A DNA stretch of 60,441 bases, taken from positions 1-60,441 of the forward strand of contig NZ_LIPT01000017.1 in NCBI RefSeq assembly GCF_001418225.1. Reading direction: 5' to 3'. Within the stretch, counting starts at the first letter, position 1. The number at the start of each line of letters is the position of its first letter. Below are positions 1 to 60,441 of the stretch, piece after piece. This stretch comes from Pannonibacter indicus (lineage in GTDB: Bacteria; Pseudomonadota; Alphaproteobacteria; Rhizobiales; Stappiaceae). Under the pieces are notes generated by a model. The model made no database searches. It was not told the DNA's origin and saw only the letters and a list, made by a program, of their open reading frames with translations. Position numbers and translations under genes: made by a program.

Positions 1-1
1 C

Positions 2-304
2 ACCGCAGTCGGGGCGAAGACCGCCTACATCGCTCCCGGCAGTCCATGGGAGAACGGCTACATCGAGAGCTTCAACGCGCGCCTGCGCGACGAACTCCTC
101 GACGGCGAGATCTTCTACACGCTCAAAGAGGCCAGGATCATCGTGGAAAGCTGGCGTCGGCATTACAACACCGTGCGTCCGCATGGATCGCTCGGCTACA
201 AGCCGCCGGCGCCGGAGGTCTTCATCCCGGCATTCGCGCGGGCGGCCCTGCAACCCCAACCAGCAATGCCGCCCGCGCTGGCGCCACGACCATCATTGCA
301 CTAA
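2..304 (+). CDS. IS3-family transposase OrfB, C-terminal part (partial)
   Basis: This is the last 100 codons of an rve/DDE integrase-core transposase that begins before the window. The frame starting at base 2 reads [20 protein letters not shown] followed by a [13 protein letters not shown] block. These are the regions around the catalytic glutamate (in the ENGYIESFN segment) and the C-terminal tail typical of IS3-family OrfB. Stop codon TAA at 302-304. OrfB catalyses strand transfer of the element. Family assignment is firm; the exact IS name is not determined. Confidence 0.88.
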
Positions 305-313
305 CAATCAAAT

Positions 314-338
314 TGGACCCGTCCGTGGGGGCCGATCA
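314..338 (+). repeat. IS3-family right terminal inverted repeat
   Basis: Imperfect match, in reverse complement, to 60137-60162. It ends in GATCA, the complement of the TGATC tip at the other edge. It lies 9 bases past the OrfB stop. Only one flank is in the window, so no target duplication can be checked. Confidence 0.7.
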
Positions 339-349
339 CCAAACAGCCT

Positions 350-1450
350 TCACATATCATTAACAATCAAGGCAACGCGGGCGCCAATCGCCAATGAAGC
401 CGTCAATCCCGGCGATTCGATTCCGAGAAGATTCACGAGACCGGCGATTTTGTGGCCGGCATCCGTTTCGATGAGGAAATCTGCGGAAGCCTCGCCTTCA
501 CCTGTCAGCTTGGGGCGAATACCTGCATAGTCAGGCAGCAGAGCTTCATCCGGCAAATGCGGCCAATAGCGGCGGATTGCGGCGTAGAATCCGGCTGCAC
601 GTGCCGGATCGACGCTGTAATCCTCCTCGCCGGTCCATTCCACATCCGGCCCAAAACGCCCTTGCCCTGCCAGATCGAGCGTCAGATGCACGCCAAGGCC
701 GCCCGGCTCCGGCACCGGATAGATCAGACGCGAGAACGGCGGGCGGGCGGACAGGCGGAAATAGTTGCCCTTGGCCATGTGGAAGGGCCGCAGCGGATAG
801 CCGTCCAGCGTTGACAGCAGCCGCATTGCGAAGAGACCTGCACTGACCACGAGATGGCGGCAGGAAAGCCTGTACCCTTCCGGTCCTTCTATCAGCAGCT
901 CGAAGCCGCCGCCGCTGCGGTGATGGATGGCGGCCACACAGCTGTGCAGCACCACCTGCCCGCCCAGCGAGGTTATGTCTCCCTCCAGCGCCTGCATGTA
1001 GCCGTGACTGTCGAGAATGCCGGTGGAGGGTGACAGAAGCGCTGCCTCGCAGGCCAGAGCCGGTTCCAGCGCCTGCGCCTGAGCCCTCGTCAGAAACGCC
1101 AGATCATGAACGCCATTGGCAGCAGCGCGGGCGGCAATGCTTTCCAGCTCCGCCACCTGCTCTTCAGACGTTGCAACGATCAGCTTGCCGCAGCGCCGGT
1201 GGCCGATGCCGCGCGCGGCACAATAGGCATAGAGCCGCTCCTTGCCTTCCACGCAAAGCTCAGCCTTCAGACTGCCTTCCGGGTAGTAGATCCCGGCATG
1301 GATGACTTCGGAATTGCGGGAACTCGTCTCCGAACCGATCAGCCCGTGGCGCTCCAGCACCAGGACCTCGCGCCCGCTTTCAGCCAAAGCACGGGCGGCG
1401 GCCAGCCCAACGGCCCCTGCTCCGATGACAACGGTATCCACGTCAAACAC
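350..1450 (-). CDS. NAD(P)/FAD-dependent oxidoreductase, L-2-hydroxyglutarate oxidase-like
   Basis: Protein of 366 residues in the DAO/LhgO family. An N-terminal Rossmann motif ([13 protein letters not shown], residues 7-19) binds the FAD ADP moiety, followed by [18 protein letters not shown] conserved [15 protein letters not shown] segment lies near residues 43-57, and a C-terminal GIRPKL...[14 protein letters not shown] block closes the FAD site. This layout is shared with L-2-hydroxyglutarate dehydrogenases that pass electrons to quinone, but substrate cannot be fixed from sequence. The stop lies only 12 bases from the IS end, yet the C-terminus looks complete, so the IS probably landed just downstream. 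It appears to be a single gene on minus. Confidence 0.82.
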
Positions 1451-1521
1451 GGCCTTCTCCAGCTATGACAGGAATGATCCCGGCAGAAAGGCAGGCAGAA
1501 GACCGTGCTCAATTCAAACCG

Positions 1522-2474
1522 TCAAGCCGAAAGGACATTCAGCCTTCCACCGAAGGCGGCATCAATCCGGGACCAGGGGGAGAAGATACCATAGGTCCCG
1601 GCGCCGACGGCCGGCGTGCTGGCGGTTACATCGGTGTTGGAGCAGGAACCGACATTGATGCCGCAGAAGGTGCGTTGGTATTGGTTCCCACCTGAGTATA
1701 GACCGGCCCGCCGCTGTCGCCCTCTTCGGAGGCATAGGACGCCAGAACCTGATTGGTCAGGGTCTGCGGCTCGTCATATTCGCCCACGGCGAAGGTGACG
1801 CTGACGCCGGTGGCAACCACCTGACCCGCCTGCGGAGCCCCGTTGTTCATGCCCAGCATTTTCACATCAAGGCCGGGCACGATCCCGTCATCCCCGGCGG
1901 CAGCCGTCACGCGCAAATAGGGCCCGGCCGCCGTCCAGATCTCTCCCTTGGTGACGGCGGCAGCCGCAGTCCTGGCAACGAAGGCGGCATCGCAGCTGCC
2001 GGTCTTCCAGTCGGCGATCACCAGCACCTTGCCGATGTTGTCCTGCGACACCTTGCTGTTCTGGTAGACGGTCGTATTCGTCTTGCTGACCACATGCCCG
2101 GAGACGAGGACCCCGTGCTTGGGCGCGATCGAGCCATCATCATAGCTGCAGCCGACGCAGACGGTTCCGGTCAGCACCTGCATATTCCGGTTCACCACCA
2201 TCTGGATCCCACCCGCGACCGGGCGGATGCGGTTCTGATTGGACATGTGCCGGCGTGCCGTGAAGGGCTGCAGACGCAGCGGCAGGCCGCATGTGAGGTA
2301 GCGCAGGTGCGCGAAGGTCTCCTCGGACGGACCTTCGCTGAAATCGAGCCCGGCCGTCAGGACACCGGTTTCCCAATCCACATAGGCCAGCGTCAACGGC
2401 AGATGGCCGCGGCCCCGGGTCTGCATGGCGGCCGTCACGGCGCCATGCGCCTGCATCAGATAGTCTTCGATCAT
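1522..2474 (-). pseudogene. Trypsin-like serine protease, frameshifted near its 3' end
   Basis: A chymotrypsin-fold protein. The intact frame (1626-2474, 282 residues from ATG at 2474 with GAGAGAGA just upstream) contains a histidine motif HGVLVSGHVV and the serine motif EEGDSGGPVY. After VYTQVG the frame runs into a short, unlikely tail and stops at 1626. In the frame reached by adding one base near 1690, the sequence continues QYQRTFCGINVGSC and GTYGIFSPWSRIDAAFGG to a stop at 1522. That is the expected end of a trypsin-like domain. The gene therefore carries a one-base deletion, real or an assembly error, at a short A run. No clear signal peptide is visible at the chosen start. Substrate unknown. 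Confidence 0.7.
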
Positions 2475-2906
2475 CGCCGTCTCTCTCAAGATGCTCCCCG
2501 TCCCTGAGGAGGAGACGCATCCATGGGGGCTGGCGTGAAAGACAGACGGCAACACAGCCGGGACTCACCGCAGGGCTTTCGCGCAGGCCTCTACGGCTTA
2601 GACGAGCCGGACCTTGCCCGAGGCTTGCAGGGAGTGTCCCTCCCCGGAGAGACTTCGTCATGCCACGGCTTGATCGTGGCATCCATGCCGTTTCAGAAAA
2701 GCACACTACACGATCAGGCTAGTCAGACTGCAGAGATCCCATCTCCTTCGTCTTCCCGGACGCAGCGAAGCGGAGATCCGGGACCGGTGAGCCAAGGCCT
2801 GCCGGCTATGAACAATGCGAACATGCAACAGGCACCCCGGCTCACCGGTCCCGGCTCGCGCTGCGCTTGGCCGGGATGACGGTGGAGAGGAAAGAGGAAA
2901 AGGGCG
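2475..2906. other. Intergenic region with a palindromic repeat
   Basis: No supported gene. It separates the protease from gatA and holds the dispersed-type inverted repeat at 2755-2880. The rest shows nothing recognisable. Confidence 0.5.
2755..2880. repeat. REP-like imperfect inverted repeat
   Basis: Arms at about 2755-2793 and 2839-2874 are imperfect reverse complements. Each contains a CCGGGACCGGTGAGCC-type core and a GCGCTGCG/GCAGCGAAG-type segment, ending in CCGGGATGAC. Similar CCGGGATGAC-ended palindromes occur at 26658-26750 and, in part, near 22450, which suggests a family of dispersed intergenic repeats. Confidence 0.65.
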
Positions 2907-2907
2907 T

Positions 2908-2940
2908 TCAAAAACAAACCCGCCGGGCTGCCCCGGCGGG
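2908..2940 (-). terminator. Rho-independent terminator of gatCA
   Basis: A perfect 9-bp stem (CCCGCCGGG at 2919-2927, CCCGGCGGG at 2932-2940) with a 4-base loop. On the minus strand it is followed by a T-rich run (complement of 2910-2918). It sits 34 bases after the gatA stop. Confidence 0.85.
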
Positions 2941-2974
2941 TCTGATATCTCAAGCTGACAGCGCCAGACTTATG

Positions 2975-4447
2975 TCACCACCAGCGGTCCGGGATGAAGC
3001 GGCCGGCAGCCTTTTCGATTACCGCACCAGCCTGGAACAGGGTTTCCTCGCCGAAGGGGCGGCCGATCAGCTGCAGGCCGAGCGGCAGGCCGGTGGAGGA
3101 CAGGCCTGCAGGCACGGAGAGGCCCGGCAGGCCAGCCATGTTCACCGTCACCGTGAAGATGTCGTTGAGATACATGGCGACCGGATCGGAGAACTCGCCC
3201 GGCGCAAAGGCGGCATCCGGGGTTGCCGGGGTCAGGATGGCATCGACGCCCGCTTCAAAGGCCAGATCGAAGTCGCGCTTGATCAGGGTGCGCACCTTCT
3301 GGGCCTTGAGGTAATAGGCGTCGTAATAGCCGGCCGACAGCACATAGGTGCCGATGAGGATGCGGCGCTGCACTTCCTTGCCGAAACCTGCGGCGCGGGT
3401 GTTCTCGTACATCTCGACAATGTCCTTGCCCGGCACGCGCAGGCCGTAGCGCACGCCGTCATAACGGGCAAGGTTCGAGGAGGCTTCCGCCGGAGCAACG
3501 ATGTAATAGGCCGGAAGGGCATATTTCGTATGCGGCAGCGAAATATCAACGATCTCAGCCCCAGCTTCCTTCAGCCAGGCGATGCCCTGCTGCCAGAGAG
3601 CTTCCACTTCTGCCGGCATGCCTTCGACGCGGTATTCACGCGGAATGCCGATGCGCATACCCTTTACGGACTTGCCGACAGCAGCCTCATAATCGGGCAC
3701 AGGCAGATCGACGGAGGTGGTGTCCTTGGGATCTACGGAGGCCATGGACTTCAGCAGGATGGCGCAGTCTTCCACCGTCTTGGCGATGGGGCCGGCCTGA
3801 TCCAGCGAGGAAGCATAGGCAATGATGCCCCAGCGCGAGCAGCGGCCATAGGTCGGCTTGATGCCGACCGTGCCGGTGAGTGCTGCGGGCTGGCGGATGG
3901 AGCCACCCGTGTCGGTCGCCGTTGCACCAAGGCACAGGCTGGCGGCAACAGCTGCCGCCGAACCGCCGGACGATCCACCCGGCACCAGCGCCTGGGTGGA
4001 GCCGGTTTTGCGCCAGGGGTTCACCACGTTGCCGTAGTAGGAGGTTTCGTTGGACGAACCCATGGCGAATTCGTCCATGTTCAGCTTGCCCAGCATCACC
4101 GCGCCATCGGCCCACAGATTGGACGTGACGGTCGATTCATATGTGGGCTTGAAGCCGTCCAGAACATGCGAGCAGGCCTGGGTATGCTCACCCTTGGTGG
4201 CGAACAGGTCCTTGATGCCCAGCGGCAGGCCCTCCAGCGCGCCGCCCTCACCCTTGGCCAGCTTCTCGTCGGAGGCCTTCGCCATGGCGCGGGCCTTGTC
4301 TGCCGTCACGGCGACATAAGCGTTGATGGCGCTGTTAGAGCCCTCGATGGCGGAAAGGAAGGCATCCGTCAGCTCGGCGGCGGTGAAATCCTTGTTGCGC
4401 AGGCCGCGGCGGGCTTCGGCAAGAGTCTGATTGGTCAGATCGGTCAT
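2975..4447 (-). CDS. gatA: Asp-tRNA(Asn)/Glu-tRNA(Gln) amidotransferase subunit A
   Basis: Amidase subunit (490 residues, normal length) of the cytosolic GatCAB complex, which converts Glu-tRNA(Gln) and Asp-tRNA(Asn) to the amidated forms. It hydrolyses glutamine to release ammonia. The amidase-signature triad is visible: Lys79 in LGIKDLF, Ser159 in [14 protein letters not shown] and nucleophile Ser183 in [10 protein letters not shown]. It lies 21 bases downstream of gatC, so the two are co-transcribed, and a strong terminator follows. In this lineage GatCAB generally supplies Gln-tRNA, because glutaminyl-tRNA synthetase is often absent; that part is general knowledge, not seen here. Confidence 0.97.
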
Positions 4448-4468
4448 GATGTGATGTCCTTGCCCGGC

Positions 4469-4756
4469 TTATTCGACGACTTTGGGAACCATGAAGAAGT
4501 TGTCTTCGCTGGCCGGCGCATTGGCGACCACGTCGGCGGGATAGCCGCCATCGGTCACGCCATCAGCGCGCTTCTTCATCGTCTGCGCCACCACGGAGGT
4601 CAGCGGCTCGACGCCTTCGATGTTCACTTCATCCAGCTGCTCGACGAACTGGAGAATGGAATTCAGCTCGCCGGTCATGCGCTCGGCATCCGCATCGCTC
4701 ACCTTGAGGCGGGCAAGACGCGCAACGCGCTTCACCGTATTGATATCGACAGACAT
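4469..4756 (-). CDS. gatC: Asp-tRNA(Asn)/Glu-tRNA(Gln) amidotransferase subunit C
   Basis: Small subunit of 95 residues, the normal GatC size. It wraps around and stabilises the GatA-GatB interface. The N-terminus [20 protein letters not shown] and the middle [22 protein letters not shown] are family hallmarks. The start is supported by GAGG about 8 bases upstream of the ATG. It is the first gene of the gatCA operon; gatB is not in the window. Confidence 0.95.
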
Positions 4757-5144
4757 GGCGTTTCCTCGTGCCGGATGGTCTCATGAAGACAGATGTCCCC
4801 TTATTCCGCTGTGCTTGTCCAAAGGCAAGGGTGGCCGGGGCTTGAGGATGGAGGCGGAATGGATTACGGTATGGAGGGATACCGCAATAAGACGCATTGA
4901 GATGCAGCCCGGATTAATGAGCGGATTTTCAGCGCAAGGTCTCTCCGCACCCTCCCCCTGGCGGGGAAGGGTAAGGGGTGGGAGGCTGGGAGCTCACAAC
5001 CATCTGAAAGATGGATATTTTCTTGAAGAGACATCAAGAGGAACAGCTGCCCGTAATCAATGACTTTTCTGCCAAGCGGAAACGCTGCCCCCTCACCCCT
5101 CCCCACGAGGAGGAGGAGGGCTGAAAAGCCGTGCCAAAGCCACC
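4757..5144. other. Divergent intergenic region between gatC and a TetR gene
   Basis: 388 bases without a supported gene. It must hold the gatCA promoter (minus) and the TetR gene promoter (plus). It contains C-rich and G-rich tracts (about 4944-4985 and 5088-5123) of the kind seen in dispersed repeats of this genome. No clear hexamers or operator could be assigned. Confidence 0.4.
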
Positions 5145-5780
5145 ATGACCCAGCCTCAAACCAACTCCCTCTCCCCGCGTGGACGCCATCAGGATGAGGC
5201 GCTGACGCTGCGCATTCTTGACGCCGCGCTGAAGGCCATTGCAGACCATGGGCCGGAGGGCGCAAGGCTGGCGGATATTGCGCGGACGGCGGGAACTAGC
5301 CAGCAGGCGCTGCACCGGCGCTGGCCGGACAAGGCCGGGCTGATGCTGGCCGCAATTGAGCATGGAATTGCGGGGCTATCGGACCTGCGTGCCGGGCGGG
5401 CCGGGTTTCAGCGCACCACGGCGGGGGAACTGGCGGCATTCCTGAGCCAAGCCTGCCAGCGGCTGTGCGGAACGGTTCTGGGCCGCGCACTCGCCCGCCT
5501 GCCCCGCAACGCTCAAGGCTGCCCGATGGCGCAGCTCGCGGCAGGGCTGGAAGATGAATGGCGGCTTGCCCTGCGGCAGATGCTGATTGCCACGCCCTTT
5601 GAGGCCGCCCTTGCCGCCCGTATCGAGCTGCTCACCGGCTTCCTGCGCCTTCAAACGGGAGCGCCAACTCCGCCGCAGCAACGGCTGATCGAGGACACGG
5701 CAGCGCTGGTTCTGGGGCTGATTGCCCCTGCACAGCCGCAAAGCCCCGGCAGCACGGAGGCTGCGATGCCGGGGCTGTGA
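5145..5780 (+). CDS. TetR/AcrR family transcriptional regulator
   Basis: Protein of 211 residues. The N-terminal helix-turn-helix is clear at about residues 24-70: ILDAALKAIADHGPEGARLA, then DIARTAGTSQQALHRRWPDK, the classic TetR recognition-helix pattern with RRWPDKAGL. The C-terminal ligand-binding part is Ala/Leu-rich and not specific. It runs head-to-head with gatC and tail-to-tail with the NAGGN operon peptidase, with only 3 bases between the stops. It has no obvious partner gene, so its target is unknown. The ribosome binding site is weak. Confidence 0.85.
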   Translation: MTQPQTNSLSPRGRHQDEALTLRILDAALKAIADHGPEGARLADIARTAGTSQQALHRRWPDKAGLMLAAIEHGIAGLSDLRAGRAGFQRTTAGELAAFLSQACQRLCGTVLGRALARLPRNAQGCPMAQLAAGLEDEWRLALRQMLIATPFEAALAARIELLTGFLRLQTGAPTPPQQRLIEDTAALVLGLIAPAQPQSPGSTEAAMPGL

Positions 5781-5783
5781 GGT

Positions 5784-6944
5784 CTATCCTTGCGGATACG
5801 GCACGAGGTCGGGCCGCAGCACCTGCGGGGCTTCCTCCACCGGCTGACGGGTGAAGCCCTTCACACTCGAGAACGCTTCCGCATCGCGCTGGATCTCGAC
5901 CGGGCTCAGCACATAGGCCGCCGCCAGTTCCGCCAGCGAGCGCAGCGCATGCATGTGGATGCGCTCATAGCCATGGCTGGCATCGACGCCGAAGGTGGCC
6001 AGCGCGGTGCGCACGTCCGCTCCTGCCTCCACAGCCGAAGCTGCATCGGAGCGGTAGTAGCGGAACACATCATTCTGGTAGCGGATGTCATGCTGGCGGC
6101 AGAGTTCCACCAGTTTGCGGGTCAGATGATAGTCGAATGGCCCGGTCTGGTCCGCCATGGCGATGGTGACGCCGAACTCGTCCGAATTCTGCCCCGGCGC
6201 CGTGGTGCCGTTATCGATGGCAACCAGCGAGGCGATGTCCGGCGTCAGAACGGCGCCTGCCCCGTGGCCGGTTTCCTCGGCGATGGTGAAGAGGAAATAG
6301 GTGTCCACCGTCGGCACGCTGCTGTCCTTCACCAGCGCCTTCAGCGCCGCCAGCATGACGGCGACGCCCGCCTTGTCATCCAGATGCCGTGAGACAATGA
6401 AGCCATTGGGCAGAAACTCCGGCTGCGGATCGACCGCCACCATGTCGCCGATTTCGATACCAAGGCGGTGAAGATCGGTGGCCGTGCGGGACAGCGCATC
6501 GACGCGGGCTTCCACATGGGTCCAGCCGGTGGGCTGGGTGTCCACTTCCGTGTTGAAGGTGTGGCCGGAGGCCTTCAGCGGCAGGATGGTGGCGCGGTAG
6601 GCGCCTGCGCCTGAAAAGATGGTCACCCGCGCGCCTTCGGCAAAACGCGCCGACCAGTGGCCGACCGGCACAAGCTCCAGCCGCCCGTTGGGCTTGAGCG
6701 CCTTCACCTGCGCTCCCAGCGTGTCGAGATGGGAGACGATGGCCCGGGCCGGGCGCGGCGCCTCGCCCGGAAGCCGGGCACGGATCGCGCCGCGCCGGGT
6801 CATTTCATAGGAAATGCCAAGATCTTCCAGATAGGCACAGACCCAGCGCGCCACCTCATCGGTGAAGCCGGTGGGGCTTGGCACGTTCAGCAGCGCCACC
6901 AGCACCCGCTCCAGCTCCTCCACATCAATGGACGGCAGGCTCAA
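5784..6944 (-). CDS. NAGGN-system M42-family peptidase
   Basis: Metallo-aminopeptidase of the M42/M20 clan, 386 residues. Metal-binding and catalytic elements are visible: AIVSHLDTLGA, SRHLDDKAGVAVML, FLFTIAEETGHGAG (EE pair) and AIDNGTTAPGQ. It is the third gene of the osmoprotectant NAGGN operon. Its TTG start (6942-6944) overlaps the ngg stop in a TTGA junction, indicating translational coupling. NAGGN loci commonly carry such a peptidase. A role in turnover of the dipeptide osmolyte or its precursors is plausible but inferred. Confidence 0.9.
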   Translation of the reverse strand: MSLPSIDVEELERVLVALLNVPSPTGFTDEVARWVCAYLEDLGISYEMTRRGAIRARLPGEAPRPARAIVSHLDTLGAQVKALKPNGRLELVPVGHWSARFAEGARVTIFSGAGAYRATILPLKASGHTFNTEVDTQPTGWTHVEARVDALSRTATDLHRLGIEIGDMVAVDPQPEFLPNGFIVSRHLDDKAGVAVMLAALKALVKDSSVPTVDTYFLFTIAEETGHGAGAVLTPDIASLVAIDNGTTAPGQNSDEFGVTIAMADQTGPFDYHLTRKLVELCRQHDIRYQNDVFRYYRSDAASAVEAGADVRTALATFGVDASHGYERIHMHALRSLAELAAAYVLSPVEIQRDAEAFSSVKGFTRQPVEEAPQVLRPDLVPYPQG

Positions 6945-8725
6945 AGCTCACCTCCCCCGCGCCAGGCGGCCCGGACGGGCTGGGGCATGGACAGCGGAAA
7001 CAGGAAATCGACGAAGCGCTCCGCTGTCGGCTGCGGCTCGTGGTTGGCAAGGCCGGGGCGCTCGTTCGCCTCGATGAAATGATACTCCGGCTCGCGCGGG
7101 CTCTTCACCATCAGGTCAATGCCCGTCACCGGGATCTCGATGGCTTTCGCCGCCCGCACCGCCGCGTCGACCAGCGCGCCGTGGGTCTCGCCGGTCGCGT
7201 CATGGATGGTGCCGCCGGTGTGCAGATTCGCCGTACGGCGCACGCGAACAGTGACGCCCGCCGCCGGAACATCATCGAGAGCATAGCCTTCCAGCGCCAG
7301 ACAGCGTTCGGTCTCTGCATCCATCGGGATACGGGACTCGCCCCCTGTTGCCGCAGCCCGGCGGCGGGACTGGGCGGCGATCAGATCGCGGATCGGCGTC
7401 GCGCCGTCGCCCGTGACTTCCGCCGGCTTGCGGATGGCGGCGGCAACGACCTTGTAGTCGATCACCACCAGCCGCAGGTCCATGCCCTCGACGCAGGCCT
7501 CCAGCAGCACATCGGCGCAAGTGTTGCGGGCCACGGCAATGGCGGCCATGGTTTCCTCAAGGCCGGTGAGGCCGATTGCGATGCCCTTGCCCTGCTCGCC
7601 GCGTGCCGGTTTCACGACCACCTTGCCATGGGCAGCAAGGAAAGCCTTGACGGTTTCCTCGTCGGTGGCCAGCGCCTGCGCCGGAACGCTGATGCCGGCC
7701 TGTTCCACCACACGGCGGGTGGCGGCCTTGTCATCACAGATCGACATGGCAACGGCGCTGGTGAATTCGGACAGCGACTCCCGGCACTTCACCTGCCGAC
7801 CGCCATAGGACAGGCGGAAGAAGCCGCCTTCCGCATCGAGAATATCGGCATGAATGCCCCGCCGCCGCGCCTCGTTGACGATGATCGCCGCATAAGGGTT
7901 CAGCGCCGCATCCACAGCAGGCCCGGCATAGAGCGCCTCGTTGATCGTGTTCTTCTTCTTCACCGTGAAATAGGGCACGCGGGAAAAGCCCAGCTTCTCG
8001 TAGAGCTTTATGGCCTGCTCATTGTCATGCAGCACGGAGAGGTCCATGAAGGGCCGCCCGCGCCCCTTGAAATGTTCGGCCAGACGGCGCACCAGCGCCT
8101 CGCCAACACCGGGAAACTTCGCCTTGGGCGAAACGGCCAGGCACCAGAGCGAAGCCCCGCTCGCCGCGCCATCCGTTGCCCGCTCATGATCCACACCCAT
8201 GGCGGTTCCGGCGATCTCGCCGGTTTCCTCTTCCTCGGCGACAAGCACAGTCACCGTCCGCGCGTCCATCTGTGACCAGAAGAAATCGAGCGGCACAGGC
8301 ACCATGCCGCGCTCCGCATAAAGCCGGTTCACGGCCTCAGCATCGGCGCGCGAGGAGGCGCGGCGGATGGTGAAGCCGGGCCTGCGGTTGCGGGCCGTGC
8401 GGTAGGTCGCCAGATCCAGCCGGAACATGTGCGAGGGATCGAGAAACAGATCTTGCGGGGCAGCCGCCAGCAGCACATGCGGATCGCGCACATAGATGGC
8501 GATATCCCGCCGCCCCGGCACTTCGGCGAGCAGCGCCTCCACCAGCGGCTTCGGCTCGGCGAAGGTATCTCCGAAAATCAGCCGCCCCCAGCCGCAATCA
8601 ACGCTCGCATCCGGGTCACCACCAGCCTCATCCAGGCGTATGCCCGGCTTCAGCCCATGCTCACGCAGCCGCAGCAGCCGGTGGTCATAGGCCCGGCGCG
8701 GACGGTTCAGCTCAAGTTCGCTCAT
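6941..8725 (-). CDS. ngg: N-acetylglutaminylglutamine synthetase (GNAT plus ATP-grasp fusion)
   Basis: Bifunctional enzyme of 594 residues that makes N-acetylglutaminylglutamine, the precursor of the osmolyte NAGGN. The N-terminal half (to about residue 290) is a GNAT acetyltransferase with LWCLAVSPKAKFPGVGEALV, the acetyl-CoA loop. The C-terminal half is an ATP-grasp ligase with VVKPARGEQGKGI, ITGIDLMV-type and EANERPGL motifs typical of glutathione/cyanophycin-synthetase-like enzymes. It lies 3 bases downstream of asnO and overlaps the M42 peptidase, so all three form one operon. The assignment rests on this fusion plus the neighbouring genes. Confidence 0.93.
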   Translation of the reverse strand: MSELELNRPRRAYDHRLLRLREHGLKPGIRLDEAGGDPDASVDCGWGRLIFGDTFAEPKPLVEALLAEVPGRRDIAIYVRDPHVLLAAAPQDLFLDPSHMFRLDLATYRTARNRRPGFTIRRASSRADAEAVNRLYAERGMVPVPLDFFWSQMDARTVTVLVAEEEETGEIAGTAMGVDHERATDGAASGASLWCLAVSPKAKFPGVGEALVRRLAEHFKGRGRPFMDLSVLHDNEQAIKLYEKLGFSRVPYFTVKKKNTINEALYAGPAVDAALNPYAAIIVNEARRRGIHADILDAEGGFFRLSYGGRQVKCRESLSEFTSAVAMSICDDKAATRRVVEQAGISVPAQALATDEETVKAFLAAHGKVVVKPARGEQGKGIAIGLTGLEETMAAIAVARNTCADVLLEACVEGMDLRLVVIDYKVVAAAIRKPAEVTGDGATPIRDLIAAQSRRRAAATGGESRIPMDAETERCLALEGYALDDVPAAGVTVRVRRTANLHTGGTIHDATGETHGALVDAAVRAAKAIEIPVTGIDLMVKSPREPEYHFIEANERPGLANHEPQPTAERFVDFLFPLSMPQPVRAAWRGGGEL

Positions 8726-8728
8726 GGA

Positions 8729-10504
8729 TCAGATTCCCTGTTCCTGCAGCCACATTTCCAGAAGGCCCACCTGCCACAGGGCAGAACCCCTGAGCTTCGT
8801 CAGATGTTCCCTCGGCTCAGCCAGAAGCATGTCCGCATAGCGGGTGTTGAACAGGCCGCGCTGGCGCGCCGCCGGGCTGTGCAGGGCCTCGCGCACCATC
8901 TCCAGCGTCTCGCCCTCAAGGTATTTCAGCGCCGGCACCGGGAAGTAGCCCTTGGGCCGGTCGATCACATCCGCCGGGATCACCTTGCGGGCCACATCTT
9001 TCAAGACGCCCTTGCCGCCCTGTGCCAGCTTGTGGCGGGCGGGAATGCGGGCCGAAAGCTCCACCAGCTCATGGTCGAGGAACGGCACCCGAGCCTCCAG
9101 GCCGAAGGCCATGGTGTGGTTGTCCACGCGCTTCACCGGATCGTCCACCAGCATGATATTGGTGTCGAGCCTGAGCGCCTTGTCCACCGGGTCGGCAGCG
9201 CCGGGCTGGGCGAAATGCTGCTCGACGAAGGCAAGGCTCTCGTCGCGCTCCGGCAGATACTCCGGGTTCACCTGCTGGCGAAGTTCGGCATCCGTGCGGT
9301 CGAAGAAGGCATCCGCGTAATCGGCCACCGGCTGGTTCGAGCCGGCCAGCGGCGGATACCAGTGATAGCCGCCGAAGACCTCATCCGCCCCCTGCCCGGA
9401 CTGCACCACGGTGATATGCTTCGACACCTCCCGCGACAGCAGATAGAAGCCGATGTTGTCATAGGAAACCATCGGCTCGGACATGGCCTTCACGGCGGCG
9501 GGCAGCTCGGCGCGCATATCGGCGGAGGGCACGAAGATCTTGTGGTGTTTTGTGCCGTAGTGGCGGGCAATCAGATCCGAGTAATGGAACTCGTCGCCCT
9601 TCTCGCCATTGGCCTCTTCGAAGCCGATGGAGAAGGTCGCAAGGTCCTTCTGCCCCTCTTCGGCCAGAAGGCCGGTGATGAGGCTGGAATCCACCCCGCC
9701 CGACAGGAGCACGCCCACCGGCACGTCGGCCACCATGCGGCGGCGCACGGCGGTGCGCAGGCCGTCCAGCACCATGTCGCGCCATTCTCCGGCGGACCGG
9801 GTCTCATCCGCATTGCTGCGTTCGAACTCCGGCTTCCAGTAGACATGATCGGAGAAGCTGCCGTTCACATCATAGGTGCGGATGGTGGCCGCGGGCAGCT
9901 TGCGCACGCCCTTCAGCACGGTGCGCGGCGCAGGCACAACCGCATGCCATGTCATGTAATGGTGGATGGCGACCGGATCGAGCGTCGTGTCGATCCCCCC
10001 GCCCGCCAGCAGCGCCGGCAGCGTCGAGGCAAAGGCGAGGCGCCCCTTGCTTTCGGCCAGATACAGCGGCTTGATGCCGAAACGGTCTCGCACCAGATGC
10101 ACCCGGCCCGTGTCGCGCTCATGCACGGCGATGGCGAACATGCCGTGGAACCGCTTCACGCAATCGCGGCCCCACTGGGCCCAGGCCTTCAGAATCACTT
10201 CCGTATCGCTGGTGGAGGCAAAGCGCTGGCCGAGTTTGCTCAGTTCTGCCCGCAGCTCCGCATGATTGTAGATGCAGCCGTTGAAGACCAGCGACAGGCC
10301 GGCGTCCCGGTCCTGCATCGGCTGGGCGCCGCGCTCGCTGAGATCAATGATCTTCAGCCGCCGGTGGCCGAGCGCAACGCGCCCCTGCTGGGTGACCCCC
10401 ATGCCATCGGGTCCGCGGGCAGCCATCGCGCGCACCATCGCGTCCACGCGCCGCACATTCGCGTCGCCATCGCCAAAGACCACTTCTCCACACAAGCCGC
10501 ACAT
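8729..10504 (-). CDS. asnO: N-acetylglutaminylglutamine amidotransferase (asparagine synthetase-like)
   Basis: Class II glutamine amidotransferase of 591 residues. Cys2 in MCGLCGEV is the N-terminal nucleophile of the glutaminase domain. The synthetase domain carries the pyrophosphatase loop VLLSGGVDSSLITGL. It amidates the C-terminus of N-acetylglutaminylglutamine to give NAGGN, a compatible solute made under osmotic stress in several proteobacteria. It is the first gene of the operon and faces a MarR regulator across an 84-base promoter region containing a good promoter and a palindrome. Confidence 0.93.
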   Translation of the reverse strand: MCGLCGEVVFGDGDANVRRVDAMVRAMAARGPDGMGVTQQGRVALGHRRLKIIDLSERGAQPMQDRDAGLSLVFNGCIYNHAELRAELSKLGQRFASTSDTEVILKAWAQWGRDCVKRFHGMFAIAVHERDTGRVHLVRDRFGIKPLYLAESKGRLAFASTLPALLAGGGIDTTLDPVAIHHYMTWHAVVPAPRTVLKGVRKLPAATIRTYDVNGSFSDHVYWKPEFERSNADETRSAGEWRDMVLDGLRTAVRRRMVADVPVGVLLSGGVDSSLITGLLAEEGQKDLATFSIGFEEANGEKGDEFHYSDLIARHYGTKHHKIFVPSADMRAELPAAVKAMSEPMVSYDNIGFYLLSREVSKHITVVQSGQGADEVFGGYHWYPPLAGSNQPVADYADAFFDRTDAELRQQVNPEYLPERDESLAFVEQHFAQPGAADPVDKALRLDTNIMLVDDPVKRVDNHTMAFGLEARVPFLDHELVELSARIPARHKLAQGGKGVLKDVARKVIPADVIDRPKGYFPVPALKYLEGETLEMVREALHSPAARQRGLFNTRYADMLLAEPREHLTKLRGSALWQVGLLEMWLQEQGI

Positions 10505-10542
10505 ATCCGGGCCGAGCCTCCATTTGCTATTATTGGTGTATA

Positions 10543-10572
10543 ATATATAGGGATCTAATCATTAGAGTTCAA
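10543..10572 (-). promoter_or_regulatory. Sigma70-like promoter of the NAGGN operon
   Basis: Read on minus, TTGAAC (10567-10572) is followed by a 17-base spacer and TATATA (10544-10549), with overlapping alternative -10 matches such as TATATT. The hexamer lies about 40 bases upstream of the asnO start. The spacer contains a 13-bp palindrome (10554-10566). Confidence 0.65.
10554..10566. promoter_or_regulatory. Probable MarR-family operator
   Basis: TCTAATCATTAGA is a perfect 6+1+6 palindrome placed directly next to the -35 hexamer, inside the spacer of the asnO promoter. It lies 22 bases upstream of the divergent MarR gene. Binding there would block asnO transcription and could autoregulate the regulator. 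The assignment to this MarR protein is inferred from position. Confidence 0.6.
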
Positions 10573-10588
10573 ATCATCAGGGCAAATC

Positions 10589-11080
10589 ATGCCGCAGAAC
10601 GCCGAAGCCACCCGTATTTTCAAGGCCTTGCGCCGCATCGTCCGCGCCATTGACCTGCGCTCGCGCGAGGTCGCACGCACGGCGGGACTGACCATTCCGC
10701 AGATTGTGGTGCTGCAGGCGATCCGGGATCTGGGGGATGTGACGACGAAAGCGCTGTCCGCTCAAGCGGATCTGAGCGCAGCCACGGTGGTGACCATTCT
10801 GGACCGGCTGGAAGAGCGCGGGCTTGTGGCGCGGGAGCGTTCAGCCATGGACCGGCGCATCGTCCATGCCCGGCTGACGGAGGAAGGACGCACGCTGCTG
10901 GAACGCGCGCCTGCCCTGCTGGACGAGGAATTTGAAGCCCGCTTCGCCCGCAAGGACAGCGCGGCCCAGCAGTCCCTCGCCAGCGCCATTGAGGAAATCG
11001 CCGCCCTCATGGACGCCCACCGCCTCGACGCAGCGGCCATCCTGACGACGGGCGAGATGACGGCGAAAGCACCGGAGTGA
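10589..11080 (+). CDS. MarR family transcriptional regulator of the NAGGN locus
   Basis: Winged-helix regulator of 163 residues. The MarR fold is clear: GLTIPQIVVLQAIRDLGDVT, then ADLSAATVVTILDRLEERGL (recognition helix), then the wing ARERSAMDRRIVHARLTEEG with the family's D-R-R tip. It is divergent from asnO and shares its promoter region, so it likely controls the osmolyte operon and perhaps itself. AGGG lies about 9 bases upstream of the ATG. The ligand or signal is unknown. Confidence 0.88.
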   Translation: MPQNAEATRIFKALRRIVRAIDLRSREVARTAGLTIPQIVVLQAIRDLGDVTTKALSAQADLSAATVVTILDRLEERGLVARERSAMDRRIVHARLTEEGRTLLERAPALLDEEFEARFARKDSAAQQSLASAIEEIAALMDAHRLDAAAILTTGEMTAKAPE

Positions 11081-11177
11081 GGCCAGATGCGCCTGACTGT
11101 GGAGGAGAGAAGCTTGAGCCAGCCGCATGGCACAGAAGTTCTTCTCCCCTTGATAACGAGCGCCAGGATGCAGGTGC

Positions 11178-12410
11178 TCACGCCCGGATGATGTTGTGTT
11201 CCGGGCCGAAGGGAAAGCCGGTGATGTTTTCGGCGCCAGATTCCGTAACGATCAGAATGTCGTGCTCGCGGTAACCGCCCGCGCCCGGCATGCCTTCGGG
11301 GATCATGATCATCGGCTCCATGGAGACGACCATGCCCGGCTCCAGCACCGTATCCACATCCTCGCGCAATTCCACCGCAGCCTCGCGGCCATAGTAATGC
11401 GACAGTACGCCGAAGGAATGGCCGTAGCCGAAGCTGCGGTATTGCAGGAGGTCATGCTGACGGTAGATGTCATTGAGTTCCATGGCAATGTCGCAGCAGC
11501 GGGCGCCGGGGCGGATCAGCTTCAGCCCGGCCCGGTGAACGTCGCAGTTCACCTCCCAAAGACGCAGATGTGCATCCGAGGCATGCTCGCAGAAGAGCGT
11601 GCGCTCCAGCGCGGTGTAATAGCCGAAGATCATCGGGAAGCAGTTGAGACTGAGAATGTCGCCTGCCTTGATCTTGCGGTTGGTGACCGGATTATGCGCG
11701 CCATCGGTGTTGATGCCGGACTGGAACCAGACCCAGGTGTCCATCAGCTCCACGAAGGGGAACGAGGCGGCGATTTCCCGCACCATGGCCTGCGTGCCCG
11801 CAAGCGCCACCTCATGCTCGCCAACGCCAGCCGCAACGGCTGCCGTGATGGCTGCACCGCCTATATCGCAGATGCGCGTGCCATGGCGGATCAGCAGATG
11901 CTCCTCGGCGCTCTTGATGGTGCGCATGCGCATCACCGCATCGCTTACGTCAACGAGTTCGATGCCGGGAAGCGCGGCTTCCAGCAGGGCCTTCAGGTCG
12001 AGCGGCACATGGTCGAATTCGATGCCAAGCCGCTTCGGCTTGCGTCCGCCACGCAAGAGGATTTCGGAGACCGCATGGAAATAGTTGTCCTTGCGCCAGT
12101 CGGTATAGGTCAGCGCCGTGCCATGCACCCGCCGCCAGGGCTGGCCGCCATCGATGCCCGGAACCACCGCCGTTGCGGCCTCATCATCGACGATGAAACC
12201 GAAGCGCCGGCCGAAGGCGCAATAGAGGAAGCCGGAGAAATAGCAGATGTTGTGGTAGCTGGTGAAAAGGCAGGCATCCACACCGAGTGCCGCCATGCGG
12301 GCGCGAAGCCGGTCCTGCCGGCCTTGCATCTCTCCTGCTGAAAACGGCGACCAGCTCTTTTCGCCGTTCTCGATCACCTGCAGCCGCATCATGTCTTCCG
12401 CCATATCCAT
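11178..12410 (-). CDS. Creatinase (creatine amidinohydrolase), M24-fold
   Basis: Enzyme of 410 residues predicted to split creatine into sarcosine and urea. It has the M24 pita-bread fold without a metal site. Creatinase signatures are dense: LFTSYHNICYFSGFLYCAFG, GIDGGQPWRR, FQSGINTDGAHNPVTNR, FGYYTALERTLFCEH and SFGYGHSFGVLSHYYGREA. His239, Glu269 and Glu365 sit where the catalytic His232, Glu262 and Glu358 of the Pseudomonas enzyme are expected (constant offset of 7), as recalled from the literature. GGAG precedes the start. It is the last gene of an operon with a spermidine/putrescine-type ABC transporter, suggesting the transporter brings in creatine. Confidence 0.92.
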   Translation of the reverse strand: MDMAEDMMRLQVIENGEKSWSPFSAGEMQGRQDRLRARMAALGVDACLFTSYHNICYFSGFLYCAFGRRFGFIVDDEAATAVVPGIDGGQPWRRVHGTALTYTDWRKDNYFHAVSEILLRGGRKPKRLGIEFDHVPLDLKALLEAALPGIELVDVSDAVMRMRTIKSAEEHLLIRHGTRICDIGGAAITAAVAAGVGEHEVALAGTQAMVREIAASFPFVELMDTWVWFQSGINTDGAHNPVTNRKIKAGDILSLNCFPMIFGYYTALERTLFCEHASDAHLRLWEVNCDVHRAGLKLIRPGARCCDIAMELNDIYRQHDLLQYRSFGYGHSFGVLSHYYGREAAVELREDVDTVLEPGMVVSMEPMIMIPEGMPGAGGYREHDILIVTESGAENITGFPFGPEHNIIRA

Positions 12411-12438
12411 CGCTCCATCTTGGCGGGCCGGTTTGACC

Positions 12439-12480
12439 CGCCCCTGATCACCCGCCCCTGATCACCAGCCCCTAGTCACC
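12439..12480. repeat. Three tandem 14-bp repeats
   Basis: Two identical copies of CGCCCCTGATCACC (12439-12452 and 12453-12466) are followed by a degenerate copy AGCCCCTAGTCACC (12467-12480). They start 29 bases upstream of the creatinase ATG on the minus strand, so they could be regulatory or a small slippage array. Confidence 0.7.
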
Positions 12481-12498
12481 GGAGATCTGAAACCAGAA

Positions 12499-12530
12499 CG
12501 GGCCGGCCCCCCGAATGGGAAGCCGGCCCG
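12499..12530 (-). terminator. Hairpin between permease gene and creatinase
   Basis: Perfect 9-bp inverted repeat (CGGGCCGGC at 12499-12507, GCCGGCCCG at 12522-12530) with a 14-base loop. There is no T-run on either strand, so it is an attenuator or RNA-stabilising stem rather than a textbook terminator. Confidence 0.4.
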
Positions 12531-12765
12531 CCAGGCCTGAACTCGGTGCTGGAAGAATGCCCGGAACTGGCGTACCGCCCCGGGTCTCCAAAGAGCCTCA
12601 AGAGGCCTTGGAGGAAGCATCATTCCAGCGGTGTCATGCCGCTCCGCTGCGCGGAACATGCGTTTGAATTTGCTTCAGTCTGCGTGATCCGGGCGCATCT
12701 GATCAAGCGGAGCAACGCGCCAAACACTTGTCAAAATGCGCCAGCTCCCGGGTCCGCCTGCCACA

Positions 12766-13620
12766 TCAGGCCGGTGTCACGCCGCGCAGCCGTTCCGACC
12801 GGCGGCGCAACAGTTCCAGCACGGTCAGAAGAATGACCGACAGCAGCACCATGATCGAGGCGACCGCCAGAATGGTGGGCGAAATCTGCTCGCGCAGGCC
12901 GGTGAACATCTGCCAGGGCAGCGTCTTCTGACCGGCAGAACCGAGGAACAGCACCACCACCACTTCGTCAAAGGAGGTGATGAAGGCAAAAAGCGCGCCC
13001 GACACCACACCCGGCAGGATCAGCGGCATCTGCACCTTGAAGAAGGTGCGGACCGGCCCTGCCCCCATGCTGGCGGAAGCGCGCACCAGGCTCTGGTCAA
13101 AGCCGACCAGCGTCGCCGTCACCGTGATGATGACGAAGGGCGTGCCGAGCGCCGCATGGGCCAGAACCACGCCCCAATAAGTGCCCTGAAGGCCGATGCG
13201 GGAGTAGAAGAAATACATGCCCGCCGCCGAGATGATCAGCGGCACGATCATCGGCGAGATCAGGATCGCCATGATGGTGGAGCGGAAGGGCACGTGGTTC
13301 TGCGACAGGCCGATGGCGGCCAGCGTTCCGAGCACGGTTGCAATCAGCGTCGCCGCCGGTGCGATGATGAAGGAATTCCTCAGCGCCTGCTGCCAGTCCG
13401 GATTGGTGAAGAAATCCACGTAATGCTTGGTGGAATAGCCTTCGGGATCCAGCGCCAGCATGGCCGGTGTGAAGGTGAAGAAGTTCTCCGCGTTGAACGA
13501 GAGAGGAATGATGGTGATGATCGGAAAGATCAGGAAGAAGAAGATCAGCGCGCAGATCGTGCGGAACGTGTAGTGCCACGCGATCTGGCCAGCCGATGCG
13601 TAAGGAGGAAGGGATGACAT
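12766..13620 (-). CDS. ABC transporter permease, PotC-type
   Basis: Inner-membrane permease of 284 residues with about six hydrophobic helices; the first, near residues 20-42, is ALIFFFLIFPIITIIPLSF. The degenerate EAA loop VRASASMGAGPVRTFFKVQM, near residues 190-209, contacts the ATPase. The family is the spermidine/putrescine group (PotC). It lies 11 bases downstream of the second permease gene and precedes creatinase in the operon, so creatine or a related guanidino compound is the favoured substrate. Confidence 0.9.
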   Translation of the reverse strand: MSSLPPYASAGQIAWHYTFRTICALIFFFLIFPIITIIPLSFNAENFFTFTPAMLALDPEGYSTKHYVDFFTNPDWQQALRNSFIIAPAATLIATVLGTLAAIGLSQNHVPFRSTIMAILISPMIVPLIISAAGMYFFYSRIGLQGTYWGVVLAHAALGTPFVIITVTATLVGFDQSLVRASASMGAGPVRTFFKVQMPLILPGVVSGALFAFITSFDEVVVVLFLGSAGQKTLPWQMFTGLREQISPTILAVASIMVLLSVILLTVLELLRRRSERLRGVTPA

Positions 13621-13631
13621 GGTTTCTCTCC

Positions 13632-14957
13632 TTACCCGAGCTTCACATTGTCGATGCCGACGATCTTGTCATAGACATAGAACAGCACCATCACGGCCAG
13701 CAGCAGCAGGGCACCGAGCGCAGCGGCCAGACCCCAGTTGAGTGACGTGGAGATGTGATAAGCGATGCGGTTGGAAATGAAGATGCCCGAAGTGCCGCCC
13801 ACCAGTTCCGGCGTGATGTAGTAGCCGATGGCCAGAATGAAGACGAGCACCGCCCCTGCCCCGATACCGGGCACGGACTGGGGGAAATAGACCCGCCAGA
13901 AGGCCGTCCAGTCATTGGCCCCCAGCGAGCGTGCCGCCCGCATGTAGGACGGAGAGATGGTCTTCATCACCGAATAGAGCGGCAGGATCATGAAGGGCAG
14001 CAGGATATGCGTCATGGCGATGACCGTGCCGGTGGCATTGTTCATCATCACGAGGCGTCCGTCATTGCCGATCAATCCCACCCAGACCAGAAGATCGTTG
14101 ATGACGCCCTGCTGCTGCAGCAGAACCTTCCAGGCGGAGGTGCGCACCAGAAGGCTGGTCCAGAACGGCAGCAGCACCAGGATCATCAGCAGGTTCGACG
14201 TGCGCAGCGGCAGCTGCGCCAGCAGGAAGGCCACCGGATAGCCCAGAAGGACGCACATGAGAGTGATGGCAATGCTCATCAACAGCGTGCGGCCGAAGAG
14301 CATGATGTAGATGCGCTCGTTCTCCGGCAGGCGCTCGATTCCCTCCGGCCCTTTCTTCGCATCGACAGCAGCCAGAAAATAGCCCGGTGTGTAGGTGCCG
14401 GAATAACGCTTCAAGGTGGTCCAGACATCGAGCCGGCCCCAGTCCTTTTCGGCAGCGATCATCTGTTCCTTGATGCCGGGGCCGGAGAGGTCTTCAACAA
14501 TCCGGCCAGACTTGCGCATCAGGCTCGACATGCCGGAAGTCTCGTAATTGAGACGGGTGCCAAGCCGGGTGTGGGTTTTGGCAGCAACCGCTTCCTTCAG
14601 GTCTTCAGCCAGTGCGGCAAAGGCCGGCTCGCCGGGCAGTTCACCGGTGGCCGGGTCCCAGTCCTGAAGTGCCACCACCGTGCGCGGCAGCGTGTTGGGC
14701 ACGATGCTGTTGTCGACCGAACGCAGCAGCATGTCGAAGATGGGTGCTGCGAAAGTTATCAGGATGAAGAAAAGCAGCGGCGCGATCAGGATGAAGGCGC
14801 GCATTTTCTCGCGGCGCAGCGCCCTGGCAAGGCTTGCCTTCAGAGGGCGGCCATCCTGGGTCAGCACGGGGCCTGACGGAGCAGCTTCGCCCGTCCGTGA
14901 TCCGCTTGGTCCCGCTCCGCCTGAAGCGGCTGCGGCTGGCGCATCGGCTATGGTCAT
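13632..14957 (-). CDS. ABC transporter permease, PotB-type
   Basis: Second inner-membrane permease, about 441 residues from the chosen ATG. The N-terminal tail of about 50 residues is Ala/Gly/Ser-rich and probably cytoplasmic. TM1 (FILIAPLLFFILITFAAPIF) is followed by a long segment of about 130 residues before the next helix, a feature of some PotB-like subunits. The EAA-type loop YMRAARSLGANDWTAFWRVY is near the C-terminal third. The start is uncertain: upstream ATGs exist at 14996 and 15095. A stable stem-loop at 15042-15103 makes the most upstream one unlikely. Confidence 0.85.
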   Translation of the reverse strand: MTIADAPAAAASGGAGPSGSRTGEAAPSGPVLTQDGRPLKASLARALRREKMRAFILIAPLLFFILITFAAPIFDMLLRSVDNSIVPNTLPRTVVALQDWDPATGELPGEPAFAALAEDLKEAVAAKTHTRLGTRLNYETSGMSSLMRKSGRIVEDLSGPGIKEQMIAAEKDWGRLDVWTTLKRYSGTYTPGYFLAAVDAKKGPEGIERLPENERIYIMLFGRTLLMSIAITLMCVLLGYPVAFLLAQLPLRTSNLLMILVLLPFWTSLLVRTSAWKVLLQQQGVINDLLVWVGLIGNDGRLVMMNNATGTVIAMTHILLPFMILPLYSVMKTISPSYMRAARSLGANDWTAFWRVYFPQSVPGIGAGAVLVFILAIGYYITPELVGGTSGIFISNRIAYHISTSLNWGLAAALGALLLLAVMVLFYVYDKIVGIDNVKLG

Positions 14958-15041
14958 AAGGTCGGCAAATCCAGCTTGAGTATCTGTTCTGGCCATAAAG
15001 CCGCAGCAGAAGCGCACCTCGCCCAGCCCCGGTTTTGGCCT

Positions 15042-15103
15042 GACCCTGATCCGTTTGCCGGGCAGCGGCCTCTGCCGCACGGCAAACGGTCTCATGCAGG
15101 GTC
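15042..15103 (-). promoter_or_regulatory. Intercistronic stem-loop after the binding-protein gene
   Basis: Nested inverted repeats: GACCCTG (15042-15048) pairs with CAGGGTC (15097-15103), CCGTTTGCC (15051-15059) with GGCAAACGG (15081-15089), and an inner GGCAG/CTGCC stem. It lies between the binding-protein stop and the permease start. A stem there commonly protects the upstream mRNA or reduces downstream expression. Confidence 0.65.
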
Positions 15104-15147
15104 CCGGACGGCTGCCACCATAGCAGCCATCCGGCGCATCAGCAGGC

Positions 15148-16245
15148 TTACTTGGTCAGCCAAACCTGGAACGCGGCTTCCACCTCATCCTGGTTGTCGG
15201 CCCACCACTCGATGTTGTTGACCAGATAGTTCTTCTGGTTTTCCGGGTTGGTCGGCATGTGCGGCGCCATCTCGATGCCGAGTTCGGCATGCTTGCCGAC
15301 GAGCGGCTGCGACGAGGCACGGGCCGGGCCGTAGGAGATGTACTTGGCCTGATCCGCCAGACGCTGGGTGTCGGTGGCGAACTTGATGTACTCCTTGATC
15401 AGCGGCAGCTTGTCTTCCGGCACCTCAGCGGGGATGATCCAGCCGTCGAAATCAAAGACCTGCCAGTCCCACAGCATGGCAACCGGCTGCTTCTGCTCCT
15501 CGATCACCGAGAACAGGCGGCCGTTGTAGGTGGAGCCGATCACCGCTTCGCCGTCGGCAAGGCGCTGCGGCGTCTCGGCACCGGCCGACCACCAGATAAC
15601 ATCGCCCTTGATGGTGTCGAGCTTGGCCAGCGCCTTCTGCAGCCCTTCCGGAGTGGACAGGACCGTATAGAGATCATCCTTGGCAACGCCGTCGCAGAGC
15701 AGTGCCCATTCGAGGTTCTTCTTCGGGCGCTTTTCCAGACTCCGCTTGCCGGGGAATGTGGTTGTGTCGAAGATGTCACACAGGCTCGTGGGCACCTTGC
15801 CGTTCCAGGCGGCCACATCCGTGCGGTAGCCGAAGGTGGTGGAGAACACGATCTGCGGAATGAAGCACTTGTTGATCAGCGACGGGCCGAAGTCCGCGGT
15901 AGCAGGCGTGCCATCCGGAGCGGCGGCCAGCCATTCGTCAAAGTCGATCTCCATGGCCAGGCCTTCGTCGCACAGGCGCTGGCTATCCGGGCCTTCCACG
16001 TCGACCACGTCCCAGGTGACGTTGCCAGCCTCGCTCATGGCGCGCAGCTTGGCGACTGCCTCGTTGGACGATTCATCATTGATGATCTTCACGTCCGGAC
16101 GCAGTTCCATGAAGGGCTTGTGATAGGCGTTGTTCTGCGACGCCGAATAGGCGCCGCCCCAGGACACGATCGTCAGATCCGTGGCGCTTGCGGCGCCAGC
16201 CGACAGAACAAAGGCCGAAGCCATAAGTGTGCTTGCCAGTCTCAT
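15148..16245 (-). CDS. Periplasmic substrate-binding protein of the PotD-type transporter
   Basis: Extracytoplasmic binding protein of 365 residues. The signal peptide MRLASTLMASAFVLSAGAAS ends in an A-S-A cleavage site. The mature start TDLTIVSWGGAYSASQNNAY is typical of the spermidine/putrescine-binding family (PotD/PotF-like). The start is supported by GGGGAG about 8 bases upstream of ATG 16245; the frame stays open further upstream, but that extension would bury the signal peptide. It captures the ligand for the two downstream permeases and is encoded just after the ATPase. Linkage to creatinase suggests creatine as ligand. Confidence 0.9.
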   Translation of the reverse strand: MRLASTLMASAFVLSAGAASATDLTIVSWGGAYSASQNNAYHKPFMELRPDVKIINDESSNEAVAKLRAMSEAGNVTWDVVDVEGPDSQRLCDEGLAMEIDFDEWLAAAPDGTPATADFGPSLINKCFIPQIVFSTTFGYRTDVAAWNGKVPTSLCDIFDTTTFPGKRSLEKRPKKNLEWALLCDGVAKDDLYTVLSTPEGLQKALAKLDTIKGDVIWWSAGAETPQRLADGEAVIGSTYNGRLFSVIEEQKQPVAMLWDWQVFDFDGWIIPAEVPEDKLPLIKEYIKFATDTQRLADQAKYISYGPARASSQPLVGKHAELGIEMAPHMPTNPENQKNYLVNNIEWWADNQDEVEAAFQVWLTK

Positions 16246-16321
16246 TAGTGCTGCTCCCCTTTTTTGAGCATTGGGCCGGTTGCCGGCCAATCAGGCGCAG
16301 GCTGTTCCGCCTGCCCGTCCA

Positions 16322-17416
16322 TTACGCTACGGCATCGAGTGCCTTGCAATCCTTCTTCGCCCAGCCGACCGGCACTGTGCTGCCGGTTTCAAGCTGGCGC
16401 CGGTCGGCGCGGTTGCGCACCTTGACGATGAATTCGCTGTTGCCGCAGACCGTCATGCGCACGCGGATATGGTCGCCCAGATAGATCAGCTCCTCGATCC
16501 GGCCCTGCAGCATGTTGTCCATGGGCTTTTCCGGCGCGAGTTCGACGCGTTCCGGGCGCAGCGACACGGTGGTGAAATCGCCTGTGCCGCCCACATTCAC
16601 CTTGTCGGCCAGAAGCCGGGTGCCGTCAGGCAGCATCACCTCGCAGGAGCCATTGTCCACCGAGACCACGGTGCCGTTCAGCTTGTTGTTCTCGCCGATG
16701 AACTGCGCCACGAAGGAATTCTGCGGCTCCTCGTAGAGCAGGTCCGGCGTCGACAGCTGCTGGATGATGCCGTCATTGAACACGGCCACCCGGTCCGACA
16801 TGGTCAGAGCTTCGGTCTGGTCGTGGGTCACGTAGACCACGGTGACGCCGAGATTTTCGTGGATGTGCTTGATTTCATACTGCATCTGCTCGCGCAGCTG
16901 CTTGTCGAGCGCGCCCAGCGGCTCATCCATCAGCACCAGCTCCGGATCGAAGACGAGAGCGCGGGCCACGGCCACACGCTGCTGCTGGCCGCCGGACAGC
17001 TGGGCCGGGCGGCGGGAGCCGAGCTTGCCCAGTTCCACCATCTCCAGCGCCCGCTTGACCTTGGCCTCCTGCTCCGCCTTGGCCATGCCGCGCACCTGCA
17101 GCGGAAAGGCCAGGTTTTCAGCCACGGTCATATGCGGAAAGAGGGCATAGTTCTGAAACACCATGCCGATGCCGCGCTTGTGCGGCGGCACCTTGTTGAT
17201 CGGCTTGTTGTTCAGAAAGATTTCGCCGTGCGTTGCGGGTTCGAACCCGGCCAGCATCATGAGGCATGTTGTCTTTCCGGACCCGGAAGGCCCGAGCATC
17301 GTGAGAAATTCCCCGGGAGGAATATCCAGATTGAGATTTTTGACGACGAGACTTTCACCGTCATAGCTTTTCTGGACATTCTCGTAACGGACTGACGCCC
17401 CTCGTTTTTTCGCCAT
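16322..17416 (-). CDS. ABC transporter ATP-binding protein, PotA-type
   Basis: Cytoplasmic ATPase of 364 residues that powers the transporter. Walker A is GPSGSGKTT (residues 42-50), the signature is QLSGGQQQRVAVARAL and Walker B is ELVLMDEPLGALD, with the switch histidine in VYVTHDQTEA. The C-terminal TOBE-type domain (from about residue 240) is shared with PotA/UgpC-like subunits. GGGGAA precedes the ATG. It is the first gene of the operon ATPase, binding protein, two permeases, creatinase. Confidence 0.93.
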   Translation of the reverse strand: MAKKRGASVRYENVQKSYDGESLVVKNLNLDIPPGEFLTMLGPSGSGKTTCLMMLAGFEPATHGEIFLNNKPINKVPPHKRGIGMVFQNYALFPHMTVAENLAFPLQVRGMAKAEQEAKVKRALEMVELGKLGSRRPAQLSGGQQQRVAVARALVFDPELVLMDEPLGALDKQLREQMQYEIKHIHENLGVTVVYVTHDQTEALTMSDRVAVFNDGIIQQLSTPDLLYEEPQNSFVAQFIGENNKLNGTVVSVDNGSCEVMLPDGTRLLADKVNVGGTGDFTTVSLRPERVELAPEKPMDNMLQGRIEELIYLGDHIRVRMTVCGNSEFIVKVRNRADRRQLETGSTVPVGWAKKDCKALDAVA

Positions 17417-17991
17417 CTGTTCCCCAATTGCGATGCGGGCGGATTTTTATTTTATGCCGCTCACGCATTTATTACCGGGACCATGCCCCGGCGAACCCCG
17501 TCGCGATGACCTCTTGAACCGTCATCTCGAACGCTAGGAAAGCAAAAAATCGAACATAACAAAAGGGGGCATTTGGAATTTTTTGAACGTTTTTTATTCA
17601 GGATCGAAGTCAATATTTGCGCACACCCAATTGCGCAGGAAAATTTTTCCCAGAATTCCCCATTGCAGCCCAAGCCATTCCGGCGCCGCTCGAAATCTGG
17701 AGGATTTCCGCCCCAAACCGCTGCCTGACGAAAAGGCAGGCGCAGGCATCCCTCGCAACCTGCACAGGGAAGCATCAGGAACGGGCAATCACGTGCAAGC
17801 CTCAAAGCGCCATGGAGCCGCCTGAATGCGACACTTCATCCGGCACTGTCATCCACCCTCCGGCCGGCCACTGCCTGGTTTTCTGTCCCTGCCCTACCGC
17901 GCCAATGCTTGGCGCAGCTTGCCCGCCCCTTACAGCGCAGCTTAAATGCCGCCTGTGAGTGAAAGCTCTGAAAGGATTCGGGGGGCCGGTC
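17417..17991. other. Divergent intergenic region, transporter operon and aldolase
   Basis: 575 bases with an AT-rich stretch (about 17440-17660) unlike the GC-rich surroundings. It must contain the minus-strand promoter of the transporter/creatinase operon and the plus-strand promoter of the aldolase gene. A/T-rich sequence (TAAAATAAAA on minus near 17450) is a possible -10 area. No regulator gene or clear operator is present. Confidence 0.4.
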
Positions 17992-18696
17992 ATGCAGCAC
18001 GAAAATGGCACTTCCGCGGTCCGGCAGGCGGTCATCGGCACGGCCCGGGCGCTGGTCACGCGCGGCCTGACGCGCGGCACATCGGGAAACGTGAGTGCCC
18101 GCTGCGAGAACGGCTTTCTCATCACTCCATCCGGGCGGCCCTATGAGAGCCTGACGCTGGATGACATCGTCTTCATGGACATGGACGGCGGCTATCATGG
18201 CAGCGTCCTGCCCTCTTCCGAATGGCGGATGCATCTCGACATCTACACCGCCCACCCGGACGCCGGCGCCGTGGTGCATTGCCACTCGCCGCGGGCAACG
18301 GCGCTCGCCTGCCTGCGCCGCCCCATTCCGCCGTTTCATTACATGATCGCGATTGCGGGCGGTGATCACATTGCCTGCTCGGCCTATGCCACATTCGGCA
18401 CCCGCGCCCTGTCAGAAGCCATGCTTCAGGCACTCGGACCCCGCCGCGCCTGCCTTCTCGCCAATCACGGCCAGATCGCCTATGGCCGGGATCTGCCGAA
18501 GGCGCTGGCCCTGGCGGAAGGCGTGGAGGAACTGGCCGACCAGTATCTCTCGGCCCTCTCCGGCGGCGAGCCTGTGCTGCTGTCTGCCGGGGAGATCGAA
18601 CGGAACATCCGGAAGTTCAAAAACTATGGCAAGCAGCTGGGGGACCTTGACCCGGATGCGGGCGATGCCTTTGAAATGCCGCTGCAACGCGCCTGA
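17992..18696 (+). CDS. Class II aldolase/adducin family protein
   Basis: Zinc-dependent aldolase-type protein of 234 residues, related to L-fuculose-1-phosphate and ribulose-5-phosphate aldolases/epimerases. Visible sites: GTSGNVSAR (phosphate-binding loop), a glutamate in SSEWRMHLD, the zinc pair in VVHCHSPRATA, and a third histidine in CLLANHGQIAYG. ATG 17992 is preceded by GGGGGG; a GTG at 17959 would add 11 residues. It is followed 40 bases later by a sugar kinase, so the pair likely phosphorylates and cleaves or epimerises a sugar or sugar acid. The substrate is not identifiable. Confidence 0.88.
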   Translation: MQHENGTSAVRQAVIGTARALVTRGLTRGTSGNVSARCENGFLITPSGRPYESLTLDDIVFMDMDGGYHGSVLPSSEWRMHLDIYTAHPDAGAVVHCHSPRATALACLRRPIPPFHYMIAIAGGDHIACSAYATFGTRALSEAMLQALGPRRACLLANHGQIAYGRDLPKALALAEGVEELADQYLSALSGGEPVLLSAGEIERNIRKFKNYGKQLGDLDPDAGDAFEMPLQRA

Positions 18697-18736
18697 GGCG
18701 TCCTTGCAGTGCAAAAAATGACGGACGGGAGCACTC

Positions 18737-19633
18737 ATGCGGCTTGGAATTGACTGGGGCGGCACCAAGATGGAAATCATCGCGCTGGATGACAGCGGGA
18801 TGGAGCTTTACCGCGAGCGGATGCCGACACCGCGCGGCGACTATGCCGGCTGCATCGAGGCCGTGGCCCTGCTGGTGGCCCATGCGGAAAAGGCAACCGG
18901 GCTGACCGGCACGCTGGGGCTCGGCATTCCCGGCTCCATCTCGCCGGGCACCGGCCTCGTCAAGAACGCCAATTCCACCTGGATGAATGGCATGCCGCTG
19001 GACAAGGATCTGGAGGCCCGTCTCGGCCGTCCGGTCCGCATCCAGAATGACGCCAACTGCCTTGCGGTCTCCGAGGCGACAGATGGCGCGGGCGCGGGCG
19101 CGCATTTCGTGCATGCCATCATCATCGGCACCGGCTGCGGTTCAGGGATCGCCATTGATGGCAAGGCCCATCGCGGGGCCAATGGTATCGGCGGCGAATG
19201 GGGCGCCATCCCCGTGCCATGGATGAAGGAAGACGAATATCCCGGCCCCGAATGCTGGACCGGCCATCGCGGCACGATCGACCGCTGGTGCTCCGGAACC
19301 GGCCTTGCCCTCGACTACCGCACGGCAACGGGCCGGGACCTGAAGGGCCACGAAATCATCGCCGCAAAGCGGGCCGGGGAAGCCGAGGCCATCGCGTCCT
19401 ACGAGCGCTATGTCAGCCGCCTCGCCCGTGCCATGGCCATGTCCGCCAATCTCATGGACCCGGATGTCTTCGTGCTCGGCGGCGGCATGTCGAATGTGGA
19501 CGAGCTTTACACGGACCTGCCCCCTGCCATGGCACCCTATATCTTCTCCGACACTTACGGCGTGCCGATCCGCAAGGCCGTCCACGGCGACAGCTCCGGC
19601 GTGCGTGGCGCGGCCTGGCTGTGGAATGATTGA
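18737..19633 (+). CDS. ROK family sugar kinase (fructokinase-like)
   Basis: Protein of 298 residues. The ATP-binding loop GIDWGGTKMEII is at residues 4-15, catalytic Asp105 lies in RIQNDANCLAVSE, and a second phosphate loop IIGTGCGSGIAI is near 129-140. It resembles manno/fructokinases, but the ROK zinc site is degraded. The usual histidine after GGEWG is Ala157, and in the Cys-rich loop (ECWTGHRGTID, residues 172-182) only the first Cys remains. That may alter folding or specificity. It is encoded with the class II aldolase. Confidence 0.87.
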   Translation: MRLGIDWGGTKMEIIALDDSGMELYRERMPTPRGDYAGCIEAVALLVAHAEKATGLTGTLGLGIPGSISPGTGLVKNANSTWMNGMPLDKDLEARLGRPVRIQNDANCLAVSEATDGAGAGAHFVHAIIIGTGCGSGIAIDGKAHRGANGIGGEWGAIPVPWMKEDEYPGPECWTGHRGTIDRWCSGTGLALDYRTATGRDLKGHEIIAAKRAGEAEAIASYERYVSRLARAMAMSANLMDPDVFVLGGGMSNVDELYTDLPPAMAPYIFSDTYGVPIRKAVHGDSSGVRGAAWLWND

Positions 19634-19735
19634 AGGCTGACGGCCTCCTCTGCCTGCTTTCCCGGCGGAAGTGAGACCGAAGTCCGGGACGGCAGCGTGT
19701 GGGCCTCGGGTGAGATGGCCTGAGGCCGCGCACTG

Positions 19736-20335
19736 TCACGCCACGGGCACAAGCCGCGCCAGACATACTGCCCCGTCACCACCGAGGATCAGCGGTGTAT
19801 CTTCTTCATCTGCAATGACAAGACAATCGCGCGGCTGAAGCGTCTCTCTGCCGCTCTTGGCCAAGGCAACGGTGACACGGCCTGACACGCAGACCAGCGC
19901 GATGGTTTCCTCTGCGCCGGGACCGGAGCATTCGAGACCGTTGCCCTCCTCAAGCGTCACCCGCTCCATGGAGTGACGGAAAGCCCCGCGGCGGGTCATG
20001 ATGTTGAAATCCAGCACCGGGCCATCGATGAGCCGGCCTGTGACGGCAACGCCGCCGTCAAAGCTGGTGAAGGCGCCGGGCGTGCTGAGGATCGTTTCTC
20101 CATCAGCGCCGAAATCGAGGCCGATGCCTGCCCCGTCCACCAGCGCCAGCGTCCGGTCAATGCCGGTGAAAGCCGAGAACGGGCCATCACTGGCAACCTC
20201 GGCCATGGAGAGCCGCCAGCCGAAGTCGTCAAGCCCGGCCGCTTGCGGGAAGACGGCGAGTTCATGCGTGATGCCGCCGCCGTTCTTCCAGGGCATGGCC
20301 CGCGCCATACCCCAGCGGATGAGGTGTACCGCCAT
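19736..20335 (-). CDS. hutD: HutD/Ves family cupin protein
   Basis: Small cupin of 199 residues. The N-terminal motif MPWKNGGGITHELAVFP and the WRLSMAEVASDGPFSAF segment are HutD hallmarks. HutD proteins are encoded with histidine-utilisation genes and are proposed to limit excessive hut expression, perhaps by binding a pathway intermediate. The ATG overlaps the TRAP permease stop (TGATG junction), so it is the last gene of the minus hut operon. The frame is open far upstream, but that reading overlaps the permease and is rejected. Confidence 0.9.
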   Translation of the reverse strand: MAVHLIRWGMARAMPWKNGGGITHELAVFPQAAGLDDFGWRLSMAEVASDGPFSAFTGIDRTLALVDGAGIGLDFGADGETILSTPGAFTSFDGGVAVTGRLIDGPVLDFNIMTRRGAFRHSMERVTLEEGNGLECSGPGAEETIALVCVSGRVTVALAKSGRETLQPRDCLVIADEEDTPLILGGDGAVCLARLVPVA

Positions 20336-21882
20336 CAGAACATCGCCTTCGGCAGGAAGGTGGCGATCTGCGGCAGGAACCAGATCAGCGCCATGGCGAG
20401 GATCTGCAGCAGGATGAAAGGCACGACGCCCTGATAGATCATGCCCGTGGTGACTTCCTTGGGCGCTGCCCCGCGCAGGTAGAACAGGGAGAAACCGAAG
20501 GGTGGTGTCAGGAACGAGCTTTGCAGGTTGATGGCGATCAGCACCGCCAGCCACACCGGATCATGCCCCATGAGGATCAGCGGCGGGATCAGCAGCGGCA
20601 GCAGGATGACGGCGATTTCCACGAAATCGAGGAAGAAGCCGAGCACGAAGATGAAAGCCATGGCAAAGATCAGTGCGCCCGTAGGCCCTCCCGGCATGGC
20701 CGCCAGAATATTGGCCACCCGGTGCTCGCCGCCAAGGCCGACGAAAACCAGCGAGAAGAAGGACGCCATCAGGATGGTGGCGAAGATCATCGAGGTGACC
20801 ACCATGGTCTGGATCAGCGCCGGGATCAGCGTGCGGGCGCCAAAGGACCGGCGCAGCGACACGGCAACGGCGGCAAGGCCGGTCAGGGCGAGCAGCGCAT
20901 AGGCACCCGCCACCGTGTATTCCTGCGCCCCGGCGTCCGAACGCTGCAGGCGCACCGGATAATATCCGGCTGCCAGCACCAGCACGAAAAGCGCAATGGC
21001 ACCGCCCAGGATCAGCCGCTTCGGGCCGCCCTGCTTGTAGCCGGCGAGCAGAATGGCGCCAATGGCCCCGACGGACGCGGCCTCGTTGGGCGAGGCAACG
21101 CCGAAGAGCACGGCGCCCAGCACCGCGACGATGAGAATGACGGCAGGCAGGATCGCGCCCATCACCTCACCGCGTGTGGCCTTGCGGTCCAGATCCTTCA
21201 TGGCCGGTGCATCCGCCGGCACCAGCCAGGCGCGCAGCAGCACATAGAGCACATAAAGCACCACCAGCAGCAGTCCCGGCAGCAGAGCCGCGGCAAAGGT
21301 CTGGCCGACGGAAATGGTCTCGATGGAGAATTTGCCCTGCTTGTACTGCGCCTGCTGGAAGGCGGAGGACATGACATCGGCGAGAATGATCAGCAGCGTC
21401 GAGGGCGGGATGATCTGGCCGAGCGTGCCGGAGGCGCAGATGAGCCCGGCCGACAGGCGCGGATTGTAGCCGTTGCGCAGCATGGCCGGCAGGGCAATCA
21501 TGCCCATGGCCACCACCGTTGCGCCGACGATGCCGGTGGAGGCGGCCAGCAGCGCGCCGACCAGCACCACGGAGACGCCCAGCCCGCCGCGCATGGAGCC
21601 GAACAGGCGGCCCATGGTTTCCAGAAGGTCTTCGGCAATCCGGCTTTTTTCAAGGATCACGCCCATCAGCACGAAGAGCGGAATGGCCGTCAGCACCGGA
21701 TTGGTGAGCACCGCAAAGAACCGCTGGCCGAGCGCGCCCATCAGCGACAGGTTGAAGTCACCCAGTGCAAAGCCGAGCAGGGCAAAGCCCGTCGCCACAC
21801 CGGCAATGGTGAAGGCAACCGGATAGCCGAGCAGGATGAAGCCGATCAGTGCGGCGAACATCAGGATATCAAGCGGGATCAT
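20335..21882 (-). CDS. TRAP transporter large permease (DctM-type)
   Basis: Integral membrane protein of 515 residues with at least 12 hydrophobic segments. The start MIPLDILMFAALIGFILLGYPVAFTIAG and the C-terminal FFLDFVEIAVILLPLLIPPL are DctM family features. It carries out sodium-coupled import with the small subunit and a periplasmic receptor. The insertion of about 80 residues in the middle (a hydrophilic loop near 215-235 followed by extra helices) is seen in the longer DctM subfamily. It overlaps dctQ by 4 bases. Its place between hut genes suggests histidine, urocanate or a related compound as cargo. Confidence 0.92.
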   Translation of the reverse strand: MIPLDILMFAALIGFILLGYPVAFTIAGVATGFALLGFALGDFNLSLMGALGQRFFAVLTNPVLTAIPLFVLMGVILEKSRIAEDLLETMGRLFGSMRGGLGVSVVLVGALLAASTGIVGATVVAMGMIALPAMLRNGYNPRLSAGLICASGTLGQIIPPSTLLIILADVMSSAFQQAQYKQGKFSIETISVGQTFAAALLPGLLLVVLYVLYVLLRAWLVPADAPAMKDLDRKATRGEVMGAILPAVILIVAVLGAVLFGVASPNEAASVGAIGAILLAGYKQGGPKRLILGGAIALFVLVLAAGYYPVRLQRSDAGAQEYTVAGAYALLALTGLAAVAVSLRRSFGARTLIPALIQTMVVTSMIFATILMASFFSLVFVGLGGEHRVANILAAMPGGPTGALIFAMAFIFVLGFFLDFVEIAVILLPLLIPPLILMGHDPVWLAVLIAINLQSSFLTPPFGFSLFYLRGAAPKEVTTGMIYQGVVPFILLQILAMALIWFLPQIATFLPKAMF

Positions 21883-22379
21883 GCGGCGCTCCGCAGCTTG
21901 AGGCAGTCACGCAGGAAGGCGGCAAGGCCCTGCAGCAGAAGCAGGACGCAGAACACCGGAATAAGGCTCTTCAACAGGAAGGATGCGGGGATGCCACCAA
22001 CGGAAATCGGCCCTTCCAGAATGGCCCAGGAGCGCTGCACGCTGGGCCAGGAGTAGACGAGCAGCATGACGAGCGAGGCGCCCAGCAGCGCCACATGGCC
22101 GAAAAGGTCAATCACCGCCTGCCCGCGCGCCGTCATGCGGGCGTAATAGATGTCCACCCGCACATGGCCGTTGACCATCAGCGTGTAGCCTGCCCCCAGC
22201 ATGAAGACGCTGGCATGCAGATACAGCACGCCCTCATTGAGGAAGATCGAGCTGTAGCCGAACACATAGCGCAGCAGCACAATGACGAACTGCAGCAGCA
22301 CCATCGCCAGCGCGAACCAGATCGTCACCGCGCCCACTGCCCTGCTGACCCAATCCAGAGCCCTGGCAAGCCGTTCCAT
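21879..22379 (-). CDS. TRAP transporter small permease (DctQ-type)
   Basis: Four-helix membrane subunit of 166 residues. It starts MERLARALDWVSRAVGAVTI and includes FLNEGVLYLHASVFMLGAGY and the family NGHVRVDIYYARM motif. GAGGG lies 5 bases before the ATG at 22379. Longer in-frame starts run through a dispersed repeat and are rejected. It pairs with the DctM subunit, whose start overlaps its stop. Confidence 0.9.
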   Translation of the reverse strand: MERLARALDWVSRAVGAVTIWFALAMVLLQFVIVLLRYVFGYSSIFLNEGVLYLHASVFMLGAGYTLMVNGHVRVDIYYARMTARGQAVIDLFGHVALLGASLVMLLVYSWPSVQRSWAILEGPISVGGIPASFLLKSLIPVFCVLLLLQGLAAFLRDCLKLRSAA

Positions 22380-22544
22380 TCCCTCTTGTCCCCTGCTGCT
22401 GCGGGCGTTTGCCGCCCTGATCATATTTGCTTTCGTTTCACCTTCGTCCGTCATCCCCGCGCAGGCAGGTATCCGATCGCCCCGGTGTTTGGGCAATGCC
22501 CGCACCGGATGCAAGGAGGGGGAAGGACTAACGCTTCGCCGCAG

Positions 22545-22692
22545 CCCCCCTCTCCCCCTTGAGGGGGAGATGTCTGCGCAGCAGACAGAGGGGGTAGCAG
22601 CGCTCCGGCAGAGCATAATCTCTCTCACAAACAGACAGTCCGTTCCCCCCTTCCGCCCCCTGCCGGGAGCATCTCCCCCTCAAGGGGGAGAG
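22545..22692. repeat. Clustered short palindromes with CTCCCCCT/AGGGGGAG tracts
   Basis: TCTCCCCCTTGAGGGGGAGA (22551-22570) is directly followed by the perfect palindrome TGTCTGCGCAGCAGACA (22571-22587). A second CTCCCCCTCAAGGGGGAG unit lies at 22673-22690. The block has the look of a dispersed mosaic repeat element. Confidence 0.6.
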
Positions 22693-22827
22693 GAACGGGC
22701 GTCTGACTGACTGTCCGGTATAAACATCGTCCGGAGCCTGCGGCACTCTCCCCGGCACCGCGAGCACCCCGGATACTGGATCACGGTCTTGCAGCGATGC
22801 GGCAAACCGGGATAAGCCAGAGGCAAA

Positions 22828-22860
22828 CCCCGGCGCGGCTTTTACTCCGCGCCGGAGGGG
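22828..22860 (-). terminator. Hairpin after TRAP receptor gene
   Basis: A perfect 9-bp stem (CCGGCGCGG near 22830-22838, CCGCGCCGG at 22847-22855) starts a few bases after the receptor stop. The minus-strand 3' side is only weakly T-rich, so it may act as a partial terminator or mRNA-stabilising stem. Confidence 0.5.
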
Positions 22861-22865
22861 ATGGC

Positions 22866-23966
22866 TCAGCCGTAGTTGTAGTCGAGGCCGCGGGCGTTCA
22901 TCTGGCCGGCGTCCGCATAGGGCATGTATTCGACCATCAGCTTGCGGTACTCAAGGAAGCTTTCGGTGATCTTGCGCACCAGCTCGTCATTGCTTTCGCG
23001 CAGTTCCTTGACCACCTCGCCCATGGCATTGCCCATGGCGATGACGATCTCGTCCGGCAGCTTGCGCACGGTGACGCCATGCTTGGCTGTCAGCTCGCGC
23101 AGGGCCATCGCGTGCTTTGTGTTGTACTCGGTGAGCACCGGATTGTAGAGGCTTTCGGCCGCATAGGCGACCGCCTGCTTCAGGTCGTCCGGCAGGGCTT
23201 CCCAGGCCTTGAGGTTAACTGCGCATTCTTCCGCCGAACCCGGCTCGCCGACGCCCGGCGCATAGTAGTTCTTGGCCACCTGCTGCAGGCCAAGGGCGCT
23301 GTCGGACCAGGGGCCGATGAACTCGCCCGCATCCAGCGCGCCGGATTGCAACGCCTGGAACATGGCAGGGCCAGACATGGCTTCAACCGCCATGCCCAGC
23401 TTGGCGCAGACTTCCGAGTTGAGGCCGGTGGTGCGGTACTTCAAGCCCTTGAGGTCATCCACCGTCTTGATTTCATTGCGGAACCAGCCGAACCATTGCG
23501 GGCCGGAATTACCGCAAAGGAACGGCTTCAGGCCGAAGCGGCCATACATCTCGTCATAGAGCGCCTGACCGCCGCCCTGCATCAGCCAGCCGATCTGCTC
23601 GATGGCGGTGAGGCCCAGCGGCTGGGAGCCGAACAGCAGGATGCCCTTGGACTTGGAGCCCCAATAGGCCGGAACCGCGTGGTAGATCTCCGCCGTGCCT
23701 TCGGCCACGGCATCGAACACGCCGGGACCGGGGACGATTTCGCCGGCGGCGAAAAGCTCCACTTCCAGCCGCCCGCCCGACAGGGCGGTGATGCGGTCTG
23801 CCAGCATCTGGGCGGCAACGCCCGGGCCCGGCAGGTTCTTCGGCCATGCGGTGACCATGCGCCACTTGGTGATGCCCTGAGCAATGGCCGGGGTGGCAAG
23901 GGTTGCGCCCGTTGCCGTTGCCGCCGCACCGATGCCCGCTGCCTTGAGGAAGTCACGTCTTTGCAT
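22866..23966 (-). CDS. TRAP transporter periplasmic receptor (DctP/TakP-type), Tat-exported
   Basis: Receptor of 366 residues. The N-terminus MQRRDFLKAAGIGAAATATG has a twin-arginine motif (RRDFLK) and an A-I-A cleavage region, so it is exported folded through Tat. The family pattern follows: KWRMVTAWPKNLPGPG, a GPAMFQALQSGALDAGEF segment and GLNSEVCAKLGM. It resembles the TakP-like subgroup that binds 2-oxoacids or other carboxylates. GGAGA precedes the ATG at 23966. The operon position between hutU and the permeases points to a hut-related ligand. Confidence 0.9.
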   Translation of the reverse strand: MQRRDFLKAAGIGAAATATGATLATPAIAQGITKWRMVTAWPKNLPGPGVAAQMLADRITALSGGRLEVELFAAGEIVPGPGVFDAVAEGTAEIYHAVPAYWGSKSKGILLFGSQPLGLTAIEQIGWLMQGGGQALYDEMYGRFGLKPFLCGNSGPQWFGWFRNEIKTVDDLKGLKYRTTGLNSEVCAKLGMAVEAMSGPAMFQALQSGALDAGEFIGPWSDSALGLQQVAKNYYAPGVGEPGSAEECAVNLKAWEALPDDLKQAVAYAAESLYNPVLTEYNTKHAMALRELTAKHGVTVRKLPDEIVIAMGNAMGEVVKELRESNDELVRKITESFLEYRKLMVEYMPYADAGQMNARGLDYNYG

Positions 23967-24019
23967 GTCAGTTCTCCATCCTGCTGGTTCCACTCATGAA
24001 ATGCCTGCTTCTGATTTTT

Positions 24020-25705
24020 TCAATCTTTCAGGATCGCAGGCAGGTTAAGTCCGTTCTCGCGGGCGCAATCGAGGGCGATCTCGTAGCCTGCATCCGCGTG
24101 GCGCATGACGCCGGTGGCCGGGTCGTTCCACAGCACATTGGCGATGCGCCGGTCTGCCGCTTCGCTGCCGTCGCAGCAGATCACCATGCCGGAATGCTGC
24201 GAGAAGCCCATGCCGACGCCGCCGCCGTGATGCAGCGACACCCAGGTGGCGCCTGACGCAGTGTTGAGCAAAGCGTTCAGAAGCGGCCAGTCGGACACGG
24301 CGTCCGAACCGTCCTTCATCGCTTCCGTCTCGCGGTTGGGCGAGGCAACGGAGCCTGAATCGAGGTGATCGCGCCCGATGACGATGGGCGCCTTCAGCTC
24401 GCCGTTGCGCACCATTTCATTGAAGGCAAGGCCGAGCCTGTGGCGCTGGCCAAGCCCCACCCAGCAGATGCGGGCCGGCAGGCCCTGGAAGGCAATGCGC
24501 TCACGCGCCATGTCCAGCCAGTTGTGCAGGTGGGCATCGTCCGGGATCAGTTCCTTTACTTTCTGGTCGGTCTTGTAGATGTCTTCCGGATCGCCCGACA
24601 GCGCACACCAGCGGAACGGCCCGATGCCGCGGCAGAACAGCGGGCGGATATAGGCAGGCACGAAGCCGGGGAAGGCAAAGGCATTCTCCAGCCCTTCGTC
24701 CTTGGCCACCTGACGGATGTTGTTGCCATAGTCGAGGGTCGGCACACCGGCGTTCCAGAAGTCCACCATCGCCTCCACATGCACCCGCATGGAGGCACGG
24801 GCCGCCTTCTCGACGGCCTTGGGATCGCTCTCCTGCTTCGCCCGCCATTCGGCAACGCTCCAGCCGGAAGGCAGATAGCCATGCACCGGATCATGGGCCG
24901 AGGTCTGGTCGGTGACGATATCCGGGCGCGGGCCGCCCGCCTTCATGCGCTTGACCAGTTCCGGGAACACGTCCGCCGCATTGCCGATCAGCGCCACGGA
25001 CTTGGCCTCGCCCGCCTTGGTCCAGCGCTCGATCATCGCCAGCGCCTCGTCCAGAGAATGGGTCTTTTCGTCCACATAACGGGTGCGGATGCGGAAGTCG
25101 GCGCGGGTCTCGTCGCATTCCACCGCAAGGCAGCAGGCGCCAGCCATGACGGCGGCCAGCGGCTGCGCGCCGCCCATGCCGCCGAGGCCGCCGGTCAGGA
25201 TCCACTTGCCCTTGAGATTGCCGCCATAGTGCTGGCGTCCGGCCTCCACGAAGGTTTCATAGGTGCCCTGCACGATGCCCTGCGTGCCGATGTAGATCCA
25301 CGACCCGGCGGTCATCTGGCCGTACATGGCCAGGCCCTTCTTGTCGAGTTCGTTGAAATGGTCCCAGGTGGCCCAGTGCGGCACGAGATTGGAATTGGCA
25401 ATCAGCACGCGCGGCGCATCCGCATGGGTGCGGAACACGCCCACCGGCTTGCCGGACTGGACCAGCAGCGTCTCATTGTCTTCCAGCGCCTTCAGCGCCG
25501 CGACGATGCGGTCAAAATCATCCCAGGTGCGCGCCGCCCGGCCAATGCCGCCATAGACCACCAGTGCATGCGGGTTCTCGGCCACATCCGGGTGCAGGTT
25601 GTTCATCAGCATGCGCAAGGGGGCTTCCGTCAGCCAGCTCTTGGCATTGAGCGTGGTGCCGGTAGGCGGGAAAATATCACGCTGGTTATGGCGGGGATTG
25701 GTCAT
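24020..25705 (-). CDS. hutU: Urocanate hydratase
   Basis: Second enzyme of histidine breakdown, converting urocanate to imidazolonepropionate with NAD+ as electrophilic cofactor. It has 561 residues, the normal length. Family blocks are clear: [20 protein letters not shown] at the start, [15 protein letters not shown] (nucleotide-binding glycine-rich loop), [18 protein letters not shown] and [23 protein letters not shown] 25705 has GAGAGG upstream and is preferred to an ATG six codons earlier. It lies between hutG and the TRAP genes in one operon. Confidence 0.97.
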
Positions 25706-25765
25706 GTTTCCTCTCCGGATCATGTTATTTCATTGGACTTGCAATAAACAGGAAGGACGGCGGCC

Positions 25766-26581
25766 TCAGCCGCGCCAGCTGCCTGAAGCAAGGGTTTCGA
25801 GAATGGTTTTCAGGATGGGCCGCAGCCGCCCTGCCCGCGCCTCGTCATAGGCGTAAGGCGGAAGCTCAGTGGTGAGATGCGTGGACTGCGCCAGCTCCAT
25901 CTGGATGGCGTGGAAGCCTTCCTCCGGGCGGCCATAGCGGCGCGTCGTCCAGCCGCCCTTGAAGCGGCCGTTGACCACGCTGCGGTAGCCCTCTGCTTCC
26001 CGGCAGATATTGGCGACAGCCTCTGCCATCGCAGGCGCGCAGGATTTGCCTTCCACGGTGCCGATGTTGAAATCCGGCAGCGTGCCTTCAAACAGGAACG
26101 GGATGTTGGAGCGGATCGAGTGGCAGTCATAGAGCACGGCAAAACCATGAAGGGCATGAACGCGCCGCAACTCTGCCTCCAGCGCCGCATGATAGGGCGC
26201 GTGATAGGCCAACCGCCGCCGCTCGATCTCGCCCCCATCAGGGGCTTCCAGCCAGATGTTTTCGCCGTCAAAGTCTGTCAGCGGCACAAGACCGGTAGTG
26301 TTCTGCCCCGGATAGAGGCTTGCCCCATCCGGCGGGCGGTTGGCGTCGATGACATAGCGGTGAAAGGTGGCGGCAACGGTGGTTGCGCCCGGCAGAAGTC
26401 CCGCATAGAGACGGTCCACGTGCCAGTCCGTATCGCTCAGCACCAGCCCGCGCGCATTCAGCTTTGCACGGATGTCTGCCGGAACATAAGTGCCCGAATG
26501 CGGCAGCCCCAGAACCACCGGGCTGTCCCCGCGTTCCACCGTCACGGGCGATGCCGGAACGGCCTGATTATCCTGCGTCAT
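25766..26581 (-). CDS. hutG: N-formylglutamate deformylase
   Basis: Zinc hydrolase of 271 residues converting N-formylglutamate to glutamate and formate. Typical features: VVLGLPHSGTYVP, LSDTDWHVDRLYAGL, RYVIDANRPPDGASLYPGQN, VLYDCHSIRSNIPFLF and GWTTRRYGRPEEGFHAIQME. Together with hutF it identifies the five-step pathway in which formiminoglutamate is first deiminated. It sits 60 bases upstream of hutU and about 200 bases downstream of hutH, across a REP-like repeat. Confidence 0.96.
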   Translation of the reverse strand: MTQDNQAVPASPVTVERGDSPVVLGLPHSGTYVPADIRAKLNARGLVLSDTDWHVDRLYAGLLPGATTVAATFHRYVIDANRPPDGASLYPGQNTTGLVPLTDFDGENIWLEAPDGGEIERRRLAYHAPYHAALEAELRRVHALHGFAVLYDCHSIRSNIPFLFEGTLPDFNIGTVEGKSCAPAMAEAVANICREAEGYRSVVNGRFKGGWTTRRYGRPEEGFHAIQMELAQSTHLTTELPPYAYDEARAGRLRPILKTILETLASGSWRG

Positions 26582-26657
26582 CTCAGTTCGATCCTTCCCT
26601 GCGACCGTTCGTTCCGTTCATCTTTTCTTGTCCGGGTGCGCTGGCGCCGCCCCTTGC

Positions 26658-26750
26658 TGTCATCCCCGCGAAGACGGGGATCCAGTAAGCCCTGCCTTCG
26701 CCATCACTAGCGCCGGGGCTACTGAATCCCGGCTCAAGGCCGGGATGACA
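26658..26750. repeat. REP-like inverted repeat between hutH and hutG
   Basis: Arms at 26658-26687 and 26720-26750 are imperfect reverse complements: TGTCATCCCCGCGAAGACGG on one side and the GGCCGGGATGACA end on the other. It is of the same type as 2755-2880. Within an operon it would form a large mRNA stem. Confidence 0.75.
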
Positions 26751-26785
26751 CCGGGAGTGAAGCCCCCTCTTGGCAGCACATCCCC

Positions 26786-28312
26786 CTACGGCCGGAAATC
26801 CCCGATCTCTGCCGCAGCAACGAATGCCCCTTCCCGCACCAGAGCAGCAGCCGCTTCGATATCCGGGGCGAGGTAGCGGTCTTCCTTCAGCGCAGGCGCA
26901 TGGCCGCGCAGCATGGCGATGACGGCCTGAAGCCGTGCCGAGGTCTTGAGCGGGGCGCGGAATTCGATGCCCTGTGCTGCACACAGCGCCTCGACGCCAA
27001 GGATGACCGAGAGATTGCCGTTCATCCGCAGCAGCCGCCTTGCGCCATGGGCTGCCATGGACACATGGTCTTCCTGATTGGCGGAGGTCGGCGTTGAATC
27101 CGTCGAGCACGGGGTCGCCAGATGCTTGTTCTCGCTCATGAGCGCCGCCGTCGTCACTTCGGCGATCATGTAGCCCGAGTTGAGCCCCGGCTCCGGCGTC
27201 AGGAACGGCGGCAGGTCGTGACTGAGCGTGGGGTCCACCATCAGCGCCACACGCCGCTGGGCAATCGCGCCAATCTCGGCCACTGCCAGCGCGATCTGAT
27301 CGGCCGCGAAGGCGACCGGCTCGGCATGGAAGTTTCCGCCCGAGACAATGCGGCCCTCGCCCAGCACAAGCGGATTGTCGGTCACCGCATTGGCTTCGGT
27401 TTCCAGTGTGCCTGCGGCAAAGCGCAGGAGGTCAACGGACGCGCCCAGCACCTGCGGCTGGCAGCGGATGCAGTACGGGTCCTGAACGCGGGTGTCGCCT
27501 TCCCGGTGGCTTTCGCGGATCGCAGAGCCTTCCATCAGCGCCCGCATGCGTTCGGCCACCTCGATCTGGCCGCGATGGCCGCGCAGGGTGTGGATCTCCG
27601 GCTGCAGCGGCGCGGTCGAACCCATGATGGCGTCGGTGGACAGGGCCGAAATGACCATGGATGAGGCCGCATTGGCCCAGGCTCCAAACAGGCCGATGAG
27701 CGCGAGCGCAGTGGAGAATTGCGTGCCGTTGATCAGCGCCAGCCCTTCCTTCGGTCCCAGAACCACGGGCGTCAGCCCTGCCCGCTTCAGCGCCTCGCCG
27801 CCCGGCAGGCGCTCGCCTTCGTAAATGGCTTCCCCGGCGCCGATCATCGCCGCCGTCATGTGGGCGAGCGGCGCAAGATCACCGGAGGCACCGACCGAGC
27901 CCTGCGACGGCACGACCGGCGTCACGCCCTTGTCCAGCATATCCTCGATGAGGGCGATCACCTCCCAGCGCACGCCCGACGCGCCCCGCCCGAGGCTGAG
28001 CAGCTTCAGCGCCATCATCAGCCGTGTGGCGGCCCGGTCCAGCGGCTCGCCCACGCCGCAGCAATGGGAGAGGATGAGATTGCGCTGCAGCGTTGCCGTA
28101 TCCTTGGCCGCGATCTTCACCGAAGCGAGCTTGCCGAAACCGGTGTTGACGCCGTAGACGCCCGCATCGCCAGCGGCGGCGGCTGCAATGAAGGCACTGG
28201 CCGCTTCCACGGCGGGACGGGCCGAGGGGGCAAGACGGGCGGGCAGCTCCTCCCGCCAGAGCTGTTCCAGCTGCTCCAGCGTGGTCTTGCCGGGCGTGAG
28301 CACGAGGGTCAT
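26786..28312 (-). CDS. hutH: Histidine ammonia-lyase
   Basis: First pathway enzyme, which removes ammonia from histidine to give urocanate; 508 residues, normal length. The MIO cofactor forms from Ala142-Ser143-Gly144 in [13 protein letters not shown]. The Tyr53 loop [12 protein letters not shown] and the QDPYC-type motif ([13 protein letters not shown]) are present. Its ATG overlaps the hutI stop by 4 bases, indicating coupling. Confidence 0.97.
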
Positions 28313-29520
28313 TCCGAGCCTCCGAAGATACGGGCATGAAGGGGGTTGAAACCGAAGCGGTAGGCGAGTTCCGCCGGACTATCGGCATTCCAGATGGCAA
28401 GATCGGCGCGAAGACCGGGGGCGATGCGCCCGCAATCCGGAAGCCCCAGCGCCCGCGCCGCGTTGACCGTAACACCGCGCAGCACCTCTTCCACGGTAAG
28501 ATGGAAGAAGGTGCAGCCCATGTTCATGGTCAGCAGAAGCGATGTCAGCGGCGACGTGCCGGGGTTGCAATCCGTGGCCAGCGCCATGGGCACCCCGTGG
28601 GCACGGAAGGCAGCAACCGGCGGCACCTGCGTTTCCCGGATGGCATAGAAGGCACCGGGCAGCAGCACTGCCACCGTGCCGGAACGGGCCAGCGCCGCTG
28701 CATCGTCATCGGTCGCATATTCCACGTGATCGGCAGAGAGCGCGCCATAGTCCGCTGCCAGCTTCGTGCCGCCCAGATGCGACAGCTGCTCTGCATGCAG
28801 CTTCACCGGCAGGCCGAGGCGGCGGGCCTCATCGAAGACCTTGCGCATGGATGCGACCGAAAAGGCGATGCCCTCGCAGAAGCCATCGACCGCATCCACC
28901 AGCCCTTCCGACGCTGCGCGGCGCAGACCCGGAAGGCAGACCTCATCGAGATAGGCCTCCTCGCGGCCCTTGTACTCAGGCGGCAAGGCATGGGCGCCAA
29001 GATAGGTGGTGCGCACCCGCACCTTGCGTTCGCTCGCAAGGCTTCGCGCCGCGCGCAGCATCTTCAATTCGGTTTCGATGTCGAGGCCATAGCCGGACTT
29101 GATCTCCACCACGGCCACGCCTTCGGCCAGCAGCGCATCAAGGCGCGGCAGGGCTAAGGCCACAAGCTCCGCCTCGCCGGCAGCGCGGGTGGCGGAGACG
29201 GACGACACGATGCCGCCACCGGCGCGGGCGATCTCTTCATAGCTCGCCCCCTCCAGCCGCATCTCGAATTCCCGCGCCCGATGGCCGCCGTGGATGAGAT
29301 GGGTGTGGCAGTCGATGAAGGCCGGGGTCACCAGACGCCCCTCAAGATCATGGCGCGCATGACCGGAGAAAGCTGCCGGAAGATCTGCTTCCGGCCCCAC
29401 CCATTCGATACGGCCATCACGGATCGCAACAGCGCCGTGCTCGACAAGGCCATAGCCGCCGGTCTCCGGCAGGGTGACAAGCCTTGCGTTGGAAAGAAGG
29501 GCCGGACCGTGAAGTTCCAT
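28309..29520 (-). CDS. hutI: Imidazolonepropionase
   Basis: Metal-dependent amidohydrolase of 403 residues that opens imidazolonepropionate to formiminoglutamate. The metal motif is [15 protein letters not shown] (His72 and His74). Other hallmarks are [35 protein letters not shown] and [17 protein letters not shown] sits upstream of the ATG. It is the first gene of the minus hut operon, and its promoter lies in the divergent region with hutF. Confidence 0.96.
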
Positions 29521-29546
29521 CTTGGTTTCCCCTGAAGTTCGGTTTA

Positions 29547-29575
29547 TTTATGTATGCACATAATAGCCCTGTCAA
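29547..29575 (-). promoter_or_regulatory. hutI promoter
   Basis: On minus, TTGACA (29570-29575) is a perfect -35. It is followed by a 17-base spacer and CATAAA (29547-29552), a 4/6 -10 match. The HutC-like palindrome (29548-29563) covers the -10 and most of the spacer. Confidence 0.65.
29548..29563. promoter_or_regulatory. HutC-type operator
   Basis: TTATGTATGCACATAA is an inverted repeat with perfect 6-bp arms and a 4-base centre. It resembles the TGTATA-type half-sites bound by GntR/HutC repressors and sits in the hutI-hutF divergent region. Binding here would repress hutI directly and probably hutF. Confidence 0.65.
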
Positions 29576-29595
29576 TCAGCAAAGGCGGCGAAAGA

Positions 29596-31020
29596 ATGAG
29601 CAGCGCAAAAAACGGAGAAACTCCGGCAAGTGGCGGAAACCCGTCTTTCGCGGCGCAGGTTCTGTGGGCAGAACAGGCGCTTTTGCCCAATGGCTGGGCA
29701 AGCGGCGTGTCTGTGCATATTGCCGCTGATGGCAAGGTGGGCCATGTGGCCGCCGGAACGCAGCCCGAACAGAATGCGGTGCGCCTTGGCCTGCTGCTGC
29801 CAGCCCCGGCCAACCTGCATTCCCACGCCTTCCAGCGCGCCATGGCGGGGCTGACCGAGCGGCGGGGAGCTGATCCGCGGGACAGTTTCTGGACCTGGCG
29901 CCAACTGATGTACCGCTTTCTCGACCAGCTGACGCCGGAGGATGTGGAAGCGATTGCCGCCTTCGTGCAGATGGAGATGCTGGAGGCAGGTTACGCCACC
30001 AATGTCGAATTCCATTATCTCCATCACCAGCCGGGCGGCGCGCCCTATGCTGACCTTGCAGAAATGTCCGCCCGCATTGCAGCGGCGGCTGCCATATCCG
30101 GCATCGGCCTGACGCTGCTGCCGGTTCTCTACCAGTATGGCGGCTGCGACAGGCGGGCGCTGGGGGCGGGACAGGTCCGCTTCGGCAATGACATGGACCG
30201 CTTCGCCAGGCTGGTGGAAGGTGCCGAAGCTGCCCTTGGCGCCCTGCCCGCCGATGCCCGCATCGGCATTGCTCCGCACAGCCTGCGCGCCGTCTCCGCC
30301 GAAGACCTTTCCCGCGCCGCCGCCTTGCGCCCGGATACGCCGCTGCACATGCATCTGGCGGAGCAGGTGGCCGAGGTGGACGAAGTGAAGGCCCATCGCG
30401 GCGCAAGGCCGGTGGAATGGCTTCTGGCCAACCAGCCCGTCGATGGACGCTGGTGCCTGATCCACTGCACCCAGATGGAAGAGGCCGAAACGCTGGGCCT
30501 TGCCGCGACAGGTGCGGTCGCAGGCCTCTGCCCCATCACGGAATCGAGCCTTGGCGACGGCATCTTTGACGGCGTGCGCTTCGCCGCAGCGGGCGGGCGC
30601 TTCGGCATCGGCTCGGACAGCAACATCCGCATTTCACTCACCGAGGAGCTGCGCACCCTCGACTATTCCCAGCGCCTGCGCGACCGCTCGCGTGCCGCCC
30701 TCGCTACGGCGGAACGGTCTACAGGCCGGGTGCTGATCGAGGAGACGGTCCGGGGCGGTGCGCAGGCGGCAGGCCGCAAGACGGGTGAGATTTCCCAAGG
30801 CTTTCTTGCAGATCTGCTTGCGCTGGACACGGAAGATGCCAACATGCTGGGCCGCAGCGGCGACACCGCCCTCGACAGCTGGATCTTTGCCGGAGACGAC
30901 CGGATCGTCAGCGACGTCTGGGCCGCCGGGCGGCATATGGTCAAGGGCGGACGTCACGTTGCGCGGGACAGGATCCGCCAAGCCTACATGCGGACCATCC
31001 GCAAGCTGAAAGACGCCTGA
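29596..31020 (+). CDS. hutF: Formimidoylglutamate deiminase
   Basis: Amidohydrolase of 474 residues converting N-formiminoglutamate to N-formylglutamate, the substrate of HutG. The metal motif is LPAPANLHSHAFQRAMAGLT (His75 and His77), followed by RRGADPRDSFWTWRQLMY, LHMHLAEQVAEVDE and FGIGSDSNIRISLTEELR, all typical of HutF. ATG 29596 is preferred because an ATG 14 codons upstream lies within the palindromic operator. It is divergent from hutI and followed by hutC. Confidence 0.95.
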   Translation: MSSAKNGETPASGGNPSFAAQVLWAEQALLPNGWASGVSVHIAADGKVGHVAAGTQPEQNAVRLGLLLPAPANLHSHAFQRAMAGLTERRGADPRDSFWTWRQLMYRFLDQLTPEDVEAIAAFVQMEMLEAGYATNVEFHYLHHQPGGAPYADLAEMSARIAAAAAISGIGLTLLPVLYQYGGCDRRALGAGQVRFGNDMDRFARLVEGAEAALGALPADARIGIAPHSLRAVSAEDLSRAAALRPDTPLHMHLAEQVAEVDEVKAHRGARPVEWLLANQPVDGRWCLIHCTQMEEAETLGLAATGAVAGLCPITESSLGDGIFDGVRFAAAGGRFGIGSDSNIRISLTEELRTLDYSQRLRDRSRAALATAERSTGRVLIEETVRGGAQAAGRKTGEISQGFLADLLALDTEDANMLGRSGDTALDSWIFAGDDRIVSDVWAAGRHMVKGGRHVARDRIRQAYMRTIRKLKDA

Positions 31021-31057
31021 CCGGGGAAACCGGACATATGAAAACCGGGTATGGGGA

Positions 31058-31783
31058 ATGACAAAGGCAGACGCTAACAGGCCGGGTGCTGGAGCCGGAC
31101 AGATTACCTGGCAGTCCATTCAGGCGGAGGCGCTGCGGCGCATTCATGACCGGGAATGGGCGCCGGGCAGTCTGATCCCGCATGAGGAGGAGCTTGCGGC
31201 CGAATTCGGCTGCGCCCGGGCCACCGTCAACCGGGCCCTGCGGGAACTGGCCATCCTCGGTATGCTGGAACGCCGCCGCAAGGCCGGAACGCGCGTGCCG
31301 CTCAATCCCGTGCGCCGCGCCACGTTCCAGATCCCCGTCATCCGGCAGGATGTGGAGGCCAAGGGCATGGATTATGCCTATCAGCGGCTGACCCTCGGCA
31401 CAAAGCCCCTGCCCGCAGCCATCGCGGCAGCCCTGTCACTGGAGCCCGGCACGCCCTGCCTGCATGTCACATCCCTGCATATGGCGGACGGCAAGCCCTA
31501 TTGCCAGGAAGACCGCTGGATCAACCCGGCGGTCGAAGGCGCCGGAGTGCAGGATTTCGTGGCCATCAGCCCCAATGAATGGCTGGTGCAGAACATCCCC
31601 TTCTCGCGCGGCGGCATCGATTTTTCCGCCACCAGCGCCAGCCCGATCCTCGCCGACATGCTCCACTGCAAGCCGGGCGAAGCCCTCTTCGTCATGGAGC
31701 GCACCACCTTCTCCGGCGACATGCCCGTCACCGCCGTGCGGCTGACCTATGCGCCGGGGCACAAGGTCAGCACGGCGATCTGA
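31058..31783 (+). CDS. hutC: Histidine utilisation repressor, GntR/UTRA family
   Basis: Repressor of 241 residues. The N-terminal GntR winged helix (IQAEALRRIHDREWAPGSLI, EEELAAEFGCARATVNRALR) is followed by a UTRA effector domain with TSLHMADGKPYCQEDRWINP, a HutC signature. HutC proteins usually respond to urocanate. It lies 37 bases after hutF, so it is probably autoregulated through the operator at 29548-29563. Confidence 0.94.
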   Translation: MTKADANRPGAGAGQITWQSIQAEALRRIHDREWAPGSLIPHEEELAAEFGCARATVNRALRELAILGMLERRRKAGTRVPLNPVRRATFQIPVIRQDVEAKGMDYAYQRLTLGTKPLPAAIAAALSLEPGTPCLHVTSLHMADGKPYCQEDRWINPAVEGAGVQDFVAISPNEWLVQNIPFSRGGIDFSATSASPILADMLHCKPGEALFVMERTTFSGDMPVTAVRLTYAPGHKVSTAI

Positions 31784-31798
31784 CGGGCAGCGCGAAGA

Positions 31799-32506
31799 TC
31801 AGAGCGTCAGCGCTTCGCCCGCCTTCGGCGCCTTCACCGTGCCTGCCTTGGCACCCATCGCGGCAATGAAACGCTCGGCCGACTGATCCACCATCGGGAA
31901 CGAGGCATAGTGGCAGGGAATGACGGTCTCGAAATCAAAGAACCGGTTGCATGCGAGTGCGGCGGCCTTTGCGCCCATGGTGAAGCGGTCGCCAATCGGC
32001 ACGAGGCCGATTTTCGGCTGATGCAGCTCGTTGATCAGCGCCATGTCACCGAAAACATCCGTGTCGCCCATGTGATAGAGCACCTTCTCGCCGGGCGCTG
32101 CCAGGATGATGCCATGCGGATTGCCCATGTATTTGAGCCCGTCGCCATCCTGACTGGTGGCGGAGGAATGGATCGCCTGCGTCAGCCCCGCCTTGAATGG
32201 CCCCACATCGACCATGCCGCCAGAGTTCATCGGGTTGATGTTCGAGATGCCCTTGCCCGACAGCCACATGCAGATCTCGAAATTGGCCGTCACCTGCGCC
32301 CCGCTCGCCTTGGCAATCGCCACCGTGTCGCCGACGTGATCGTCGTGGCCATGGGTCAGCAGGATATGGGTGACGCCGGCGCTGGCCTCTTCCACCGTCA
32401 GACCGGCAGGAAAGCCCGGATTGCCGGTGAAGAACGGGTCGATCAGGATCACCGCATCCTTCACCTCGATGCGGAAGGCGGAATGTCCAAGCCAGGTCAG
32501 TTTCAT
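31799..32506 (-). CDS. Metal-dependent hydrolase, UPF0173 (metallo-beta-lactamase fold)
   Basis: Protein of 235 residues starting MKLTWLGHSAFRIEV at ATG 32506, with GGAG upstream. The binuclear metal motif THGHDDHVGD is present, along with the later ligands in YHMGDTDVFGD and the terminal PCHYASFP. Its physiological substrate is not known for the family. It converges on hutC. Confidence 0.9.
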   Translation of the reverse strand: MKLTWLGHSAFRIEVKDAVILIDPFFTGNPGFPAGLTVEEASAGVTHILLTHGHDDHVGDTVAIAKASGAQVTANFEICMWLSGKGISNINPMNSGGMVDVGPFKAGLTQAIHSSATSQDGDGLKYMGNPHGIILAAPGEKVLYHMGDTDVFGDMALINELHQPKIGLVPIGDRFTMGAKAAALACNRFFDFETVIPCHYASFPMVDQSAERFIAAMGAKAGTVKAPKAGEALTL

Positions 32507-32794
32507 TGCAATACTCCAGACTGAGGGCGGCCCCGGATGGGACCGGGACCGGCGGAGCGCATGGGCAGACCTTCGCAAGCTAAGGCCAGGCCGCAACGCG
32601 CCATCAGCCGGAATATAAGCTGCCCTGCCCGGACAGCAACCCACACCAGGGCGGCGCAAGGGCCTGGAACTCTGTCCCCGCCTCCTTCCTGCTTGCCGAA
32701 ACACCTCCGCTGTGCGAGCACTTGCGCCATGTGGCGGCAGGTCCGGCCTGACTGTCTTTCCGGCACTTATCCTTGATGATGCAGCAACGGCCCC

Positions 32795-33490
32795 ATGACC
32801 CAGAACTCCCCGCAGGACACTTCAAAGGACACTGGCATCACCGCCCCGGGCGGGCAGAAGCAGTTGCACAGCGCGGTCATTGCCCGTCAGCTGGAGAACG
32901 AGATCATTGCCGGTGAGTTGAAGGCAGGCAGCAGGCTGGACGAAATTGCCCTGGCCGATCGCTTCGGCGTATCCCGCACGCCGGTGCGCGAAGCACTGCA
33001 TATCCTTGCCTCCCGCCATCTGGCCGAGCGCGTGCCCTATCGCGGCGTGATCGTTGCCACCATCACCCGCGAGCGCATCGACCAGCTGTTCGAGGCCATG
33101 GGCGAAATCGAGGCGATCTGCGGGCGCTTTGCTGCCGAGCGCATGAGCATGAGCGAGCGGGCGGCGCTGGAGACCTTGCATCTCGATATGGTGGAGATGG
33201 CGGAAACCTGCCTCCACGAGGCCTATGAGGACGGCAACACCCGTTTCCACACACTCATCTTCGAAGGCACCCACAATGACGAGCTGATCGAGATCGCGCA
33301 TGGCCTGCGGCTGAAGCTCGCTCCCTTCCGCCGTTCGCAGCTGCGGGCCGCCGAGCGGATGAAGAAGTCCAACGAGGAACATGCCCTCATCGTCAATGCC
33401 ATCATCGAACGCAACGCAAAGGAAGCCGAGCGCGCCCTGCGCCGCCATCTCGTCAGCGCGGCAAGGGCTGCTCTGAAGCAGATGACCTAG
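32795..33490 (+). CDS. GntR family regulator, FadR/FCD type
   Basis: Regulator of 231 residues. The winged helix reads LENEIIAGELKAGSRLDEIA then ADRFGVSRTPVREALHILAS. The all-helical FCD ligand domain has the metal/effector pattern MGEIEAICGRFAAERM and a later HTLIFEGTHNDEL. Its neighbours do not reveal a regulon. The AT-rich 190 bases downstream (33491-33682) include the palindrome AAATATTT but are not assignable. Confidence 0.88.
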   Translation: MTQNSPQDTSKDTGITAPGGQKQLHSAVIARQLENEIIAGELKAGSRLDEIALADRFGVSRTPVREALHILASRHLAERVPYRGVIVATITRERIDQLFEAMGEIEAICGRFAAERMSMSERAALETLHLDMVEMAETCLHEAYEDGNTRFHTLIFEGTHNDELIEIAHGLRLKLAPFRRSQLRAAERMKKSNEEHALIVNAIIERNAKEAERALRRHLVSAARAALKQMT

Positions 33491-33682
33491 CGATTTCAGA
33501 AAATTCGGATGAATATCTCATTGTTTGAGTCAAGCGGACTGGCACCCTCATTCCATACAAATACAAATATTTACATATACTTATGCCTGATATTCAAGAT
33601 CTGATCTCAGGTGGGCAGCCGTTGCGGCACACCAGCCCTCATCCTCTGGCTTTGAACCACGGCACCTGATACACGCCAGTTC

Positions 33683-34210
33683 ATGGCAAACGACCCCACG
33701 CTTCCGCTTGAAGACTTCATCGCCGCTGTTGCTCCCGGCAGCCGGCTGATCGGCCTTGACCTTGGCACCAAGACCATCGGTCTGGCGCTGTCGGACATTG
33801 GCCGTGGCATTGCCACACCGCTGGAGACGATCCGGCGCGAGAAATTCACGCTGGATGCGCAGAAGCTGCTGGCGATTTGTGAAAAGCAGGGCGTGGGCGG
33901 GCTGGTCATGGGCCTGCCGCTCAACATGGATGGCAGCGGGGGCCCCCGCGTGCAGGCGACCCGCGCCTTCGTGCGCAATCTGGCAGAGAAGACCCCCCTT
34001 CCCATCACCTATTGGGACGAACGCCTGTCCACCGCCGCCGTCACCCGCACGCTGATCGAGGCAGACCGCAGCCGGGCCCGGCGGGCGGAACTCGTCGACA
34101 AGATGGCCGCCGCCTACATCCTGCAGGGCTTCCTCGACCGGCTGGGCTATCTGCAGCAGGAGGAGGAAAAGCCCCGGCGCACCTTCACCATCATCGATGA
34201 CGCAGACTGA
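33683..34210 (+). CDS. ruvX: YqgF/RuvX family Holliday-junction resolvase-like nuclease
   Basis: Protein of 175 residues with an RNase H-like fold. The N-terminal [20 protein letters not shown] bears the first catalytic Asp, [13 protein letters not shown] is the conserved middle motif, and [10 protein letters not shown] plus [14 protein letters not shown] complete the set. The family acts in pre-16S rRNA 5' end processing and is RuvC-like. In alphaproteobacteria it is usually near gatC/gatA and pyrB; here about 28 kb separates it from gatC. Confidence 0.92.
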
Positions 34211-34222
34211 CGGCCGCCGCCC

Positions 34223-35149
34223 ATGCTGATGACGCTGAGCGCTCTTCTGCCGGTCATCCTGGTCATTGCCTGCGGCTACGGCGTGGCGCGGACGGGGCTC
34301 ATCACCGGCGATCAGTGGCGCGGTGTCGAGCGGCTGGCTTATTACGTCCTGTTTCCGGCCGTGCTGTTCCGCACCATTGCAACGGTCGACTTCTCGAAGC
34401 TGCCAACCTTCGGCATGGGGTTCTCGCTGACGGGGGCCATTCTGGCTCTGGCGGCGCTGCTGCTGGTGATCCGGCTGCCGCTGGAGCGGGTATTGGGCAT
34501 TCCCGGCCCGCGTTTCACCTCGATCTTTCAGGGCACCTTGCGCTGGAATGCCATGATCGCACTGGCCATTGCCGGAAGTGTCGTGGGAGAGGACGGGCTG
34601 GCCATGCTGGCCATTGCCATGGTCTTCATGATCCCGCTGCTGAACGTGCTGAGCATTCTGGTGCTGTCGCATTATGCCAGCGGCAATCCGCCGGGAGCGT
34701 CCAAGATCTGCAAGGATCTGGCGCTCAATCCCTTCATCGTTTCCATTGCGGCTGGCATCCTTGTGAACCTTGCCGGCCTGCCCCTGCCGGATGCTGTGGA
34801 CTCCACCCTTGCCATTCTCGGCAGCGCCTCCTTGCCCATCGGCATCATCTGCGTCGGGGCGAGCCTTGATCTATCCTCCCTGCGCCGCCCCGGCCCTGCC
34901 CTTGCGCTCGGCACCTTCCTGCGCCCGCTGCTGATGCCGCTGGCGGCCTATGGCTTCACGCTGCTGTTCGGCGTCACCGGCACGCCTCAGCTGGTGGTGA
35001 TCATCGCCAGCGCCGTGCCGACCGCCAGCAACGCCTACATCCTTGCGCGGCAGATGGGTGGCGACGCCAGACTGATGGCAGAGATCATCACGCTGCAGAC
35101 ACTGGCCGCCGCCGTCACCATTCCGGCAGCTCTGTTGATTTTTGGCTGA
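34223..35149 (+). CDS. AEC (auxin efflux carrier) family transporter
   Basis: Membrane protein of 308 residues with about ten hydrophobic helices in two repeats. It has the family features YVLFPAVLFRTIATVDF near residues 44-60, ALNPFIVSIAAGILVNLAGL, and C-terminal SAVPTASNAYILARQMGGDA. AEC carriers export or exchange organic anions such as malonate or malate; the substrate here is unknown. It starts 12 bases after ruvX and may be co-transcribed. Confidence 0.9.
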   Translation: MLMTLSALLPVILVIACGYGVARTGLITGDQWRGVERLAYYVLFPAVLFRTIATVDFSKLPTFGMGFSLTGAILALAALLLVIRLPLERVLGIPGPRFTSIFQGTLRWNAMIALAIAGSVVGEDGLAMLAIAMVFMIPLLNVLSILVLSHYASGNPPGASKICKDLALNPFIVSIAAGILVNLAGLPLPDAVDSTLAILGSASLPIGIICVGASLDLSSLRRPGPALALGTFLRPLLMPLAAYGFTLLFGVTGTPQLVVIIASAVPTASNAYILARQMGGDARLMAEIITLQTLAAAVTIPAALLIFG

Positions 35150-35252
35150 ACGGTCAAGAATTGCCCCCGCATGTGGACAGGCCGCCGGGGAGCGCCTGTA
35201 AAGCCATTCCGCGCTTGTAGACTCGCGGAACAAGCCCTATCCAGTTCATTCG

Positions 35253-36209
35253 ATGAGCGCACAAGAAAACCATCGAGCAGGCCTTTTCCCCCATCGTCAT
35301 TTGCTGGGCATGGAAGGCCTTCAACCCCAGGACATCCTCGGCCTTCTGGACCGGGCGGATCAGGCTGTCGAAGTCTCCCGCCAGGTTGAAAAGATCCGGC
35401 CGGTGCTTCGTGGACGCACCCAGATCAACCTGTTCTTCGAGGCCTCGACGCGGACGCAATCGTCCTTCGAGATCGCGGGCAAGCGCCTTGGCGCGGATGT
35501 GATGAACATGCAGGTCTCCGCTTCTTCGGTGAAGAAGGGCGAGACACTGATCGACACCGCCGCGACACTGAACGCCATGCACCCGGATATCCTCGTCGTG
35601 CGCCACCATGCGGCAGGCGCGGTGCATCTGTTGGCGCGCAAGGTGGGCTGCTCGGTGATCAACGCCGGTGACGGCCAGCATGAGCATCCGACGCAGGCGC
35701 TGCTGGATGCACTGACCATCCGCCGCCACAAGGGCAAGATCGCCCGGCTGACGGTTGCCATCTGCGGCGACATCCTGCATTCGCGCGTCGCCCGCTCCAA
35801 CATCATCCTGCTGAATGCTCTGGGCGCCAGGGTGCGCGTGGTCGCCCCCTCCACCCTGCTGCCCAGCGGCATCGACCGGATGGGCGTGGAAGTGTTCCGC
35901 GACATGAAGGAAGGCCTCAAGGGCGCCGACATCGTCATGATGCTGCGCCTGCAGCGCGAGCGCATGAATGGCGCCTTCATTCCGTCCGTGCGCGAGTATT
36001 ACCGCTATTACGGGCTTGATGCGGAAAAGCTGGCTTATGCCAAGGAAGATGCGCTCGTCATGCATCCCGGCCCTATGAACCGGGGCGTGGAAATTGACCC
36101 GGCGGTGGCCGACGGGCCGCAGAGCCTCATCCGCGAACAGGTGGAAATGGGCGTGGCCGTGCGCATGGCCGTGCTGGAAGCCCTCGCCGCCCATCTGCCG
36201 AACCAGTAG
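35253..36209 (+). CDS. pyrB: Aspartate carbamoyltransferase catalytic subunit
   Basis: Cytosolic enzyme of 318 residues for the second step of pyrimidine synthesis, joining carbamoyl phosphate and aspartate. The carbamoyl-phosphate loop [13 protein letters not shown] (Ser65-Thr66-Arg67-Thr68), [13 protein letters not shown] and [13 protein letters not shown] are diagnostic. The ribosome binding site is weak. It is followed 11 bases later by a dihydroorotase homologue without a metal site, as in class A ATCase systems of pseudomonads. Confidence 0.97.
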
Positions 36210-36220
36210 GAGCCTGACCC

Positions 36221-37522
36221 GTGGCCCAAGACACTCCCAAGCCCCTGGTTCTCAAGAATGCCCGGGTGATCGACCCGGCGCGCGGCCTTGATGCGGATGG
36301 CAGCGTGATCATCGCCGATGGCACTATTCTGGCTGCCGGCCCCGAAGCGCAGAACCAGGGCGCGCCCTATGGTGCCGAGATCATCGACTGCGACGGCGCC
36401 ATCGTTGCCCCCGGCCTCATCGACATGTGCGTGTCGGTGGGCGAGCCCGGCCACGAGCACCGCGAAACGCTGGCCAGCGCCAGCGAGGCGGCTGCCGCGG
36501 GCGGCATCACCACCATCGTCACCATGCCCGAGACCGATCCGGTGATCGATGATCCGGCGCTGGTGGACTTCATCCTGCGCCGCGCCCGCGACACGGCGGT
36601 GGTCAATGTCCGGCCCATGGCCGCCCTCACCAAGGGCCTTGCCGGGCAGGACATGACCGAAATTGGCCTGTTGCAGGAAGCCGGTGCCGTCGCCTTCACC
36701 GACGGCCACAAGTCCGTCCGCAATGCGCAGATCATGCGCCGGATCATGACCTATGCAAGGGACTTCGGCGCACTGGTCGTGCACCACACGGAAGACCCGG
36801 ATCTGGCAGGCGGCACCATGAATGCCGGCCTCAATGCCTCGTGGAAGGGGCTGTCCGGCGTGCCGCGCGAGGCCGAGATCATCATGATCGAGCGGGACCT
36901 CAGGCTCGTCGGCATGTCGCGCGGGCGCTATCACGCCAATCTCGTCTCCACCTCCGATGGCGCCGCCGCCATCCAGACCGGCAAGGACCGGGGGCTGGAC
37001 GTGACGGCCGGCGTCTCCGTCAATCATCTGACGCAGAACGAAAACGACATCGGCCCCTACCGGACCTTCTTCAAGATGTCGCCGCCCCTGCGCGATGAGA
37101 ATGACCGCATGGCCATGGTGCAGGCGGTGGCCGATGGCACGATCGACATCATCTGCTCCAACCATGACCCGCAGGACGTGGAAACCAAGCGCCACCCCTG
37201 GGCGGAAGCCGAGGACGGGGCGATCGGTCTGGAAACCCTGCTGGCCGCCGCGCTGCGGATCTATCATGCAGGCGACATCGGCCTTCTGCCGCTGCTGCGC
37301 GCCATGACGCTGAACCCGGCCAACCGGCTGGGCCTTGACGCTGGCCGCCTCACGGCTGGCGCACCGGCGGACGTGATCATCTTCGACCTGGACCGGCCCT
37401 GGGTACTGGAAAAGAAGGCCATCCGCTCCCGCTCCAAGAACTCGCCGTTCGAAGATGCGCGTTTCTCGGGCCGGGTGCTCACAACCATTGTTGCAGGCCG
37501 CAAGGTCTACGATTACGCTTGA
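36221..37522 (+). CDS. Dihydroorotase-like protein, probably non-catalytic (PyrC')
   Basis: Protein of 433 residues with the full amidohydrolase layout of dihydroorotase, starting at GTG. The metal-binding H-x-H after PGLID is replaced by Cys70-Val71-Ser72 (PGLIDMCVSVGEPGHEHRET), and the usual late T-D-H-A-P-H motif reads SNHDPQD. It therefore probably does not hydrolyse. By analogy with the pseudo-dihydroorotase PyrC' of Pseudomonas, it likely scaffolds the PyrB dodecamer. An active pyrC should exist elsewhere. It is often annotated simply as dihydroorotase. Confidence 0.85.
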   Translation: MAQDTPKPLVLKNARVIDPARGLDADGSVIIADGTILAAGPEAQNQGAPYGAEIIDCDGAIVAPGLIDMCVSVGEPGHEHRETLASASEAAAAGGITTIVTMPETDPVIDDPALVDFILRRARDTAVVNVRPMAALTKGLAGQDMTEIGLLQEAGAVAFTDGHKSVRNAQIMRRIMTYARDFGALVVHHTEDPDLAGGTMNAGLNASWKGLSGVPREAEIIMIERDLRLVGMSRGRYHANLVSTSDGAAAIQTGKDRGLDVTAGVSVNHLTQNENDIGPYRTFFKMSPPLRDENDRMAMVQAVADGTIDIICSNHDPQDVETKRHPWAEAEDGAIGLETLLAAALRIYHAGDIGLLPLLRAMTLNPANRLGLDAGRLTAGAPADVIIFDLDRPWVLEKKAIRSRSKNSPFEDARFSGRVLTTIVAGRKVYDYA

Positions 37523-37546
37523 CGCAATACCACCGGAGATAAACGC

Positions 37547-38200
37547 GTGGACACCGCGCCTACCTTTGATCTGGCCCCGCATCTGATTTTTGCCTCCCTC
37601 GCTCTTGGCTATCTGCTGGGCTCGATCCCCTTTGGCCTCGTCATCACCCGCATGGCGGGCCTCGGCGATATCCGCAAGATCGGCTCGGGCAACATCGGCA
37701 CCACCAATGTTCTGCGCACGGGCCGCAAGTCGCTGGCAGCCGCCACGCTGCTGGGCGATGCGCTGAAGGGCACCGTGGCGGTGCTGATCGCGGGCCATTT
37801 CTTCGGCCCCTCCGCCGCGATGCTTGCCGGTCTTGCCGCCTTCCTCGGGCACATTTTCCCGGTCTGGCTCGGCTTCAAGGGCGGCAAGGGCGTGGCAACC
37901 TATCTGGGCATCCTGCTCGGCATCAGCTGGCAGGCAGGCATCGTCTTTGCGCTCAGCTGGATCCTGGTTGCCTATCTCTTCCGCTATTCCTCGCTGTCGG
38001 CCCTCATCGCCAGCCTCATCAGCCCCATCGTGCTGGTGCTGCTGGGTCAGATGCAGCTCGCCCTCGTCTTTGCGCTGCTGACTGCCTTCCTGTGGGCCAA
38101 GCATCACGAGAATATCCGCCGGCTTCTGAGCGGCACGGAATCGAAGATCGGTTCCAAGGCCAGGGCCGCAGCACCTGAAGGGTCAGACACGCCATCATGA
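37547..38200 (+). CDS. plsY: Glycerol-3-phosphate acyltransferase PlsY
   Basis: Membrane acyltransferase of 217 residues that transfers acyl groups from acyl-phosphate to glycerol 3-phosphate. Conserved loops are visible: [39 protein letters not shown] and the C-terminal [18 protein letters not shown]. It starts at GTG with GGAG about 9 bases upstream. Its stop overlaps the dprA start by 4 bases. Confidence 0.95.
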
Positions 38201-39336
38201 AAACAGGCCCGCAGCCCGGCAGAACGATTGTCCTGAGCGACCGTCAACGTCTCGCCTGGCTGCGGCTGATCCGCTCGGAAAACGTCGGCCCGGCCACGTT
38301 CCGCAGCCTCGTCAACCATTGCGGCTCGGCGGAAGCGGCCATCGAGGCCCTGCCCGACCTGTCCCGCCGGGGCGGCAAAACCGCCATCCGCATCTGCTCA
38401 ATGGCCGATGCAGAAGCCGAACTCGAAGCCCATGCCCGCTCCGGGGCACGGCTGGTGGCCATGGGCGAGGCGGACTATCCCCCGCACCTGCGTCATATCG
38501 ACGGCCCGCCGCCACTCATCTCCGTGCGCGGAAACGGCAGCACCCTCGCCAATCCCAGGGCCCTTGCCATCGTCGGGGCGCGCAATGCCTCGCTGGCGGG
38601 CCGCAAGTTTGCAGCACAGCTTGCCGGAGAACTGGCGGAGGCCGGTTTCACCATCGTCTCCGGCCTCGCCCGTGGCATTGATGCTGCCGCGCATGAGGCC
38701 TCTCTAAGACTTGGCACCGTCGCCGTGTTTGCCGGCGGGGTGAATGTGCTCTACCCGCCCGAACACGCCAGCCTGCTGGAGCGGCTGCTGGCGGCGGGCG
38801 GCAATGCCATCAGCGAAATGCCTTTCGGCTGGAGCCCGCGCGGGCGCGACTTTCCGCGCCGCAACCGCATTATCTCCGGCCTGTCGCTGGCGGTGATCGT
38901 GGTGGAAGCGGCCAAGGGCTCCGGCTCGCTGCACACCGCCCGTTTCGCTCTGGAACAGAACCGGGAAATCCTCGCCGTGCCCGGCTCGCCGCTCGATCCG
39001 CGCTGCGAGGGCTGCAATCACCTGATCCGTCAGGGCGCGCAGCTGATCACATCCACCGCCGACATTCTGGAAGCCATCGGCAACCGCGCCGCGCCCGATC
39101 TGCCGCCGGAACTGGACCTTGAGGAGCCCTCCTGGGAGGGCCCGGACGGCAACCTGCCGGAAGACAGCGCCCGCGCCCGTCTCATCGAAGCCCTCGGCCC
39201 AACGCCGGTGGGCATCGACGAACTCATCCGCGACACCCGCCTCTCCGCCCGCGCCGTCCATGTGATGCTGCTGGAGCTGGAACTTGCCGGGCGGCTGGAG
39301 CGCCACTCCGGCCAGAGGGTCAGCCTGACGGAGTAA
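38197..39336 (+). CDS. dprA: DNA-processing protein DprA
   Basis: Single-stranded-DNA-binding and RecA-loading protein of 379 residues involved in natural transformation. A SAM-like N-terminal region ([20 protein letters not shown]) precedes the Rossmann domain with [32 protein letters not shown] and [21 protein letters not shown] winged-helix C-terminal domain ([20 protein letters not shown]) completes it. Length and order are standard. Confidence 0.95.
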
Positions 39337-39342
39337 TCTCCC

Positions 39343-39792
39343 TCATCCCTCGCGTGGCCGCTCCGCCCAAAACTCACTTGCCGGTTCAGGCAGGGTTGAA
39401 AGCATGCGGGCGAAGGCCATGCGGTCCACGTGCTTCCACAGGGCGCGGGCCACGTCTTCGATGGCTGTGGGCGGAGCGAAGTTATGATGCTGGCGCAGCG
39501 CCGCCACCTCACGGGCCATCTCCTCAAGGCTCGCAAAGGACAGAAGCGGCGCAGTCAGATCCCAATCCTTGACAAACATCGCCCGCAGCACCGCCGGAAG
39601 CTCATTGGCAAAGCTGAGGCCCATCCCCACATCCAGCCTTGCACGGAAGGCCAGCAACACACCTTGAACTGCCGTGTAAGTCTGGTTGCGGGTTGTCAGA
39701 TCCAGCTCGTTGCGCGCATCTTCAAGGAAGCACTCGAACTGCTGGCTTGCCATCTGATACTCATTCGGCATGGGCATGAGCAGAAGATCCAT
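39343..39792 (-). CDS. DUF2267 family protein
   Basis: Protein of about 149 residues. Two related helical repeats are seen: FECFLEDARNELDL ... FRARLDVGMGLSFANELPAVLRAMFV and VAALRQHHNFAPPTAIEDVARAL ... FARMLSTLPEPASEFW, the pattern of DUF2267. Function unknown. The start is uncertain (ATG 39792 or 39777); a longer reading to 39933 has an atypical Arg/Cys-rich tail. It converges on dprA with 6 bases between the stops and is divergent from topA. Confidence 0.7.
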   Translation of the reverse strand: MDLLLMPMPNEYQMASQQFECFLEDARNELDLTTRNQTYTAVQGVLLAFRARLDVGMGLSFANELPAVLRAMFVKDWDLTAPLLSFASLEEMAREVAALRQHHNFAPPTAIEDVARALWKHVDRMAFARMLSTLPEPASEFWAERPREG

Positions 39793-40049
39793 CTGATTGT
39801 TTTGCCGGACTTGCAGCCTTGCACAGGACCGGTCCATCATGTCACGTGTCTTGCGCCAGCACGGCCTGGCAGTCAAACGCCGATGACCATTCAAACAGCC
39901 AGAATCACAAGCGTGGCTTGACCTTCTGTTCACAAACGGTCATTTGACAGGCGGCTTTCGATCCTTGATCGTTGCCGGGGGAACAAGAATTTGCAGCGGA
40001 AACGGCCGGACAATCTGGTCACGGCCCGCTCACCAGCTTCTGGATTGTG

Positions 40050-42800
40050 ATGAACATCGTCATTGTGGAATCGCCGGCCAAGGCCAAGACGATCAACAAA
40101 TACCTGGGATCGGACTATCACGTTCTGGCGTCCTATGGTCACGTGCGCGACTTGCCGGCGAAGGAAGGCTCCGTCCGTCCCGACGAGGACTTTGCCATGA
40201 TCTGGGAGGTGGACAGCAAGTCCCAGAAGCGGCTCAACGAGATCGCCAGCGCCGTGAAGGGCGCCGACCGCCTGATCCTTGCAACTGACCCGGATCGCGA
40301 AGGCGAGGCGATTTCCTGGCACGTGCTGGATGTGCTGCAGAAGAAGAAGGTGCTCAAGGACATTCCGGTCGAGCGCGTCGTGTTCAATGCCATCACCAAG
40401 CAGTCGATCCTGGAGGCGATGAAGAACCCGCGGCCGATCGACACACCGCTGGTGGATGCCTATCTCGCCCGCCGCGCGCTCGATTATCTCGTCGGCTTCA
40501 CCCTCTCCCCCGTCCTGTGGCGCAAGCTGCCGGGCGCGCGCTCTGCCGGACGTGTGCAGTCCGTGGCGCTGCGCCTCATCTGCGACCGGGAAATGGAGAT
40601 CGAAACCTTCGTCAAGGAAGAGTACTGGTCGATCCTCGCCAGCCTGAAGACACCGAAGGGCGATGGCTTCACCGCTTCCGTGGTGGGCTTTGACGGCAAG
40701 AAGCTCGGCCGCCTCGACATCAAGACCGAAGAGCAGGCGCAGACCATCAAGCGCATGCTGGAAGGCGCCAGCTACCGGGTGGAGAGCGTCGTCTCCAAGC
40801 CCGCCAAGCGCCATCCGCAGCCGCCCTTCACCACCTCGACGCTGCAGCAGGAAGCCTCGCGCAAGCTCGGCTTCTCAGCGTCCCGCACCATGCAGGTGGC
40901 ACAGAAGCTTTATGAGGGCATCACGCTCGGCGGCGAGACCACCGGTCTCATCACCTATATGCGTACCGACGGCGTGCAGATCGCGGGCGAAGCTATTGCC
41001 GCTGCCCGCCGCGTTATCGGCAGCGACTTCGGCGACAAATACGTTCCCGAAAAGCCGCGCTTCTATTCCTCCAAGGCCAAGAACGCCCAGGAAGCGCACG
41101 AAGCCGTGCGCCCGACCGACCTTGGCCGCCGCCCGCGCGATGTGGCCCGTTTCCTCGATCCCGATCAGGCCCGGCTTTACGAGCTGATCTGGAAGCGCAC
41201 CATGGCCAGCCAGATGGAGTCGGCCGTGCTGGAGCGCACCACCATCGATATCGGCGCCAGCGGCTCCGGCAAGCATGCCGCCCTGCGCGCAACCGGCTCC
41301 GTTGTCCGCTTTGACGGCTTCCTCGCGCTCTATCAGGAAGGCCGCGATGACGATGAGGACGAAGATTCCCGCCGCCTGCCGGCCGTGGACGATGGCGCGC
41401 CGCTGAGCCTTGCCGCCGTTGACGGCAAGCCGGGTATCGATGCCAGCCAGCATTTCACCACGCCGCCGCCGCGCTACACCGAAGCCAGCCTCGTCAAGAA
41501 GATGGAAGAGCTGGGCATCGGCCGGCCTTCCACCTATGCCTCGACGCTGCAGACCCTGCGCGACCGCGAATATGTGGATCTCGACAAGAAGCAGCTGGTG
41601 CCGCAGGACAAGGGCCGCATCGTTACGGCCTTCCTGGAAAGCTTCTTCTCCCGCTATGTGGAGTTTGACTTCACCGCGAGCCTTGAAGAGCAGCTTGACC
41701 GGATTTCCGCCGGCGAACTGTCCTGGCGCGAGGTGCTGGCCACCTTCTGGCGCGATTTCTCCGCCGCCGTGGACGAGACGAAGGACCTGCGCGTTGCCCA
41801 GGTGATCGACGCGCTGAACGAGCTGCTGGCGGCCCATATCTTCCCCGTGAAGGAAGAGGGCAAGGACCCGCGTGCCTGCCCGTCCTGCGCCACCGGCCAG
41901 CTGTCGCTGAAGGTCAGCCGCTTCGGCGCCTTCATCGGCTGCAGCAACTATCCCGAATGCAGCTACACCCGCCAGCTGGCCCGCGGTACCGAGGGCGAGG
42001 ATGGGGAAGCGGCTGCCGATGGCCCGAAGGTGCTGGGCACCGATCCGGCCACCGGGCTGGAGGTCTCCCTGCGCACCGGCCGCTTTGGCCCTTATGTGCA
42101 GCTGGGCGAGGAAGCCAAGCCCAAGCGCGCCTCCCTGCCCCGTGGCTGGTCTGCGGCGGATATCACGCTGGACAAGGCCTTGCAGCTTCTGTCCCTGCCC
42201 CGCGAAATTGGACCGCATCCGGAAGACGGCAAGATGATCTCAGCCGGCATCGGGCGCTTCGGCCCCTTCGTGCTGCATGATGGCACCTATGCGAACCTTT
42301 CTTCCGCCGATGAGGTGTTCTCGGCCGGCATCAACCGCGCCGTCGATCTTCTGGCGGAAAAGCGCGCCAAGGGTGCCCGTGGCCGGGCGGCTCCTGCCGC
42401 GCTGAAGGAACTGGGCGAGCATCCCGATGGCGGACCCATCACCGTGCGCGATGGCCGTTACGGGCCTTACGTCAACTGGGCCAAGGTCAACGCCACTCTG
42501 CCCAAGGGCACCGATCCGCAGGCGGTGACGCTGGAACAGGCGCTGGAGCTGATTGCGGCCAAGGGCGCCAGCAAGAAGGCTGCAGCCAAGAAGCCGGCCG
42601 CAAAGAAGGCCGCCACCGAGAAGGCTGCCCCGAAAAAAGCTGAAAAGGCTGAGGACGGCGAAACCGCACCGAAGAAGGCAGCCGCGAAGAAGACCACGGC
42701 AGCCAGGGCGAAAACCGCAACGGTAAAGACAACAGCCGCGAAAGCGCCTGCCAAGAGCAGATCCAAAGCCGGCAGCACTGCCGCAGACGAGGCCAATTGA
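40050..42800 (+). CDS. topA: DNA topoisomerase I
   Basis: Type IA topoisomerase of 916 residues that relaxes negative supercoils. The Toprim domain opens with MNIVIVESPAKAKTINKYLG and has ILATDPDREGEAISWH (Asp80, Asp82). The active-site tyrosine lies in GLITYMRTDG. A C4 zinc-finger module (CPSCATGQLSLKVSRFGAFI and following Cys) is near residue 610, followed by several FGPYV-type repeats. The last 90 residues are a Lys/Ala-rich tail that probably binds DNA non-specifically. ATG 40050 starts at the conserved N-terminus; its stop overlaps rnr (TTGA). Confidence 0.96.
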   Translation: MNIVIVESPAKAKTINKYLGSDYHVLASYGHVRDLPAKEGSVRPDEDFAMIWEVDSKSQKRLNEIASAVKGADRLILATDPDREGEAISWHVLDVLQKKKVLKDIPVERVVFNAITKQSILEAMKNPRPIDTPLVDAYLARRALDYLVGFTLSPVLWRKLPGARSAGRVQSVALRLICDREMEIETFVKEEYWSILASLKTPKGDGFTASVVGFDGKKLGRLDIKTEEQAQTIKRMLEGASYRVESVVSKPAKRHPQPPFTTSTLQQEASRKLGFSASRTMQVAQKLYEGITLGGETTGLITYMRTDGVQIAGEAIAAARRVIGSDFGDKYVPEKPRFYSSKAKNAQEAHEAVRPTDLGRRPRDVARFLDPDQARLYELIWKRTMASQMESAVLERTTIDIGASGSGKHAALRATGSVVRFDGFLALYQEGRDDDEDEDSRRLPAVDDGAPLSLAAVDGKPGIDASQHFTTPPPRYTEASLVKKMEELGIGRPSTYASTLQTLRDREYVDLDKKQLVPQDKGRIVTAFLESFFSRYVEFDFTASLEEQLDRISAGELSWREVLATFWRDFSAAVDETKDLRVAQVIDALNELLAAHIFPVKEEGKDPRACPSCATGQLSLKVSRFGAFIGCSNYPECSYTRQLARGTEGEDGEAAADGPKVLGTDPATGLEVSLRTGRFGPYVQLGEEAKPKRASLPRGWSAADITLDKALQLLSLPREIGPHPEDGKMISAGIGRFGPFVLHDGTYANLSSADEVFSAGINRAVDLLAEKRAKGARGRAAPAALKELGEHPDGGPITVRDGRYGPYVNWAKVNATLPKGTDPQAVTLEQALELIAAKGASKKAAAKKPAAKKAATEKAAPKKAEKAEDGETAPKKAAAKKTTAARAKTATVKTTAAKAPAKSRSKAGSTAADEAN

Positions 42801-45166
42801 CCACGAAACGCACCCATGGCGGCGGCGCATCCGATCAGCGCCCCGCCCGCATCCGCAAGAGCGCAGCAAAACCCGGCGGCAGGGCCGCAAAACCGGCCAA
42901 GACGCCGGGTGCCTTTCCCTCGCGCGAAGACATCCTCGCCTTTGTCGCGGAAAATCCGGGTAAGGCGGGCAAGCGGGAAGTGGCGCGCCATTTCGGCATT
43001 GTCGGCGCCGCCCGCATCCAGCTGAAGCGCATCCTCAAGGATCTGGCCGAGGAAGGCGTCGTCGAAAAGCGGCAGAAGCGCCTGATCCGCCCCGGCGACC
43101 TGCCCCCCGTTTTCGTGGTCTATCTCAACGCCCGCGATGCCCATGGCGAATTGCTGGGCGAGCCCGTGAACTGGGACGAAGAGGCAGGCGACCCGCCGAA
43201 AGTGCTGGTGCTTCCGGGCCGCGACACGCCGCGTGGCGCAACGCCGGGCATTGGTGACCGGGCGCTGGTGCGCCTTGCCGATCTTGATCCCGGCCCGGAG
43301 GCTGCCCACGCCGCACGGGTTCTGAAGCTGCTGGAGCGCCAGCAGGGCGCCATCCTTGGCATCCTGCGCGAGCGCGCCGGGCACATGCCGCCCTATCTGG
43401 AGCCGATCGACCGCAAGCAGCGCGAACTCGACATCGACACCTCCGACCTGAAGGAGGCGGTGGATGGTGATCTCGTCAGCGTCGAAATCACCCGCATTGG
43501 CCGCTATGGCGCGCCCAAGGCCCGGATCGTGCGCCGCTTTGGCTCGCTGAAATCGGAGATGGCCGTCTCCGAAATCGCGCTGCAAAGCCATGGCATTCCC
43601 CACGTTTTCCCCGCTGCCGTCGAACTGGAGGCCGAGCGCGCCCAGCCGGTGACGCTGGGCAAGCGCGAGGACTGGCGCAAGATTCCCTTCATCACCATCG
43701 ACCCGGCAGACGCCAAGGACCATGACGACGCGGTTTATGCGGAAGCTGACGAAGACCCGGCCAACGAAGGCGGTCACGTGGTTTTCGTCGCCATTGCCGA
43801 TGTCGCCCATTATGTGCGGCCCGGCACGGCGCTGGACCGGGAAGCGCATCTGCGCGGCAACTCGGTCTATTTCCCCGACCGGGTGATCCCGATGCTGCCG
43901 GAGCGCATCTCCAACGACCTGTGCTCGCTGAAGGAAGGCGTTGACCGCCCGTCCATGGCCGTGCGCATGGTCTTCGACAAGACCGGCCGCAAGATCGCCC
44001 ACACCTTCCACCGGGTGCTGATCCGCTCTGCCGCCAAGCTCTCCTATCAACAGGCGCAGGCAGCCATCGACGGCCAGACAGACGACAAGACCGGCCCGCT
44101 GCTGGAGCCCATCCTCAAGCCCCTGTGGGCGGCCTATGAGTGCCTGACCCGTGGCCGCGATGCCCGCGAGCCGCTGGAGCTGGACCTGCCGGAGCGCAAG
44201 ATCAAGCTGAAGGCGGATGGCACGGTCGATTATGTCTTCATCCCGGACCGGCTTGATGCGCACAAGCTGATTGAGGAGTGCATGATCCAGGCCAACGTTT
44301 CGGCTGCCGAAACGCTGGAAAAGCGGAAAGTGCCCCTGCTCTACCGCATCCATGATGCGTCGAGCCCGGAGAAGCTGCAGTCGCTGAAGGACTTCCTGTC
44401 CACCCTCGGCATGAAGCTGCCCTCCTCCGGCGGTCTGCGGCCCGCCACCTTCAACGGCATTCTGGCCAAGGTGAAGGACACGCCGCAGGCCCATCTCGTC
44501 AACGAAGTGATCCTGCGTTCGCAGGCCCAGGCCGAATATGCGCCGGAGAACATCGGCCACTTCGGCCTCAACCTGCGCCGCTATGCCCATTTCACCTCGC
44601 CCATCCGCCGCTATGCCGACCTTATCGTGCACCGCGGACTGATCCGGGCGCTGGGGTTCGGCTCCGATGGCCTGCCGGAGGAAATCGGCGGCAAGCTCGC
44701 CGCCATCGGTGCGGAAGTTTCCGCCGCCGAGCGCCGGGCCATGCTGGCCGAGCGGGACACCATCGACCGGCTGATTGCGCTCTGGATGAGCGAGCGCGTC
44801 GGCGCCCGCTTCACGGGCCGCATTGCGGGCGTCGTCAAGTCGGGCATGTTCATCAAGCTGGATGACACGGGCGCGGATGGCTTCATTCCGGCCTCGACCA
44901 TCGGCCACGACTATTACCGCTATGACGAAGCGTCGCATGCTTTGATCGGCGAGAGGACTGGCGAAACCCATCAGCTTGGTGACAAGGTGGAGGTTGAGCT
45001 GGTGGAAGCTGCCCCCTTTGCCGGAGCCTTGCGCTTTGCGCTGCTGAGCGAGGGGCGCATCACCGCCAAGGGCGCACGCCGGAAGGGCGGCTCATCAGGG
45101 CCGGGCGGGCGCAGTTCACCTGCCCGCAAGGGCGGTTTCACCCCGGGACGGAGGGGGAAAAGGTAG
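42797..45166 (+). CDS. rnr: Ribonuclease R
   Basis: Processive 3'-5' exoribonuclease of 789 residues, starting at TTG inside the topA stop. An N-terminal winged helix (about 45-95) is followed by cold-shock-like domains. The RNB catalytic domain has FITIDPADAKDHDDAVYAEA, VYFPDRVIPMLPERISNDLC and FTSPIRRYADLIVHRGLIRA. An S1 domain (ERVGARFTGRIAGVVKSGMF) and a basic Gly/Arg/Lys-rich tail complete it. It degrades structured RNA and helps rRNA quality control. Confidence 0.96.
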   Translation: MTTKRTHGGGASDQRPARIRKSAAKPGGRAAKPAKTPGAFPSREDILAFVAENPGKAGKREVARHFGIVGAARIQLKRILKDLAEEGVVEKRQKRLIRPGDLPPVFVVYLNARDAHGELLGEPVNWDEEAGDPPKVLVLPGRDTPRGATPGIGDRALVRLADLDPGPEAAHAARVLKLLERQQGAILGILRERAGHMPPYLEPIDRKQRELDIDTSDLKEAVDGDLVSVEITRIGRYGAPKARIVRRFGSLKSEMAVSEIALQSHGIPHVFPAAVELEAERAQPVTLGKREDWRKIPFITIDPADAKDHDDAVYAEADEDPANEGGHVVFVAIADVAHYVRPGTALDREAHLRGNSVYFPDRVIPMLPERISNDLCSLKEGVDRPSMAVRMVFDKTGRKIAHTFHRVLIRSAAKLSYQQAQAAIDGQTDDKTGPLLEPILKPLWAAYECLTRGRDAREPLELDLPERKIKLKADGTVDYVFIPDRLDAHKLIEECMIQANVSAAETLEKRKVPLLYRIHDASSPEKLQSLKDFLSTLGMKLPSSGGLRPATFNGILAKVKDTPQAHLVNEVILRSQAQAEYAPENIGHFGLNLRRYAHFTSPIRRYADLIVHRGLIRALGFGSDGLPEEIGGKLAAIGAEVSAAERRAMLAERDTIDRLIALWMSERVGARFTGRIAGVVKSGMFIKLDDTGADGFIPASTIGHDYYRYDEASHALIGERTGETHQLGDKVEVELVEAAPFAGALRFALLSEGRITAKGARRKGGSSGPGGRSSPARKGGFTPGRRGKR

Positions 45167-45168
45167 TC

Positions 45169-45636
45169 ATGGGCTTGCAGTATCTGACGGGGGGAGGCCC
45201 TGAGGAACCTGTTCGTGAAAAGCCGAAACGCAATGTGGGACAGGCAATCCTGCGCGGCTTTGCCTGCCGCTGCCCGGCCTGCGGAGAGGGGAAGATCTTC
45301 AACGGCTATCTGACGGTGAACCCGGCCTGCACTGTGTGCGGCGAGGAGCTGCATCACCAGCGCGCCGATGACGCCCCGCCCTATTTCACCATCACCATCG
45401 TCGGCCACATCATCGTGCCGGCCATGATGGCGGTGGAATTTGCCTGGCGTCCGGCCGTGTGGATCCACATGGCGCTGTGGCTGCCGCTGACCCTCATCCT
45501 TTCACTGGGCTTCCTGCGGCCGGTCAAAGGTGCTCTGATCGGGCTGCAATGGGCGCTCTACATGCATGGCTTCGACCCCGAATCCATCGAGGACTTGCCC
45601 GAACCCGATCCCGCTGCCAGCCACCGCAGCCCCTGA
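45169..45636 (+). CDS. DUF983 family membrane protein
   Basis: Protein of 155 residues. Two CxxC pairs form a probable zinc site (RCPACGEGKIF and PACTVCGEELHHQRADDAPP), followed by two hydrophobic helices at about 72-130. This gene follows rnr in many alphaproteobacteria; function unknown. It starts 2 bases after the rnr stop. Confidence 0.9.
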   Translation: MGLQYLTGGGPEEPVREKPKRNVGQAILRGFACRCPACGEGKIFNGYLTVNPACTVCGEELHHQRADDAPPYFTITIVGHIIVPAMMAVEFAWRPAVWIHMALWLPLTLILSLGFLRPVKGALIGLQWALYMHGFDPESIEDLPEPDPAASHRSP

Positions 45637-45651
45637 GAAGCCGAGCCTGAC

Positions 45652-46398
45652 ATGCATGACGAAGGCCTTGCCGCCCTCCACAAGGAAGCCCAGACGCACA
45701 CGGGCCACGCCTATATCCGCCCCAAGGACGCCTCGACGCTGCTGATCCTCGACCGCAGCGGCAGCGCCTTACGCGTGCTCATGGGCAAGCGCCACCAGCG
45801 CCACACCTTCATGCCGGGCAAGTTTGTCTTCCCCGGCGGCCGGGTCGATCCGGGCGATTCCCGTGTGGCTGTCTCGTCCAGCTATCATCCGGAGGTGGAG
45901 CGCAAGCTCGCGGTGCTGCCAAAGGGCGGCAAGCTGACGCCCTCGCGCCTCAAGGCGCTTGCGGTGGCCGCCGTACGCGAAACCTACGAAGAGGCCGGCC
46001 TCTTCATCGGCCGCAAGACCGGGCGCCAGTGGCCCGCAAAAGGCGATTTTCAGGCCTTCTCCGAACGGGGCATCGAACTGGACCTTTCGCCCGTGCGCAT
46101 GGTCGCCCGCGCCATCACGCCGCCGGGCCGGCCGCGCCGCTTCGACACGCGCTTTCTGGCCGTCTTTGCCGATGGAATCGCTGACCGGCTGCCGCAGGGC
46201 ACCGGACCATCAGGGGAACTGGAGGACATTGCCTGGCTGACGCTGGACGAAACGCGGGATGCGGACCTGCCCATCATCACCCATAAGATACTCTCTGACC
46301 TTGCCGAAAGGCTTGCGCATGACCCGGATCTGGCGCCGCAAACGCCGGTTCCGCTCTATTATGCACGTGGAAACGGCTTCGCCCGGGAGCTGATCTGA
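45652..46398 (+). CDS. NUDIX hydrolase
   Basis: Protein of 248 residues. The NUDIX fold is visible from KFVFPGGRVDPGD to the box core AVAAVRETYEEAGLFIG, with a long insertion between the glycine and REXXEE parts. This matches the coenzyme-A pyrophosphatase-like group with N- and C-terminal extensions (RFLAVFADGI, LEDIAWLTLDE). The substrate is unproven. It lies 15 bases after the DUF983 gene in the same run. Confidence 0.88.
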   Translation: MHDEGLAALHKEAQTHTGHAYIRPKDASTLLILDRSGSALRVLMGKRHQRHTFMPGKFVFPGGRVDPGDSRVAVSSSYHPEVERKLAVLPKGGKLTPSRLKALAVAAVRETYEEAGLFIGRKTGRQWPAKGDFQAFSERGIELDLSPVRMVARAITPPGRPRRFDTRFLAVFADGIADRLPQGTGPSGELEDIAWLTLDETRDADLPIITHKILSDLAERLAHDPDLAPQTPVPLYYARGNGFARELI

Positions 46399-46562
46399 GC
46401 CATTGCCGGGGAATTTTGCGGGGAGGCCGCGCCAGAGCTTGACTTTGGCTGGCTTATGAGTAGTTTGCGCCCTGATTTCGTGACACCGCAGCGAACTCAA
46501 AGGGCGCCAGAGACTGGCCGCATTGAGCGTTTGCCGGACTAACCAGAACAGGATCGAAGGCT

Positions 46563-46730
46563 ATGGCCAAGGCGACCACCATCAAGATCAAGCTGCTTTC
46601 CACCGCTGACACCGGTTTCTTCTACGTGACCAAGAAGAACTCCCGCACCATGACCGAGAAGATGTCCATGCGGAAGTACGACCCGGTTGCCAAGAAGCAC
46701 GTCGAATTCAAGGAAACCAAGATCAAGTAA
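46563..46730 (+). CDS. rpmG: 50S ribosomal protein L33 (zinc-free type)
   Basis: Ribosomal protein of 55 residues starting [20 protein letters not shown]. It has no cysteines, so it is the C-minus paralogue that needs no zinc. The gene is short and easily missed. It is followed by a strong terminator. Confidence 0.96.
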
Positions 46731-47059
46731 TCCGCGCCGCTCCGCACTGGCGGAGCCCTCGCCCGCGCCATCCCCGTGGCCGCACATGGCAGAGCGCAGG
46801 ACATGATCTTCCTTCAAGAAGCCCGCAAGGTATCACCTTGCGGGCTTCTTGCTGTTTGTGCGCTCTCTTTCACCTCCGTCATGGCACGACGGAAAGGGAT
46901 GGCTCGATGCATTGTAAACTGGGCCCTGACGCAATCATGCGGCCCATGGCTTTGAACGTTCGCCATCTCCCTCTTACCGGAACTTTCAAGGTCTATCTCT
47001 CCGGGTATCCTCTCCGGCCGCTACTGTCTGAACATGTAAACGGCATGGAGACGAAACCG
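46731..47059. other. Intergenic region between rpmG and the precursor-peptide genes
   Basis: 329 bases. It contains the rpmG terminator, then about 200 bases that must hold the promoter for the peptide genes. The frame is open from 46838 into the first peptide gene, but the upstream part lacks a leader-like sequence and is not taken as coding. No clear promoter hexamers could be assigned. Confidence 0.5.
46816..46857 (+). terminator. Rho-independent terminator after rpmG
   Basis: A perfect 15-bp stem (AAGAAGCCCGCAAGG, 46816-46830; CCTTGCGGGCTTCTT, 46836-46850) with a 5-base loop, followed by a short T-containing run. It separates rpmG from the peptide genes. Confidence 0.9.
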
Positions 47060-47449
47060 ATGGATATGATGCTGGATACCCGCCAGACCCTGGAGACGGC
47101 CATTCGCACGAGGGCCGGTGAGGACCCTGCCTTCCGCACTATGCTGCTGACAGACGCCAATACGCTGCTTGAAGAGGTTTTCGGATCGCAGGGTATTCCT
47201 GGCCTGCAGATCAGAATCATTGAGGAGAAACCCGGCGAAGTCGTTCTGGTTTTACCTGCCATTCCGTCTGAAGCTCGCGATGAACTGTCCGCGCAGGATC
47301 TCGACAAGGTCTCCGGCGGCATGCCGTCACAGGCCGAAATCATGGCCTTCCTGAATTCTCCGGCACGCCAGGCAGCCTTTGAAGCGTTGGTCAGCCATAT
47401 CAACAACGCTGTATTCGGCCGGTCGCCTGTGATTGGCAACATGCGCTGA
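47060..47449 (+). CDS. NHLP-type RiPP precursor peptide 1
   Basis: Peptide of 129 residues. The leader (1-87) has the nitrile-hydratase-like pattern: RAGEDPAFRTMLLTDANTLL, then IRIIEEKPGEVVLVLPAIPS, then LSAQDLDKVSGG, ending in a double glycine (86-87) where C39-type peptidase exporters cut. The predicted core (88-129, 42 residues) has no Cys and contains an amphipathic stretch (AEIMAFLNSPARQAAFEALV). GGAG lies 8 bases upstream of ATG 47060. It is followed 34 bases later by precursor 2. The leader call is strong; the final product and the modifying enzymes are unknown, as no such genes lie in the window. Confidence 0.85.
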   Translation: MDMMLDTRQTLETAIRTRAGEDPAFRTMLLTDANTLLEEVFGSQGIPGLQIRIIEEKPGEVVLVLPAIPSEARDELSAQDLDKVSGGMPSQAEIMAFLNSPARQAAFEALVSHINNAVFGRSPVIGNMR

Positions 47450-47483
47450 CACGCTTTCACGCAAAACTGGCAAAGGCCTGAAT

Positions 47484-47864
47484 ATGACAAAACCGTCCAT
47501 CACCAGCCGCATCGAACTTGAAGCTGCCATCCAGAGCAAGGCAGCGGAGGACAGCGCCTTCCGCGCCGCGCTACTGGCCAATCCGGCCACCGCATTGGAA
47601 GCTGCCTTCGGCATCGCTGCGCAGCCGGGCGTCAGCATCCGTGTCATCGAGGAAAAACCGGGCGAAGTGGCGCTGGTGCTGCCAGCGGGCGCAGGTGAGC
47701 TTTCCGGCAAGGATCTGGAGGCCGTAGCCGGCGGCTACGCCGTCAATGCGCAGGTGACCGATTCCGTCACCCAAGCAAACACGAAGCACCCCGGCGATGG
47801 CAACAACGCCATGGGCTGGGATGGCAGTCCCTACTCGATCCGCTTCCCTTTCTTCCCCCGATGA
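47484..47864 (+). CDS. NHLP-type RiPP precursor peptide 2
   Basis: Peptide of 126 residues. The leader (1-84) closely parallels precursor 1: KAAEDSAFRAALLANPATAL, VSIRVIEEKPGEVALVLPAG and LSGKDLEAVAGG, double glycine at 83-84. The core (85-126) differs completely: YAVNAQVTDSVTQANTKHPG, a DGNNAMGWDGS segment and an aromatic tail RFPFFPR, with no Cys. ATG 47484 has AAAGG upstream; a longer frame from 47433 overlaps precursor 1 and adds a Cys/Lys-rich stretch unlike the other leaders. Its stop is 23 bases before precursor 3. Confidence 0.87.
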   Translation: MTKPSITSRIELEAAIQSKAAEDSAFRAALLANPATALEAAFGIAAQPGVSIRVIEEKPGEVALVLPAGAGELSGKDLEAVAGGYAVNAQVTDSVTQANTKHPGDGNNAMGWDGSPYSIRFPFFPR

Positions 47865-47887
47865 TCCGGCGATGAAGGACCAAACTC

Positions 47888-48307
47888 ATGACAACGCCAC
47901 TTCCCGCCCGTCTCGCCTGTGAAGCCCTGCTGCGTGAGAAGGCAGCAAGTGATGCTGAGTTTCGAGCAAGGCTCGTCAGCAACCCGGCTGAAGCCATAGG
48001 TGAAGCCTTCGGACAGGCGCCCAAGGGCGATCTGACCTTCCGTGTCATCGAGGAAGTGCCCGGTGAGGTGGTGCTCGTGCTGCCGCCCCTGCCCGGTGAA
48101 CTGTCCGACGCACAGCTGGCAGCCGCATCCGGCGGCTACACTCTCACGATCAACAATTCGGGTAGTGGCAGCTCTGGCTTCTTCATCTTCCAGAAGGGCC
48201 CGCAGACCGGCGGTCCCGCGTCTATTGCATGGTCCACATTGCCGGGCGGCTCAGGCGCCGGCACAAGCTTTACCTGGAACATCAATTACGGCACATCCTG
48301 GTGGTGA
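47888..48307 (+). CDS. NHLP-type RiPP precursor peptide 3
   Basis: Peptide of 139 residues. The leader (1-83) has EKAASDAEFRARLVSNPAEA, FRVIEEVPGEVVLVLPPLPG and LSDAQLAAASGG, ending in a double glycine (82-83). The core (84-139, 56 residues) is Gly/Ser/Thr/Asn-rich, with an SGSGSSGFFIF segment, GGSGAGTSFTWNINYGTSWW at the end and no Cys. It is unrelated to the other two cores. AAGGA precedes the ATG. It is the last gene of the cluster, with a convergent membrane-protein gene behind it. Confidence 0.87.
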   Translation: MTTPLPARLACEALLREKAASDAEFRARLVSNPAEAIGEAFGQAPKGDLTFRVIEEVPGEVVLVLPPLPGELSDAQLAAASGGYTLTINNSGSGSSGFFIFQKGPQTGGPASIAWSTLPGGSGAGTSFTWNINYGTSWW

Positions 48308-48315
48308 GCCAGCCG

Positions 48316-48344
48316 GTGCGCGGCTGCCGTGATGCGCCGCGCAC
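48316..48344. terminator. Hairpin between convergent genes
   Basis: Perfect 9-bp inverted repeat (GTGCGCGGC at 48316-48324, GCCGCGCAC at 48336-48344) between the precursor-3 stop and the convergent DUF4405 gene. There is no T-run, so termination is only plausible. Confidence 0.45.
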
Positions 48345-48358
48345 AGATCACATACCGG

Positions 48359-48859
48359 TCAGGGAGCTGTGACTGCCTTCGCCAGCATGGCCATGGGCGC
48401 CTCCCCGCGGCTTGCTGCAAGGCTGGAGAGCGTATCCGAACCGGAAGCGCCTGTGATGCCAGCCGCCTCAAGCCTTGCGATCAGCGCAGCCTCCTCGAGG
48501 CCCAGAACCGGAGCGACAGCCGACAGCGGTGCACTCTGGACCGCCTTCACCATGGCCATGGCCGGATTGCCGCTGCGGCCCGGCCCGTTCAAGGCTTCGG
48601 CCGCAAAGAAGCCGCCTGCGGCAAGGCTCCCTGCCAGAGCCAGCGGCATGGCGGCACGGCGGAAATAGCCCAGCACCGGCTTCCAGTTGCGCCACAGGTG
48701 AACGGCCACAGGCGCCAGCAGCACCATGGACAGAACTTCATGCATTTCGTGGAAGAGGCCGGACTGCCAGCCGAAGAAGAGGGCCACACCTGAAATGGTG
48801 GAGACGAGGAACAGCCCGGCCGTCAGCGGGGTTGCCCATCGGAAAAGAAGATCGCGCAT
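48359..48859 (-). CDS. DUF4405-like membrane protein
   Basis: Protein of 166 residues from ATG 48859, with AAAGG upstream. Two to three hydrophobic helices are visible: LTAGLFLVSTISGVALFFGW, VLSMVLLAPVAVHLWRNW and a third near residue 65. Histidines in LFHEMHEVLS and AVHLWRNWKP suggest a cytochrome-b-like four-helix heme protein, as in DUF4405. The C-terminal part is Ala/Leu-rich with a helix-hairpin-like segment (LGLEEAALIARLEAAGITGA). It converges on the precursor-peptide genes. A longer frame to 48973 is less likely. Function unknown. Confidence 0.72.
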   Translation of the reverse strand: MRDLLFRWATPLTAGLFLVSTISGVALFFGWQSGLFHEMHEVLSMVLLAPVAVHLWRNWKPVLGYFRRAAMPLALAGSLAAGGFFAAEALNGPGRSGNPAMAMVKAVQSAPLSAVAPVLGLEEAALIARLEAAGITGASGSDTLSSLAASRGEAPMAMLAKAVTAP

Positions 48860-49024
48860 GACTGGAAACCTTTGGCTATCGGGCAGCGCCTGATCGCGGC
48901 TGCCCTTGGCTCCGGATTCCATAGCACCGGCACCTGTCCGTGCGCGTATCCAATTGTAACGATACGTAATCAAAGGGATGCCGCCGCGAAGATCTCAATA
49001 TCCGCGCGGCGGGTCCTGTCAGCT

Positions 49025-50320
49025 TCAAGCCGTACGGCGCACCACCGAGACGAAGAAGCCATCCGTCGCGGTCGAGGCCGGGGTGAGCACCAGATGCCCC
49101 TCAGCCGTGGCATGGGCCGGCAAGGCCTTGCCCGGCAGCACGGCCTCGAAGGAGGCCACGGCAGAGCCGCGCGAAAAGCGGCTGTCACGCGCCAGAAAGG
49201 CCTCGATCTGGCCGCCGTTTTCCTGCGGCAGCAGCGAACAGGTGGCATAGACCAGCCGCCCGCCCGGCTTGACGAAACGCGCCGCCGTATCCAGCACGCG
49301 GGCCTGATCTTCCATGCGTTCGCCAAGGGCCTTTTCGGTCAGGCGCCACTTGGAATCGGGCCGCCGCCGCCACACGCCCGTGCCGGTGCAAGGCGCATCG
49401 ACGAAGACCAGATCCATTTGCCCTTCCAGATCCTCCAGCGAGGACGACTTGGGATCACGCACCTGCACATTGCGGGCGCCCGCACGGGCAAGCCGCTCAT
49501 GAATGGGCGCAAGGCGCAGCCGGTCGGAATCGTAAGCGTAGATCTGGCCCCGGTTTTCCATGAGGGCCGCGAGCGCCAGCGTCTTGCCGCCGCCACCGGC
49601 GCAAAGATCCAGCACCTGTTCGCCGGGCTTCGGCGCTGCGATGAGCGCGGCCAGCTGGCTGGCCTCGTCCTGCAGCTCGAACCAGCCCTTGCGGTAGCCT
49701 TCTTCCGCCTGCACATGCGGCATGCGGGATGCACCGGGGCGCGGGGCAATACGCAGGCCCTGCGGAGACAGGCCGGTTTCCACCGCCCCCTCTTCGCCAA
49801 GGCGCTTGAGCACCTTTTCCCGTGTGGCCTTCAGCGTGTTGACGCGCAGATCAATCGGCGCACGGGCGGCCAGCGCCTGCCCTTCGGCAACAGCTGCCGC
49901 GCCAAAGGCATCCGTGAACATCGGCCACAGCCATTCCGGCACATCTGCGGTCACATGGTCCGGCGCGGGCTCGTCCCGGTCCGTGGAGAGGAAGGCAATT
50001 TCCTCTTCGCTCAAGGCTTCGGGGGCATGGCGGTCATCGGCCAGCACCTCGGTGAGGCGCGGCACACCCTGGCCCCAGAGCCGGGCATAGGTTGCCAGCG
50101 CCAGCGCACGCGGGCTTCCCGAACGCATCTGCCAGCCGAGGCTGAGCTGATGGCGCAGGGCATCAAACACCAGATTGCCAATGATGGTGCGGTCGCCCGA
50201 CCCGGCAAAGCGGTGCGCATTGCCCCAGTCCTTCAGGGCCTCCTGCACCGGGCGGCGGCGGCTTTCCACCTCACCCAGCACCTCGATCGCCGCTGCAAGG
50301 CGTCCGCCGTCCTTCATCAT
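49025..50320 (-). CDS. RsmB/NOP family RNA (cytosine-5) methyltransferase
   Basis: Protein of 431 residues. An N-terminal NusB-like region precedes the SAM-dependent domain: VLDLCAGGGGKTLALAALME, FVDAPCTGTGVWRRRPDSKW (Pro-Cys motif IV) and YATCSLLPQENGGQIEAFLA (catalytic Cys motif VI). It methylates cytosine in rRNA or tRNA; the exact site is not clear from sequence. GGAG precedes two adjacent ATGs (50320 and 50317). It lies downstream of guaB on the same strand. Confidence 0.92.
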   Translation of the reverse strand: MMKDGGRLAAAIEVLGEVESRRRPVQEALKDWGNAHRFAGSGDRTIIGNLVFDALRHQLSLGWQMRSGSPRALALATYARLWGQGVPRLTEVLADDRHAPEALSEEEIAFLSTDRDEPAPDHVTADVPEWLWPMFTDAFGAAAVAEGQALAARAPIDLRVNTLKATREKVLKRLGEEGAVETGLSPQGLRIAPRPGASRMPHVQAEEGYRKGWFELQDEASQLAALIAAPKPGEQVLDLCAGGGGKTLALAALMENRGQIYAYDSDRLRLAPIHERLARAGARNVQVRDPKSSSLEDLEGQMDLVFVDAPCTGTGVWRRRPDSKWRLTEKALGERMEDQARVLDTAARFVKPGGRLVYATCSLLPQENGGQIEAFLARDSRFSRGSAVASFEAVLPGKALPAHATAEGHLVLTPASTATDGFFVSVVRRTA

Positions 50321-50337
50321 GCAACTCCGGTTCCGTT

Positions 50338-50371
50338 GTCCTGCGCAGGGCGTCATGCTCCTGCGCAGGAC
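50338..50371 (-). terminator. Hairpin between guaB and the RNA methyltransferase gene
   Basis: Perfect 11-bp inverted repeat (GTCCTGCGCAG at 50338-50348, CTGCGCAGGAC at 50361-50371) in the 67-base spacer. There is no T-run; it could attenuate readthrough from guaB. Confidence 0.45.
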
Positions 50372-50387
50372 GGTGTCAGTCAAATGC

Positions 50388-52838
<2,451 letters not shown>

Positions 52839-52842
<4 letters not shown>

Positions 52843-54752
52843 GATTTTCCTTTCTGGCCCTTGTGGCCGCGTCCGCCGCGGGACCATACGCCATCCGCAG
52901 CCATCAGTTCGGTCAGAATGCCCTCGCGCAGGCCCCGGTCGGCGACGCGCAGGCGCGCGCAGGTCCAGCGGCGGCGAATGGCTTCCAGAATGGCGCAACC
53001 CGCCAGCACCAGATCGGCCCTGTCTGCACCGATGCAAGGGTTCTCCACCCGCTCCCGGTAGGACATGTCGCGCAGCTTGGCAACCATGGCCGACACATCC
53101 TCATCCGCCAGCCAGGCTCCGTCCACACGGCGCCGGTCATAACGGCGCAGGCCGAAATGCACGCCCGCCAGCGTCGTCACCGTGCCGGAGGTGCCCAGCA
53201 TGTGCATGTTGCTGGAGGCCATCGCCTCGCGGAGCCCGGCGCCAAGCGCCGATCCATCGAGGTGGCTGCTGACATCATCAATCATCGCCTCGAAGACTTC
53301 ATGGCTCACATCCATGCCGCCATGGCGCTCCGCCAGATTGACGACCCCGACCGGCAGCGACACCCAGGCGCGGATGAAGCGCGTCAGCGCATAGCCGCGC
53401 GCCCCGCCCCGGTTGCGCAGATCCAGCCAGACGATCTCCGACGAGCCGCCGCCGATATCGAACAGCAGCACACCATCCGCATCCCGGTCCACCAGCGAGG
53501 CGCAGCCCGCCACCGCCAGCCGGGCTTCCGTTTCCCGGTTGACGATTTCCAGCGCCAGCCCCGTTTCCCGCTGCACGCGGGCGATGAACTCCTTGCCATT
53601 TTCCGCCGCGCGGCAGGCCTCCGTCGCAATCAGGCGCGAGCGGCGCACGCCGCGCTCCGCCAGCTTGCGGTGGCAGCTGTCCAGCGCCTCGATGGCGCGC
53701 TCCATGGCCGCCTCGCTGAGGCGGCGGCTGGCGCCCACGCCCTCCCCCAGGCGCACGATGCGCGAATAGGCATCAACGACGCGAAAGCCGCGTTCATCCG
53801 GTTTGGCGATCAGCAGGCGGCAGTTGTTGGTGCCAAGGTCAAGCGCGGCATAAAGATCGCCGTCCGCCTCACTGGAACGCCCTGCCTCATAGCCGGAGCG
53901 GCGCACCTGCGGCAGGTCATGGCCCGGCCGGGGGCGCGAATGGGAGCCCGGCTCCGCAGCCTGCCGGGCGGCATTGTGAGCAGCCGGGTGAGCAGCCTGC
54001 TCCCCGCCAGCCTTATCAGGCCCTGAAGCCCCGCGCGGGGCCGGATGGGCGGATGCGGATTGCACGCCGCGCGCAGCGCCGCGCCCGCGCCGCCGCCTGC
54101 GGCCACGCCCGCCTGCCCCGTCCGCCTCTGCGCCGGGATGGGCGGCCTGCCCCGCTGCAAGATGGCCTGCCTCGTTTCTGGTGCCGGAACCGTAAGACTG
54201 CGGCAGGTCATGCAGCTGATGGGAAGGCTGACCTGAAGATGGCCCTGAAGACGCCCCAGCAGCTGCGCCAGCGCTCCGTCCCTTGAAACCGGGGAGCCCG
54301 CCGCGGGCATGCCGCGGCTGGTTGCCAGAACCCGAACCCGAACCGGAACCAGAACCCGTTTGCCCGTTCCGCCCGACATGACCGGCACCTCCATGCCCGC
54401 CCTGCGGACTGGAAGCCTTGGGGCCGGCAGCTCTGGCACTGGCGGTTTGCTCTGCGCCACCGGCGGCAGGACCATCCCCGCCCTGAAGGCAGGCGCGCCG
54501 CTCGGCACGATTGGGCCGCTGATCGGCGCGCGGACGGCGCCTGTGCTTCTTCTTTGCCGGACGCGGCCCCGAAGACGTTTCCGCCTGCGGTCCGGGCGCA
54601 ACTGGCCCGTTCTCGATTCGCTTCTGGGCGCCGCCCCTGCCCTTGGAACGGCGCTTCTTGCGCGGGCCCTTGCCGGACCGCGCATCCTGAACCGAAGCCG
54701 CACCAGCCTGCCGCTCCCGTAGCGGGGCAGCCTCCTGACCGTGCTCTTCCAC
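52839..54752 (-). CDS. Ppx/GppA phosphatase with long disordered N-terminal extension
   Basis: Protein of 637 residues from a GTG start with AGAAGGG upstream. The enzyme part begins near residue 298: [17 protein letters not shown], then [18 protein letters not shown] and [11 protein letters not shown], the ASKHA phosphate loops of exopolyphosphatase/guanosine pentaphosphate phosphohydrolase. The preceding 295 residues are low-complexity and very basic, with [11 protein letters not shown], a (Gly-Ser) run at 133-143 and [15 protein letters not shown] (216-229). Two HDLPQ-centred segments (181-196 and 278-291) suggest an internal duplication. The tail may bind RNA or polyphosphate. It is coupled to rlmE. 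Confidence 0.88.
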
Positions 54753-55181
54753 CTGAATGCCCTTCTGCGCCGGCGCCGGTCACCCAGGAGGAGCCCCTCA
54801 AGAGGACAGCGCGCGCAACAAGATAATGTTGGACAAAGTGTATCAGCTTGCCTGCCGCAGCGCAAAGGCGGCAAAGCGCAAGAGGCAGGAAAGACGCAAC
54901 GACAGCTGAGCCCCATCAAAACCGGCCGGCAAAACCCGGACGCAGCATCCGCAGCGCGGACCGCCACCGGCCGGTCACGGCGGCGGATATGGCACCGCAA
55001 AAACAGGACAGATTCCGGGGGGCCGGATTCCGCCATTTTTCCAAACGCTTGAGATCATTCATCCACAGGCGCACAGCCGTTTCATTTTTTTGCCGCTCCC
55101 CAGTTGATCCCCCGCCCCCAAGCCGCTATAAGCCCCCTCATCGCAGCGCCACCAGGCGCCGCCCGCCAACAAGGCGTCTAC
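54753..55181. other. Intergenic region upstream of ppx/gppA and tRNA-Gln
   Basis: 429 bases with no supported gene. It must hold the ppx/gppA-rlmE promoter (minus) and the tRNA promoter (plus). An AT-richer patch near 54825-54850 is the likeliest place for the former. Nothing else is recognised. Confidence 0.4.
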
Positions 55182-55255
55182 TGGGGAATAGGTTAACGGT
55201 AGACCCACGGACTCTGACTCCGTTAGTCCTGGTTCGAATCCAGGTTCCCCAGCCA
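55182..55255 (+). tRNA. tRNA-Gln (anticodon CTG)
   Basis: The cloverleaf folds fully. The acceptor stem TGGGGAA (55182-55188) pairs with TTCCCCA (55245-55251), followed by G and an encoded CCA. The anticodon loop CTCTGAC gives anticodon CTG. The T-arm is CCTGGTTCGAATCCAGG. It marks the border between core and accessory sequence and is a typical integration site. Confidence 0.95.
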
Positions 55256-55518
55256 TCCTTCTATCAGCATTCAGATTCAAATGTTTAGCAAGCGCCGCGT
55301 ACCTCAAATGGTACCGCTGAATGTACCTCGGCTGTGTGAAAATCTGTCTCTGATTTGCTGGCCTTACAGCGTTGGCGCTGCGATGCATGGCAGACTGTTT
55401 GTTGCATCTGACCTTTGCTGGGAACTAAGCCTTACGACACACGCGTAACCTGCACTCGCGGATTGACCCAGGAATGGCGGCTTAGGCACACTGCAACCCA
55501 AGGTAGATTGGGGATCGA
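55256..55518. other. Sequence just downstream of tRNA-Gln
   Basis: 263 bases of lower GC than upstream. An integrase gene is often found here, but none is recognisable, and no second copy of the tRNA 3' end was seen in the window. Confidence 0.4.
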
Positions 55519-56604
55519 GTGTATTTCGTTCGCGTGTTGTTGGGTGCTGTCGGGCTCATTTCCGCCTGTCAGCCGAGTTGGGCGATTACTGTTTCGGTCG
55601 AGGACATCGATCCGACGAAATCCTACATTCTTGTATCCGGTGTGTTCGAGCCGTCCGACAATCTGACGCCATTTGTTCAGGCGGTTCAAAGGCTGGGCGG
55701 CAAAGGTTCGACGGTCGTATTCAACTCGCCCGGCGGAAATCCCTCTAAGGCAATCGAACTTGGGCGCTTGATCCGGTCGCTCGGTCTTTCCACGCTTCAA
55801 CCCCGATCTCTCGAATGTGTTTCTGCGTGTGCTTTGGCCTTCATGGGTGGAGTTTCGCGCTACGCCGAAACCGGTTCCATCGGCGTCCACAAGTCCTCGT
55901 TCTCCGGCGTTTCCGGGATCTCCGTCGATGACGCCGTCTCCTACATCCAACACCAGACTGCTGAGACCATCGCCTATTTGACCGAGATGGGCGTGGCCCC
56001 CGGGCTCTTACAGCTATCCTTGCGATATGAGCGGGACGACATGCGATATCTGTCGAAGAGCGAGATGGCGCAGTATCGCGTGACTACTGGCGGGGTGAGC
56101 GCACCTCAGACCTCGATGTCAGCGGAGCCTCAAAGTCCAAGCGCACCCAACCAGCCGGCCTCGGCAGGTGCAGCGCTCCCCGATTACCGGATCGCAGCGG
56201 ATGATGCTCGCTTCACCATCCCCCTCTCCACCAGCGGGGCCCTGAGAGTTCCGAAGGGCAAGGAATTCCTACGTGCAGCCGAGGACCAATCGTCCGCAAA
56301 GATCATGGCCATCAGCAACGGAGAGCCCGTCGAGATCTTGGGCGTTGGTGAGCGCTGGTATCGGGTCAAGGTGAAAGGGCGAACGGGATACCTCCACCAC
56401 AATTGGGTTCGGGTTGACCAGTTCATCCAAAAGCCGTTCGGTGACCGGTTCATTCAGGTGAAGAGCTTCGACAACTTCGAAGAAGCACAGAGCTATGTGA
56501 AGGCCTCGCAGCTTCCACTCGTTGCTTTCTTGGCGACGAACAAATGGTATGCCATCGCCCTTCAGGACACGCTGCCCGTAGATAAGGCTACGCAACTGCT
56601 TTAG
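55519..56604 (+). CDS. Exported ClpP-like (COG3904-type) protein with SH3 domain
   Basis: Protein of 361 residues from a GTG start with GGGGA upstream. A signal peptide (residues 1-22, ending PSWA) indicates export. Residues 25-180 look like a ClpP/crotonase-fold domain of the COG3904 type: VFNSPGGNPSKAIELGRLIR, ECVSACALAFMGGVSR (serine-containing) and GSIGVHKSSF. A Ser/Pro-rich linker (about 190-220) leads to an SH3b-like domain (MAISNGEPVEILGVGERWYR, KGRTGYLHHNWV) that may bind cell wall. A C-terminal alpha/beta segment (FIQVKSFDNFEEAQSYVKAS) follows. GC is lower than in the core genes. Function unknown. Confidence 0.75.
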   Translation: MYFVRVLLGAVGLISACQPSWAITVSVEDIDPTKSYILVSGVFEPSDNLTPFVQAVQRLGGKGSTVVFNSPGGNPSKAIELGRLIRSLGLSTLQPRSLECVSACALAFMGGVSRYAETGSIGVHKSSFSGVSGISVDDAVSYIQHQTAETIAYLTEMGVAPGLLQLSLRYERDDMRYLSKSEMAQYRVTTGGVSAPQTSMSAEPQSPSAPNQPASAGAALPDYRIAADDARFTIPLSTSGALRVPKGKEFLRAAEDQSSAKIMAISNGEPVEILGVGERWYRVKVKGRTGYLHHNWVRVDQFIQKPFGDRFIQVKSFDNFEEAQSYVKASQLPLVAFLATNKWYAIALQDTLPVDKATQLL

Positions 56605-56772
56605 GGGCCTCAAAGAGCGGTCGCTTGTGCCTGACGATGCGTTTGTCACCGTTGGCAACACCTATGTGAACGAGGTCTGCTGCCGTCGATAGAAGGCTGC
56701 GGACTTCACCGCTGTCTGCTCCGCTCGTTCAACTGTTGAATGAGGTCAGAATTGAAGGCCGTTCCAAGGGGC

Positions 56773-56799
56773 TGAACCGCCCCGGGTTTGCCGGAGACC
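56773..56799 (+). repeat. IS3 left inverted repeat
   Basis: Perfect 27-bp reverse complement of 58068-58094. Confidence 0.95.
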
Positions 56800-56822
56800 C
56801 CAACTCGTGGGAAGTAGGGTCT

Positions 56823-57152
56823 ATGACAAGCAAGAGGACGAACAAATTTTCGCCTGAAGTCCGCGCCCGCGCGGTTCGAATGGTGACGGAGCATGAAGCC
56901 GAACATCCGTCCCGCTGGGCTGCCGTTTGCTCGATAGCCGCCAAGATCGGCTGCTCGGCGCATACGCTCAATGAGTGGGTGAAGAAAGCAGAGGTCGACA
57001 GCGGCAAGCGAGCTGGTGTGCCGAGTGATGTGGCCGAGAGGATGAAGGCTCTGGAGCGGGAGAACCGGGAGCTTCGTCAGGCAAATGAGATTTTGCGCAA
57101 GGCCTCCGCGTATTTTGCGATGGCGGAGCTCGACCGCCCACTGAAGCGGTGA
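56823..57152 (+). CDS. IS3-family transposase OrfA
   Basis: DNA-binding component of 109 residues. The helix-turn-helix region reads [20 protein letters not shown] then [20 protein letters not shown], followed by a leucine-zipper-like coiled coil ([20 protein letters not shown]). ATG 56823 lies just inside the left repeat; the frame is open further upstream through the repeat but starts there by analogy. It overlaps OrfB in the -1 frame. Confidence 0.93.
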
Positions 57153-58055
57153 TTTCCTTCATCGACGAACATAGTTCGGTGCTCGGGGGCGAGCCGATCT
57201 GCAAGCTTTTGCCGATTGCCCCGTCCACCTATTATGAGGTCGTTGCCAAACGCACGGGATGTAGACCGCCTGTCGGCCCGCGCCCGACGCGACATGGCCA
57301 TGAAGGTCGAGATACGCAGGGTGTTCAACGAGAACTTCCAGGTCTATGGCGTTCGGAAAGTCTGGCGGCCGTTGCAGCGAGAGGGCTTCGATATTGCTCG
57401 CCGCACCGTCGCACGGCTCATGAGAATGATGGGCCTTCAGGGCATCATTCGTGGCAAGCCCATCAAAACCACCATATCGGAAAAGTCTGCCCCGTGCCCG
57501 CTCGACCGCGTCAATCGCCACTTCAAGGCTCCCGCGCCGGCCATGCTCTGGCTTTCCGATTTCACCTATGTGGCGACCTGGCAGGGCTTCGTCTATGTGG
57601 CCTTTGTAATCGATGCCTTCGCCCGCCGTATCGTTGGCTGGCGGGACAGTCGAACGGCGCGCGCGGAATTCGTCCTCGATGCTCTCGACCAGGCGCTTCA
57701 TGACCGCCGGCCCGTCAAACATGGCGGGCTGGTTCATCATTCCGACCGCGGCTCGCAATATGTGTCCATTCGCTATTCCGAACGGCTGGCGGAGGCGGGC
57801 ATCGAGCCGTCTGCCGGAAGCGTTGGCGACAGTTACGACAATGCTCTCACAGAAACGATCAACGGTCGTTACAAGGCCGAGGTCATCCAACGCCGGGGAC
57901 CATGGCGCAACTTCGAAGCCGTGGAGTTCGCCACGCTCGAATGGGTCGACTGGTTCAACCACCGCCGGCTGCTGGAGTCTATCGGGAACATCCCGCCAGC
58001 CGAGGCCGAAGAACGATACTACCCCATGCCGGACGCGCCAGTCATGGCCGCATAA
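57149..58055 (+). pseudogene. IS3-family transposase OrfB, frameshifted
   Basis: Catalytic rve/DDE transposase in two frames. Residues from 57149 read [20 protein letters not shown] and STYYEVVAKR. After about 57255 the match moves to another frame, RDVDRLSARARRD then FQVYGVRKVWRPLQREGFDI, to the stop at 58053-58055. One inserted base near 57250-57258 explains it. The catalytic residues lie in the second part: LSDFTYV (Asp), HHSDRGSQYVS (Asp) and DNALTETINGRYKAE (Glu). The element is probably unable to move by itself unless the shift is a sequencing error. Confidence 0.87.
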
Positions 58056-58067
58056 CTTAAACCAAAC

Positions 58068-58094
58068 GGTCTCCGGCAAACCCGGGGCGGTTCA
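58068..58094 (-). repeat. IS3 right inverted repeat
   Basis: Perfect 27-bp reverse complement of 56773-56799. Confidence 0.95.
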
Positions 58095-59240
58095 GTCGAG
58101 ACACCGGCATAAGGCTTGAACACGCCGGACGGCAGCTTGACGGCAGCGTCCAGCTTGTGGTCATCCACCAGCATCCTGCGGATAGCCTTGTGCGCGGTGG
58201 ATGAGCCGAACAACACCCTGTCCGGCACGATGACGGCAGCCCGCCCGGCATCAGCTGCTTCAGGAACAGGACCATGAACAGAAGCTCGGTCTTCTTCGTG
58301 TTGACGATCGTCAGAAGATCCGCTCTGGTGGTCTCGAAATCCAGTGACCCGGCAAAGGGCGGGTTGGCAAGGATCAGCGAAAATTTGTCCGCATCGTCGC
58401 CGTGGGCGGAGGCGAGCGAGTCACGGTAGCGTATATCGGCCCCTTCCACCCCGTGCAGCTGCATGTTCATGGAGCCGATGCGCAGCATGGTGCGGTCAAA
58501 GTCGTAGCCATGGAATATGCCGGAACGGAAAAGCCCCCGCGCTTCGCTGTCGCGGAACAGCGCCGCATGGTTGTCACGCACATACTCCCCTGCCCCACTA
58601 GAAAGCCGCAGGTGCCGCTGACCGAATCACAGATCACGTCATGCGGTGTCGGGGCGGTCAATTCCACCATCAGGTTGATGATATGGCGCGGCGTGCGGAA
58701 CTGGCCGTTCCGGCCGGCGCTGGCAATCTTGCCCAGCATGTATTCGTAGAGGTCGCCCTTGGTGTCGCAGGCTTCCAGCGGAATGTCCTCCAGCATGTCC
58801 ACCACCTTCGCCAGGAGGCCTGGCGTGGGGATGGTGAAGCGGGCATCCTTCATGTGCCCGGCATGGGCCGTGCCCTTCCCGCCCATCTCGCGCAGGAAGG
58901 GAAAGACATGTTCCGAAACGATGAAGAACATGCGGGCCGGATCGTCATGACGGAACCGGGACCAGCGCAACATGGCAAAGGTGACTTCCTCCTACACCGC
59001 GCCAGTCTCTTCGTCGCGCAACGTGCGATAGACGCCTTCGGGGAAATTGACCCGCTCCATGAGGCGCCCCAGTGCCATCGCCTTGTTCTCTGCCAGCGTT
59101 TGCCGGTCATCCAGCCCGTGCATGAACAGGAGGCAGGTGATCTGCTCGATCACCTCCAGCGGATTGGCAATACCCCCGGGCCAGAAGGCATTCCACACCT
59201 GATCGGCCTTGCTGCGGATCTCACCGCTCAACATGCACAT
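58095..59240 (-). pseudogene. Type I restriction-modification methyltransferase (HsdM), decayed
   Basis: Reading minus from 59240: the N-terminal domain MCMLSGEIRSKADQVWNAFW and ANPLEVIEQITCLLFMHGLD, then an in-frame TAG at 58992-58994. The match continues in the same frame (MFFIVSEHVFPFLREMGG, GQFRTPRHIINLMVELTAP, CDSVSGTCGFLV) to about 58595, shifts frame ([32 protein letters not shown] with the NPPF catalytic motif), and shifts again near 58240 ([35 protein letters not shown]). The IS3 end then cuts it at 58095 and the C-terminus is missing. With one nonsense codon, two frameshifts and a truncation it cannot be active. No hsdR or hsdS is visible. Confidence 0.9.
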
Positions 59241-59449
59241 CTTTCACGAATCTGATTTTGCCCGCACAGTAACAGGAGCGGACTACTGGCAAACCGGTTG
59301 AGCCACTGTTTCAACACCCGCCGCGCCCGTTGCCGGAAGCACCCGTCCTTCGCCCTGCGATTGTGCACTTCCCAACCGTGTCATATTTCGTTAACGGTTT
59401 GAATCGAGGTGTTTTCTTGCGTTGCAACTGGGCATAGGGGCTTTTTACA

Positions 59450-60139
59450 GTGGGTTGGGTGGATTTTGTCGGCGTTCCGGTCAAGAACGCGATCCTTTTT
59501 TGTGCCGGTCTGCTGAAGCTGGACGGTACACCGGGTCTTGTTGCACTGCTGTTTTTCGTTGCCCTTGCCGCACTTGCCGCGCGTTTCTGGCTCGAAAAAT
59601 GGCGGCAGGCCGAATCCATCGAATGGATGCGCGAAATCGTTCAGGATGGCGAGGAAGGATCCAACTTCAGCAGCCAGATTGACGAAATCGGTGGAACGAT
59701 CCAGACCGAGGCAGAGGGCGACAGCTACAGGAAGCCACTGGCCACCGCCTGGGGGGAATACAGGGAAACGCTTGTTTCCCATGATGAAGATGGAGTGACC
59801 GTGCTGCGCAACGCTGTGCGGCCCTCGGTTTTTCTCAATACCGATGATCTGGGTTTTGGCCCCGGCTCCTGGCGAATCGTGCCGGGCCTTTTTGTCAGCA
59901 TGGGCCTGTTCTTCACTTTCCTGGGCCTGATCTCCGCTCTGGATGGAATATCGGCAGAAACGGAGATCACAGCACACGCCATGCAGGACCTGCTGAAGGT
60001 TGCTTCGGCGAAGTTCATCATGTCGCTGACTGGCCTTCTGTGTTCCATCATGCTCACGGTTTTGTACCGGCGGATGCAGGGCAAGGTGGACAAGAAGCTG
60101 CATGCGCTCTGCCACATCATCGAGTCCAAGCTGACCTGA
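59450..60139 (+). CDS. MotA/TolQ/ExbB-family (ZorA-like) membrane protein, C-terminally cut by an IS
   Basis: Protein of 229 residues from a GTG start with AGGGG 9 bases upstream. One N-terminal helix lies at about 29-46. A soluble part leads to FLNTDDLGFGPGSWRIVPGL and a helix pair at about 143-165 (LFVSMGLFFTFLGLISAL) and 187-206 (KFIMSLTGLLCSIMLTVLYR), the proton-channel core of MotA/TolQ/ExbB proteins. The motif pattern resembles ZorA of Zorya anti-phage systems, which have a long cytoplasmic helical tail after this point. Here the frame ends at a TGA that is the first codon of the IS starting at 60137, so the tail is probably lost. The ZorA call is an inference. Confidence 0.7.
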   Translation: MGWVDFVGVPVKNAILFCAGLLKLDGTPGLVALLFFVALAALAARFWLEKWRQAESIEWMREIVQDGEEGSNFSSQIDEIGGTIQTEAEGDSYRKPLATAWGEYRETLVSHDEDGVTVLRNAVRPSVFLNTDDLGFGPGSWRIVPGLFVSMGLFFTFLGLISALDGISAETEITAHAMQDLLKVASAKFIMSLTGLLCSIMLTVLYRRMQGKVDKKLHALCHIIESKLT

Positions 60140-60162
60140 TCCACCCCCATTGAACGGGTCCA
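60137..60162 (+). repeat. IS3-family left terminal inverted repeat
   Basis: Imperfect inverse of the right end at 314-338, sharing TGATC, CCCCCA and ACGGGTCCA blocks. Confidence 0.7.
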
Positions 60163-60199
60163 CCTTGAAGTATGGTTTTGACCCTGAAGGAGGACCACA

Positions 60200-60441
60200 A
60201 TGGCAAACAAGCGACACAAGCCCGACGAGATCGTCACGAAGCTTCGGCAGGTTGAGGTTTTGCGCGGCCAAGGCATGGCGATGGCGGATGCCGTTCGCCA
60301 GATCGGCGTTTCCGAGCTGACGTTCTACCGGTGGCGTAAGCAATATGGCGGCATGAGCCGTGACCAGCTTCGGCAGTTGAAGGATCTCCAGAAGGAGAAC
60401 GAACGGCTTCGCAAGGCGGTGGCGGATCTGACGCTGGACAA
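60200..60441 (+). CDS. IS3-family transposase OrfA, N-terminal part (partial)
   Basis: First 80 codons of a transposase OrfA. MANKRHKPDEIVTKLRQVEV then AVRQIGVSELTFYRWRKQYG is the helix-turn-helix, followed by LKDLQKENERLRKAVADLTL, the heptad region typical of this IS3 subgroup. AGGAGG-like sequence lies 5-9 bases before the ATG. It continues beyond the window. Confidence 0.92.
   Translation, partial: MANKRHKPDEIVTKLRQVEVLRGQGMAMADAVRQIGVSELTFYRWRKQYGGMSRDQLRQLKDLQKENERLRKAVADLTLD

Follow-up and report, generated by a model that had tools for sequence, protein, structure and literature searches.

Three tandem genes for NHLP-type leaders in Pannonibacter indicus, two of whose predicted cores resemble segments of RebB and RhiA

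In Pannonibacter indicus, three adjacent small genes encode predicted precursors with leaders of the NHLP (proteusin) type, and the cores of two of them resemble the N-terminal segments of the R-body subunit RebB (core 2) and of RhiA (core 3). The original prediction, made from the letters of the window (the whole stretch of DNA analysed, 60,441 nucleotides, which is the entire contig C17 of the genome), described the trio as orphan NHLP-type RiPP precursors and overlooked the Reb and RhiA likeness of two of the three cores, which changes the subject of the finding. On balance, we favor the explanation that NHLP leaders captured Reb and RhiA fragments and would export them as mimics. The features of the locus are as follows.

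46815 to 46851, + strand: terminator-like hairpin with a 17-pair stem, upstream of the trio and 3' of a 55-aa ORF
47060 to 47449, + strand: gene 1, NHLP-leader precursor of 129 aa (leader 87 aa, core 42 aa)
47321 to 47446, + strand: core of gene 1, without Cys and without Lys (by composition)
47484 to 47864, + strand: gene 2, NHLP-leader precursor of 126 aa (leader 84 aa, core 42 aa)
47742 to 47816, + strand: RebB-like segment of core 2 (VNAQVTDSVTQANTKHPGD...AMG), from tblastn, Reb HMM and PF11747
47888 to 48307, + strand: gene 3, NHLP-leader precursor of 139 aa (leader 83 aa, core 56 aa)
48137 to 48301, + strand: RhiA-like segment, almost all of core 3, from RhiA-family HMM and tblastn

The predicted arrangement of three small genes that lie 34 and 23 bases apart, each preceded by its own ribosome binding site, was confirmed by ORFs at these positions and by purine-rich GGAG, AAAGG and AAGGA sequences ending 7 to 9 bases before each ATG. 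An alternative TTG start at 46838 would give an ORF of 203 aa for gene 1. Two terminator-like sites were found, with 1.1 expected by chance; the hairpin at 46815 to 46851, which follows an ORF that we take to encode ribosomal protein L33, at most hints that the trio is transcribed as a unit of its own. None of the neighboring ORFs judged by eye (about 44.5 to 52.5 kb) resembled a maturation enzyme, and genome-wide searches for C39, YcaO and LanC-like proteins gave none on contig C17, in keeping with the claim that the window holds no such enzyme.

The whole proteins of genes 1 to 3 were 37 to 46% identical. Their N-terminal 83 to 87 residues had been described as alike and as NHLP leaders, for which a search with the HMM TIGR03793 had been proposed. 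All three genes matched this model at E values that place the likeness beyond chance, gene 2 (65.5 bits, E 2.8e-18) above the curated cut-off of 50.9 and genes 1 (48.8 bits, E 4.7e-13) and 3 (50.8 bits, E 1.1e-13) just under it. Each leader ended in ELSxxxLxxx(A/S)GG and thus also contained L(X)4L, which the consulted part of PMC12455567 describes as a motif of NHLP leaders; in an alignment of 20 precursors, L73, L78, G83 and G84 (gene 2 numbering) were invariant. A Nif11 leader was rejected, no Nif11 model being among the families listed for the three genes at E <= 1. The structure model of gene 2 had a mean pLDDT of 51, with about 71 to 74 for the first helices and 36 to 40 for the core. Its two best matches among 350,542 PDB chains were solved proteusin leaders (E 5e-3 and 1.2e-2), with zero matches at E <= 0.001; a profile of the 20 precursors found the same two leaders at E 2.2e-15 and 1.8e-14, followed by nitrile hydratase alpha subunits. 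The core portions in both structure models were of very low confidence (pLDDT about 26 to 40) and not interpretable. By sequence comparison, it is established that the predicted leaders of the trio are of the NHLP/proteusin type.

Searching the window's genome with gene 2 revealed 12 matches, ten of them strong (E <= 1.9e-9, gene 2 counted). These ten NHLP precursors were distributed over four loci, with three in the window, four on contig C4, two on C19 and one on C20. The seven outside the window had cores of 20 to 26 residues, every one containing a single Cys and between one and four Lys; the window cores were longer (42, 42 and 56 residues) and lacked Cys, with one Lys each in cores 2 and 3. 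Near the C20 precursor lies an NHLM export set. It consists of an outer-membrane NodT-type protein, of HlyD at 304.3 bits against a cut-off of 156.2, of ABC1, which includes a C39 peptidase, at 971.8 against 853.3, and of ABC2 at 707.4, marginally under the cut-off of 709.4. A partial match to TIGR03896 (101.5 bits against 161.05) was also found in the set. The C39 Cys, His and Asp are visible in the exporter sequence. Homologues of TolC, HlyD, ABC1 and ABC2 were present in the other four Pannonibacter genomes (G001 to G004); each of the five had one NHLM exporter, ABC1 was above its cut-off in all of them, and NHLP matches numbered 11 to 13 per genome. With precursors so dispersed and a single NHLM exporter per genome, cluster-limited mining would miss most of them.

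The genome scan thus located the C39-peptidase exporter that had been anticipated outside the window. Of the three outcomes named beforehand as refuting the prediction, two, a lack of NHLP or Nif11 leader matches and a genome devoid of C39 exporters, were looked for and did not occur. The claim of a RiPP family matured in trans stood as far as NHLM/C39 export machinery on another contig is concerned, whereas the label "RiPP" is an assumption because post-translational modification of the cores is not shown. Export of the predicted trio peptides in trans is well supported, and we infer that the C20 exporter probably serves the window genes. A second C39 protein, on contig C23, is the less likely candidate. 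It reached 209.7 bits, far below the 853.3 required by TIGR03796, although the stretch scanned truncates the protein. Its locus (L169:5806-7555, exporter from about 1800) carries a second C39-ABC system and two other Gly-Gly-leader ORFs, of 100 aa and of about 105 aa if starting at an internal ATG, as well as a GNAT-like ORF 27% identical to a C20 GNAT-like protein (E 1.3e-9). The low C39 score, together with these Gly-Gly-leader ORFs and this GNAT-like neighbor of its own, makes C20 the likelier exporter for the window genes.

Two GNAT-like genes adjoin the C20 precursor, and such a pair beside an NHLP precursor was found in all five Pannonibacter genomes. Neither had an NCBIfam match; one protein matched Pfam Acetyltransf_1 above the cut-off (25.9 bits), and the second aligned with the first at 32% identity (E about 1e-38 to 1e-40). 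The proposed genome-wide check for maturation enzymes yielded one YcaO but no LanC-like protein. A lanthipeptide was rejected on the latter result, and a TOMM because the sole YcaO (C14:49598-50584) is unlinked to the window genes, as are the GNATs. Within about 1 kb of this YcaO (L168:7482-9850) lies a weak NHLP-like ORF (E 2.9e-5), and the two may possibly form a third peptide locus. Elsewhere, NHLP arrays (L011, L012, L013, L054, L057, L060 and L062) held two to eight further precursors whose cores are short and in most cases contain one Cys; among these, the core NAK(E/D)CWWKFNQWAYKQDW was nearly unchanged across all five Pannonibacter genomes.

The cores were searched by tblastn against 72,556 plasmids. 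Core 2 alone gave 12 records, nine of which were annotated as RebB family R-body protein (E 0.2 to 3): seven from Azospirillum, one from Eleftheria and one on the killer plasmid of Caedibacter taeniospiralis. The remaining three were an unannotated Photobacterium record and two unrelated ones. These matches were individually weak (E 0.2 to 9), and their weight lies in which genes are matched. A Reb HMM, built from 31 sequences of the window's family (Stappiaceae) that include Pannonibacter's own and are in part overlapping or cut at locus ends, scored four gene 2 cores at 17.2 (window), 23.8, 17.6 and 11.0 bits; in each case, none of 2000 shuffles did as well. The fifth core, from G004, has the same sequence as the G003 core. 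The HMM did not match nine Cys-type cores used as controls, core 1 or two gene 3 cores.

Positions 1 to 14 of the PF11747 model matched core 2 at E 0.11. For the gene 2 family its scores were 13.1 to 16.0 bits where listed (cut-off 24) and confined to model positions 1 to 22 of 68, with no match in two of four gene 2 relatives scanned. The signatures of Reb domain 1 are given as QITD and KxxxD/E in the part of PMC13430693 consulted. Two of the five gene 2 orthologues had QVTD and KHPGD in their cores and three had QIVD without the D/E, and the NAV and QQQ motifs of Reb domain 3 were absent from all five. Given these sub-cut-off Pfam scores and the missing NAV and QQQ, gene 2 itself is not a Reb protein. 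Its predicted core is nevertheless shown to resemble, beyond composition, the segment that forms the N terminus (domain 1) in R-body subunits.

Genes for Reb proteins above the Pfam cut-off were found in 19 of 61 genomes searched, including all five of Pannonibacter. Recent copying from these resident genes was rejected as the source of core 2: the best pairs with Pannonibacter's own Reb segments were only 9 to 12 of 19 identical, and the core 2 segment was no closer to these than to the Reb segments of other genera (68 to 79% over 19 to 21 residues). In the window's genome, a reb cluster on contig C1 (L094:10217-15666) adjoins what by eye is a sigma-factor-like ORF. A sequence search with one Reb protein found no solved Reb structure.

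Likeness to the other end of a Reb protein was seen in P. phragmitetus (G002). On contig C8 of this genome, the neighbor of the exporter-linked NHLP gene is a precursor whose tail finishes with GVSDNLVSLLTVLNSF and nine further residues, compared with the C terminus GVSDNLTSLLTVLQSFS of a Reb protein of the window's genome. The Reb HMM gave this core 14.6 bits, with 0 of 2000 shuffles as good, and its sole tblastn record was an annotated RebB of Ruegeria pomeroyi (E 4). The leader-core junction is Ala-Gly, not Gly-Gly, and the precursor was seen in G002 only.

Gene 3 matched the N-terminal part of open frames of 256 to 257 aa in two further genomes (G013 and G036), and the 256-aa RhiA-family protein of G013, used as query, recovered gene 3 at E 6.6e-7. 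Against the plasmids, the same protein gave 46 records, and 21 of the 30 matches listed were annotated "protein rhiA." An HMM of the RhiA family, built from ten proteins, scored core 3 at 40.2 bits with an alignment of 55 residues to the RhiA N terminus (HMM positions 64 to 121 of 262), and the G002 core at 33.7 bits; for each, 0 of 2000 shuffles were as good. Both tblastn records of core 3 (E 4 each, annotated as hypothetical protein) were sites that the RhiA-family query also matches. Predicted core 3 is thereby shown to resemble an N-terminal RhiA segment beyond composition.

The RhiA match was strong in only these two of the five gene 3 orthologues. The cores of G001 and G004 reached 9.3 and 7.4 bits, barely above their best shuffles (8.4 and 6.8), and aligned with a late RhiA motif (F.P.P.YW), not with the N terminus; that of G003 failed to stand out from its shuffles, 190 of 2000 scoring as well, and neither the G001 nor the G003 core retrieved a RhiA from the plasmids. 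The G003 and G004 orthologues (L052:8387-8788 and L053:8048-8428) have near-identical leaders and very different cores, the former resembling the N-terminal RhiA motif by eye only and the latter the later one. At 56 residues, core 3 falls short of the about 200 residues of a full-length RhiA, and gene 3 itself is not a RhiA protein; the five Pannonibacter genomes yielded no full-length RhiA at E <= 0.1, and a sequence search with one RhiA protein found no solved structure. The RhiA-family open frame of G036 (L066:730-3668) lies near a tail-collar protein and a weak match to the inclusion body protein PixA (E 0.003), and in two of four annotated rhizobial records rhiA is followed by a tail-fiber or phage-tail gene.

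Core 1 showed no similarity to the Reb and RhiA HMMs. The one plasmid record that tblastn gave for it (E 0.8) falls within a 650-aa ORF that is unrelated, and no relative was found in 14 NHLP-bearing stretches of G001 to G004 (best E 1.5). The four other Pannonibacter genomes showed no orthologue of gene 1; at the P. phragmitetus locus the gene 1 stretch is missing between flanks that are about 93 to 94% identical.

These core comparisons bear on the reading that fares best among the alternatives, although we regard it as unlikely: the genes would be ordinary orphan NHLP RiPP precursors whose cores are modified by GNAT-like or other enzymes into a bioactive peptide, and the Reb and RhiA likeness would be convergence on helix- or strand-forming sequence. 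The seven other strong precursors, of the same leader family and genome and with one Cys and one to four Lys in their cores, are consistent with it. So is the single Lys in each of cores 2 and 3, since GNATs acylate Lys or ornithine in selidamides, of which at least phaeornamide has an NHLP-family precursor according to the consulted portion of PMC9505594. Convergence is harder to reconcile with same-composition shuffles that never match the scores of cores 2 and 3, with unguided tblastn searches that returned mostly RebB for the one and RhiA-homologue sites alone (two of two) for the other, and with the failure of the nine Cys-type controls to match Reb. Core 1, with neither Cys nor Lys, also speaks against this reading.

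The pair of genes 2 and 3 is carried by the other four Pannonibacter genomes, so that, with one genome per species, each gene has orthologues in five of five, and the Gly-Gly/L(X)4L site is retained in all of them. Named records matching gene 3 were P. phragmitetus DSM 14782, P. carbonis and Pannonibacter sp. SL95. The pair has the same flanks in the window's genome and G002; in G001, G003 and G004 it occupies another site, bordered by two similar large genes that, by their look, we take to encode vitamin-B12-dependent ribonucleotide reductases. A profile of gene 2 (alignment A1) detected relatives in 7 of 385 genomes of the class (E <= 1e-8) and 1 of 398 of the phylum (1e-7), the window's genome counted in both, and in 6 of 87 of the family (1e-6), namely the five Pannonibacter genomes and G034; absences in this distribution are soft because candidates were scored only in part in many genomes (10 to 11 for class and phylum, up to 48 for the family). 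By eye, no Reb-like or RhiA-like core was seen outside Pannonibacter in the 30 class-search loci listed and G034.

Between the window's genome and G002, its closest partner in the comparison, leaders were more constrained than cores. For gene 2, dN and dS were 0.098 and 0.478 in the leader (dN/dS about 0.2) and 0.285 and 0.992 in the core (about 0.3); for gene 3, they were 0.069 and 0.599 in the leader (about 0.1) and 0.229 and 0.762 in the core (about 0.3). In the cores of both genes, dN was below dS in every pair for which both were estimable, with ratios up to about 0.6.

A second alternative, less probable still, is that nothing is exported: the NHLP domain would be a small folded carrier, and the Reb-like and RhiA-like tails would act inside the cell, e.g., by capping or timing R-body growth. 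R-body formation is cytoplasmic according to the part of PMC8322103 consulted, and reb genes are present in all five genomes. RhiA, too, is placed in the cytoplasm by the consulted part of PMC2275737 (2008), where it is described as highly expressed, of no known function and undetected in the supernatant. However, a tail confined to the cell would hardly account for a cleavage site conserved in five orthologues each of genes 2 and 3 or for a matching exporter in five of five genomes, and full-length RhiA went undetected in these genomes at E <= 0.1. Weakest, and very improbable, is that the genes are functionless accidental fusions of leader genes to gene fragments, now drifting: cores that diverge faster than leaders, with the higher of the above ratios in some pairs, a gene 1 seen in one of five genomes and the contrast between G003 and G004 in gene 3 would fit, but genes 2 and 3 retain open reading frames in all five genomes and in two different chromosomal settings, and their cores keep dN below dS in every pair for which both were estimable.

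In the capture explanation that we prefer, the three genes would be NHLP precursors processed in trans. The leader would deliver each precursor to the NHLM exporter (C39-ABC1, ABC2, HlyD and a NodT/TolC-type channel), the C39 domain would cleave after Gly-Gly, and a tail of 42 to 56 residues, perhaps acylated by GNAT-like enzymes before export, would leave the cell. Leader genes would have fused with fragments of reb and rhiA, and the peptides, once released, may act as mimics by binding, capping or seeding assemblies that consist of the full-length proteins or are recognized by them. We consider the anatomy of the trio and its export route likely, and hold the Reb and RhiA ancestry of the cores with comparable confidence; the mimic function is put forward tentatively from sequence likeness. 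A broader proposal, that Pannonibacter joined NHLP leaders to the N terminus of an R-body subunit, to its C terminus and to RhiA, and that the exported mimics would control, seed or block R-body and RhiA-type assemblies in the producer, its kin or hosts, seems to us possible but doubtful.

Genus-wide export-tagged peptides that copy Reb and RhiA segments would offer a handle on the control of R-body assembly and on the function of RhiA. If the explanation holds, capture of pieces from unrelated abundant proteins would be a route by which cores of exported peptides are born. In the literature searched, which lay mostly outside subscription journals, we found no description of a leader paired with a Reb or RhiA core, and no paper joining R-bodies with RiPPs or nitrile hydratase with R-bodies or RebB.

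Among known systems, RebB (PF11747) shares with core 2 an N-terminal segment of 19 to 22 residues that carries Q(I/V)TD, joined by KxxxD in two species; gene 2 differs in the NHLP leader in front, in having no NAV or QQQ and in scoring below the Pfam cut-off. RhiA, the rhizosphere-expressed protein of Rhizobium, aligns at its N terminus with core 3 over 55 residues, but the remainder of RhiA (roughly 145 residues or more) is lacking, and a leader with a Gly-Gly site stands in front. With the selidamide systems, as far as the consulted part of PMC9505594 describes them, the five Pannonibacter genomes share GNAT-like genes beside an NHLP precursor, whereas the window's genome has no LanC-like protein and its GNATs are unlinked to the window genes. 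Kinship with the NHLP/proteusin precursors (e.g., those of polytheonamide, MprE and phaeornamide) lies in the leader HMM, the leader fold (gene 2 model), the L(X)4L and Gly-Gly motifs and the NHLM exporter in the genome; the trio is set apart from these in that no modifying enzyme was seen beside it and by cores 2 and 3, which resemble segments of proteins that are not RiPPs.
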